Of a stretch of 36,886 nucleotides of DNA, positions 1 through 36,886 are shown piece by piece. Source of the DNA: an uncultured Mollicutes bacterium (GTDB lineage Bacteria > Bacillota_I > Bacilli_A > RF39 > UBA660). The stretch spans positions 1 through 36,886 of the forward strand of contig CAMMVQ010000012.1 in NCBI GenBank assembly GCA_946500425.1, read 5' to 3'. The translations under genes were made by a program, and so were the position numbers. Position 1 is the first letter of the stretch, and every line of letters begins with the position of its first letter. The notes under the pieces were generated by a model. The model was not told the origin of the DNA, made no database searches, and was given only the letters and a program-made list of their open reading frames with translations.

Positions 1-70
1 AACTGGGATTCAAATAGTTCTTTTTTACTGTCTACTTTTTATTGACAACTTCATTTAAAAACTTTCTTTT

Positions 71-514
71 TTAACTAACACAAAGTTCTTCTGAAGCCTC
101 TTCAACATTACTTTGCTGTGCTTCACAACCACAATCATTATAAGTCGTACCATCCAAGGCATCAGTGAACTCGTACCTTAATTTCATGTTCTCGCCAGAA
201 CACCTACTTACCGTAACTTGTTTTCCAACAAACTCCGGATATTTTTGGCCGTCAAAATCAGCATAATCATCTTTTATGTCATTAACGTTTATCATAATAG
301 GATTGGTTTCAGTTAAATCATCCAAAACACCATTATTTTCTGAAACGTAACTTTTAGCACCAGTTAAAATACTACTAATTACATTTTTTCGATTCTTAAC
401 ATCCTGTTTTTTTCTTATGTTGTTTACCGCCACCGTAGTAACCGCAATTAGTATTCCTAAAATAACAATAACCGCTAAAAGCTCAATTAAAGTAAAACCA
501 CTTTTCTTACTCAT
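71..514 (-). CDS. Type IV prepilin-like protein (ComGC/PilA-type N-terminus)
   Basis: The protein starts with a short basic leader followed by GFTLIELLAVIVILGILIAV, the classic class III signal of type IV prepilins and pseudopilins: cleavage after Gly, N-methylation of Phe and Glu at mature position 5. The remaining roughly 110 residues are a soluble domain with cysteines near residues 105 and 128-130 and near the C-terminus, so a disulfide is possible. At 147 residues the size is usual for a major or minor pilin. The start ATG overlaps the thioredoxin stop, suggesting co-expression and perhaps a link between a redox protein and disulfide formation; that link is inference. No comG ATPase or other pilus gene lies beside it, so ComGC versus another pilin cannot be decided. 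Confidence 0.8.
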   Translation of the reverse strand: MSKKSGFTLIELLAVIVILGILIAVTTVAVNNIRKKQDVKNRKNVISSILTGAKSYVSENNGVLDDLTETNPIMINVNDIKDDYADFDGQKYPEFVGKQVTVSRCSGENMKLRYEFTDALDGTTYNDCGCEAQQSNVEEASEELCVS

Positions 515-812
515 CTTCTGTCGCCCACTTTTCTAAAGCATCAAGTGGCATAAAACCTGACGTTCTTTTAACTTCTTTTCCATTTTCAAATATTATTAAG
601 GTAGGAACGGATAATATTCCGTATTTTCCGGCCGTTAAGGAAGCTTCATCAACGTCCACCTTTACAACGTCAATTACGTTCTTAGACGCAAACTTTTCAA
701 TTACCGCCCCAAGTATTTTGCATGGCCCGCACCAAGTTGCAAAAAAATCAACCAATACCCTTTTTTCTTTTAATACCTCATTAAAACTTTCGTCATTTAC
801 ATGTTTAATCAT
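507..812 (-). CDS. trxA: Thioredoxin
   Basis: A single thioredoxin-fold domain of 101 residues with the active site WCGPC (Cys28 and Cys31), the buried Asp of VDFFATWCGPC, the cis-proline loop SVPTLIIF and the C-terminal FENGKEVKRTSGF element. This is standard length for a cytoplasmic thioredoxin that reduces disulfides using thioredoxin reductase. Its start overlaps the stop of the upstream CvpA-like gene, and its TGA stop overlaps the start of the downstream prepilin gene, so the three genes look translationally coupled. No signal peptide is visible, which argues against an extracytoplasmic redox protein. Confidence 0.93.
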   Translation of the reverse strand: MIKHVNDESFNEVLKEKRVLVDFFATWCGPCKILGAVIEKFASKNVIDVVKVDVDEASLTAGKYGILSVPTLIIFENGKEVKRTSGFMPLDALEKWATEDE

Positions 813-1545
813 TTTCTTCCTCCTTTATATTAACATCATTACCATCTTGAATTTCTTTTTCACTATAAGTACGTATCATGTCTTTATCAATTAGTTTATC
901 TAATTTTTTTTGTGAAATAACCTTGTTTTTAACCATGTAGTTAGCAAGTTGATTATCAAAGTACTCGCGGGTTAACTTATCATTTTTAGAATCATTTACC
1001 TCTTTTATAACGTACGTATTTGCCCTTCTTAAACCCTCGTTACAATTAGAAACAACCGGCACGTTATCTAAAAGCGCGTTTGCGTACTTAGACTCGTTAA
1101 CAACGTGAAAATTAAAAGACGGAACCGCAAGAAACATTAAAACGTTATACGTAAACAAAATAAGTAATGGTCCTCCCAAAACGGCTCCTAAAAAGTTAAA
1201 TATCCTAGGTGTTTCAACCATCGTATCTTCAATTTTTTTATCCATCTTAAGCTTCATCATAACAAGTTGATAAATTGCCAAAAAGAATAATACCAAAAGT
1301 AAATAAATTATCACTTGGTAGAGGATTATGTTTAGCGAGTACAAACCTTCAAGCTCGTTACCATGCCTAAAAAATGGTAAAAAATCATATAAAAGATTCG
1401 CTATTGGCGACTTTAATAATCCCGCTAAAATCATCGAGATAAAAAGTGCAATAAAATCGGTGGCTTCCTTTAATAAGCCTCTTTGAAAACCAATTATTAT
1501 TCCTAATATTAACACTAGTATAAGTACCACGTCTATAGCGTTCAT
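805..1545 (-). CDS. CvpA family membrane protein
   Basis: The N-terminus, MNAIDVVLILVLILGIIIGF followed by QRGLLKEA, is the diagnostic opening of CvpA-family proteins (colicin V production, also found widely in Bacillota). Four hydrophobic segments lie at about residues 3-22, 27-45, 72-98 and 116-142, followed by a charged C-terminal tail of about 100 residues that is probably soluble. The family is linked to envelope stress and septal processes but its biochemical role is not known. It is first in a three-gene run with thioredoxin and prepilin genes, with 3-8 base overlaps. The ATG is preceded by a good ribosome binding site (AGGAGG). Confidence 0.8.
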   Translation of the reverse strand: MNAIDVVLILVLILGIIIGFQRGLLKEATDFIALFISMILAGLLKSPIANLLYDFLPFFRHGNELEGLYSLNIILYQVIIYLLLVLFFLAIYQLVMMKLKMDKKIEDTMVETPRIFNFLGAVLGGPLLILFTYNVLMFLAVPSFNFHVVNESKYANALLDNVPVVSNCNEGLRRANTYVIKEVNDSKNDKLTREYFDNQLANYMVKNKVISQKKLDKLIDKDMIRTYSEKEIQDGNDVNIKEEEND

Positions 1546-1683
1546 TTTAACCTCCTATTTACATTTATATTATATAATATTTATTATTAAAAATACATAT
1601 TTTACCATTATGATTGACAATGATATGTATACCTTTAGTAAAAACTTAATATTTATGTTAAAATGGTTATAGGAGTGATAACA

Positions 1684-2625
1684 ATGGTAATCGTATATAA
1701 AGTAAGTGATAACACAAAAGAAAAGATGATAAGCTATTACGAGGATAAAAAAAGGGATAAAACTCCTTCTTACGCTGTCTTTCAAGCGGAAGAAGGAGGA
1801 ACGATAATTACCCTTTATGAGTCTGGAAAAGTAATGTTTCAAGGTGTAAGTGCTGACGTTGATGCCAACATGTGGAAAGAAGTAGAAGCACACTTAAACA
1901 ACGGGAAATTACCCGTTGAAAACCAAAAGAAAGAAAAAGAAAAAAAATCAAATGAAGAACTATACGAGGAAAGAAAAAAGTATTACTACGTTAACTCGGT
2001 GGGCTCTGATGAAGTTGGAACCGGTGACTACTTTGGTCCAATCGTTGTTACCGCGTCATACGTTTCAAGAGATAACATCCCATTTTTAGAAGAACTTGGC
2101 GTTCGTGATTCCAAAAAATTAACGGATGATAAAATCCTAAAGATAGTCCCTAAAATAATAAGTAAAATTCCTTACGAAACAATAATATACACGAACGAAG
2201 AATATAACGCTCATCCGGAATACAACATGAACAAGGTAAAGGCTATATTGCATAATAAAGCCATTTTGGGTTTATTAAAAAAAGATAACTTTAACTACGA
2301 AAAAGTAATCGTTGACCAGTTTTGCTATCCTAAGAACTACTTTGGTTACCTTAAAGAATCAAATAATGTTTTTAGAAAAATCACCTTTACAACCAAAGCA
2401 GAGGACAAATGCTTATCAGTTGCATGTGGCTCACTTATTAGTAGGTACGTATTTATAAAAGAGATGGATAAAATGTCAAAATCCCTTGGGAAAATGGTTC
2501 CCAAGGGTGCGGGAACTACGGCCGATGAGTTTGGTAAATGGATAATAAAAGAAAAAGGAAAAGATATCTTAAAAAAGATTGCTAAATTAAACTTTAAAAA
2601 CACCAACAAAATAATTAACAACTAA
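1684..2625 (+). CDS. rnhC: Ribonuclease HIII
   Basis: Cleaves the RNA strand of RNA-DNA hybrids in the cytoplasm. The N-terminal ~90 residues match the TBP-like substrate-binding domain of RNase HIII (fragment QAEEGGTIITLYESGKVMFQ), and the catalytic RNase HII-type domain starts at VGSDEVGTGDYFGPIVVTA with the Asp-Glu pair, then VRDSKKLTD, the VIVDQF Asp, and a C-terminal TTADEFGKW. Length, 313 residues, is normal. I place the start at the ATG at 1684 because the AGGAG at 1672-1676 is correctly spaced for it; the ATG seven codons upstream sits before that site. Transcribed alone, divergent from cvpA, and closed by a terminator. Confidence 0.92.
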   Translation: MVIVYKVSDNTKEKMISYYEDKKRDKTPSYAVFQAEEGGTIITLYESGKVMFQGVSADVDANMWKEVEAHLNNGKLPVENQKKEKEKKSNEELYEERKKYYYVNSVGSDEVGTGDYFGPIVVTASYVSRDNIPFLEELGVRDSKKLTDDKILKIVPKIISKIPYETIIYTNEEYNAHPEYNMNKVKAILHNKAILGLLKKDNFNYEKVIVDQFCYPKNYFGYLKESNNVFRKITFTTKAEDKCLSVACGSLISRYVFIKEMDKMSKSLGKMVPKGAGTTADEFGKWIIKEKGKDILKKIAKLNFKNTNKIINN

Positions 2626-2650
2626 AAACTACGCTATATGCGTAGTTTTT
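2624..2650. terminator. Bidirectional terminator between rnhC and the convergent membrane-protein gene
   Basis: A perfect 11-base-pair inverted repeat (AAAAACTACGC / GCGTAGTTTTT) with a five-base loop. It gives a T-run on both strands and sits exactly between the stops of the two convergent genes. Confidence 0.85.
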
Positions 2651-2653
2651 AAC

Positions 2654-4045
2654 TTATCTATTTAATCTTCTAAATAAATATTTATACTTAAACAATGATA
2701 CCAACATCACAAAACCAATAAACAAAAACAAGAAAGTAAGTGGCATTTGAACAAAGCCGTACATAATGTTTAACTCGTTAGTTATTGAAGCGTACACAAG
2801 GTCATAAACTAAAGTAGTGTTAAAGATACAAGAAAGTAAATTATCATTTACCGTTTCTTGAAAAGAAGCGTGTCTTCCGTTATTTATGTTATAAATTAAC
2901 ATGCTCATAACCGCCGTTACGAAAGCTAAAATAAATGATAATAAATTTATTTCATAAAAATTAAAGATTAACGTAAATAAACTTGTAACACTTACTAAAA
3001 GGAATATAAAAACCATTACATAATTTCCTAATGATACCTTTTTCATGTATAAAATCTTATTTTCATCAGTTTTATCTTTCTCATTTTCTTTATTCTCTAA
3101 ATTAAATTCTAATTCTAAATCTTTATTTACCATTTCTTCTAGCTGACTAGTTTTTAAATTAGTATAAAGTTCTAGTTTTTCTTTAAACGTATCTTCCTTT
3201 TTGTTTAACGCTTCATCAACCAACTTACTTGACACCTCTTCCTCGTTAACGTCCATAACATCTTTTATCTGCTCAAAAAACAAAGATGGTATCTTTGATA
3301 TGGTGTTTATCTTTTGCTCGTTTAAAAAAGATATACTATCTTCTGTTTCTTTAACCAATCCTTTTATTTCTTCTATTTTACTTTTAGCATTTTTAGAAAT
3401 ATTCTTTAACTTCTGTCTTTTTTCTTTCAAACTACCCTTCTTAAAAAAATTAGTGTCAATAAAACTATAAACCGTGATAATTCCAAATATTCCAAAAGGA
3501 ACGGTTAATAAAAGTAAATAATTATGATATATTAAGTTAAATATAAGACAAGCAATTAGAAATAATCCGTTTAAAAAATCATACACATTTTTTATTTTTT
3601 TTCCGTTAACACCCCGGGTATTTATGGTTACCAAACGCTCGTTAATCGTGGTTATACTATTTTCATGTATCTTTTTTATAATCATTTTCCCGGTTATTTC
3701 TTTTTTTATTTTTCTTAAGTTTTCAACCTCACGGCAATCATCTAAATATTCATCAAACTTTCTTTTGATTTCCACCTTTTCGTTTTTAGTTGCTGACTCA
3801 ATTAGCATTTCATACTCTTTTTTTAAATCCTTTAATTCTTCGTCTGATAAATATTTTTCATAATTATTAGTTTTGATTTCAATTATACCTTGATGTCCAA
3901 AAGAACTTTTGGGGTAAACATCCGCTATCTTTTCACAAACTTCCAATGCGTCTTTTAGTTTGCCTGCCGCTTTAAAATCACTAGCTTCCTTTTTTAAACG
4001 TCTTAAAGCCCGCAAGTCAGATGTATCTTTTTTCTTTTTTTTCAT
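2654..4045 (-). CDS. Unknown coiled-coil membrane protein with TPR-like N-terminus
   Basis: I do not recognise a named family. The first ~60 residues resemble a TPR helix pair (FKAAGKLKDALEVCEKIADV). Two adjacent hydrophobic segments follow at about residues 155-195, then a long charged alpha-helical stretch (about 200-335) likely to form coiled coil, and three to four C-terminal hydrophobic segments at about 345-460. It is probably a cytoplasmic-membrane protein with a large cytosolic helical region. The ATG at 4045 is preferred over the GTG three codons upstream because AAGGTGG lies six bases before it. It begins 10 bases after the glyS stop, so it is probably the last gene of the T-box-controlled transcript. 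Confidence 0.7.
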   Translation of the reverse strand: MKKKKKDTSDLRALRRLKKEASDFKAAGKLKDALEVCEKIADVYPKSSFGHQGIIEIKTNNYEKYLSDEELKDLKKEYEMLIESATKNEKVEIKRKFDEYLDDCREVENLRKIKKEITGKMIIKKIHENSITTINERLVTINTRGVNGKKIKNVYDFLNGLFLIACLIFNLIYHNYLLLLTVPFGIFGIITVYSFIDTNFFKKGSLKEKRQKLKNISKNAKSKIEEIKGLVKETEDSISFLNEQKINTISKIPSLFFEQIKDVMDVNEEEVSSKLVDEALNKKEDTFKEKLELYTNLKTSQLEEMVNKDLELEFNLENKENEKDKTDENKILYMKKVSLGNYVMVFIFLLVSVTSLFTLIFNFYEINLLSFILAFVTAVMSMLIYNINNGRHASFQETVNDNLLSCIFNTTLVYDLVYASITNELNIMYGFVQMPLTFLFLFIGFVMLVSLFKYKYLFRRLNR

Positions 4046-4055
4046 TACTACCACC

Positions 4056-5426
4056 TTAAAAACGAATCATTTTATTTACGTACTCTACCACGTCTTCTAT
4101 TTTCATAACGTCTTGTTTCATCGTATCCCTGTTTCTTACGGTAACAGTGCCGTTATTAATGGTTTCATCATCAACGGTAACACACCAAGGAGTTCCTATT
4201 ACATCTTGTCTTCTATAACGTTTTCCAATTGAGCCAGTCTCATCATAAGTCGTCATAAATTCTTTTGATAATACGTCATATATTTCTTTTGCTTTTTCTT
4301 GATGATACTTTTTAACAAGCGGTAATACCGCAACCTTATACGGTGCTAAAAAAGGACTAAAATGCATTACTTCTCTTGTTTCATTATTTTCTAACTTCTC
4401 TTCATCATACGCGTTAAACAAAAGCGCTAAAACGGTTCTGTCTAATCCATAGGTAGACTCTATTACGTAAGGAATAAATTTCTCGTTAGTTTCCGGGTCT
4501 AAATACTCGGTATTTTCACCAGAATATTCTTTATGTCTTGATAGGTCAAAATCAGTACGATTATGAGTACCGTTTATCTCTCCCCAACCAAAAGGAAATT
4601 TATACTCAATGTCGCATGCAGCCTTAGCATAGTGAGCTAATTTTTCATGGTCATGATACCTTAGTTTATCTTCTGGTAAGCCTAAATCCAAATAGAACTT
4701 CTTACCATACTCTTTAAAGTACTCGTATAACTTTTCATCATCACCCTTTTTACAGAAAGTTTGATATTCCATTTGTTCAAACTCAATCGTTCTAAAAGTA
4801 AAGTTTCCAGGCGTAATTTCATTTCTAAAGGCCTTTCCTATTTGGCCAATAGAAAATGGTAATTTAGCTCTCATACTTCTTTGAACGTTAAGAAAGTTAA
4901 CGTACTCTCCTTGTGCGTTTTCAGGTCTTAGATAAATAACGTTTTTACTGTCTTTAATAACACCACGATAAGTTTCAAACATCAAGTTAAATTGTCTTAT
5001 GTCAGTAAAGTTAGACTTACCACACTTTGGACAAGGGACCTTGTTTTCTCTTATGTAGTTCATCATTTCATCTTCACTCATACCGTCCCCTAATGAAGAG
5101 TTAGTATAATCATTAATAAGGTTATCTGCCCTGTGTCTTGTCTTACACTCCTTACAATCTATTAAAGGATCAGAAAAACTACCTACGTGTCCAGATGCTT
5201 CCCAAACCCTTGGATGCATTAAAATGTCCGCGTCAAGCTCATAAGCGTTTTTTCTTTCTTGAATAAAACGTTTTCTCCAAGCATCTTTAACGTTATTTTT
5301 AAGTCTTGAACCAAGTGGTCCATAATCCCATGTATTAGCAAGCCCACCATAAATCTCACTACCTTGATAAATAAAACCATATTGTTTACATAAATTAACC
5401 ATCTTTTCCATACTTATTTCACTCAT
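4056..5426 (-). CDS. glyS: Glycyl-tRNA synthetase, dimeric single-chain type
   Basis: A class II aminoacyl-tRNA synthetase that charges tRNA-Gly. The N-terminus has the GlyRS signature (GSEIYGGLANTWDYGPLG), followed by PRVWEASGHVGSF, a zinc-ribbon-like pair of CxxC motifs (Cys91/94 and Cys132/135), motif 2 (FRNEITPGNFTFRTIEFEQ), motif 3 (YGLDRTVLALL) and a C-terminal anticodon-binding domain. At 456 residues it is the alpha2 type rather than the GlyQ/GlyS heterotetramer that occupies this position in B. subtilis. It lies one base downstream of the orphan gene at 5428 and shares that gene's T-box leader, which fits control by uncharged tRNA-Gly. Confidence 0.96.
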   Translation of the reverse strand: MSEISMEKMVNLCKQYGFIYQGSEIYGGLANTWDYGPLGSRLKNNVKDAWRKRFIQERKNAYELDADILMHPRVWEASGHVGSFSDPLIDCKECKTRHRADNLINDYTNSSLGDGMSEDEMMNYIRENKVPCPKCGKSNFTDIRQFNLMFETYRGVIKDSKNVIYLRPENAQGEYVNFLNVQRSMRAKLPFSIGQIGKAFRNEITPGNFTFRTIEFEQMEYQTFCKKGDDEKLYEYFKEYGKKFYLDLGLPEDKLRYHDHEKLAHYAKAACDIEYKFPFGWGEINGTHNRTDFDLSRHKEYSGENTEYLDPETNEKFIPYVIESTYGLDRTVLALLFNAYDEEKLENNETREVMHFSPFLAPYKVAVLPLVKKYHQEKAKEIYDVLSKEFMTTYDETGSIGKRYRRQDVIGTPWCVTVDDETINNGTVTVRNRDTMKQDVMKIEDVVEYVNKMIRF

Positions 5427-5427
5427 T

Positions 5428-6165
5428 TTAAATTCCTCCCATCTTCAATTGACGTCCAGTTTTAAATTTATCTAAACTCTCATTATGAGCTTTAATTATT
5501 TCATTAATTTGCTTACCATAAGTAGATGGTCCAACAAAAATAATTTCAACATTTCCGGATATAATCCTAAACCAGCAATCGTGTTTAGAATACCTCAAAT
5601 TAATAATATACAAATAAAAATATTCATCCATAAGATTAATTTTTCTTTCGACAAACTTTAAAAACTGCTCATGAGCTCCCGAATCAAGCTTTAAAAACAA
5701 AGTGTTTCCAAGTAAGCGATGTTCAAAAACCTCTTTTGAAAATCTAGCGTCAATCCTTCTTACATCATCATCATAAAATAATAAACTCAAATCATAATAA
5801 TACTTACTTAATATTTCGCTTATGATTTTATTACCACCTTTAAAATCTTTTGGAACTGACAAAACAAAATACTTATCATTAGTACTTTTTATTTCTATCC
5901 CAGGCAAATAATTATATTTTGGAAGTTTTTTACTTTTTACACTTTCTAATTTATTATATGCTAAATAATAATCTAGCAACTGTTTAGTCAAGACATCATC
6001 ATGATTCATATCAAAATCATCACTTATTTTATAACTTGATGGAATAGTAGAGAATTCACGTTTTTTTCCTCTAACGTTACATCTTAGGTTTTCATTAATT
6101 GTACCTACAACCGAAATAGATGTATAATCATTAGCATCTAAATATTTCTTCCCATTTATTTTCAT
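5428..6165 (-). CDS. Unknown 245-residue protein between the T-box and glyS
   Basis: I do not recognise this protein. It is soluble-looking, with no signal peptide or membrane segment. The middle holds a Tyr/Asp-rich stretch (KYYYDLSLLFYDDDVRRIDA) and the C-terminus is basic and short. Low-complexity composition is absent and codon use is ordinary, so it is a real gene. It begins directly after the T-box leader with a GAGGTGAT ribosome binding site and ends one base before the glyS start. It should therefore be induced together with glycyl-tRNA synthetase when glycine is short. That placement suggests a role related to glycine or translation, but nothing in the sequence shows which. Confidence 0.72.
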   Translation of the reverse strand: MKINGKKYLDANDYTSISVVGTINENLRCNVRGKKREFSTIPSSYKISDDFDMNHDDVLTKQLLDYYLAYNKLESVKSKKLPKYNYLPGIEIKSTNDKYFVLSVPKDFKGGNKIISEILSKYYYDLSLLFYDDDVRRIDARFSKEVFEHRLLGNTLFLKLDSGAHEQFLKFVERKINLMDEYFYLYIINLRYSKHDCWFRIISGNVEIIFVGPSTYGKQINEIIKAHNESLDKFKTGRQLKMGGI

Positions 6166-6179
6166 CTTATCACCTCATA

Positions 6180-6304
6180 ATAAAAAACTCTAGAAAATTA
6201 TAGGGACGAATTAAAATCCGCGGTTCCACCCTACTTATTCTAGAAGAATCGGCTTTTTTATATTGCTGTTAGGTTTCCAAGCCCGTCATCACATTTAATA
6301 TTAC
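6180..6304 (-). promoter_or_regulatory. Compact T-box leader controlling the orphan gene and glyS
   Basis: The minus strand carries the invariant T-box AGGGTGGAACCGCG at 6219-6232, which binds the NCCA end of uncharged tRNA. It is followed by the pairing partner CGTCCCT, and a longer hairpin (TCTAGAA ... TTCTAGA) surrounds both and ends in TTTTTT at 6182-6187. Only about 70 bases separate the predicted transcription start from the T-box. They form a small hairpin (GGGCTTGG ... AAGCC) containing a GGC triplet at 6281-6283 that could be a glycine specifier. A full-size stem I is not visible. The T-box element is certain; the reduced stem I and specifier are inference. Confidence 0.85.
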
Positions 6305-6310
6305 GAAAAT

Positions 6311-6341
6311 ATTATAGCATAGTTTTAGTTTATTTTAACAA
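6311..6341 (-). promoter_or_regulatory. Sigma-A-type promoter for the T-box/glyS operon
   Basis: TATAAT at 6311-6316 with an upstream TGC (extended -10), and TTGTTA at 6336-6341 with a 19-base spacer. It overlaps the last codons of recO and places the start of transcription near 6304. Confidence 0.6.
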
Positions 6342-7056
6342 TGTTTTTTAAAAACTTTTTACTTTTAAGATAAAGGCCCGTATACCTATCATAGTAATCA
6401 TCAATAAAATCATTTATTTCTCTTTTGACTTTATCTGATAATTCAAGTTTAGTAATTTTAGATATATCAACATACTTTAACATTCTAATTATTTTAATTG
6501 TTTTCTCACTGGCGATAAAATCATTCTCCATATGTTCTTTACATACAAACCCACCTTTAAACGCGGACAGTGTTACCACGTTTTTATTACCACATATAAC
6601 GCAGCCATCAAAATTTGGTGCAACTCCTAAAAATTCCAAGTACTTAAGTTCTAAAATATTAGTAATAACAACAGGATCATATCCTTCGTTTATCTTTAAA
6701 ACACTACTAATAAAAATATTATAAATATTAGCATTAGAAGATTGCTTAAAGACCTGAGTTGTAAGTTCTGATATAAAATTAAGAAAAGAAATTTTTTGTA
6801 TGTCTTTTTTTATGTTATTTAAATTATTAATTACATCAGCAGAAATAAGCGTAGAAAGTCCATTTTCTTTGTAGCTAACCTCAAATGAAGCATAAGTAAA
6901 AAGCTCACTTACACTTCTTAAGGGACTTTTTAATCTTTTAGCGCCCTTAACCATGAGTCCAATCATCCCGTCTTTAGTTATAACGTTAACTATCTTGCTT
7001 GACTCTCCATACGGTTTTTCCGATGTTATTATTCCATCAATCTTTCTTATCTCCAA
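6325..7056 (-). CDS. recO: DNA repair protein RecO
   Basis: RecO anneals complementary single strands and helps load RecA at gaps. The N-terminal OB-fold opening (IRKIDGIITSEKPYGESSKIV) followed by GLMVKGAKRLKSPLRSV is typical, as is the CVICGN zinc-type motif near the middle and the helical C-terminal half. Length fits the family. I choose the TTG at 7056, which has AAGGGAAG ten bases upstream and gives the family's usual N-terminus; the frame is open to a TTG at 7077 that lacks a ribosome binding site. The gene overlaps the end of yqzL, and the era-yqzL-recO order is that of B. subtilis. Confidence 0.88.
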   Translation of the reverse strand: MEIRKIDGIITSEKPYGESSKIVNVITKDGMIGLMVKGAKRLKSPLRSVSELFTYASFEVSYKENGLSTLISADVINNLNNIKKDIQKISFLNFISELTTQVFKQSSNANIYNIFISSVLKINEGYDPVVITNILELKYLEFLGVAPNFDGCVICGNKNVVTLSAFKGGFVCKEHMENDFIASEKTIKIIRMLKYVDISKITKLELSDKVKREINDFIDDYYDRYTGLYLKSKKFLKNIVKIN

Positions 7057-7153
7057 GCGTATCAATCTTCCCTTCAACCATCTTATGATACATAATGTAA
7101 TATTCTATCTTTCCAGTTTTTTCAAATAATTTCCATACGTCATTTTTATTCAT
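7037..7153 (-). CDS. yqzL: YqzL-like small protein
   Basis: A 38-residue open frame starting at ATG 7153 behind AGGTGATTAAA. It reads MNKNDVWKLFEKTGKIEYYI and continues to a charged tail. The WKLFEKTGKIEYY core resembles the YqzL family (W-x-F-x-x-TG-x-I/V-x-x-Y), a tiny conserved protein of unknown function found between era and recO in Bacilli, which is exactly its position here. It overlaps the probable start of recO by about 20 bases, so it may also couple recO translation. Assignment rests on motif plus synteny. Confidence 0.75.
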   Translation of the reverse strand: MNKNDVWKLFEKTGKIEYYIMYHKMVEGKIDTLGDKKD

Positions 7154-7211
7154 TTTAATCACCTATTTATATAATGGTAAGTAATATAAATTTTTATACA
7201 ACGCTAACTAA

Positions 7212-8099
7212 TTATTCGTCAATGTCATAAAAGCCTAATTCTCTTAAGTATTTTTCTTTGTCTCTCCAGTTATTTATCGTCTTAACAAAAAGCTCTAAAA
7301 ATACTTTCTTACCAGTCATTTCTTCTACGTCTTTTCTAGCTAGCATACCTATTTTCTTTAACATTGCTCCTTGCTTACCAATAACTATCTTCTTTAAAGA
7401 ATCTCTTTCAACGATTATTGTTACGTTTGCAACTATTTTATATTTTTTACAAATTAACTTCTCGGTAACACAAGTAACAGCATGCGGAACTTCTTCGTTT
7501 GTTAACCTTAATACTTTTTCTCTTACTAGTTCTGCTACTCTAAATTCCAAAGTAGTATTAGTTAAATCTTCATCCGGAAAATACTTAACGTTATCAGGTA
7601 AATATTTCTTTAAAGTTTTTATTAGTTCATCAACGTTATCTTTTTTTAAGGCTGATAATGGTATTATTTCCTTAAAATCATACAAATCTTTATATGCATT
7701 AATTATTTCAAAAAGACTTTCTTTAGAAACTTTATCTATCTTATTAATGATTAAAAACACTGGTTTATTAACTTCTTTCAACTTGTTAATAATGAACTTA
7801 TCACCATTTCCTAATCTTTCTTTAGCATCTACTAAAAACAAAATAACATCAACATCATCTATTGAGTAATAAGCATCATCATTTAAGCGCTGTCCAAGCT
7901 TATGCTTTGGCTTATGAATACCAGGTGTATCAACAAAAACCATCTGAGAGTCTTCATCATTATATATTCCTTGAATGTTATTTCTAGTTGTTTGGGCCTT
8001 ATCAGATGTAATCGCTATTTTATACCCTACTAACGTATTTAATAACGTTGATTTACCAACGTTTGGTCTTCCTATTAAACTTATAAATCCTGACTTCAT
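7212..8099 (-). CDS. era: GTPase Era
   Basis: Essential GTPase of 30S ribosomal subunit maturation that binds 16S rRNA near its 3' end. The protein shows the P-loop GRPNVGKST, the switch region with TTRNNIQGI, G3 DTPGI, G4 NKID and the C-terminal KH domain with VERDSLKKIVIGKQGAMLKK. The 295-residue length is standard. The start is the ATG at 8099 (MKSGFISLIGRPNVGKS), preceded by AAGGAGATTGTGC. The frame stays open 14 codons upstream but those codons are not conserved and lack a ribosome binding site. It is followed by yqzL and recO. Confidence 0.96.
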   Translation of the reverse strand: MKSGFISLIGRPNVGKSTLLNTLVGYKIAITSDKAQTTRNNIQGIYNDEDSQMVFVDTPGIHKPKHKLGQRLNDDAYYSIDDVDVILFLVDAKERLGNGDKFIINKLKEVNKPVFLIINKIDKVSKESLFEIINAYKDLYDFKEIIPLSALKKDNVDELIKTLKKYLPDNVKYFPDEDLTNTTLEFRVAELVREKVLRLTNEEVPHAVTCVTEKLICKKYKIVANVTIIVERDSLKKIVIGKQGAMLKKIGMLARKDVEEMTGKKVFLELFVKTINNWRDKEKYLRELGFYDIDE

Positions 8100-8147
8100 G
8101 CACAATCTCCTTAACAAGTTTATTATAACACAAAATATCACTTATAA

Positions 8148-8175
8148 TTGCATTTTACCAAATTAATGTTATAAT
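8148..8175 (+). promoter_or_regulatory. Promoter for the orphan gene at 8203
   Basis: TTGCAT at 8148-8153 and TATAAT at 8170-8175 with a 16-base spacer; an AGAAAGGAA ribosome binding site follows before the ATG. Confidence 0.55.
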
Positions 8176-8202
8176 AAAACTCATAAAGAAAGGAACTTAC
8201 TA

Positions 8203-8682
8203 ATGAGAAATAAATTAGAGATACCAAAATTATCAATCTTAACAGAAGAGCAAGTGTATTTTGAGTATAATGGAGAAATATATACTAATATAAGAGCTAA
8301 CTCATGTTTCGATAATTTTATTCTTTCTAACGGTGAAGAATATAAAGATGGGGATTATGTTTGGACAAAGGTTGAGCCTATTATTTGGTTAAAACACCCA
8401 GATGATGACATCATGATAAGTGAAAAAGAAATAATAGCGGGTGTTAGGTTTTATAAACGTCGTAATCGTTATAATGGTGATTTTAATAAAACAGAATTAA
8501 AATGGTTTTTAGATAATTATTTATCTAGAGAAATAATTATGTTTAATCCATTAATCCAAAAATACATTGATAACATGAAAAAAGGAAATCATGAACCAGA
8601 AAACGAAGCAACTAGTAGTTATGTTGATTTGTATAAAAATAATAAGCCAATTGCGAAAATTAAGGTTAAAACTCATAAATAA
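8203..8682 (+). CDS. Orphan protein, weakly DUF6273-like
   Basis: A 159-residue soluble protein transcribed against its neighbours from its own promoter and closed by its own terminator, so it is a free-standing unit. The segment GDYVWTKVEPIIWLKHPDDD recalls the 'W-x-KVEPI-x-W' signature of DUF6273-like proteins found in phages and gut bacteria; this is a resemblance only. The C-terminal ~30 residues are polar and may be disordered. It interrupts the otherwise conserved dgkA-era neighbourhood. Its codon pairs (TAT or AAT before G) look unlike the flanking native genes, which suggests acquisition from elsewhere. Confidence 0.65.
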   Translation: MRNKLEIPKLSILTEEQVYFEYNGEIYTNIRANSCFDNFILSNGEEYKDGDYVWTKVEPIIWLKHPDDDIMISEKEIIAGVRFYKRRNRYNGDFNKTELKWFLDNYLSREIIMFNPLIQKYIDNMKKGNHEPENEATSSYVDLYKNNKPIAKIKVKTHK

Positions 8683-8718
8683 AAAGACATTTACCCATTT
8701 AAGGATAAATGTCTTTTT
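8681..8718. terminator. Bidirectional terminator between the orphan gene and dgkA copy 2
   Basis: A long stem (AAAAAGACATTTA / TAAATGTCTTTTT) separates the convergent stops and provides a T-run on each strand. Confidence 0.85.
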
Positions 8719-8721
8719 ATT

Positions 8722-9048
8722 TTAATTAAGCATACTTAAGATTTTCGGTAAAAAAACGTATAAACCAACGCATATCGCAGTGAAAGCAGAAACTACTACG
8801 GCTCCTGCTGCAACATCTTTTGCAACCATGGCAAGTGGGTTAAATTCACTAGTGTATAAATCAACCGCAAGTTCAATGGCAGAATTAATTAATTCCGAAG
8901 TTATAACAAAAGCTACCATGGAAAATACTAGTATCCACTCTAGGCCAGTTAAACCAATAATGATACCCGCTATCGTAACTATGATGGTAGCAATTATATG
9001 AACTAACAAATTCTGTTCACGGTTAAAAAAACTTCTTATTTTTTTCAT
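8722..9048 (-). CDS. Diacylglycerol/undecaprenol kinase family protein, copy 2
   Basis: A short DgkA-type integral membrane kinase of 108 residues with three hydrophobic segments. It keeps the active-site helix SELINSAIELAVD (Glu, Asn and Glu positions of DgkA) and the following PLAMVAKDVAAGAV element. In Bacillota this family phosphorylates undecaprenol, feeding the carrier lipid pool. It lacks most of the N-terminal amphipathic region that copy 1 retains. It lies five bases after the copy 1 stop, so the two are a tandem pair in one transcript; a paralogous split of substrate is possible but not shown. Confidence 0.82.
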   Translation of the reverse strand: MKKIRSFFNREQNLLVHIIATIIVTIAGIIIGLTGLEWILVFSMVAFVITSELINSAIELAVDLYTSEFNPLAMVAKDVAAGAVVVSAFTAICVGLYVFLPKILSMLN

Positions 9049-9053
9049 CTTAA

Positions 9054-9491
9054 TTACCTAAATAAAGATATTATTTTTGGTACAAAAACAACAAGCCACA
9101 TACCAAAAGCCGTCATGTCAGCGATAAAACAAGCGGCTGAAGCCGTATCTTTAGCAACTTTCGCAAGTGGATGGTATTCTTCTGTTACCATGTCTACTAC
9201 TGCTTCGATTGCAGTATTAAATAGTTCTGCAACCAAAATTAAAGCTCCCATTACAAGTGTTATTACCCACTGAATTGGTGTGATATTAAATCCAAGGCCA
9301 CACGCAACAATAATTACCATAACAATAACGTGTAAAATTAAGCTTTGCTCATGTAAATAAGCGTACTTTAAACCGTCGAAAGAAAACTTAAAACTTCTTA
9401 ATATCCTTTTTAAACTAAGTTGCTTTAAATGTTGTGATTCAACGTATTTTCCCCTTGAAATTTCTACTTTAACTTTCTTTTTTGATGCCAT
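9054..9491 (-). CDS. dgkA: Diacylglycerol/undecaprenol kinase, copy 1
   Basis: DgkA family membrane kinase, 145 residues, with an N-terminal basic/amphipathic region (RILRSFKFSFDGLKYAYLHE), three hydrophobic helices and the active-site signature AELFNTAIEAVVD followed by HPLAKVAKDTASAA. It occupies the ybeY-dgkA-era position known in B. subtilis, so it is the likely orthologue of the undecaprenol kinase. The first 23 bases overlap the end of ybeY, indicating translational coupling. A second, shorter paralogue follows immediately. Confidence 0.88.
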   Translation of the reverse strand: MASKKKVKVEISRGKYVESQHLKQLSLKRILRSFKFSFDGLKYAYLHEQSLILHVIVMVIIVACGLGFNITPIQWVITLVMGALILVAELFNTAIEAVVDMVTEEYHPLAKVAKDTASAACFIADMTAFGMWLVVFVPKIISLFR

Positions 9492-9921
9492 ATGCGTTTA
9501 ACAACTCCTTTTGTTTATCAAACATTTCTTTCTCATCTTTTTGATTCATGTGGTCATAACCTAACAAATGTAAAAGTCCGTGCACCGCTAGAAAGCAAAT
9601 TTCCCTCGTGCTACTATGACCATACTCTTTTGCTTGACTATTTACCTTATCGTAGGAAATATATATATCTCCTAAAACCCTTACGCCTGGCACACTTAAT
9701 CTTTTATCATCTTCCAAAGCGAACGTAATAACGTCAGTTGGCCGGTCTATATTTCTATATTTCCTGTTTAACTCATGAATAATGTTATCATTTACAATTA
9801 TAACATTAAACATAACGTTTTTCAAATCAAGTTTATTAACGCAGTAATCAACAAAAGATTTCATCGTATTAAGTTCCGAAACTTCCTTTCCTGATTCATT
9901 AAATACTTCTATGTGATTCAT
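9469..9921 (-). CDS. ybeY: Endoribonuclease YbeY
   Basis: YbeY acts in 16S rRNA 3'-end maturation and ribosome quality control. The zinc-binding motif HGLLHLLGYDH (three His) is intact, as are the upstream NRKYRNIDRPTDVITFALE and LGDIYIS segments. Length is normal at 150 residues. The start is the ATG at 9921: GGGGGAT lies eight bases upstream, and the ATG overlaps the TGA stop of the vanZ-like gene (ATGA). A TTG five codons further upstream has no ribosome binding site. Next to dgkA and era as in other Bacilli, although phoH, its usual upstream partner, is missing. Confidence 0.94.
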   Translation of the reverse strand: MNHIEVFNESGKEVSELNTMKSFVDYCVNKLDLKNVMFNVIIVNDNIIHELNRKYRNIDRPTDVITFALEDDKRLSVPGVRVLGDIYISYDKVNSQAKEYGHSSTREICFLAVHGLLHLLGYDHMNQKDEKEMFDKQKELLNAYGIKKES

Positions 9922-10490
9922 GATATAATCCCCCAAAAATTAAATTTAAACGCCAAATATAAAACAAGCAAAATAAGTATTATGGCAATAGCATTCAAAA
10001 AGGTTTCACTTTTCAAAGTTTTCGGTAGTTTACTTGTTATTTTGTTTCCAAAGTGATAAAGTAAAAAACCAAAAATACCACCTAACGTGTTTAAGATAAC
10101 GTCATCAACGTCAGCGGTACGGCCAATCGCACTTTGAGCAAACTCAATGGAACAAGATACAATTAACGACAAAAACATTGGTAATAAAAAGTTTTTATTT
10201 TTTATGTAATGTGATATAAAAACACCGAACGGAACAAATAATAGTACGTTTCCTACCACGTTTCTAAAGAATAAAGCCGAGTTAAAATCGTATCTAAATA
10301 TTTCTTTAAAAGGAATAAAGTTATTAGTACCATAATTATTATCTTGGAACGTTACTATGTAATATAAAAGAAGAATGTAAATTATAAAGCATAACATTAA
10401 TAGTTCTTTATAAAGTACAAATTTTTGCTTATTATATATTAAATATGCTATTCTACTAGAAACTAAGATTATCGTAAAAATAAACAACAT
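9918..10490 (-). CDS. VanZ-like membrane protein, possibly broken at its N-terminus
   Basis: The protein has about five hydrophobic segments and the VanZ-family signatures NFIPFKEI, NVVGNVLLFVPFGVFIS and SIEFAQSAIGRTADVDDVILN followed by TLGG. VanZ-like proteins are membrane proteins, some linked to glycopeptide resistance; the function here is unknown. The ATG at 10490 has no convincing ribosome binding site. An ATG at 10535, 14 bases after yqfD and preceded by AAGAGG, is in the same frame but separated from it by one TGA at 10500-10502, in the position of a Trp-like codon (..VIH-TGA-IWPM..). Either translation restarts at 10490 or the gene carries a nonsense change. Confidence 0.75.
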   Translation of the reverse strand: MLFIFTIILVSSRIAYLIYNKQKFVLYKELLMLCFIIYILLLYYIVTFQDNNYGTNNFIPFKEIFRYDFNSALFFRNVVGNVLLFVPFGVFISHYIKNKNFLLPMFLSLIVSCSIEFAQSAIGRTADVDDVILNTLGGIFGFLLYHFGNKITSKLPKTLKSETFLNAIAIILILLVLYLAFKFNFWGIIS

Positions 10491-10548
10491 TGGCCAAATT
10501 CAATGAATAACTTTTAAGAATATATCAGTAACCATAATAACCTCTTTT

Positions 10549-11718
10549 TCATTCTAAAGTCTGCGGAACATTAAGTAAATTAGGGTCTGTATTCCTATAA
10601 TCAGTTATATCCTCACACACTTTAAAAAACACGTCTACTAATATTTTACTATCATTAGCAGAAAAATTCAAAGTTTTTCTACTTATTATGTATTCTGATG
10701 TGTCTAGTTTAGCCTTTATCTTTTCTTCCGCTAACTCCTCCGCTTTCTTTATGGCTTCTTCTTTACTTAAAGTTTGTTTTTCCACCTTGGTTTTCCTTTG
10801 CTTTTCCACGCTAAAAGCAAAGGGAAAAACCTTATCTTTAATAAGCGTTTTTTTCTTTTCTAAATAAGAACTAGTATAGTTTTTTTTAAGGGCAAAATCC
10901 CTTCCCATAAAACTTATTATATAATTATTTTTAACCTCTGGTAAATACTTTATTTCTTCATAATAAAGCGGATATTCAACCTTTACCCGGTACCAAGTCT
11001 CAGCGTAAACCTTTCCTTTCGCCACCACTTGCCCTTTAACGGTTTCATCTTTTATTATGTCACCAGACACAATTATATCTCCTTTGGCAACATAATCATT
11101 CTTTTTTTTCATAATAACGCCTTTTGATGCTTCTACCTTAATTATTATTCCGCTTTTTTTAGCTACTATATGTCTGTTTTCAAGTTTTTCTTCACTTTTA
11201 TTTATTTTTCTTTCCGTTACTTTAACCGTTAATTTGCTACCCGTTCTTTCTATTTCCATCCATTCTATAACGTTTTTATTTTCTTTTATTATTTTATCAA
11301 TTATCTTTTTCCTTTTATTAAAGCTGGGAATAAACTTATACTTACTAATGTTATTACTTTTAAGTTCCTCACTAACTAATTTTCTTATGTCAGAATCATC
11401 ATGAACAATAACAACCTCAAAAGCTATGTTATTAATTACCCACAACAGGATTAAAGACAAGATAAAAGACAAGATAAACTGAAGGTTATGTTTTAAGAAA
11501 TGAACGTATTTTAAAACGCCGTACATCTTAATTATTTCAACGTCATAGATACTATTTTTATCCTTTATTTTCAAATAATCTTGATATGATATTTTTAATT
11601 TTATGCTGTGATAACTTATCTCTTTATACCCACTATAAGGAATTTTATTAAGAATAAACCTTTTAAAAAACAATTTGGGATTCTTACCGGTGATACAAAT
11701 CAAAACGTAACTATTCAT
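10549..11718 (-). CDS. yqfD: Sporulation protein YqfD
   Basis: YqfD (SpoIV-type) is a membrane protein of endospore-forming Bacillota produced in the mother cell; its mechanism is not known. The protein shows an N-terminal ~85-residue cytosolic domain, one hydrophobic segment at about 90-108, and a long extracytoplasmic part containing EWMEIERTGSKLTVKVTERK, a lipoyl-like VAKGDIIVSGDI turn and a C-terminal KEEAIKKAEELAEEKIKA segment, all family features. Length 389 is normal. It overlaps yqfC by eight bases, as a translationally coupled pair. The TGA stop is 13 bases before the ATG of the vanZ-like gene. Confidence 0.88.
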   Translation of the reverse strand: MNSYVLICITGKNPKLFFKRFILNKIPYSGYKEISYHSIKLKISYQDYLKIKDKNSIYDVEIIKMYGVLKYVHFLKHNLQFILSFILSLILLWVINNIAFEVVIVHDDSDIRKLVSEELKSNNISKYKFIPSFNKRKKIIDKIIKENKNVIEWMEIERTGSKLTVKVTERKINKSEEKLENRHIVAKKSGIIIKVEASKGVIMKKKNDYVAKGDIIVSGDIIKDETVKGQVVAKGKVYAETWYRVKVEYPLYYEEIKYLPEVKNNYIISFMGRDFALKKNYTSSYLEKKKTLIKDKVFPFAFSVEKQRKTKVEKQTLSKEEAIKKAEELAEEKIKAKLDTSEYIISRKTLNFSANDSKILVDVFFKVCEDITDYRNTDPNLLNVPQTLE

Positions 11719-11962
11719 AATAATTTTCTAAAGATATACTTTTTATGACTCCGGATATAACCACGAACTCTTTAAACATGGTTTCAATAACTAATTTATC
11801 ACCGTTAATCATTACTTTTTTATTATCCTTTATAATGGTAATTACATCATTACTAAAGTGACTAATTTTATCATAATAATATACCTTTACTTTTCCTTTT
11901 ATGATTCTTATTTCAAACTCATTGCACTCAACATAATCGTTTATAATCCTTTTTATGTTCAC
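11711..11962 (-). CDS. yqfC: Sporulation protein YqfC
   Basis: A small soluble protein of about 83 residues whose pattern (KVYYYDKISHFSNDVITI, then IVINGDKL-like and FKEFVVISGVIKSISLE) fits YqfC/YabP-type sporulation proteins. The position just before yqfD confirms this. I choose the GTG at 11962, preceded by GGTGATACTT; the frame is open to a TTG four codons upstream which would overlap the ribosome binding site. A sigma-E-like promoter lies immediately upstream, which fits the known sigma-E control of yqfCD in B. subtilis. Confidence 0.78.
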   Translation of the reverse strand: MNIKRIINDYVECNEFEIRIIKGKVKVYYYDKISHFSNDVITIIKDNKKVMINGDKLVIETMFKEFVVISGVIKSISLENYYE

Positions 11963-11977
11963 AAGTATCACCAATAA

Positions 11978-12005
11978 ATTTTATGCAAAAAAAAGCTTGC
12001 TATGT
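11978..12005 (-). promoter_or_regulatory. Sigma-E-like promoter for yqfC-yqfD
   Basis: The -10-like CATAAAAT at 11978-11985 matches the sigma-E consensus CATAcAhT at seven of eight positions. The -35-like ACATAGC at 11999-12005 is weaker and 13 bases away. It lies across the T-run and stem of the rpsU terminator. Confidence 0.4.
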
Positions 12006-12020
12006 AACAATAGCAAACTT
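11987..12020 (-). terminator. Terminator after rpsU
   Basis: The stem AAGTTTGCTAT / ATAGCAAGCTT, with one G-T wobble, has a six-base loop and is followed by eight T residues on the minus strand. Confidence 0.85.
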
Positions 12021-12039
12021 ATAACAAAGAAAAGAAAAA

Positions 12040-12240
12040 CTATACTGCGTTTCTTTCACGTTTCGCTGCCTTACGGCTATTTTTAATAGCCTCTTTTTTA
12101 GCGTTTCTTTTTTTAACTCCCGGTTTAATAAATTCTCTTTTATTCTTAACTTCAGAAGGGAGACCGCTCTTAGCAACTTTTTGTTTAAACTTTTTCCACG
12201 CTGCGTCAAAGTTTCCATTTTTAACTTGAACCGTTATCAT
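12040..12240 (-). CDS. rpsU: 30S ribosomal protein bS21
   Basis: A 66-residue highly basic protein starting MITVQVKNGNFDAAWKKFKQ and ending in Arg/Lys-rich helices (KNSRKAAKRERNA), which is the full bS21. It binds the 30S platform near the anti-Shine-Dalgarno end of 16S rRNA. The start ATG at 12240 has a GAGAGGGGGGAAAG ribosome binding site; the frame is open much further upstream but crosses its own promoter. It has a strong sigma-A promoter and its own terminator, and it leads the yqfC-yqfD block as in B. subtilis. Confidence 0.95.
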   Translation of the reverse strand: MITVQVKNGNFDAAWKKFKQKVAKSGLPSEVKNKREFIKPGVKKRNAKKEAIKNSRKAAKRERNAV

Positions 12241-12273
12241 TTTTCTTTCCCCCCTCTCTTTTTTACTAAGATG

Positions 12274-12302
12274 ATTATAACACCTAACATTATTTATGAC
12301 AA
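12274..12302 (-). promoter_or_regulatory. Strong sigma-A promoter for rpsU
   Basis: TATAAT at 12274-12279 and TTGTCA at 12297-12302, with a 17-base spacer. The transcript leader is about 30 bases and ends in a purine-rich ribosome binding site. Confidence 0.85.
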
Positions 12303-12323
12303 TATCTTTTTTTGTATTTATAA

Positions 12324-12360
12324 CAAAAAATGACAGTTTTTTGCTATAAACCATCATTTT
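12324..12360 (-). terminator. Terminator after the bacteriocin-like operon
   Basis: The stem AAAATGA..GTTT / AAAC..TCATTTT, with small internal TG mismatches, is followed by a run of T on the minus strand. It lies 11 bases after the second peptide gene. Confidence 0.7.
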
Positions 12361-12371
12361 ATTGATTTTTT

Positions 12372-12533
12372 CTAAAGCGAACAACTTCTTCCGCTAATTA
12401 GTCTTCTTAACCCACTTCCTAAATATCTTCCAACGTCGATAAACATTTTAAACCCACTAATTAAAGAGTTAATAAGACTACCAGTTATACTTCCTGCTTT
12501 TATGTTCTTTAATTCTCGCTTATTTAGTTTCAT
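12372..12533 (-). CDS. Bacteriocin-like peptide B with double-glycine-type leader
   Basis: A 53-residue peptide. The leader MKLNKRELKNIKAG fits the double-glycine leader pattern (L at -12, E at -8, L at -7, I at -4) with Ala-Gly at -2/-1, so the core would start SITGSLINSL. The core is about 39 residues, cationic, with small-residue spacing (G..LGSGLRR) and a C-terminal SGRSCSL with one Cys. I start it at the ATG at 12533, which has AGGAGG seven bases upstream; two earlier in-frame starts overlap that site. It is the last gene of a three-gene operon with its C39 exporter and peptide A. Function as a class II (two-peptide) bacteriocin or signal is inference. Confidence 0.75.
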   Translation of the reverse strand: MKLNKRELKNIKAGSITGSLINSLISGFKMFIDVGRYLGSGLRRLISGRSCSL

Positions 12534-12550
12534 CTTCATTCCTCCTTTTC

Positions 12551-12691
12551 CTAACGACACTTATATGGTCTTGAAAAACCATCAAAAAATCCTGCTAGAA
12601 ACGAAATTCCCGCAATTATTCCGGCGACAATCCATCCTCCAGCACCTGCCGCCCGGACCATTTTTAATTCTTTATTAGTCAATTTTTTCAT
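12551..12691 (-). CDS. Bacteriocin-like peptide A with double-glycine-type leader
   Basis: A 46-residue peptide overlapping the last 17 bases of the exporter gene and preceded by AGGAGG. The leader MKKLTNKELKMVRAA aligns with the double-glycine leader (L -12, E -8, L -7, V -4) but has Ala-Ala at -2/-1. The core begins GAGGWIVAGIIAGISFLAG and ends GFSRPYKCR: hydrophobic, glycine-rich with GxxxG-like spacing, one Cys near the end. The GGW...G..DGF.RP..C layout is like class II bacteriocin cores seen in gut Bacillota. No modification enzyme or separate immunity gene is visible nearby. Expressed with peptide B. Confidence 0.75.
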   Translation of the reverse strand: MKKLTNKELKMVRAAGAGGWIVAGIIAGISFLAGFFDGFSRPYKCR

Positions 12692-14654
12692 TATTTTCCT
12701 CCTTTACTTGACCATTTTCCAAAGTAATAAACTTATTAAAATACTTTTTATTAGACCCTTTATGACTAATTAAAATAATCGTTTTATCCTTAAAGTATTT
12801 TTTTATAAACGTAAATAAAAACGCTTCTTTTAATTCGTCTAATTGACTTGTGGTCTCATCAAAAATTATAACGTTACCACCGTTTACTAAGGCTTGAATC
12901 ATTAAAACGATTTGCATTTGTCCACCAGATAAATTAGAGTAAGTTTCGTCTATAATCATGCTTATATCAAGTTTAAAATGCTCTAAAAGGTCATTAACGT
13001 AATTAACTTCTTTTTTTCCTAAGTAAATGTTATCTTTAATGCTCATTTTAAAAAGTTTAGCGTTCTGTTCAACGTAAGTGATGCTTTTTCTTATCGTCAT
13101 TTCATCAAAGGTATTTAGTTTTTTTGCGTTTACGTATATACCCTTTTTAGCTTCTACTCCTTGTCTCATCAAAAGTTTAAAAATAGTGGATTTTCCTGAA
13201 CCAGACGGTCCCTTAACCATTACCCACTCTCCTTTTTTAACACAAAAACTAACCCGTTTTAAAACAAGTTTATCACCGTACTTAAAAGAAACGTTATGAA
13301 AGTAAAAGCTATTTATCAGAATTCTTTTAAAATTAGTTTTAGGCTCACCTTCTAAACTTTTTATCCTAGTAAAAGCACTTTTAAAATTAAAATATAGTGG
13401 TTGTACTCTTAAAAAGGCTTCTAGCGCTTCAAATAAAATGTTTTCTAACCAAACAATAAAAATAAGGTCATAAATTTTATGTTTACTCAAAAACAAAACA
13501 AATATTATTAAAGCGATGGAAAAACTTAACATGACCGATAAAAACAAATCCTTTTTATCACTTAACAAACTAACTTGTTTATACTTATTTATAATACTTT
13601 CATACTCATCAGTTAATCCCTCATAAAAATATCTTTCTTTCACGAGTGACTTAACGGTTATAACGTTAAATAGAACGTCAGTTATTTTTCCCGCTAATGC
13701 CTCGTTTTTAGCTTGTATTAAATAAGTATCATAAAAATTATTTTTATAAAAAGAATAATTAACCAAGATAAATATAACAATGATAAGTAAATTAATTAAA
13801 AACATCCAAAAATTATAAAGTACAAAAACAAACATTATACCAATTATTAATACAAAACTAACAAGTAAGCTTTCAACCACCACGTAAAGCATCTCTTTTA
13901 CGTAAGATAAATCATTTAACTTTGACATTAAAGCACCAGTACCATCACGCCTATACTTTTTATACGGGAGGTTAATTAACTTATTAATAACAGGGATGGT
14001 TAATAATCTATCAGTTTCTGTTTCAAACTCAAGAGCTTTTATTTTGGTATGATAATTAACTAATTCTTTGGTCAAAAGTAAAAATAATAAACATAATAAC
14101 ATAAAAATACAGTTGCTTACTTTAGGGTTTTCCGATACGCTTTTTAAAGTATTGGTTAAAAAGTAAGAGGAAGTAATTGTTAAAAGTGATAAAACAATAC
14201 TTAAGAAAAAGATTTTAATGGTCTCTATTTTATCTACTTCAAGGAAATCTTTTTCTAGCGTTTTAAAAGTAATGGCAATCCCCGTGTATCTTTCGGTAAA
14301 ATCACTTAAATTTACGTACGTAACTCTAGAAGCTGGATCCGCAACTAATATTTTATTTTTAGTTACCCTTATAACCACTACGAAATGCTGTAAATTTCCT
14401 TCGGTTATAACGTGTGCGATAAAAGGAAAGGCAGCATTTTTAAGGTCATAGTTCTTATATCCTTCAGCCATCAAGCCGTACTTTCTGGATAAATTTATAA
14501 TTTCATAAGCGCTTGTCCCATCTTGCTGAAAAGATAAGTTTTCTTTTACTTCGGCTAAATTAATACGTTTACCAAAAAGTCTTAGAATCATGGTAAGACA
14601 TGCCGCACCACAATCATTAGCCGACTCCTGATTAACAAAAAACGAGTTATCCAT
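12675..14654 (-). CDS. Peptidase-containing ABC exporter (C39 domain), bacteriocin type
   Basis: A 659-residue bifunctional exporter that cleaves leaders of double-glycine peptides and exports the core across the membrane. The N-terminal C39 peptidase has QESANDCGAACLTM with catalytic Cys15, His90 (LQHFVVV) and Asp106 (ADPAS). About five to six membrane segments follow at residues 145-410, then the nucleotide-binding domain with Walker A GPSGSGKST, signature LSGGQMQ, Walker B NVIIFDETTSQLD and the His of LISHKG. All catalytic motifs are intact. The end overlaps peptide A, so exporter and two substrates form one unit. Its ribosome binding site is TAGGAGGTTGATTAA; no clear promoter is visible between it and the tRNA terminator. 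Confidence 0.92.
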   Translation of the reverse strand: MDNSFFVNQESANDCGAACLTMILRLFGKRINLAEVKENLSFQQDGTSAYEIINLSRKYGLMAEGYKNYDLKNAAFPFIAHVITEGNLQHFVVVIRVTKNKILVADPASRVTYVNLSDFTERYTGIAITFKTLEKDFLEVDKIETIKIFFLSIVLSLLTITSSYFLTNTLKSVSENPKVSNCIFMLLCLLFLLLTKELVNYHTKIKALEFETETDRLLTIPVINKLINLPYKKYRRDGTGALMSKLNDLSYVKEMLYVVVESLLVSFVLIIGIMFVFVLYNFWMFLINLLIIVIFILVNYSFYKNNFYDTYLIQAKNEALAGKITDVLFNVITVKSLVKERYFYEGLTDEYESIINKYKQVSLLSDKKDLFLSVMLSFSIALIIFVLFLSKHKIYDLIFIVWLENILFEALEAFLRVQPLYFNFKSAFTRIKSLEGEPKTNFKRILINSFYFHNVSFKYGDKLVLKRVSFCVKKGEWVMVKGPSGSGKSTIFKLLMRQGVEAKKGIYVNAKKLNTFDEMTIRKSITYVEQNAKLFKMSIKDNIYLGKKEVNYVNDLLEHFKLDISMIIDETYSNLSGGQMQIVLMIQALVNGGNVIIFDETTSQLDELKEAFLFTFIKKYFKDKTIILISHKGSNKKYFNKFITLENGQVKEENNEKID

Positions 14655-14712
14655 TTAATCAACCTCCTATTTACATTGTTCGGCGTTAATTAAAAAAACA
14701 CTCGTTAAATTT

Positions 14713-14747
14713 ATAAAAAAATAAAAACTCTTGATTTTTCAAGAGTT
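14713..14747 (-). terminator. Terminator after tRNA-Arg
   Basis: A perfect nine-base-pair stem AACTCTTGA / TCAAGAGTT is followed by TTTATTTTTTT on the minus strand. Confidence 0.88.
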
Positions 14748-14757
14748 ATTTTTAACG

Positions 14758-14834
<77 letters not shown>

Positions 14835-14862
14835 ACATGGATTAGTTCAAAAGAACAATCCA

Positions 14863-14891
14863 ATTATACCTCAAAATAATAAATTATTCAA
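14863..14891 (-). promoter_or_regulatory. Sigma-A promoter for tRNA-Arg
   Basis: TATAAT at 14863-14868 and TTGAAT at 14886-14891 with a 17-base spacer. The -35 lies inside the last codons of gerM. The 5' leader of the pre-tRNA can form a GGATT..TTC / GAA..AATCC hairpin. Confidence 0.75.
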
Positions 14892-15840
14892 TATTTTTTA
14901 ACGTACTTTTTGTAATTTCGTTACCATCAACCGTAAATACTACTTCCTTAACATCATAATTATCCCTTACCGAAAGAGATATAGAATATATAACTTCTTC
15001 TAAAATGCTCTTACTTGAAGCATCATCAAACAAAAATTCATTAAAATTAAGTGTCAAAACCTCATCATCTAACTCGTAACTTAAAAGTTTGGTGTTGTAA
15101 TTTAAAAAGCTCATTAAATTAGTCTCATAAATATGAGAGGACGTTAACTCATCAACTATTATTTTTATTTTATCACGTTCATCATTACTCACCTTCGTAA
15201 CCGGGACATAATAATAACTGGTATTAGTTTTATTTACGTAATAAATCGTTGTTTCACTAACGTTTTTATAATTATTAACGTCATAACTTTTATTAATTCC
15301 GTCTTTTCTTGTAAATGGTTGAATTACATTTTTATTAGATGCTGGTAAGTAACTCAATGTTTTCCCGTCAATTTTAATATAAACGTTATTAACACCGTTT
15401 ACGGTAGTTAAATTATAAGTAATTGCCTCAATTGCTTTTGTTTCATTTTCTTTATTAAGTTCGTAAAAATCATTTGAAATATCAAGCGTAGCGTCTTGAC
15501 CTTCAATCGTTAAAGTGTTAATCTTCGTATCCGAGGGTAAAATGGCCTTGAAACCATTAGGAATCTTATCTCCATACTTTCCATCTATAATCAACAACTC
15601 AACTAATTTTTTAGCATATTGTTCATCCGTATAGGCACTAATGGGCGCACTAGTTCTTGCTACATATCCGTCTTTATCAATTAAAAACACTTCTTTTTGT
15701 TTAACTTGTGCTGCCGTTCTAACGGTTGTCTCTTCTTCGAGTGAATATTCTTTACTAGCTGGAAAAACAAGTAATAAAAGTAACAAAAGAAGCATTCCCG
15801 TGGTTCTAAAAATCTTGTTATAAGCAAATTTTCTTAGCAT
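14884..15840 (-). CDS. gerM: GerM-type spore protein with two GerMN domains
   Basis: A signal-anchor (about residues 13-28, leucine-rich) is followed by two repeats of the GerMN domain: the first at roughly residues 65-175 (ending GVNNVYIKIDGKTLSYLP), the second at roughly 200-312 (ending VKEVVFTVDGNEITK). In B. subtilis GerM is a mother-cell lipoprotein that joins the SpoIIIA-SpoIIQ complex and is needed for sporulation and germination. Here a membrane anchor without a lipobox Cys is seen instead. Length 318 is close to the family norm. The ATG follows GGAGGTAATC, and a sigma-E-like promoter lies just upstream. Confidence 0.85.
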   Translation of the reverse strand: MLRKFAYNKIFRTTGMLLLLLLLLVFPASKEYSLEEETTVRTAAQVKQKEVFLIDKDGYVARTSAPISAYTDEQYAKKLVELLIIDGKYGDKIPNGFKAILPSDTKINTLTIEGQDATLDISNDFYELNKENETKAIEAITYNLTTVNGVNNVYIKIDGKTLSYLPASNKNVIQPFTRKDGINKSYDVNNYKNVSETTIYYVNKTNTSYYYVPVTKVSNDERDKIKIIVDELTSSHIYETNLMSFLNYNTKLLSYELDDEVLTLNFNEFLFDDASSKSILEEVIYSISLSVRDNYDVKEVVFTVDGNEITKSTLKNIE

Positions 15841-15855
15841 GATTACCTCCAGTTA

Positions 15856-15884
15856 ATGATATGAAAAAACCGCATATAATATGC
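15856..15884 (-). promoter_or_regulatory. Sigma-E-like promoter for gerM
   Basis: GCATATT at 15878-15884 fits the sigma-E -35 consensus (kmATATT), and CATATCAT at 15856-15863 resembles the -10 consensus (CATAcAhT). The spacer is 14 bases. The -35 is part of the gerE terminator stem. Confidence 0.5.
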
Positions 15885-15890
15885 GATTTT
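15863..15890 (-). terminator. Terminator after gerE
   Basis: The stem ATCGCATA / TATGCGGT, extended by A/T pairs, is followed by TTTTTT on the minus strand. It overlaps the stop codon of gerE. Confidence 0.75.
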
Positions 15891-16095
15891 ATAAACTAAT
15901 CTCATTTAATTTTATAAGCTCAATTACCGCGCAAGCTCTTCCCTTAACACCTAATTTTTGCATTACATTAGATATATGATTTCTAACAGTTTTTTCGCTT
16001 ATTCCTAACTTTTGCGCTATTTCTCTAGTAGTTTTATTAGTTATTAAATAATCAAAAATTTCCTTTTCTCTTTTAGTTAGTATTGCCTTTCCCAT
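15889..16095 (-). CDS. gerE: GerE-like LuxR-type DNA-binding regulator
   Basis: A 68-residue protein made of a single LuxR/GerE helix-turn-helix domain: LTKREKEIFDYLITNKTTRE at the start, the recognition-helix region IAQKLGISEKTVRNHISNV and the C-terminal MQKLGVKGRACAVIELI. A stand-alone HTH of this size is characteristic of GerE, the last transcription factor of the mother-cell line in sporulation, which works with sigma-K. Its neighbours, gerM and spoIIIAH, are sporulation genes, which supports the name. A stand-alone LuxR-type regulator of another process cannot be ruled out by sequence alone. Confidence 0.8.
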   Translation of the reverse strand: MGKAILTKREKEIFDYLITNKTTREIAQKLGISEKTVRNHISNVMQKLGVKGRACAVIELIKLNEISL

Positions 16096-16174
16096 GCTTT
16101 CCCCACTTTCTTATAATAAGAGGTATTTTAATATTTTTTCTATATTATTTTATGTAGGGAAAGAATAAAGGGTA

Positions 16175-16693
16175 CTACTTTTGAAACTTAACGGACACGT
16201 AAACTTTATTTTCGTATTCTTTTTGGATCAATCTCATTACGTCGTTAGCAAGAGAATAATCATGATCTTTTTTCTTTACCGTTACGCTTATGTTATTACC
16301 ATCAATTTTGATAAATGACTCTAGCTTCATATCATTTTTTAATTTCTTTTCTAAACTTTCTTCCTTAGCCTTTATTTCATCTATTTGTTTAAGACCATCA
16401 TACGCGTTACTTTTTTCTTCGGTAGTGGCGTCCTTATTTGTTAATATCTCATTATATTCCGCCGCCAAAGCAGCCCTTTCTTCATCCGCTTCAACCTGAA
16501 GGGCCGTTAAAACGTCTTCTTCACTTACGTTAACACTGGCTGAAGCTTTTGTATTTTCGGCCTTAGTAGTTGTTTTATCTTTCGTATTTGTTGTGGTAGT
16601 AAGTAGCTCACTTGGCATGGTAATATAGTATACACTTAACACCAAAATCAAACTAAATAATGTCAAAAACCATAATTTTTGTTTATTAATCAT
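16175..16693 (-). CDS. spoIIIAH: Stage III sporulation protein AH (SpoIIIAH-like)
   Basis: One membrane segment (residues about 6-24, LWFLTLFSLILVLSVYYI) is followed by TMPSE, an acidic/Thr-rich linker and a C-terminal alpha/beta domain (EKKLKNDMKLESFIKIDGNN, then SVTVKKKD), the layout of SpoIIIAH. In sporulation SpoIIIAH forms, with forespore SpoIIQ, the channel between mother cell and forespore. At 172 residues it is shorter than the B. subtilis protein, mainly in the linker. The other spoIIIA genes are not beside it in this window. The start is the ATG at 16693 with TTGGAGGA upstream. A sigma-E-like promoter precedes it. Confidence 0.82.
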   Translation of the reverse strand: MINKQKLWFLTLFSLILVLSVYYITMPSELLTTTTNTKDKTTTKAENTKASASVNVSEEDVLTALQVEADEERAALAAEYNEILTNKDATTEEKSNAYDGLKQIDEIKAKEESLEKKLKNDMKLESFIKIDGNNISVTVKKKDHDYSLANDVMRLIQKEYENKVYVSVKFQK

Positions 16694-16718
16694 ATTATCC
16701 TCCAAATCTTTCTACTTA

Positions 16719-16747
16719 ACTATATGCAACCTTTGTTAGTAAATTAC
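16719..16747 (-). promoter_or_regulatory. Possible sigma-E-like promoter for spoIIIAH
   Basis: CATATAGT at 16719-16726 and GTAATTT at 16741-16747 with a 14-base spacer give a partial fit to the sigma-E consensus. No sigma-A promoter is evident in this short gap. Confidence 0.35.
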
Positions 16748-16776
16748 AAAAAAAGAAACCAATTAATTGGTTTCTT
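16748..16776 (-). terminator. Terminator after the coiled-coil gene pair
   Basis: A 12-base-pair palindromic stem (AAGAAACCAATT / AATTGGTTTCTT) continues into T residues on the minus strand. It contains the stop codon of the gene at 16763. Confidence 0.8.
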
Positions 16777-18115
16777 CCTTCTCAGTATTTAAAACGGCAG
16801 TAGCAAAAGGCATAACCGTATTGATTTTTCTATCTAGTTCTTTTTTCTTTTCTTTTAATTCTTTTTCTTTATCATCTAATTCAGCTTCAAACTTATCAAG
16901 TTCTTCTTTTTTCTCTGATGAGCTCTTAATCAAGTCGTTAACAAACGCTTCGTCGGACACTAATTTTTGCTTATCTTCTTCGTACCTAGCTTGTCTTTCA
17001 TCTATCGCCTTAAGCCTAGCAGTTAGCCGCTTAATCATTTCCTCTACTATTTCACGTTCGTTAAAATCATCATCTAAAGGCTCATTATCCTCGTTAATGG
17101 TTAATGGTTCTAGATTAACGTAGCCACCATTATCATTATTTTTTGGTTCGTTCGTTGGAGGAACCATAACGACAGGAGACTTAGCAATCTTTAAAATTTC
17201 TTCTACGTCATATGGTTTCTTTACCGTTTCATGGCCGTCCTTTTGTTCCTTTATTTCGATAGGTGCAATTGGTTCTAGCTTCATTGGTTCAGCAGCTTTA
17301 TCATCAGCAGCATCCATCTTTGGTACTTCTGGAACCGCTGGAACTTCTGGAATTGATATGTTAGGCACTTCTGGAATCTCAGGCACTTCAGGCAAGTCAA
17401 ACGCAGGCATTGGTTTTATCTCATCATAAGAACGTGAGTCCGGAACGAATGGTTTAAATTCCTCCTGTTCCAATCCATTATAGTTTCCTTCGGAATCAGT
17501 ACCATTTAAAGCCATGTTAATCTCGTTTACAAAGTTAGATAAATAAATATCATTTAACTTCGTTAACATCTTAGAAATAGCTTTATATATATCACTTTTA
17601 TAAACAACAAACACACTTAATAGCTGGCTTTGATCATAATTACCACCTAATTTTAAATATTCGATAAAGTCATCAATTATTTTTTCTATCTCGGTGTTTG
17701 CACCATTTTCATTTAGAAAATCACCTCTTTTTATCTTAACGATTTCTAAATACTTTTCATTTAATAGGTTATCTAAGTTTTGAATGAATTTTTCTTTTTC
17801 TGATTCCTCATTTAAATTAGCACCATCTATTTTATCGTTAATCTTATCAACGAATTGCTCGTTAACGGTCTCAACACTTCTTAAATCCTTAATTATATAA
17901 GATTCTATCGACCTTGAAATTGGTTCGACAAGCTTATCTTTAGCGGAAGATATAGTACTAGAAAAATCAGCCGTATAATTTGATAACGTTACAACGTCGC
18001 CAACTAAAGAAGTTGTTTTCTCATCAATGAAACTCTTAAGCGTACGAAGTTCAAAACGATACTCGTTATTAGCTTCACTAACCCTTTGTAAAACACCACT
18101 TAACAACTTACTCAT
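16763..18115 (-). CDS. Unknown coiled-coil protein with PEVP-repeat linker
   Basis: I do not recognise a family. The protein has no signal peptide or membrane segment. Residues about 1-215 are predominantly helical and charged. A proline-rich linker at about 235-275 repeats the unit (E/I)PEVP (fragment LPEVPEIPEVPNISIPEVP). The C-terminal ~100 residues are a heptad-rich Lys/Glu coiled coil (ELDDKEKELKEKKKELDRK). It looks like a cytoplasmic scaffold or filament-like protein. The ATG at 18115 follows GGGAGGTAACGAAA; earlier in-frame codons lie over that site. It overlaps the previous coiled-coil gene by eight bases, so the two products are made together and probably interact. Confidence 0.7.
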   Translation of the reverse strand: MSKLLSGVLQRVSEANNEYRFELRTLKSFIDEKTTSLVGDVVTLSNYTADFSSTISSAKDKLVEPISRSIESYIIKDLRSVETVNEQFVDKINDKIDGANLNEESEKEKFIQNLDNLLNEKYLEIVKIKRGDFLNENGANTEIEKIIDDFIEYLKLGGNYDQSQLLSVFVVYKSDIYKAISKMLTKLNDIYLSNFVNEINMALNGTDSEGNYNGLEQEEFKPFVPDSRSYDEIKPMPAFDLPEVPEIPEVPNISIPEVPAVPEVPKMDAADDKAAEPMKLEPIAPIEIKEQKDGHETVKKPYDVEEILKIAKSPVVMVPPTNEPKNNDNGGYVNLEPLTINEDNEPLDDDFNEREIVEEMIKRLTARLKAIDERQARYEEDKQKLVSDEAFVNDLIKSSSEKKEELDKFEAELDDKEKELKEKKKELDRKINTVMPFATAVLNTEKEETN

Positions 18116-19130
18116 TTTCGTTACCTCCCTTTTCTTCGCCACTTCTTATCTTGCTTAGACCTTTAATTAATGGTTTCATGTTTAACAAGATAACCTCGGT
18201 TTCAGATAATTTGGAATCTAACTCTATCTTCCTTGAATTCAAGTCTAAATTTCGCTTTGATAACTCGTTTTCCCTTTCTATATTGGCTTCTATGTTTTTG
18301 TTGGTAGCAGACAAAATATCTTCTACTTCAGCCTTACGTTTTTCTAACTTTCCTTCTATTCTAGCTAGTTTTTCTTCGCGGGTGTTAAGACTTAAAATAA
18401 CCTTATTAAATAGCGTCATATCATCGTATTTATCAAATTTACCATTTTGTTCTTTTGTTTGAGCTTCATCCTGCTTTAGTTCATAATTCTCACTAACACT
18501 ATGTATCATACTATCTTCCCTTTCTTCTTTTTGTGTTTCCTTAGTTAATTCATCAATTAATATATCTAAGTATTTTAAATCCGTATCTTTTATTAGCTTT
18601 TCTAAGCTACTCTCAAGTTCATCCTGAAACTTAGAAACCAACTCATTTATGGCGGTAACCATAAAATTATTTTCCTTTACTACGTTAATTATGTTTTTAT
18701 CAACGTAACTACTAACTTTCTCAATGATTGAATCGAGTTTTAAATCTTCCGTCATGTTAAGTTGATTAGAAGATTTATTTCTGTTTAATTCCTTAATATA
18801 ATTCTTTTTTATTTCCGTAATCGTCATTCCATCTTGAACACACTTTTCAATGAACGTATCATTAGTAATCTGAAGTGCTAAAGAATCAATGAATAATTTT
18901 CTTTTTATCTTCTTATTTATCGGTATTAAAATAATTTCATTAGTATCATTTCTTAATTTTTCCTCACTTATTCCCACGAGAGAATCACTTATTATTCCAA
19001 ATAATTCCTCCGCAAAATGATAAGTGCTAGCATTAATTATTTCTTCTAAAGATTTAGCAATAACGTCATCATTTAAAGTGCTACACTTTAATAATACGTT
19101 ATTTTTAATTCTTTCTATTAAGCCAAGCAT
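18108..19130 (-). CDS. Unknown coiled-coil protein, partner of the downstream gene
   Basis: No family recognised. A 340-residue cytoplasmic protein, largely alpha-helical. The N-terminal ~200 residues alternate hydrophobic and charged residues in a globular helical pattern. A polar acidic linker (about 200-245) is followed by a strong coiled coil (REEKLARIEGKLEKRKAEVE and on to the end). The C-terminus (NREELD-like ERENELSKRNLDLNSRKIEL) resembles that of its downstream partner in style. I start it at the ATG at 19130 with AAGGAGGTTAGTG; upstream in-frame codons precede that site. The pair has its own terminator and sits between spoIIIAH and yfhO; a role in sporulation is only suggested by position. 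Confidence 0.68.
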   Translation of the reverse strand: MLGLIERIKNNVLLKCSTLNDDVIAKSLEEIINASTYHFAEELFGIISDSLVGISEEKLRNDTNEIILIPINKKIKRKLFIDSLALQITNDTFIEKCVQDGMTITEIKKNYIKELNRNKSSNQLNMTEDLKLDSIIEKVSSYVDKNIINVVKENNFMVTAINELVSKFQDELESSLEKLIKDTDLKYLDILIDELTKETQKEEREDSMIHSVSENYELKQDEAQTKEQNGKFDKYDDMTLFNKVILSLNTREEKLARIEGKLEKRKAEVEDILSATNKNIEANIERENELSKRNLDLNSRKIELDSKLSETEVILLNMKPLIKGLSKIRSGEEKGGNENE

Positions 19131-19212
19131 CACTAACCTCCTTAAGTTTACCATACCCCTTAAACAATGAATACCCATAGTACCCATATTATAACTAATA
19201 ATATTCTATCAT

Positions 19213-19248
19213 AAAAAAAGATAAATTTAAACACAAAATTCATCTTTT
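19213..19248 (-). terminator. Terminator after yfhO
   Basis: The stem AAAAAGATGAATTT / AAATTTATCTTTTT, with one G-T pair and a loop of about seven bases, continues into T residues on the minus strand. Confidence 0.7.
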
Positions 19249-19250
19249 TA

Positions 19251-21812
19251 TCATTTTTCTTTATTTTTCCTATTTAAAGCATAAGTACCAATAAATAATA
19301 AGACTAACGAAATAAAAGAAACGGCTATTCCAACTCTCATTCCTCTAGGATAATACTTAAGTTCAATTTCATGGGTACCTTCTTCTACGTTAAAGCCCAA
19401 ATAAGCGTCTGCAACTTTATAAGTATCAGTTAAAACCCCATCAACATAAACCCTCCAGCCTTCATCATAAGCGATGGTGGTAAATGCAAACTGGTTATTT
19501 TTAGCCGTTATTTCACCTTTTATATAACTATCGTTGTACTTTTCCACCTTCAAGAATCCAGTTTTTAGCGCATCATAAAACTTCTTAAAATTTTCTTCGT
19601 TTAAAGCATAAGCATAAAATATAATGCTACTTGGAGAGTTATCTTCAAAGTTTAGTTTTACCTCTACTTTTCCTTCCTTCATTAAACCGGCGTCTAAAAC
19701 ATAATACTCATCAGAGTTAACCGGGTAATATTTATTATTAATTACAAAACTATTAAGTTTACTTCCACCAATATAAAAATATATGTTTTGCTCTTTTGGG
19801 TTATTGACACTTAAATAAAGTTCGTTTAAAGAAGTTGTTAGTTTGTATCCAAACTCACCGTTTGAAACCTTATCAAAACTTTCACTTAGTATTCTTCCTC
19901 CCGAAGATACATCTGCCTTTAAAGAGGTAAAAACGTCCGTTACTCCGGTTGCTAAAGACGTGAAGTTCTCCTGGTTTAAAAATGGCATGTAAGTTGTTAG
20001 TTTCCAGTTTTTAAGGTCATTATTTGCCATGTAGACCAAAGAAGAACTATAATTATAACCAATCACGTTATAAGATTCTTCGGATTTTATCGGGACATAA
20101 AAATCATTTTTTATGTAGTTTCCCATTAGGTACTTAACGTTAAACATGGTGTTATAAACCGGGGTTTGATAATTTTGATAGTAATAACTATTAATATTAT
20201 TACCACCCATACCAAGCATTCTTTGAGCTTTTGAAACACTTTCATAAGCCATTGAACTAAAAGTAGAAATACCATAATAATCATACCACGAAGCATCGTT
20301 TAAGGTTAAATAATTAGTTTTTTCCATTCGGTACAAGTCATTATCGGTTTTTTTTACGTACGAAATAAGGTCTTGATAAGGCTTTTTATCAGCCATGAAA
20401 GTACTTATGTCATGGTTGATATTCCAGTTAGAAGTAACTGAATAAACGCATTCGCCGCCAACGAATAAAACCAGTGCCATACTAAGGATTAAAGGGGAAA
20501 TTTTCTTGGAACACCATAATAAATAAATTACGTAATAAACCAGTAAGAGCACCATACAAACAATGGCCGTTTTATCTTTTATGTTAACAAAATCAAGCTT
20601 GGTTGCCAAAAGGCAGAACAAAATAACCACACCAAACAAAACCGAGGATACGATTACGCTTAAGTTTTTAATCTTAGTAAATGAATAATATCCCAAAGAA
20701 ACAAGAACAAAAACATAGATGAATGAGTAGCGCCACGGCAAATCATTTGGCACGTGAAAAGCATGCCAAATAAAATCAAGTGGTTTTATCCAAAACGAAA
20801 AGAAGAAAAATAAAAGTACTAAGGTGGCCACTATCTTAAACCTTACGTTAATACTTTTATTAAAGTACATTGCTAAAATTAAAACCAAAGTAATCAAGCC
20901 TGGATAAACGTTTGGAAGAGGTAAAGCATCACTCGCAAAAACCGTTCTTGAAACTCCTGATATATGGTTAAACAAGTAATCTAAAACGTTAAATGATACT
21001 TCGAATGAGGGAAATAAATCACTGGTCGCCGAAATGGATGAAAGGGATAAATATAAAGGAATAAGAGCAAAGGCAACAAGGCCCGCCGCAAGTAAAGAAG
21101 AACCCACAAAAACAAGTCCGTTTTTAACAAAGGGCTTAAGTCCAAAACCGTTTTCATAAACGTTTAATCCAAGGAAGTAAACCACTGAAAAAATACATAC
21201 CATGTAACCAATAAAATAGTTGGAAAATAGCATAATTGCCAAACTAATAATATAAAAAACTGGTTTTCTACTCTCAATAATCTTATTTATTCCGTAAACC
21301 ACAAGCGGTAAGAACACCATGCCATCAAGCCACATAACGTTCCAATAATAAGCACAAAAATAACCAGATAAAGCGTACATAAGTCCAAACGCACATAATG
21401 ACAACCCATCCTTTTTAAAGGTTTTCTTTAAGAAGAACGCCATGGTAAAAGAAGCAAAAACAACTTTAAATAAAATTATTAAAGAAAACGCCATAACGAT
21501 GTTTTCCTTCTTAAACAAAAACAATAAAACGTTAAAAGGACTAGATAAATAATTTAAAAAGTTTCGGTAAAAAGGAATACCACCACCAGTATTAAACGAG
21601 TATAAAAGCGATTCGCCGCTTTTAACACGGTCATAAAGCTCATTTAAAAAAGGTCCGTACTGATGGTAAAAATCAACGTCTAACATCGAATTATTTCCAA
21701 ACGGTGCTATCTTTTGAGTGATGTATATCACCGATACCACGATTAATGAAATAAGAGCCGTTAAAAATAACCATTTATTATTAAAAAGAAACTTCTTTAT
21801 CTTACTTTTCAT
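19251..21812 (-). CDS. yfhO: YfhO family membrane protein (glycosyltransferase-like)
   Basis: A large membrane protein of 853 residues with about 13 hydrophobic helices in the first ~480 residues, an extracytoplasmic C-terminal domain and a final transmembrane helix. Typical YfhO elements are the early DVDFYHQYGPFLNELYDRVK loop (acidic first loop of GT-C folds), SFNTGGGIPFYRNFLNYLSS, and the C-terminal AYDEGWRVYVDGVLTDTYK with the final ELKYYPRGMRVG. In B. subtilis and Listeria, YfhO-type proteins decorate lipoteichoic acid or related polymers using lipid-linked sugars. The donor and target here are not shown. A possible operon partner is the DUF421 gene upstream, though a terminator lies between. 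Confidence 0.88.
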   Translation of the reverse strand: MKSKIKKFLFNNKWLFLTALISLIVVSVIYITQKIAPFGNNSMLDVDFYHQYGPFLNELYDRVKSGESLLYSFNTGGGIPFYRNFLNYLSSPFNVLLFLFKKENIVMAFSLIILFKVVFASFTMAFFLKKTFKKDGLSLCAFGLMYALSGYFCAYYWNVMWLDGMVFLPLVVYGINKIIESRKPVFYIISLAIMLFSNYFIGYMVCIFSVVYFLGLNVYENGFGLKPFVKNGLVFVGSSLLAAGLVAFALIPLYLSLSSISATSDLFPSFEVSFNVLDYLFNHISGVSRTVFASDALPLPNVYPGLITLVLILAMYFNKSINVRFKIVATLVLLFFFFSFWIKPLDFIWHAFHVPNDLPWRYSFIYVFVLVSLGYYSFTKIKNLSVIVSSVLFGVVILFCLLATKLDFVNIKDKTAIVCMVLLLVYYVIYLLWCSKKISPLILSMALVLFVGGECVYSVTSNWNINHDISTFMADKKPYQDLISYVKKTDNDLYRMEKTNYLTLNDASWYDYYGISTFSSMAYESVSKAQRMLGMGGNNINSYYYQNYQTPVYNTMFNVKYLMGNYIKNDFYVPIKSEESYNVIGYNYSSSLVYMANNDLKNWKLTTYMPFLNQENFTSLATGVTDVFTSLKADVSSGGRILSESFDKVSNGEFGYKLTTSLNELYLSVNNPKEQNIYFYIGGSKLNSFVINNKYYPVNSDEYYVLDAGLMKEGKVEVKLNFEDNSPSSIIFYAYALNEENFKKFYDALKTGFLKVEKYNDSYIKGEITAKNNQFAFTTIAYDEGWRVYVDGVLTDTYKVADAYLGFNVEEGTHEIELKYYPRGMRVGIAVSFISLVLLFIGTYALNRKNKEK

Positions 21813-21837
21813 TTTATCACCACGTTAATAATACCAT

Positions 21838-21876
21838 AAAAAAATAGCCGTACGCAAGATACTTACGCACGAACCA
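21838..21876 (-). terminator. Terminator after the DUF421 gene
   Basis: The stem GTGCGTAAG / CTTGCGTAC, with two wobble pairs and a short loop, is followed by GGCTATTTTTTT on the minus strand, directly after the stop codon. Confidence 0.7.
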
Positions 21877-21877
21877 C

Positions 21878-22615
21878 TTATTCAAGAACGTTTAAAACAT
21901 CATTTACCGCGTCCTTACTATAAATAACTAATTTTTCATTAACATCTAGGGTTGCAAGCAAAATGTTATCATACCCATCATAACCCTTTAGCTTCAACTG
22001 TTTCCTTAACCATTCTTCATCTTTCCCCATTCCTGCTAAGTTCTTATTCATCAATCTTTCGTCTATTATTACGTTCGCACAAAGGCCCTCAACACCAGGT
22101 TTAATGTTCATGTTCTTATTAGTAACCGGAAGGTACTCTTCCTTAAGCAAAAAGCTAACCTTCCCGTTTGCTTCCATTACCGCGTACTTAATGTTACTAA
22201 CGTCAAAATACCCAGCGGACCTACAAGTCTCTAAAAAATCATTAACGTCTAATTTTGCCTTCTTTAAATTTTTATAAACAATTTTTCCGTCCTGAATTAA
22301 AACGGTAGGAGTTCCAATAAAAAACCGACGTGCTCTAATACTTTTCATCGTTATGAACGAAACAAACGTCGCGATAATTCCAAATATAGCAACCGAAACA
22401 AAACCGTTCATAACCTGTGAATCCAGGTTCATGGTCATCTCAGCCGCAAAATTACCAATTGATATACTTATTACGTAATCAAATAAGCTAAGCTCTGAAA
22501 CTTGTTTTTTACCAATCATCTTGGTTACGAAAAAAAGTGTTATTAACGAAAACAAAGCCCGGCTAGAAACAACCAAGACTTCGTACAAATTAGTGGTTGC
22601 AATATCTCCAAACAT
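21878..22615 (-). CDS. DUF421 (YetF/YrbG) family membrane protein
   Basis: Three N-terminal hydrophobic helices are followed by a soluble domain containing the family hallmarks RARRFFIGTPTVLIQDGKIV, NLKKAKLDVNDFLETCRSAG and YFDVSNIKYAVMEANGKVSF. DUF421 proteins are small membrane proteins common in Bacillota, with a cytosolic alpha/beta domain; in B. subtilis YetF-type relatives associate with spore and membrane functions but a defined activity is lacking. The 245-residue size is usual. The start is the ATG at 22615, since GGTGATT lies just upstream; the GTG four codons earlier overlaps that site. Confidence 0.85.
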   Translation of the reverse strand: MFGDIATTNLYEVLVVSSRALFSLITLFFVTKMIGKKQVSELSLFDYVISISIGNFAAEMTMNLDSQVMNGFVSVAIFGIIATFVSFITMKSIRARRFFIGTPTVLIQDGKIVYKNLKKAKLDVNDFLETCRSAGYFDVSNIKYAVMEANGKVSFLLKEEYLPVTNKNMNIKPGVEGLCANVIIDERLMNKNLAGMGKDEEWLRKQLKLKGYDGYDNILLATLDVNEKLVIYSKDAVNDVLNVLE

Positions 22616-22653
22616 ATAATCACCCACTAATATAATTAACCAATTTTATAATA

Positions 22654-23700
22654 TTATTCTAAGTTAGTTGTCGCTTGAATAATGCTATTTTTAGAAATTG
22701 ACCTGGTTTCTTTAGAGCCATCCACAACATATTCGACGTTAAAATAGATGATTCTTGTAACGTCACTTTCTTCAAACAAAACAGTATCCGCCAAACTACT
22801 CGAATCAATTCCCACGTAGCTTCCGTTTCCAATCTTGTACGCAATTTTAGTTACGCTAGCATTATTACAACTAACATCATACTTAATACTGTTCGTTCTA
22901 ACCTCATCAAGTGAAAGTTCACAGCTACCATTTATCTTACTGGTGGTTGTTTTTTTGTTTTCTAGTTTTCTTGTTTTATACTTTGAAACCTTACTATTGT
23001 TAGGATAATAAACTACCTTAAAAGTTATTTCTTCTTTCATTTGTTCTTCTGAAAAAGGAACTATATCACTTAGTTTTTTAGTTAATAACTTTTCATAATT
23101 ATTATCCCCAATTTTATACTGAACATCCTTTAATTTAGCGTTATCACATTTAACCGTGTACTCAACTCCCTCGCTTGTTTTATTAAGCGAAGTAAACGAA
23201 CAGCTACCAGTCGCATCTTCAATTACTTTAACGTTAAACGTAGCACTTTTAGAAGAACCATCAGTGGTGGTCGCCGTAATTATCGCCTCTCCTTCGGCGA
23301 CTCCGGTCACCTTACCATCTTTAGATACCGCTGCTACGTCTTCGTTAGAACTTACGTATTTAATGGTTTTATTAGACGCTGAAGCGGGGTTAATTGTTAA
23401 ATATACTTTTCTTGTAGTTCCTTGTTTAAGCGTTATGTTTTTAACTAGTGGCTTTATTTCTGATATCGTTATTTCTTCACCGCTTTTATTTACTCCGTTT
23501 ACCGTTCCAAGTAAATCAAAACCATTAAACCCAAACAAGGTGCCGTACCCAAAAACCAAAAGAAGAATAACCGCAAAAAATGATAAGCACGCGATAATAA
23601 GTGATTTTTTCTTCGTTTCTTTATCCGCTAGTTTTGGTCTTCCAACCTTTCTTTTTTCTTCTTCATCATCAAAGCCTAAATATTCGATTGTTTTTTTCAA
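22654..23700 (-). CDS. Membrane-anchored protein with Big2 (Ig-like) domain
   Basis: A cytosolic N-terminus of ~32 residues, rich in charge and containing an AT-hook-like RKVGRPKLAD, is followed by one membrane segment (about residues 34-55). Outside the membrane there is a Big2-type Ig-like domain at about 85-165 (TLKQGTTRKVYLTINPASAS and KDGKVTGVAEGEAIITATTT), then two roughly 75-residue repeats, each beginning with 'GSC-E/F-L' and 'YKIG-N' elements and containing paired Cys. It is probably a surface or adhesion protein. The start is TTG at 23700 behind GGGGTGATGCCG; no better ATG is in frame. Confidence 0.75.
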   Translation of the reverse strand: MKKTIEYLGFDDEEEKRKVGRPKLADKETKKKSLIIACLSFFAVILLLVFGYGTLFGFNGFDLLGTVNGVNKSGEEITISEIKPLVKNITLKQGTTRKVYLTINPASASNKTIKYVSSNEDVAAVSKDGKVTGVAEGEAIITATTTDGSSKSATFNVKVIEDATGSCSFTSLNKTSEGVEYTVKCDNAKLKDVQYKIGDNNYEKLLTKKLSDIVPFSEEQMKEEITFKVVYYPNNSKVSKYKTRKLENKKTTTSKINGSCELSLDEVRTNSIKYDVSCNNASVTKIAYKIGNGSYVGIDSSSLADTVLFEESDVTRIIYFNVEYVVDGSKETRSISKNSIIQATTNLE

Positions 23701-23799
23701 ACGGCATCACCCCAAAACATACTATTCTAATTAAATATTAACATTAAAAATATTCCCAATCAATCAAAATATATACTTGCTGTAAATTTAATTTACAAA

Positions 23800-23832
23800 A
23801 AAATATCAAGAATAAACTAACTAATCCTTGAT
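23800..23832 (-). terminator. Terminator after the gene at 23817
   Basis: The stem AATATCAAG / CTTGATATT, with a loop of about 16 bases that includes the stop codon, continues into TTTTTTT on the minus strand. Confidence 0.65.
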
Positions 23833-24449
23833 ATTATCTTTTCTTTATCATTACTTTTTAAAACCGTAAAAGAATCACTAAAACGCTTAAGGTCATTTGC
23901 GTTTTTAACATCTTTTAAAAATTCTAAATAGTTTGCGTACTCCAACAATCTTAGTAACCTTTCTTTATTATCAGCTGCCACCATAGTATCATTTTCTCTT
24001 TTTTTAGCATGATTAAGTAACATCATTTTCATTTTATTCAAAATTTTTTCATTAACACGTTTGTTAAATAACGCTAAAACAGCAGGAACAGACAACAAAA
24101 ACACCGTTGCCATACCAAACATACTTACCGCGATACCAGCATTAATACTATCCACTTGAAATAAGCCCAAGTATGGCAACAAACCGGAAACGCTTAAAGT
24201 AAGTTCTCCCAAATTTAAAAGGCTATCGCTATTTTCTAGTTTCTTCTTTATTCTTTTTAATTTCTTTTTTGAGACACTAATAACCTTGTCTTGTTCTTTT
24301 ATTTTTTTTACAAGTTCCTCTTTATTTAAAGTGTCAACCGAATAATACACGTTATCAACTTCCGTCATAACGTATCTTTTTTCATTAAAAGAGTCTAATA
24401 GCTCTTTTGCCGCTAATGATAATAATTCTAATTCTTTTTCATCAATCAT
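23817..24449 (-). CDS. Unknown two-helix membrane protein with coiled coil
   Basis: No family recognised. A 210-residue protein with an N-terminal helical region, a Lys-rich coiled coil at about residues 65-92 (KVISVSKKKLKRIKKKLEN), two hydrophobic segments at about 97-145 forming a hairpin (LLPYLGLFQVDSINAGIAVS is the first with its turn) and a basic helical C-terminus. Both ends should be cytosolic. It lies just downstream of the Tad operon but is separated from it by a terminator, and has its own AAGAGG ribosome binding site, so I do not count it as part of the Tad system. Confidence 0.65.
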   Translation of the reverse strand: MIDEKELELLSLAAKELLDSFNEKRYVMTEVDNVYYSVDTLNKEELVKKIKEQDKVISVSKKKLKRIKKKLENSDSLLNLGELTLSVSGLLPYLGLFQVDSINAGIAVSMFGMATVFLLSVPAVLALFNKRVNEKILNKMKMMLLNHAKKRENDTMVAADNKERLLRLLEYANYLEFLKDVKNANDLKRFSDSFTVLKSNDKEKIISRIS

Positions 24450-24484
24450 AATAAAACCTCTTTTTAATGGGACATATTATAACA

Positions 24485-24517
24485 CAAAAAAAGAAAAAGG
24501 CAAGTACGTGCCTTTAA
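24485..24517 (-). terminator. Terminator of the Tad operon
   Basis: The stem AAAGGCA / TTGCCTTT with a CGTAC loop is followed by TTTCTTTTTTT on the minus strand, directly after tadC. Confidence 0.8.
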
Positions 24518-25215
24518 CTTATGAAATCCACCAATACTGGACCTAGTATTATAAGCAATATTAACGGAATGAAAAACAAAACCGAAAAGATGCTTATTTT
24601 GTTTGGAATCTTATTGATTTGAGCTTTAATGTCCATAACTTGTTTATCCTTTAAGAAATCAAGCTGGTTATACATGGTCTCAATTATGCTATTGCCAAAC
24701 AAATTAGACTGTTCCATGTTTAGTATTATGTTATTAACCGTTAAAGAAGGTATTCGGTAGCTCATCAAAGATAACGCTTCTGTTAATGACTTACCAAAAT
24801 TAACTTGTTTTAAGGTTTCTTTAAATTCATCAGATATTTCTGAATCAATGTACTTGCAGGCCATTTTAATCGCGTTTTCCAAGTTTCTGCCCGACTCTAA
24901 AGCGAGGGTTAAAACTTCAAAGTAATAATAAGCTTCGTTATCTAACTTTCTTTCTCTTTTTTTAAGTGGCCTATCAAGCATGTAATACCCAACCAAGTAA
25001 TACCATAGCACCGTTAAAATTGGTGCTAGTAAAGCTCCGGAATCAAAGAAAATAAAAACTATTACAAAAACAAGCATCGAAGTGTAAAATCGAAAGTTCA
25101 TAAAATAATCAGTATCAAAGGTTTTTGAAACACCAAATAAATTTATCTTATCCTCAACTTTTTTTATGTCCTTTTTCCTGTATATTCGGTGAATAAAAGT
25201 TCTTTTTTCCTTCAT
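24514..25215 (-). CDS. tadC: Tad pilus/secretion inner-membrane protein TadC (T2SSF domain)
   Basis: A 233-residue T2SSF-type platform protein with two hydrophobic segments near the N-terminus (about 42-75) and one at the C-terminus (about 208-230). The cytosolic part between them has the family pattern YYFEVLTLALESGRNLENAI, then VNFGKSLTEALSLMSYRIPS and a basic helix NKIPNKISIFSVLFFIPLI. It pairs with TadB in the membrane to move pseudopilins. It is the last gene of the operon and begins two bases after tadB. Confidence 0.85.
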   Translation of the reverse strand: MKEKRTFIHRIYRKKDIKKVEDKINLFGVSKTFDTDYFMNFRFYTSMLVFVIVFIFFDSGALLAPILTVLWYYLVGYYMLDRPLKKRERKLDNEAYYYFEVLTLALESGRNLENAIKMACKYIDSEISDEFKETLKQVNFGKSLTEALSLMSYRIPSLTVNNIILNMEQSNLFGNSIIETMYNQLDFLKDKQVMDIKAQINKIPNKISIFSVLFFIPLILLIILGPVLVDFIS

Positions 25216-25217
25216 TA

Positions 25218-26213
25218 TTAAAACCTCACCTTCATTATTCTGTTAACGATAAACGCATATACTCCGTAAATTAAGATGATAACAAATAAAATTAAGTTAC
25301 CAATCGTTGTGTTTAATAAAGGGGTAAAATAACTTGGGTTTAAAACCGTGATAAACATAACGAAGACAAATGGCATAATAAGTAAAATCTTGCTTATCAT
25401 GTTAGCTGATGAAGTAAGTGATTTCATTTCTTGTTTTAGCTTTCTTTTGTTAAATAGCATCTTTTCAATTGATGAAAACACCTTAATAATGTTACCACCA
25501 GTTTTATTTAAAATACTAAGTGACGAAGTAATGTAACTAACTTCTTCCGATTCTACCCTTTTACTAAACCTTTCAAAAACTACGTCAAGAGATAATCCAT
25601 AACTAATTTCCAAATGCATCTTCTTAAATTCTTGTTTTATCGGGCCTTTTAGTTCGTTTGCAACTATTTCAATTGCTTGCATGGTGCTTCTTCCGGAACG
25701 AAAAGCATTATTCATTATTATTATAGCGTTTAATAGCTCCTGCTCAACTTGCCTTTTTTTAATGTAATCTTTAAACTTAAAGTAAATGTCAATGGAAAAA
25801 AATCCTAATAGACCAGAAATTAAGAAGTCAATGAAACTTGGAAACACACCTTCTATTACCCGTGCAAAAAAGATAATGAAGATAAAAAGCAAGCAAATGA
25901 TTATTTTGTTACTTACAAAGTCCATCGAACATACGTCTTTTTCATTGTCGTAAGAGACGTATTTTCCGTATCTTGTTGCGTACTTAGTCATAACGTGGGA
26001 CTTTTTTAACGCCTTAGTTAACTTGTGAACAACGTTAAAATACTGGTTAGAAATTAAGTCAAAAAACGAAACGGAGTTATCTTTAATTGAGTCGATGCTA
26101 TACTTTGATATCCTTTTTTCTAACTTTAAGCTTTTATTATAGATAATTAAATAGAAGATAACAAAAGCTAATATAACGATTATTATGGTTTGAACAATAA
26201 ATACGTTACTCAT
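25218..26213 (-). CDS. tadB: Tad pilus/secretion inner-membrane protein TadB (T2SSF domain)
   Basis: A 331-residue protein with an N-terminal hydrophobic segment (7-25), a pair in the middle (about 100-145) and two at the C-terminus (about 272-325), the TadB topology. The cytosolic T2SSF domain has NAIIIMNNAFRSGRSTMQAI, EISYGLSLDVVFERFSKRV and ILNKTGGNIIKVFSSIEKML. It forms the platform with TadC that couples the TadA ATPase to substrate movement. It lies between tadA and tadC with gaps of 6 and 2 bases. Confidence 0.88.
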   Translation of the reverse strand: MSNVFIVQTIIIVILAFVIFYLIIYNKSLKLEKRISKYSIDSIKDNSVSFFDLISNQYFNVVHKLTKALKKSHVMTKYATRYGKYVSYDNEKDVCSMDFVSNKIIICLLFIFIIFFARVIEGVFPSFIDFLISGLLGFFSIDIYFKFKDYIKKRQVEQELLNAIIIMNNAFRSGRSTMQAIEIVANELKGPIKQEFKKMHLEISYGLSLDVVFERFSKRVESEEVSYITSSLSILNKTGGNIIKVFSSIEKMLFNKRKLKQEMKSLTSSANMISKILLIMPFVFVMFITVLNPSYFTPLLNTTIGNLILFVIILIYGVYAFIVNRIMKVRF

Positions 26214-26219
26214 TTAAAA

Positions 26220-27560
26220 TCACTCCCCTCGTTTAAATTTAAAAATGTCATCTAAGTCATCAATACCTTTATATTTTATCTTTTTATAAACTGAAGGAAT
26301 ACGTTTTTTTAAATCAAACGAACCATCTACTTCGCCATTTGGAGTAAGACCAGTTTGTTTGAAACTAAAAATTTCTTTAAGTTCGATTACGTCACCTTTA
26401 AACCCATCCACCTCACATATAGACGTTATTTTACGTCTTCCGTCTGAAAGTCTTGATACGTTAATTACTAAGTCAATGGCGTTTTCAATATACTCTCTTA
26501 TCGCTTTAATAGGTATGTCCATACCGGCCATTAAAACCATGGTTTCCAACCTGTTTAAAGCATCAACTGGAGAGTTAGCGTGCATCGTGGTAAGTGAACC
26601 ATCGTGCCCGGTGTTCATCGCCTGAAGCATATCAAAGGCCTCTTTTCCGCGAACTTCACCAACAATAATTCTGTCTGGTCTCATACGAAGAGAGTTAATA
26701 ACCAAGTCTCGAATCGTAACTTCACCGGTTCCCTCGTAATTAGTAAGTCTGGTTTCTAGACCTATTACGTGACTTTGTCTTAGTCTTAACTCGGCCGCGT
26801 CTTCTATCGTAATAATTCTTTCATGATCACCAATAAACGAAGAAAGCGCGTTTAATAACGTTGTTTTACCACTTCCAGTACCACCACATATTATGATGTT
26901 TAGTTTGGCTTTTACCGCCGCATCCAAAAACCTTGCCATGTAAGGCGTCATGGAACCGGTTCTTAAAAAGTCATCAATCGTTTGCATGTCACGCCTAAAC
27001 TTTCTTATGGTAACTACCGGTCCCTTAAGTGATAAAGGTGGGATTACCGCGTTAAGTCTTGAACCATCTTCAAGTCTTGCGTCAACCATTGGGTTTGCCG
27101 TATCAATCGTTCTTCCGAGTGGTTGTACAATTTTTTGGATGGTTCTTATGATGTGTTCGTCATTTATGAAAGAAACCGAATCATCTTTACTTATTTGTCC
27201 ATCTATTTCAACGTAAACCTCATTCTTACCATTCACCATTATTTCGGTAATGTTCGGGTCCTCTAACAGTTCAGTTATGGGACCGCATCCGTTTATTTCG
27301 TTATCAATAAGGTTAAAAATATGGCTTCTTTCTAGGTTTGTCAAATCATATCCTAATAAAGCTTTGTCTATTTCGTCGTTTATGTACTCATGAAGTAATT
27401 TATCATTGGGAATCTTATCGTCAATAAGATTTGAAATAATTGTGTTTCTTAAGTTATCAAGTAATTCTTTATCCTTGAAAATGTCATAATCCGCAACCGG
27501 TTTAATAGAAACTTTTTCTTCTTTTATGTCGAAGGCACTAAGCAACTTTTTTCTAGGCAT
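26220..27560 (-). CDS. tadA: Tad secretion ATPase TadA/CpaF
   Basis: A 446-residue type II/IV secretion ATPase. The N-terminal domain carries [16 protein letters not shown] and the family arginine-rich segment [19 protein letters not shown]. Walker A is GGTGSGKTT at residues 226-234, the Asp box [10 protein letters not shown] at about 251-260, Walker B region [20 protein letters not shown], and the His box [15 protein letters not shown]. All motifs are intact, so it should be an active hexameric motor in the cytoplasm. The gene overlaps the preceding cpaE-like gene by eight bases. Tad ATPases cluster as here with TadB, TadC, CpaE and TadE. Confidence 0.94.
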
Positions 27561-28341
27561 CTTTTCTTACCTCCTTTACCGTCTTTTGCTTTTCAAGTAA
27601 AGCAACCGCAAGTTTAGTAAGTTTCATAATATCTTGCTTTTTAGTTGCCCTTATCTTTTTATTAAGGGTGAGTATTTGTCCATCAATAACATATTTATCG
27701 ATGTCTTTTATGTAAAAGGAACGATCAATCGTGTAATCAACGTTATGTTTGATGATATTCTTAATATCAAATAACGAAAAATAATCCTTTCCAACATCTT
27801 TAGAAGCATTTAACACAACTTTATAATCAGTGTTCTCGGTATCGTTAAAAATAGAAATTACACTTCTGGTGTTTTTTAAATCAACTGGGTCATTTGAAAT
27901 AAGAAACAAAGTGTTATCACTTTTATCTAAAGCCGTAAGTGAAATAGCGTTTAGATTATGCGATGTATCTATTAATATAACGTCATATTTATACATGCAA
28001 GAAGAAATTATTATTCCAACGTATTTTGTGTCTACTTTATGTGCGTTTCTAGGGTCTTTAGGAGCGGGTAAAACATCAATTTTATCATTATATTTACTAA
28101 CGTAATTACTAATGCTTTCGTAACGATTGTTACTCATGTCATCCACCGCGTTAAAAATGGTTTTTTCGGCGCTGACGTTAAGACTTACCGCGATACCACC
28201 ACTATCTAAATCCAAATCAATTATTAAAACTTTTTTATTCATTAAACTATAAATACCCGCCATGTTAATCGCCGTTGTTGTCTTTCCAACACCACCTTTA
28301 CATGAAAATACGGTTATTATCTTTGCAGCATCTTTCTTCAT
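27553..28341 (-). CDS. CpaE/TadZ-like MinD-type ATPase
   Basis: A deviant-Walker ATPase of 262 residues of the ParA/MinD superfamily: CKGGVGKTTTAINMAGIYS at the start, LIIDLDLDSGGIAVSL, and VILIDTSHNLNAISLTALD. In Tad loci this type (CpaE/TadZ) localises the secretion complex at a pole or site. There is no N-terminal receiver-like domain as in many TadZ proteins, so it is a reduced form. The position directly before tadA supports the assignment. A ParA-type partition role is less likely given the operon. Confidence 0.82.
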   Translation of the reverse strand: MKKDAAKIITVFSCKGGVGKTTTAINMAGIYSLMNKKVLIIDLDLDSGGIAVSLNVSAEKTIFNAVDDMSNNRYESISNYVSKYNDKIDVLPAPKDPRNAHKVDTKYVGIIISSCMYKYDVILIDTSHNLNAISLTALDKSDNTLFLISNDPVDLKNTRSVISIFNDTENTDYKVVLNASKDVGKDYFSLFDIKNIIKHNVDYTIDRSFYIKDIDKYVIDGQILTLNKKIRATKKQDIMKLTKLAVALLEKQKTVKEVRKDA

Positions 28342-28344
28342 AAT

Positions 28345-28740
28345 CTATCGTCCTTTCTCAATAACTATCTTATCACCGGAAAAATAACCAACATAAGAAC
28401 TTTTTTCCTTGTATATTTCTTTGCCAACCATGCTACCGAAAAAACCCTTGGTAGCTTTATCCACGCTTATTCTTATAGTCTTTTCATCTTGATTAACCTC
28501 GATTGAATAATTATCAATCGAATCATCATTTTGGTATAGTAAATCAACCATGTTGTTATAAGGATTATTATCAATGTGCTTAAGTCCATAACTTAAAACA
28601 TCTTTAGTTATCTCTTCCAGGCGATAATCATTATACTTAGCTATCCCAAGGTCAATAACAAGCGTACCAATCATTAAAATAAGCGGAATGAAAATGATAA
28701 AAATAACTAAAGCTTGTCCCTTATTCGTTAGTTTATTCAT
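28345..28740 (-). CDS. TadE/TadG-like pseudopilin, second copy
   Basis: The N-terminus (TNKGQALVIFIIFIPLILMI) is the TadE/TadG type: a short basic leader, GQAL, then one membrane helix and an extracytoplasmic domain of ~95 residues. The residue after LV is Ile where TadE normally has Glu (GQALVEF), so it lacks the Glu used for processing or assembly; TadG-like proteins also vary here. At 131 residues it is small. It follows the first TadE gene with an eight-base overlap and precedes the cpaE-like gene by three bases. Confidence 0.75.
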   Translation of the reverse strand: MNKLTNKGQALVIFIIFIPLILMIGTLVIDLGIAKYNDYRLEEITKDVLSYGLKHIDNNPYNNMVDLLYQNDDSIDNYSIEVNQDEKTIRISVDKATKGFFGSMVGKEIYKEKSSYVGYFSGDKIVIEKGR

Positions 28741-29089
28741 TTTTTATCACCCTGGTTGTTTCAACGTCAAAAACCTTTTTTGCGATAAGTGATAGTCCAG
28801 GAGTAATTGGCTTAATTGAAAGTTCACTTTTAATAGTTACATAATCCGTCGTGCTAGTTGTTGTTATCTTCACTTTTTCTTTCCTGTCAACGTTTATTAA
28901 TTCGTTTATCTCATCAGGAGTTTTGCCTTCTTGATAAAGCATAACAGCATCACTAGTAATACTTTCCAAATCACTTTTTAAAGAAATTACACGTCCAATA
29001 TCAATTATGCTAAAAACCAATAATAAAATTATTGGTAAAATAATAATAAACTCAACTAAAGCTTGCCCTTTATTAGCACTAGAACGCAT
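28733..29089 (-). CDS. tadE: TadE-like pseudopilin
   Basis: The protein (119 residues from the ATG at 29089) has the canonical TadE start: RSSANKGQALVEFIIILPII, with the GQALVEF signature and Glu at +5-like position, then one hydrophobic helix ending in IDIGR and a ~75-residue extracytoplasmic domain. TadE proteins are pseudopilins processed by a prepilin peptidase and act with the Tad machine. It is the first gene of the operon and follows a sigma-A promoter. The frame is open nine codons upstream of the ATG, but those codons lie between the promoter and the ribosome binding site. Confidence 0.82.
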   Translation of the reverse strand: MRSSANKGQALVEFIIILPIILLLVFSIIDIGRVISLKSDLESITSDAVMLYQEGKTPDEINELINVDRKEKVKITTTSTTDYVTIKSELSIKPITPGLSLIAKKVFDVETTRVIKNE

Positions 29090-29114
29090 CTGCCTCACCC
29101 CTATTATCATAAAC

Positions 29115-29143
29115 ATTATATCAAAATAATAAAATCTTTACAA
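29115..29143 (-). promoter_or_regulatory. Sigma-A promoter of the Tad operon
   Basis: TATAAT at 29115-29120 and TTGTAA at 29138-29143 with a 17-base spacer. Transcription would start near 29108, about 20 bases before the first gene. Confidence 0.75.
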
Positions 29144-29147
29144 CGTA

Positions 29148-29178
29148 AATAAAAAAATAATGTTATTACATTACTTTT
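29148..29178 (-). terminator. Terminator after the surface-protein gene
   Basis: The stem AAGTAATG / CATTATT, with G-T pairing and a TAATAA loop, is followed by TTTTTTT on the minus strand. It overlaps the stop region. Confidence 0.6.
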
Positions 29179-29761
29179 TATTTTTAAAAATAGTAAACCC
29201 AACAAGTCCGACGATTACTACTATCATACCAATTATTATCGTACCAGTACTAGACTCTTCACTAGCTTCGTTTACGATTGACATGGTAACAAAATAATCT
29301 GAACAGTGACTTATTTGAAACGTTACAAACCCGTTTATAACCTCCAGTTTTTCTTCTACTAAGTTAACTTTTTCATTTTTTTTATCATAGTAATATAGTG
29401 ATAAAATGCTTCCGTCATTAAAACAATCAGAAACCGGAACCTTTATTGTGGCAACCCCTGGCAAATCACCATGGTGGCTAAAGGAAATTAATTTTTTCTT
29501 ATCATTATTACCGATAAGCTTGTTTATGTCGTAAAGCCCGTCGGTTTTAAAGGTTATTTCTTTGTCAAATTCAAAATCATTTTTACTATATTCATTTTTA
29601 TCAAAGCTCCAAGAATAATTAAACTTTCCGTTTTCATCTTGGACAAAGATAACTTTGTCTTTAGTTTTAGACATCAATAACTGGTCGGTAGCAAAAACAC
29701 GCGAAGAGCTAATGAAAAATAAAATTACTGCCATTAAAGTAACTACTAAACATTTGCGCAT
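29171..29761 (-). CDS. Putative surface protein with C-terminal membrane anchor
   Basis: A 196-residue protein with a Sec signal peptide (LVVTLMAVILFFISSSRVFA, probable cleavage after FA), an extracytoplasmic domain of ~135 residues and a C-terminal STGTIIIGMIVVIVGLVGFT helix with a short basic tail. The end of the domain, HCSDYFVTM, is like the 'HxSxY' element at the end of sortase-anchored and dockerin-like domains of gut Bacillota. No LPxTG-type motif is present, only ESSTG before the helix, so anchoring is probably by the helix itself. It lies just upstream of the Tad operon but has its own terminator, so a functional link is only positional. Confidence 0.7.
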   Translation of the reverse strand: MRKCLVVTLMAVILFFISSSRVFATDQLLMSKTKDKVIFVQDENGKFNYSWSFDKNEYSKNDFEFDKEITFKTDGLYDINKLIGNNDKKKLISFSHHGDLPGVATIKVPVSDCFNDGSILSLYYYDKKNEKVNLVEEKLEVINGFVTFQISHCSDYFVTMSIVNEASEESSTGTIIIGMIVVIVGLVGFTIFKNKK

Positions 29762-29779
29762 GTATATGCCTCCTTAATT

Positions 29780-30430
29780 TTATATGAAAGTTATTAACGA
29801 TACTACTAAATTATAAAGCATTAATATTATTACCGAAATACTAAAATTATTTGTTTTCCAGTACGTGTACGACAAAATCATCATTGTTGTAAAGTAGCAA
29901 ACTGAAGACATAATGGTATCAAAAGCCATTGAAGTATAAACAATGTTAAAGAAAAAATAAAACAAAGAAGAAAATATTATAAATATCCACTTTTTATCAA
30001 TTACGTCCCTAACTGCTTTTCTAAAAACTATACCTTCAACAATTGGATAATAAACACAAGTTAAAATAATCAGTACTAACGGAGATTCCTCAAACATTTT
30101 CATTAAAGAATAATCATTTTCGGAAGAACCATTAATCTTGAAGATTGCTCCTATTAAAGCATTCAATATTATGGTTACCAAAAATATTGTAAAAACTCCT
30201 AAAGCAATTGTTTTTACGCTTTTTTTCTTTTCTTTTTTTATGTTTACAAAATCATTTTTTATCGTGTCCTTATATAAGTAAATAAGTAAAAGCATGAACG
30301 CCACATAGATTATAATAGAGCTAACGTTTCCTCCTGGTAAAATCTTTACTAAATAAGGTAAGAAAAAATATAATAATATTATGCTTATCGCCTTTATTGA
30401 TTCCTTATTATTGACTTTTTTCTTTGTCAT
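29780..30430 (-). CDS. CPBP-family intramembrane protease-like protein
   Basis: A polytopic protein of 216 residues with six to seven hydrophobic segments. The segment YYPIVEGIVFRKAVRDVI is like motif 1 of CPBP (Abi) proteases, E-E-x-x-x-R, but with one Glu where two are usual. Motif 2, FxxxH, is not clear (FYFFFNIVYTSMAF has Asn). Catalysis is therefore uncertain. CPBP proteins often act on peptide pheromones or bacteriocin immunity. It begins downstream of a tiny ORF and its terminator, and has its own promoter candidate. The ribosome binding site is GGAGGTAATA. Confidence 0.65.
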   Translation of the reverse strand: MTKKKVNNKESIKAISIILLYFFLPYLVKILPGGNVSSIIIYVAFMLLLIYLYKDTIKNDFVNIKKEKKKSVKTIALGVFTIFLVTIILNALIGAIFKINGSSENDYSLMKMFEESPLVLIILTCVYYPIVEGIVFRKAVRDVIDKKWIFIIFSSLFYFFFNIVYTSMAFDTIMSSVCYFTTMMILSYTYWKTNNFSISVIILMLYNLVVSLITFI

Positions 30431-30456
30431 TATTACCTCCTACACTCAACACCTAC

Positions 30457-30485
30457 ATTCTAACAAATATAAACAAAATAAACAA
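30457..30485 (-). promoter_or_regulatory. Promoter candidate for the CPBP gene
   Basis: TAGAAT at 30457-30462 and TTGTTT at 30480-30485 with a 17-base spacer, starting just after the terminator of the micro-ORF unit. Confidence 0.5.
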
Positions 30486-30487
30486 CA

Positions 30488-30518
30488 AAAAAAGAGGTGC
30501 AATGTAAACACCTCTTTT
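30488..30518 (-). terminator. Terminator of the micro-ORF unit
   Basis: The stem AAAGAGGTG / CACCTCTTT, perfectly paired, has a TTTACATTG loop and continues into T residues on the minus strand. It lies four bases after the micro-ORF stop. Confidence 0.85.
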
Positions 30519-30522
30519 ACTA

Positions 30523-30558
30523 CTAGAACCATCTTAGAAGAGATCTTAGCCAGTTCAT
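30523..30558 (-). CDS. Micro-ORF encoding an 11-residue peptide
   Basis: ATG at 30558 is preceded by AAAGGAGGGTTAAGT, one of the best ribosome binding sites in the window. It encodes MNWLRSLLRWF and stops at TAG. A promoter (TATATT/TTGTTT) lies upstream and a terminator begins four bases after the stop, so the transcript is only about 130 bases. The peptide is cationic (two Arg) and amphipathic, with two Trp. It could be a secreted signal or membrane-active peptide, a leader peptide of an attenuator before the CPBP gene, or a small RNA with an incidental ORF. I prefer a real micro-gene because of the ribosome binding site, but it is not proven. Confidence 0.55.
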   Translation of the reverse strand: MNWLRSLLRWF

Positions 30559-30620
30559 ACTTAACCCTCCTTTATTCTATCACCTACTTGACCAACCCGT
30601 GATAGTTTTACTACAACTTA

Positions 30621-30649
30621 AATATAACACACTAAATATAAAAAAACAA
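30621..30649 (-). promoter_or_regulatory. Promoter candidate for the micro-ORF transcript
   Basis: TATATT at 30621-30626 and TTGTTT at 30644-30649 with a 17-base spacer, giving a leader of about 55 bases before the micro-ORF. Confidence 0.6.
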
Positions 30650-30652
30650 TAT

Positions 30653-30704
30653 ACAAAAAAGTATACGTTTTTACCATAAAAATTGTATAATAAAACGTAA
30701 ACTT
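30653..30704 (-). terminator. Terminator after the 52-residue peptide gene
   Basis: The stem AAGT-TACGTTTTA / TAAAAACGTA-ACTT, with one mismatch and a loop of about 15 bases, is followed by T residues on the minus strand. Confidence 0.6.
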
Positions 30705-30862
30705 TAACCATTATCTTTGTTTTTAGCAATTATATATAATATAAGAATTAAAATAACTATTATCATTCCCACAATAACCAACCCCTGGTTATTACTATTT
30801 ACTTCTTTAACAATTGATAATACGTTTAAAAAAACAGGTTTCATATTTAAAATAAACTCCAT
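30704..30862 (-). CDS. Small single-pass membrane protein (52 residues)
   Basis: ATG at 30862 follows TTAGGAGTGAATTT. The product starts MEFILNMKPVFLNVLSIVKE, has a polar NSNNQG, then one hydrophobic helix (LVIVGMIIVILILILYIIA) and ends in KNKDNG. It has its own extended -10 promoter (TGGTATAAT, TATAAT at 30919-30924) and a terminator, so it is a separate gene. The short N-terminal helix plus one transmembrane span resembles small membrane regulators or holin-like peptides; I recognise no family. It sits next to the micro-ORF unit with the same orientation. Confidence 0.6.
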   Translation of the reverse strand: MEFILNMKPVFLNVLSIVKEVNSNNQGLVIVGMIIVILILILYIIAKNKDNG

Positions 30863-31002
30863 AAATTCACTCCTAATCTTCGTTGTTTGGCATCCCAGAT
30901 TTTTAAGGGCGCTTTACCATTATACCAATTTTTGGAATTAATAAAAGATAAAAAATATAAAAGTTAATTTTTTTAACCCGTTAGCGTAAAGCCATGTAAA
31001 AA

Positions 31003-31011
31003 TGTTATAAT
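31003..31011 (+). promoter_or_regulatory. Extended -10 promoter for the phosphoesterase gene
   Basis: TGTTATAAT, a TGn-TATAAT extended -10, lies 15 bases before the start codon; no good -35 is seen. The ribosome binding site GGTGAT follows. Confidence 0.5.
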
Positions 31012-31026
31012 GTTTATGGTGATATC

Positions 31027-31539
31027 ATGAAAATACTTATTATGTCTGACATTCATGGAGACTATAATAGAATTAAAAAGATTATAAGTGAAATCTCATT
31101 TGACAAACTAATAATATTAGGAGATTTATTTAATTATGGATTTTATTCTAATGATTTAAAAAATAATGACATTATTAACTTGTTACAAAAATGTAAAGAT
31201 AAACTAATTTTAATAAGAGGAAATTGTGATTATTATTATGAGGAGTTAGGATTATGTGCACATGATTTAATTACAATCCCATTAAATAATCATAATGTAA
31301 CACTTACTCACGGCAATAGATATTCTAAAGGCTTCTTACCTGAATATCATGGAGACATATTCATGCAAGGTCATACGCACGTTCCAACGTTATTAAAAGA
31401 AAATAACATAGTTTATGTAAACCCTGGAAGTATCGGAAAAACAAGGAATGGTTCATGTGCTTCATACGCAATATTTGATGACGAAAAAATGATAATTAAA
31501 ACTTTAGATGATAAAATAATAAAAGAAATGAAAATTTAA
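31027..31539 (+). CDS. YfcE/MJ0936-type metallophosphoesterase
   Basis: A 170-residue calcineurin-like phosphoesterase with all metal-binding motifs: MSDIHGDYNRIKKI at the start, ILGDLFNYG, RGNCDY, LTHGNRY and the final MQGHTHVPTLL. Proteins of this small family (YfcE) hydrolyse phosphodiesters with two metal ions in the cytoplasm; the physiological substrate is not known. It stands alone on the plus strand. It uses TAT/AAT codons before G more freely than the minus-strand core genes. Confidence 0.9.
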   Translation: MKILIMSDIHGDYNRIKKIISEISFDKLIILGDLFNYGFYSNDLKNNDIINLLQKCKDKLILIRGNCDYYYEELGLCAHDLITIPLNNHNVTLTHGNRYSKGFLPEYHGDIFMQGHTHVPTLLKENNIVYVNPGSIGKTRNGSCASYAIFDDEKMIIKTLDDKIIKEMKI

Positions 31540-31554
31540 TTTTCATTTCTTTTA
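31521..31554. terminator. Shared terminator of two convergent genes
   Basis: A long palindrome (AAAAGAAATGAAAATT / AATTTTCATTTCTTTT) covers the last codons of both convergent genes and yields a T-run on both strands. Confidence 0.8.
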
Positions 31555-31898
31555 TTTAAAGCATATACCCTGATTATTTTCATATCCTTTAATTCGTTAA
31601 AACTCTTTTTATCATATATCACGTTATCTATCACACACATCATATGATACCAATCATTTAAGTGTGCTAAAACTATGTTAACACCTTTTAAATTGACATT
31701 TTTTAATAGTTCATCTTTAAGCCTATCATCAGCTATAAAGCCATTTTTAAATAAATAGCTTTCAAATATAAAATCATCATTATAATTTATACCCAAATCC
31801 TTTTTAACAACTGTATAATCTTTATTTAAAGCTTTAGAAATGCTTCTTATTACGCAAGTACCTTTTTCATCTTTTGAATTATAATATTTAACTCTCAT
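31536..31898 (-). CDS. Small papain-like cysteine peptidase-type protein
   Basis: A 120-residue protein with the pattern of small papain-like enzymes seen in phages and bacteria: KGTCVIRSISKALNKDYT (Cys15 at the N-terminus of a helix), then NDWYHMMCVIDNVIYD with His85 and an Asp in the next strand. This gives a plausible Cys-His-Asp triad. The family match is by pattern only. The ATG at 31898 has AAGGA eight bases upstream. It overlaps nothing useful but starts within a few bases of the remains of a GNAT gene, whose old end supplies its ribosome binding site region. Confidence 0.55.
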   Translation of the reverse strand: MRVKYYNSKDEKGTCVIRSISKALNKDYTVVKKDLGINYNDDFIFESYLFKNGFIADDRLKDELLKNVNLKGVNIVLAHLNDWYHMMCVIDNVIYDKKSFNELKDMKIIRVYALNKRNEN

Positions 31899-31902
31899 AA
31901 CA

Positions 31903-32309
31903 TTAGTCCTTAACAATTATTTTGTCTTGATATTCCTTTTTCTTAATTTCTAATGCTTCTTCAACATCAATCCAGTATCTACCAAACAAAATATCATTAT
32001 CATTTTCCTTTATCTTGTCTTTAAAACACCATCAAAGTCCAATATAGTTTTAACGGATCCAATATTATCATCATACGCAGTAAGTAGTGCTTTTTTTATG
32101 CCTAAGTTTTTACATTTTATTAAACCCAAATATAAATTTATTTTGTTATAACCCTTCATTCTTTCTTTGGGCCTTGTTCCATAACCTATATGTCCACCAT
32201 GAATTAATAAAGCATCATTTAACTTATGTCTAATATTAATCATACCTACTATCCTATCATCATTTTTTCTAATTAAAAAATAAGTGCTTGAAGGAGCTAA
32301 TTTATGAAC
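31903..32309 (-). pseudogene. GNAT-family acetyltransferase remnant
   Basis: Reading the minus strand from about 32309 gives SSTYFLIRKNDDRIVGMINI, then RHKLND, HGGHIGYGTRPKERMKGYN (acetyl-CoA binding signature) and NIGSVKTI, the middle and C-terminal parts of a typical ~170-residue GNAT. The N-terminal ~70 residues are missing because the DUF1016 gene starts there on the other strand. Near 32022 the frame is shifted by one: the original frame ends at a stop at 32010, while the other frame continues DKIKENDNDILFGRYWIDVE to a stop at 31903, matching the usual GNAT ending ('..QRYWI'). Two independent lesions make it inactive. Confidence 0.75.
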
Positions 32310-33194
32310 TATTATACCCGTATAAAAACAGAACTTATAAATAACGAAGTATACAAAAAGGCAAAAGATTATTCTAAAAATAAAAGCGATTTAAAAACTT
32401 ACTATAATGTTGGTAGAATTTTAAGTGAAGCAGGAAAACGTTATGGAGAAGGAATTATAAAAAAGTATTCAGAAAAACTTACCAATGAACTAGGTAAAAA
32501 GTATAACGAAAGAACTCTTAGAAGGTTTAGACAATTTTTCGAACTATCTTGTAATGAAAAATGGTCGACAGTGTCGACCGAATTAACATGGAGTCATTAT
32601 GTAGAGATATTGTCATTAAAAGATGTTAATGCCATTAATTATTATGTTGATATTTCCGAAAAATATAATCTATCGGTAAGGCAATTAAGAATAAAAGTAA
32701 AAAATAAAGAATATGAAAGATTAGATGAAAAGACGAAAGAAAAATTAATAAAGAAGGAAGAAAATAAAGTAGAAGATTTTATTAAAAATCCAATCCTAAT
32801 AAAAAATAGTTTTAATACAAGTAACATTTCGGAAAAAATGCTAAAGTATTTAATACTAGAAAACTTAGATAACTTTTTAGAGGAATTAGGAAGTGGTTTT
32901 ACTTATATAAAAAATGAATTTAAAATAAAAATAGGTAACAGATATAATTACATAGATTTACTTTTATATAACATTAATTTTAATTGTTATGTAGTGGTCG
33001 AACTAAAAGTAACAGAATTAAAAAAAGAACATATTGGTCAAATAGATGCATACATGAATTACATAGATAAAAACCTAAAGCAGTCAAATCAAAATAGTAC
33101 TATAGGTATTATTATATGTAAAAAAGATAATGTATTTATCATGAAATACGTTACCAATCAAAACATCTTTGATAGAGAGTATGAATTAGTATAA
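32304..33194 (+). CDS. DUF1016 (YhcG-type) PDDEXK nuclease domain protein
   Basis: A 296-residue protein with the N-terminal DUF1016 helical domain (TYYNVGRILSEAGKRYGEGI, LTNELGKKYNERTLRRFRQF) and a C-terminal PD-(D/E)xK-like nuclease core: YIDLLLYNINFNCYVVVELK (Asp, then Glu and Lys of the catalytic strand) and KKEHIGQIDAYMNYIDKNLK. Such proteins are common on mobile elements and near restriction-modification loci; biochemical roles are not settled. It stands alone and starts over the remains of a GNAT gene. It favours TAT and AAT before G, unlike the native genes, which suggests acquisition. The ribosome binding site is GAAGGAG. Confidence 0.87.
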   Translation: MNYYTRIKTELINNEVYKKAKDYSKNKSDLKTYYNVGRILSEAGKRYGEGIIKKYSEKLTNELGKKYNERTLRRFRQFFELSCNEKWSTVSTELTWSHYVEILSLKDVNAINYYVDISEKYNLSVRQLRIKVKNKEYERLDEKTKEKLIKKEENKVEDFIKNPILIKNSFNTSNISEKMLKYLILENLDNFLEELGSGFTYIKNEFKIKIGNRYNYIDLLLYNINFNCYVVVELKVTELKKEHIGQIDAYMNYIDKNLKQSNQNSTIGIIICKKDNVFIMKYVTNQNIFDREYELV

Positions 33195-33890
33195 CTACAA
33201 TTCTTTTAGAATCAAATCGTTATCGTAAATAGCCTCATAACAATTAGCGTTACTATTACTTTTAATTAACTTTTTACCACCATCATTAAATTCAATAGCA
33301 CAACAATTATCTACGCATAATGCTTTTATATTATTATTTTCTTTTAAAATCTTTTCTAAATCTTTTTTCTTTTTGGCATCAGAAGAAAAATGTGGAACAA
33401 ACATATAATCAACAAATCCTAGTCCATCTACTTTTACGTAGTTATTAGATACACCCTCCATTATCTCTACGTCAGATAGACCATACTTTAAGTATGTTAT
33501 TGCACCTGCTGAAATTCCTGCTAAAACGCATCCTTTATCTCCGGCTTTTCTTATCATTTCATCCATTCCTGTTTCTTTTAAAGTATTAACTAGTTTAACT
33601 GTATTGCCACCACCAATATAAATAATGTCAGCCTCATTAATCTTTTTTTCTACAACTTCCATGTGAGTTAAAGTCTTGTTTGATATTTTTCCCGTTTCAC
33701 AACCAAGCTTTTTATAAATATCTTTTATTGTTTTATAATATGAGTCCGCAAAATTACTAGCAAGTCCAATAAATAAAAAGTTTGGTTTTTCCTTACCCGT
33801 TAGCTTAACTATTTCCTCGTCAATCTCTTTTGTTTCATACTTGGTATTAGCTCTTCCTATGTCACCACCACCAATTAAAACCAAACGCAT
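33195..33890 (-). CDS. Peptidase S51 family protein (peptidase E/cyanophycinase type)
   Basis: A 231-residue protein with the class I glutamine amidotransferase-like fold of S51 peptidases: LVLIGGGDIGR at the start, DIIYIGGGNTVKLVNTL, and the nucleophile elbow AGISAGAI with Ser127. VDYMFVPHFSS supplies a His typical of the family. Peptidase E cleaves Asp-X dipeptides; other members act on cyanophycin, which is less likely here. The stop lies directly against the stop of the convergent nuclease gene. GGAAGTGATGGT precedes the ATG. Confidence 0.86.
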   Translation of the reverse strand: MRLVLIGGGDIGRANTKYETKEIDEEIVKLTGKEKPNFLFIGLASNFADSYYKTIKDIYKKLGCETGKISNKTLTHMEVVEKKINEADIIYIGGGNTVKLVNTLKETGMDEMIRKAGDKGCVLAGISAGAITYLKYGLSDVEIMEGVSNNYVKVDGLGFVDYMFVPHFSSDAKKKKDLEKILKENNNIKALCVDNCCAIEFNDGGKKLIKSNSNANCYEAIYDNDLILKEL

Positions 33891-33902
33891 ACCATCACTT
33901 CC

Positions 33903-34118
33903 TTACCGTCTTAATTTATCCATTTTTTCTCTTATCCTTTTAATCCTTTTTTCTTTTTCGGTATTATCAATTACATATGATTTACCATCATAATCTAATA
34001 CGTCATTTTCTTTTATATTTGATGGCAATTTTTTTATATCAATTTCTAATTTATTGCCATCTTTAGTATTTTCTAATAATGCAATACCATTTTCTATTTT
34101 ATCAATTACGTATTTCAT
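33903..34118 (-). CDS. DUF3006 family protein
   Basis: A 71-residue protein of the DUF3006 type: KYVIDKIENGIALLENTKDG, LPSNIKENDVLDYDG and a C-terminal TEKEKRIKRIREKMDKLR. The family forms a small beta-barrel and is regularly found next to ComEC-type metallo-beta-lactamase hydrolases, as here with a six-base gap. The function is unknown; an accessory role to the hydrolase is inferred from the pairing. Confidence 0.82.
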   Translation of the reverse strand: MKYVIDKIENGIALLENTKDGNKLEIDIKKLPSNIKENDVLDYDGKSYVIDNTEKEKRIKRIREKMDKLRR

Positions 34119-34124
34119 AATTAC

Positions 34125-35039
34125 CTACCCGTTTGTATCAGTTTTTGACGTTTGCACACTTAAATTACTACCATCACTTGTAAATATGATTGTACCATCC
34201 ATATCGGTTCTATATAACTTTATTTTTCTTTTATCAAGCTTTTGTAAGGTTTCACTCGAAGGATGGTTATAAGAATTGTTTTTTCCTACTGATATTATTG
34301 CATACTTAGGACTAACTTTATTTAAAAACTCATCGGTTGAGCTATAATTTGAACCATGATGAGCAACCTTTAAAACGTCACTTTTGATATCTTCATTTAT
34401 TATTTTATTTTCAACGTTACTTGTTGCATCACCGGTAAACAAAAACGTATTAGAACCATAAGCCATTTTTAATACGATCGAAGAATCATTAGTATCACTT
34501 GTATCATCTCCAGAATAGATAACTCTAAATTTTGCATCTCCTAAATTAAATTCTTCTCCAGAAGTAGGAGCATGAAATGACAGATTATTATTTTCAAGAG
34601 CATCTAAAACATCCTCAAAAGTTTTAGTAGTAGAAAGTTTATCTGGCATATAATAATTATCTATCTTAAAATTATTAATCACATCATCCATCCCACCAAT
34701 ATGATCTTCGTGAGGATGGGTTCCAACAACGTAATTAAAGTGATTAATACCTAATTCTTTAAAATAAGATACTAATTTATTTCCATCTTCATTATTTCCA
34801 GCATCAATAAGCATGTTGTTACCATCATTTTGGATTAAAATGGAATCAGCCTGCCCTACATCTATAAAAGATACCATTAAGTTACCAGATACGCTTGTCC
34901 TATCATCATTATTTACCTTTGATACGTTAGCGGTAATTTGATCTTCATTCATCAAATTATTGCCAAATAAAACGGACAAACAAACCACAACAAGAGCGAT
35001 TAAACTAACTAATAATTTTCTTTTTCTCTTCACTTTCAT
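34125..35039 (-). CDS. ComEC/Rec2-like metallo-beta-lactamase hydrolase, membrane-anchored
   Basis: An N-terminal signal-anchor (LLVSLIALVVVCLSVLFG) is followed by the MBL domain: VSFIDVGQADSILIQ, MLIDAG, the metal-binding GTHPHEDHIGGMD, FLFTGDA, VLKVAHHGSNYSS and YNHPSSETL. This is the competence-type hydrolase domain of ComEC without its transmembrane channel; stand-alone secreted relatives are often nucleases. The extracytoplasmic location is implied by the anchor. The ATG at 35039 lies on the AGGTG site, so the GTG at 35033 may be the true start. It pairs with the DUF3006 gene. Confidence 0.87.
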   Translation of the reverse strand: MKVKRKRKLLVSLIALVVVCLSVLFGNNLMNEDQITANVSKVNNDDRTSVSGNLMVSFIDVGQADSILIQNDGNNMLIDAGNNEDGNKLVSYFKELGINHFNYVVGTHPHEDHIGGMDDVINNFKIDNYYMPDKLSTTKTFEDVLDALENNNLSFHAPTSGEEFNLGDAKFRVIYSGDDTSDTNDSSIVLKMAYGSNTFLFTGDATSNVENKIINEDIKSDVLKVAHHGSNYSSTDEFLNKVSPKYAIISVGKNNSYNHPSSETLQKLDKRKIKLYRTDMDGTIIFTSDGSNLSVQTSKTDTNG

Positions 35040-35080
35040 CACCTATACTATAATTCAATTATAATACTTTTAAAAAAATA

Positions 35081-35108
35081 AAAAAAGCTCAATTAAGCTT
35101 CTTCTTTC
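35081..35108 (-). terminator. Terminator after rpmF
   Basis: A stem GAAGCT..AGCTT around TAATTG is followed by a T-run on the minus strand. It overlaps the end of rpmF. Confidence 0.65.
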
Positions 35109-35299
35109 TTTATTACTTCTTTTCCTTTGTAGCTACCACAATTTGGGCATACTCTATGTGGTCTTATCATTTCTCCACATTTTGGGCATTTAACTGTTCC
35201 GTTAGCTTCGATTTTATAATGAGTACGACGCATTCTTTTTCTTGTCTTACTTACTTTTCTAAATGGAACTGCAAATGTTTGGATATCCAACTTTAACAT
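35093..35299 (-). CDS. rpmF: 50S ribosomal protein bL32 with an L27-like N-terminal extension
   Basis: The body is a normal bL32: [20 protein letters not shown], then a CPKCGEM...[12 protein letters not shown] zinc-binding core (four Cys). The unusual part is the start. Instead of MAVPFR the protein begins [15 protein letters not shown], and AAGGAG lies at correct spacing before this ATG. There is no Met codon just before AVPF. The extension closely resembles the N-terminus of Firmicutes bL27 (MLRLDLQFFA|S), which is removed by the cysteine protease Prp. It lies after yceD as usual for rpmF. See the finding on this extension. Confidence 0.93.
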
Positions 35300-35314
35300 A
35301 TTCTCACTCCTTCC

Positions 35315-35794
35315 TTACTCTTCTTTGTATTTTTCTAATTTTGCGAGTCTTGGATCAATTACTTCCTTTTCATCATCTTCAGTAATAAGACGCCATCCAT
35401 CACCACTAAGTGGACTTTCTTTAGCGTCAGGATGAAGAACTCTTAAAGGAACATCCGATAATATATATTGCCATATTATCGGAAAAATATCAACCTTATT
35501 TTGAATTATTTGTAAACCTTCCTCATTTTCATCCCCGAACGTTTCACTTATTTGGATATTAAAATCATGTTTAACTTCTTTTAAAGTTCTTGCACAAGGA
35601 AGAATCATATAACCATTAGCGGTAACTTCCATATCATATGCATCATTATTGGTAGTTATGATTCCTTTAACGTTAACGTTAGACATTCTAGTAATATCAG
35701 TATTAATAAGTAATTCATTAGGAACTTCCATTTCCTCGTCAACTTGCAGTTGATTAGTTTGACCATACATTAACCGTGTTAAATCAATTTTCAA
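35315..35794 (-). CDS. YceD family protein (DUF177)
   Basis: A 159-residue cytoplasmic protein of the YceD/DUF177 family, recognised by the pattern VKGIITTNNDAYDMEVTANG, the Cys-containing YMILPCARTLKEV, and the C-terminal DPRLAKLEKYKE. The family is found just upstream of rpmF across bacteria and is linked to 23S rRNA/50S assembly, though its mechanism is unclear. I start it at TTG 35794 because GGTGGTGATTATT precedes it and KIDLTRL is the family start; an in-frame GTG four codons upstream lies over that site. It is co-transcribed with rpmF. Confidence 0.87.
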   Translation of the reverse strand: MKIDLTRLMYGQTNQLQVDEEMEVPNELLINTDITRMSNVNVKGIITTNNDAYDMEVTANGYMILPCARTLKEVKHDFNIQISETFGDENEEGLQIIQNKVDIFPIIWQYILSDVPLRVLHPDAKESPLSGDGWRLITEDDEKEVIDPRLAKLEKYKEE

Positions 35795-35816
35795 AATAAT
35801 CACCACCGCTTAGACA

Positions 35817-35845
35817 ATTATACTATTTTTATTTTATTTTTACAA
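35817..35845 (-). promoter_or_regulatory. Sigma-A promoter for yceD-rpmF
   Basis: TATAAT at 35817-35822 and TTGTAA at 35840-35845 with a 17-base spacer. Confidence 0.8.
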
Positions 35846-35849
35846 GCAT

Positions 35850-36761
35850 TTACTTATAATAATTCCTAATATCATCTTTCAAATTAGGATTAAACCTTTT
35901 TTTCCTTATCATTTCTATTTCGAAACGATACGGTGGATAGATACGATTTTTATCACCATCATAATTTCCAACGTAAGGTGTTTCTAAAATTTTAGGGATA
36001 TTCTTTAGTCGCTCGTTATAAATAACCTTTAAAAGTGCGTCAAATCCAATCGTTCCGAACCCAATGTTTTCATGCCTATCTTTTTTAGAACCAATCGGAT
36101 TTTTAGAATCGTTAACATGAACACAAGCGATTTTATCTATCCCAATAATTTTATCAAATTCATCTAAATAGTCATCAAACCTGTTGATATCATATCCTGC
36201 ATCATTTAAATGGCAAGTATCTAAACACACCTTAACTTTATCTTTATAATTAACACCGTCTATTATTCTTTTTAAATGTTCTAGTTTAAAGCAGATTTCG
36301 GTACCCTTACCCGCCATTGTTTCTAGACATATTTTCACCGTCTGATTCTTAGTTATTATTTCATTTAACGCGTTAATAACGTTTTTTATTCCCGTTTCTA
36401 CGTCAAATCTAACATAACTTCCAGGATGAAGAACCATAATTTCAACGCCTAACATTGATGCGCGTTCTATTTCCTCCTTCAAAAAAGAAATAGCAAACTC
36501 ATAAGACTCTTTATTTTCATTATTGGCAAGGTTAATAATATAAGGAGCATGAATAACTAAATTATTAAGTTCAATGTTATTATCATACAATAGATTTCTT
36601 GCTTCTAAAGTAAGATCATAACTTAGTTTACATCTTTTAGTATTTTGTGGTGCTCCGGTATAAAACATAAAAGTATTACTTCCATAACTCACCGCTTCTC
36701 TAACGCTTCCAGCGAGTTGTTCTTTAGCTCCAAACGAAACGTGTGAACCAATTATAAGCAT
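35850..36761 (-). CDS. nfo: Endonuclease IV (AP endonuclease)
   Basis: Nfo is a zinc-dependent apurinic/apyrimidinic endonuclease of base excision repair. The TIM-barrel motifs are all present: IGSHVSFG at the start, LVIHAPYIINLAN, MVLHPGSYV, ICLETMAGKGTEI, VCLDTCHLNDAGYD, IACVHVNDSKNPIGSKKDRH, IGFGTIGFDAL and KILETPYVG. These supply the His, Glu and Asp ligands of the zinc cluster. The length of 303 residues is normal. The ATG at 36761 has GAGGTG four bases upstream; the frame is open four codons further over that site. It has its own promoter. Confidence 0.95.
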   Translation of the reverse strand: MLIIGSHVSFGAKEQLAGSVREAVSYGSNTFMFYTGAPQNTKRCKLSYDLTLEARNLLYDNNIELNNLVIHAPYIINLANNENKESYEFAISFLKEEIERASMLGVEIMVLHPGSYVRFDVETGIKNVINALNEIITKNQTVKICLETMAGKGTEICFKLEHLKRIIDGVNYKDKVKVCLDTCHLNDAGYDINRFDDYLDEFDKIIGIDKIACVHVNDSKNPIGSKKDRHENIGFGTIGFDALLKVIYNERLKNIPKILETPYVGNYDGDKNRIYPPYRFEIEMIRKKRFNPNLKDDIRNYYK

Positions 36762-36790
36762 ATAACACCTCACATTTCTTTTATGTAAAC

Positions 36791-36819
36791 ATTATACTAA
36801 AAAAACGTAAAATAATCAA
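36791..36819 (-). promoter_or_regulatory. Sigma-A promoter for nfo
   Basis: TATAAT at 36791-36796 and TTGATT at 36814-36819 with a 17-base spacer. Confidence 0.75.
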
Positions 36820-36850
36820 AGAATAAGCTTATTTTGTTAATCCTTTTTTA

Positions 36851-36885
36851 AAATGTTACATAGAAATTTTTTAGAAATGTTACAT
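36851..36885. repeat. Short direct repeat at the window end
   Basis: AAATGTTACAT occurs at 36851-36861 and again at 36875-36885, a 24-base period with TAGAAAT between. The array may continue past the window edge. Confidence 0.5.
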
Positions 36886-36886
36886 T

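Follow-up and report, generated by a model that had tools for sequence, protein, structure and literature searches.

In build, the closest described systems to the locus analysed here are class IIb bacteriocins exported by peptidase-containing ABC transporters (PCATs), such as carnobacteriocin XY and lactococcin G, which likewise pair a C39 ABC exporter with two small peptides that differ from each other, have GG-type leaders and contain GxxxG motifs. SCIFF of Clostridia, the six-cysteine product of a radical SAM maturase, is likewise made from a small secreted-peptide precursor kept across a large taxon, a spread that argues against a simple antimicrobial role. The gallocin A/GIP system of Streptococcus gallolyticus also has two peptides with cysteines and a small third-gene peptide that resembles the effectors; immunity by mimicry or competition has been proposed for this gallocin immunity peptide, and cysteines are absent from most class IIb peptides (PMC10100652). 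Gallocin-type peptides each carry two cysteines joined by an intramolecular bond, and gallocin is reported to be regulated by adjacent genes (PMC8545106). Short immunity peptides with one transmembrane (TM) segment, encoded directly downstream, include CbnZ (42 aa), BrcI (53 aa) and AbpIM (55 aa) (PMC6957408), and published PCAT leaders end in GG, GA or GS (PMC7018657).

Here we describe a cassette of an exporter gene and two peptide genes, pepA and pepB (encoding peptides A and B), in the window, by which we mean the whole 36,886-nucleotide stretch presented above. We found no description of this cassette in the open-access literature. Judging from sequence comparisons, we lean slightly towards the view that it encodes a class IIb-like two-peptide effector and represents the minimal form of an order-wide secreted system. 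Like class IIb loci, it encodes two unlike peptides together with a single exporter, and in many of its relatives a short one-TM peptide gene lies directly downstream. Unlike them, it has a single covarying cysteine per peptide and is found, strongly conserved, in nearly all members of an order, and its antimicrobial function is putative. Neither A nor B has the two cysteines, near both ends, of the gallocin type; each has one. In contrast to SCIFF, the cassette pairs two peptides with a C39 exporter and lacks a modification enzyme.

The likeness to class IIb is one of build, and the corresponding family match depends on the leader. Against the NCBIfam model TIGR03949 (lactobin A/cerein 7B), pepA of the window scored 9.3 bits, under the 21.5-bit cut-off, and two pepA relatives with GG leaders passed it (30.1 and 23.6 bits) only with the leader included. 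Core sequences stripped of their leaders gave no family match.

An exporter and two peptide genes

An earlier note on this DNA had described an exporter with a complete C39 peptidase followed by two tiny genes, the first overlapping it, and all three reading frames were recovered in place (Table 1), with an overlap of 17 nt between pepA and the exporter gene. The exporter joins an N-terminal C39 domain with its catalytic cysteine (NDCG), a TM domain and an ABC domain (Walker A, GPSGSGKST; LSGGQ; Walker B, VIIFDE) in a single chain, as PCATs do. Its Pfam matches to C39 (6e-33), ABC_membrane (3e-14) and ABC_tran (7e-23) all exceed the cut-offs, and the closest solved structures are PCAT1 (6e-51) and pneumococcal ComA (1e-44). 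The model for the Mycoplasma Mbov_0121-family PCAT (NF045998) was the second-best NCBIfam match (E 2.5e-64), with a score of 217.7 that falls far under its 500-bit cut-off. Full-length relatives occur in all 17 other genomes of the genus, one of them with a single in-frame TAA (L006) and one clipped at a contig end (L018), and each genome of the genus has one C39 exporter, except for a weak second match in G010.

Table 1. Features of the cassette and its borders in the window
Feature	Position	Strand	Basis or remark
Exporter, peptidase-containing ABC transporter, 659 aa	12675..14654	-	Pfam domains
Exporter C39 peptidase domain	14259..14639	-	Sole C39 domain of this genome at E 1e-5
pepA precursor, 46 aa	12551..12691	-	AAGGAGG Shine-Dalgarno; profile match 6e-22 in own genome
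pepB precursor, 53 aa from ATG 12533	12372..12533	-	Profile match 4.5e-24
Bidirectional terminator-like hairpin, between tRNA-Arg and exporter	14726..14747	.	Operon's upstream edge
tRNA-Arg, upstream of exporter	14758-14834	-	
rpsU (ribosomal protein S21), conserved downstream neighbour	12040..12240	-	Pfam S21 1.6e-14
pepB-rpsU gap, 131 nt; gene C site in relatives, empty here	12241..12371	-	Three-frame reading, gene C search
rpsU promoter-like TTGTCA-17-TATAAT	12302-12274	-	Motif scan

With the hairpin and tRNA-Arg upstream, and with a promoter-like site of its own before rpsU downstream, the unit consists of the exporter, A and B. No immunity, regulatory or modification gene was found beside pepA and pepB in the window. 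Spore-type genes flank the cassette there: spoIIIAH-, GerE- and gerM-like genes upstream (14884-16705) and yqfC and yqfD downstream (10549-11974) make up a sporulation-type set in a 1.2 Mb genome. A link between the cassette and sporulation was considered and dropped, as other genera have rsmD or any of many different genes upstream.

The pepA precursor consists of the leader MKKLTNKELKMVRAA and the predicted core GAGGWIVAGIIAGISFLAGFFDGFSRPYKCR, with the cleavage site placed by alignment with relatives, and the pepB precursor of the leader MKLNKRELKNIKAG and the predicted core SITGSLINSLISGFKMFIDVGRYLGSGLRRLISGRSCSL. For pepB, the start listed earlier (GTG 12560) gives way to the ATG in Table 1, which is favoured by its 7-nt spacing from the Shine-Dalgarno sequence AAAGGAGG and by the starts of its relatives (MKLxxxELKxIKAG). 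The leader residues reported before, L(-12), E(-8), L(-7) and V/I(-4), proved correct for both peptides, as did the leader ends without Gly-Gly (Ala-Ala in pepA, Ala-Gly in pepB) and the single cysteine in each core. Both leaders thus have the hydrophobic residues of PCAT cargo at -12, -7 and -4, and both have Ala at -2.

Leader ends differ between the window's genus and the rest of the order. Within the genus (n=18), pepA leaders end in AG 13 times, in GG four times and in AA once, in the window, and pepB leaders end in AG 12 times and in GG six times; Ala accordingly stands at -2 in 14/18 pepA leaders (the AA of the window included) and 12/18 pepB leaders. It is rare elsewhere, where the counts are GG 73, AG 2 and GS 1 for pepA and GG 77, AG 1 and GS 1 for pepB. 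Among the 94 pepA sequences with a readable leader, the window's alone ends in AA. The Ala-tolerant cleavage put forward earlier as a new point is therefore partly a habit of the whole genus, which accounts for Ala at -2, and what stays singular to the window is the Ala at -1 of pepA.

Distribution across the order and co-occurrence of the cysteines

Chance reading frames can be ruled out, because pepA is present in 18/18 genomes of the genus, a pepB profile matches in 97 of the order's 102 genera and in 268 of its 288 genomes, as a rule in one copy, and both genes lie beside the exporter wherever the contigs allow a check among 98 loci (18 of the genus and 80 others). The order exporter-A-B is constant in all of these. 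Cassette carriers across the order mostly have genomes of 0.6-1.9 Mb. Six of the 20 genomes without a pepB match retain a C39 exporter, four at contig ends and two (G243 and G312) with diverged peptides. Scans of the class and phylum for relatives outside the order yielded weak, leader-driven matches only. In one genome of the genus (G008) the assembly breaks within the cassette, leaving the exporter and the start of pepA on one contig and pepB and gene C on the other (C53 and C7; loci L181 and L182).

Exporter-A-B is the minimal unit across the 98 loci, and its variable companions are a protein of about 140 aa before A and gene C after B. The former, with one TM segment, lies between the exporter and A in 53 of the 80 other loci and in none of the 18 of the genus (0/18), and is perhaps a shortened export accessory protein; as an HlyD-like protein it was rejected, with no Pfam match and an unrelated best PDB match at E 0.02. 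An example is L033 (accessory gene at 6051-6473), from Bacilli bacterium RGIG3038, an uncultured gut MAG of goat rectum, in which exporter, accessory gene, A and B stand upstream of ftsA-ftsZ. Within 800 nt downstream of pepB, rpsU was found in 18/18 loci of the genus and in 47 of the 75 other loci that could be evaluated. On the exporter tree the window's genus forms one clade and hence points to vertical inheritance, and a horizontal or phage/plasmid origin was rejected on this vertical pattern and the lack of any plasmid match at E 1.

The earlier note had named two grounds on which to abandon its reading, small genes that are not conserved and an exporter paired with other substrates. Neither was seen: A and B are conserved, and the gene order is constant. 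Its description of a compact bacteriocin-like locus is supported as regards a two-peptide PCAT cargo, but "compact" understates a core, syntenic, order-wide cassette, and the antimicrobial role is a prediction. Between close species pairs, identities are 78-96% for A, 71-95% for B and 61-78% for exporters, and rough NG86 dN/dS values, some with dS saturated or undefined, are lowest for A, followed by B, the exporter and, highest, C. Constraint within the cassette is thus strongest on the secreted products and weakest on C.

As in class IIb peptides, GxxxG motifs are present in the cores, in 122 of 128 for A and in all 128 for B. The median core charge is +1 in A and +3 in B. Exactly one cysteine was counted in 86 of 94 cores of A and in 92 of 97 of B. 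With the A cysteine scored at the RPxKC tail position, a definition set after the sequences had been seen and one that excludes an internal cysteine in nine pairs of genus g49, the C-terminal cysteine states of 128 A-B pairs, diverged relatives included, were both present in 115, both absent in 13 and discordant in none. The same holds inside duplications, as four tandem A-B-A-B loci have the C-terminal cysteine in both peptides of the first pair and in neither of the second. On the exporter tree the character needs four changes in A and four in B; the co-losses amount to only 3-4 independent events, in each of which the whole tail was lost, and the three independent contrasts on supported branches all run in the same direction (sign test p 0.25).

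A disulfide between the peptides had been called conceivable, and the concordance in 128/128 pairs strengthens this view. Because the C-terminal cysteines are kept or lost together, an A-B disulfide is a supported prediction and the simplest reading of the pattern. One cysteine per peptide leaves an intermolecular bond as the only one possible, and the A-B unit may perhaps be a covalent heterodimer.

Tandem A-B-A-B arrangements were seen in g49 at L209, L217, L231, L237 and L239, with a second pair that lacks both C-terminal tails. The internal cysteine of the nine g49 A peptides forms an FCG motif at the Asp of the DG turn, and the A peptide of the tandem second pair has its cysteine in place of that Asp.

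Gene C and the putative function of the cassette

Gene C follows B in 14/18 loci of the genus and in 34 of the 80 other loci, with short C-like genes in six more. It has a median length of 51 aa and one strong TM segment, and in most C-bearing loci its start lies within B, 7-17 nt (mostly 13-16) from the end. Its product ends in LGRxxGTxIRxI, resembling the LGRSLGSAIRRI of B through the common motif GRxxG[ST]xIR, and a profile comparison of C with B scored 27.9, with none of 60 column shuffles above 14.2 and no match to A. The N-terminal side is the more positive in 42/48 and the less positive in 0, predicting an N-in, C-out topology in which the B-like motif would face outside. These features fit C as a candidate immunity peptide coupled to B.

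The missing immunity protein that had been counted as a new point is true of the window, but C is present in 14/18 genomes of the genus and in roughly half of the other genera, and the window's lineage has lost it. No relative of C was found at E 0.05 in the window's 92%-complete genome, and a search for a C hidden elsewhere in genomes that lack it gave no convincing match. On the exporter tree, with L181 scored as C-lacking owing to its contig end although its other half, L182, has C, gene C switches between presence and absence about 19 times, with A and B retained. Gene C must therefore be dispensable somewhere, and looks odd as essential protection.

In the model that we propose, the C39 domain of the exporter would cut the leaders off both precursors while the transporter exports the cores, as expected from knowledge of the family. 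Peptide A would form a short hydrophobic Gly-zipper helix followed by a DG turn and the RPxKC tail, and B a longer amphipathic helix, cationic, that carries the motif GRxxGSxIRR and a C-terminal cysteine; the predicted mature peptides are about 31 and 39 residues long. Outside the cell, A and B would act as a single unit, probably linked through their C-terminal cysteines, as the co-loss suggests, and might insert into the membranes of competitors like class IIb two-peptide bacteriocins. Where present, C would be co-translated with B and sit in the membrane of the producer, anchored so that the B-like motif faces outwards; by analogy with GIP it could protect the producer by mimicking B. The window's species, which keeps the exporter, A and B and has lost C, would owe its insensitivity to something else, or would come to no harm from the pair.

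We place more confidence in A and B being joint PCAT cargo than in either of the two main readings of their function. The effector reading draws support from the constant exporter-A-B order, the canonical GG-type leaders, the GxxxG cores, the cysteine concordance and the features of C; it is weakened by near-universal single-copy presence and by purifying selection stronger than on the exporter, which are unusual for bacteriocins. The same order-wide purifying conservation, with the repeated loss of C, makes room for a housekeeping or signalling role, and the A-B pair may instead be a core secreted factor acting in signalling, at the envelope or in colonisation, with C as a regulator or membrane partner. 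We regard this as a serious contender, although not the favoured one. In its favour are the breadth of the distribution in mostly small genomes, the better conservation of A and B than of exporters between species pairs, the rpsU synteny and vertical inheritance, and the precedent of SCIFF, whose wide spread in Clostridia has been cited as an argument against an antimicrobial function (PMC8326336). Yet the 98 loci have no receptor, kinase or regulator as a constant neighbour, the build is that of class IIb (GxxxG, a cationic B, two unlike peptides per operon), and C resembles known short immunity peptides. Tentatively, and as a possibility of rather less than even weight, the cassette could be viewed as a core secreted factor of the order in which a disulfide-joined, tail-to-tail A-B heterodimer, with an optional membrane-anchored B mimic for self-protection, serves mainly a conserved group function rather than strain-level warfare.

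Two further explanations appear much less probable. A and B could be independent one-peptide effectors with a common exporter, their paired cysteines serving homodimers or a common maturation step; the Gly-rich hydrophobic core of A and the cationic core of B are each plausible alone, and the tandem loci show that the pairs are able to duplicate. This is unlikely, however, given that A and B occur together at every locus that could be checked and were duplicated as pairs, with concordant cysteines even inside the duplicated pairs. Least probable, in our judgement, is a cassette decaying in the window's species, with C lost and a pepA precursor that its -1 Ala perhaps renders poorly processed. 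The AA leader end, unique among readable pepA leaders and outside the GG, GA or GS rule of the literature (PMC7018657), and the long exporter branch of the window (0.77) would fit decay, but none of the three reading frames is disrupted, their Shine-Dalgarno sites are good, the catalytic motifs and both core motifs are retained, and other systems tolerate -1 Ala in leaders that end in GA.

With genomes of 0.6-1.9 Mb, and with an uncultured gut MAG as its named relative, this group can have few secreted effectors that are already known. A single-copy pair strongly conserved in about 100 genera of reduced genomes would either be an antimicrobial of unusual stability or serve as a signal or in colonisation. 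The A-B heterodimer predicted by the covarying cysteines would, if true, be new for class IIb peptides, and the presence and absence of gene C provide a natural set bearing on immunity by mimicry.

Further GG-leader peptides

In five loci (L212, L214, L215, L219 and L228, of genus g41 except for one of g68) pepA is preceded by one more short peptide with a GG leader, such as MQRMENEELLNYSGGGILITITNFLISIYSFAKAIISLKNLRG, a possible further cargo. Matches in mycoplasma-like genomes (family code f4) were rejected as relatives of the cassette peptides, since they are longer GG proteins of 94-130 aa whose likeness is confined to the leader and the beginning of the core. These f4 proteins lie at L203 4315-4665, L204 4048-4407, L205 3827-4111 and L206 3039-3431, three of the four directly after an rsmI-like gene, and may be cargo of the Mbov_0121-type exporter.
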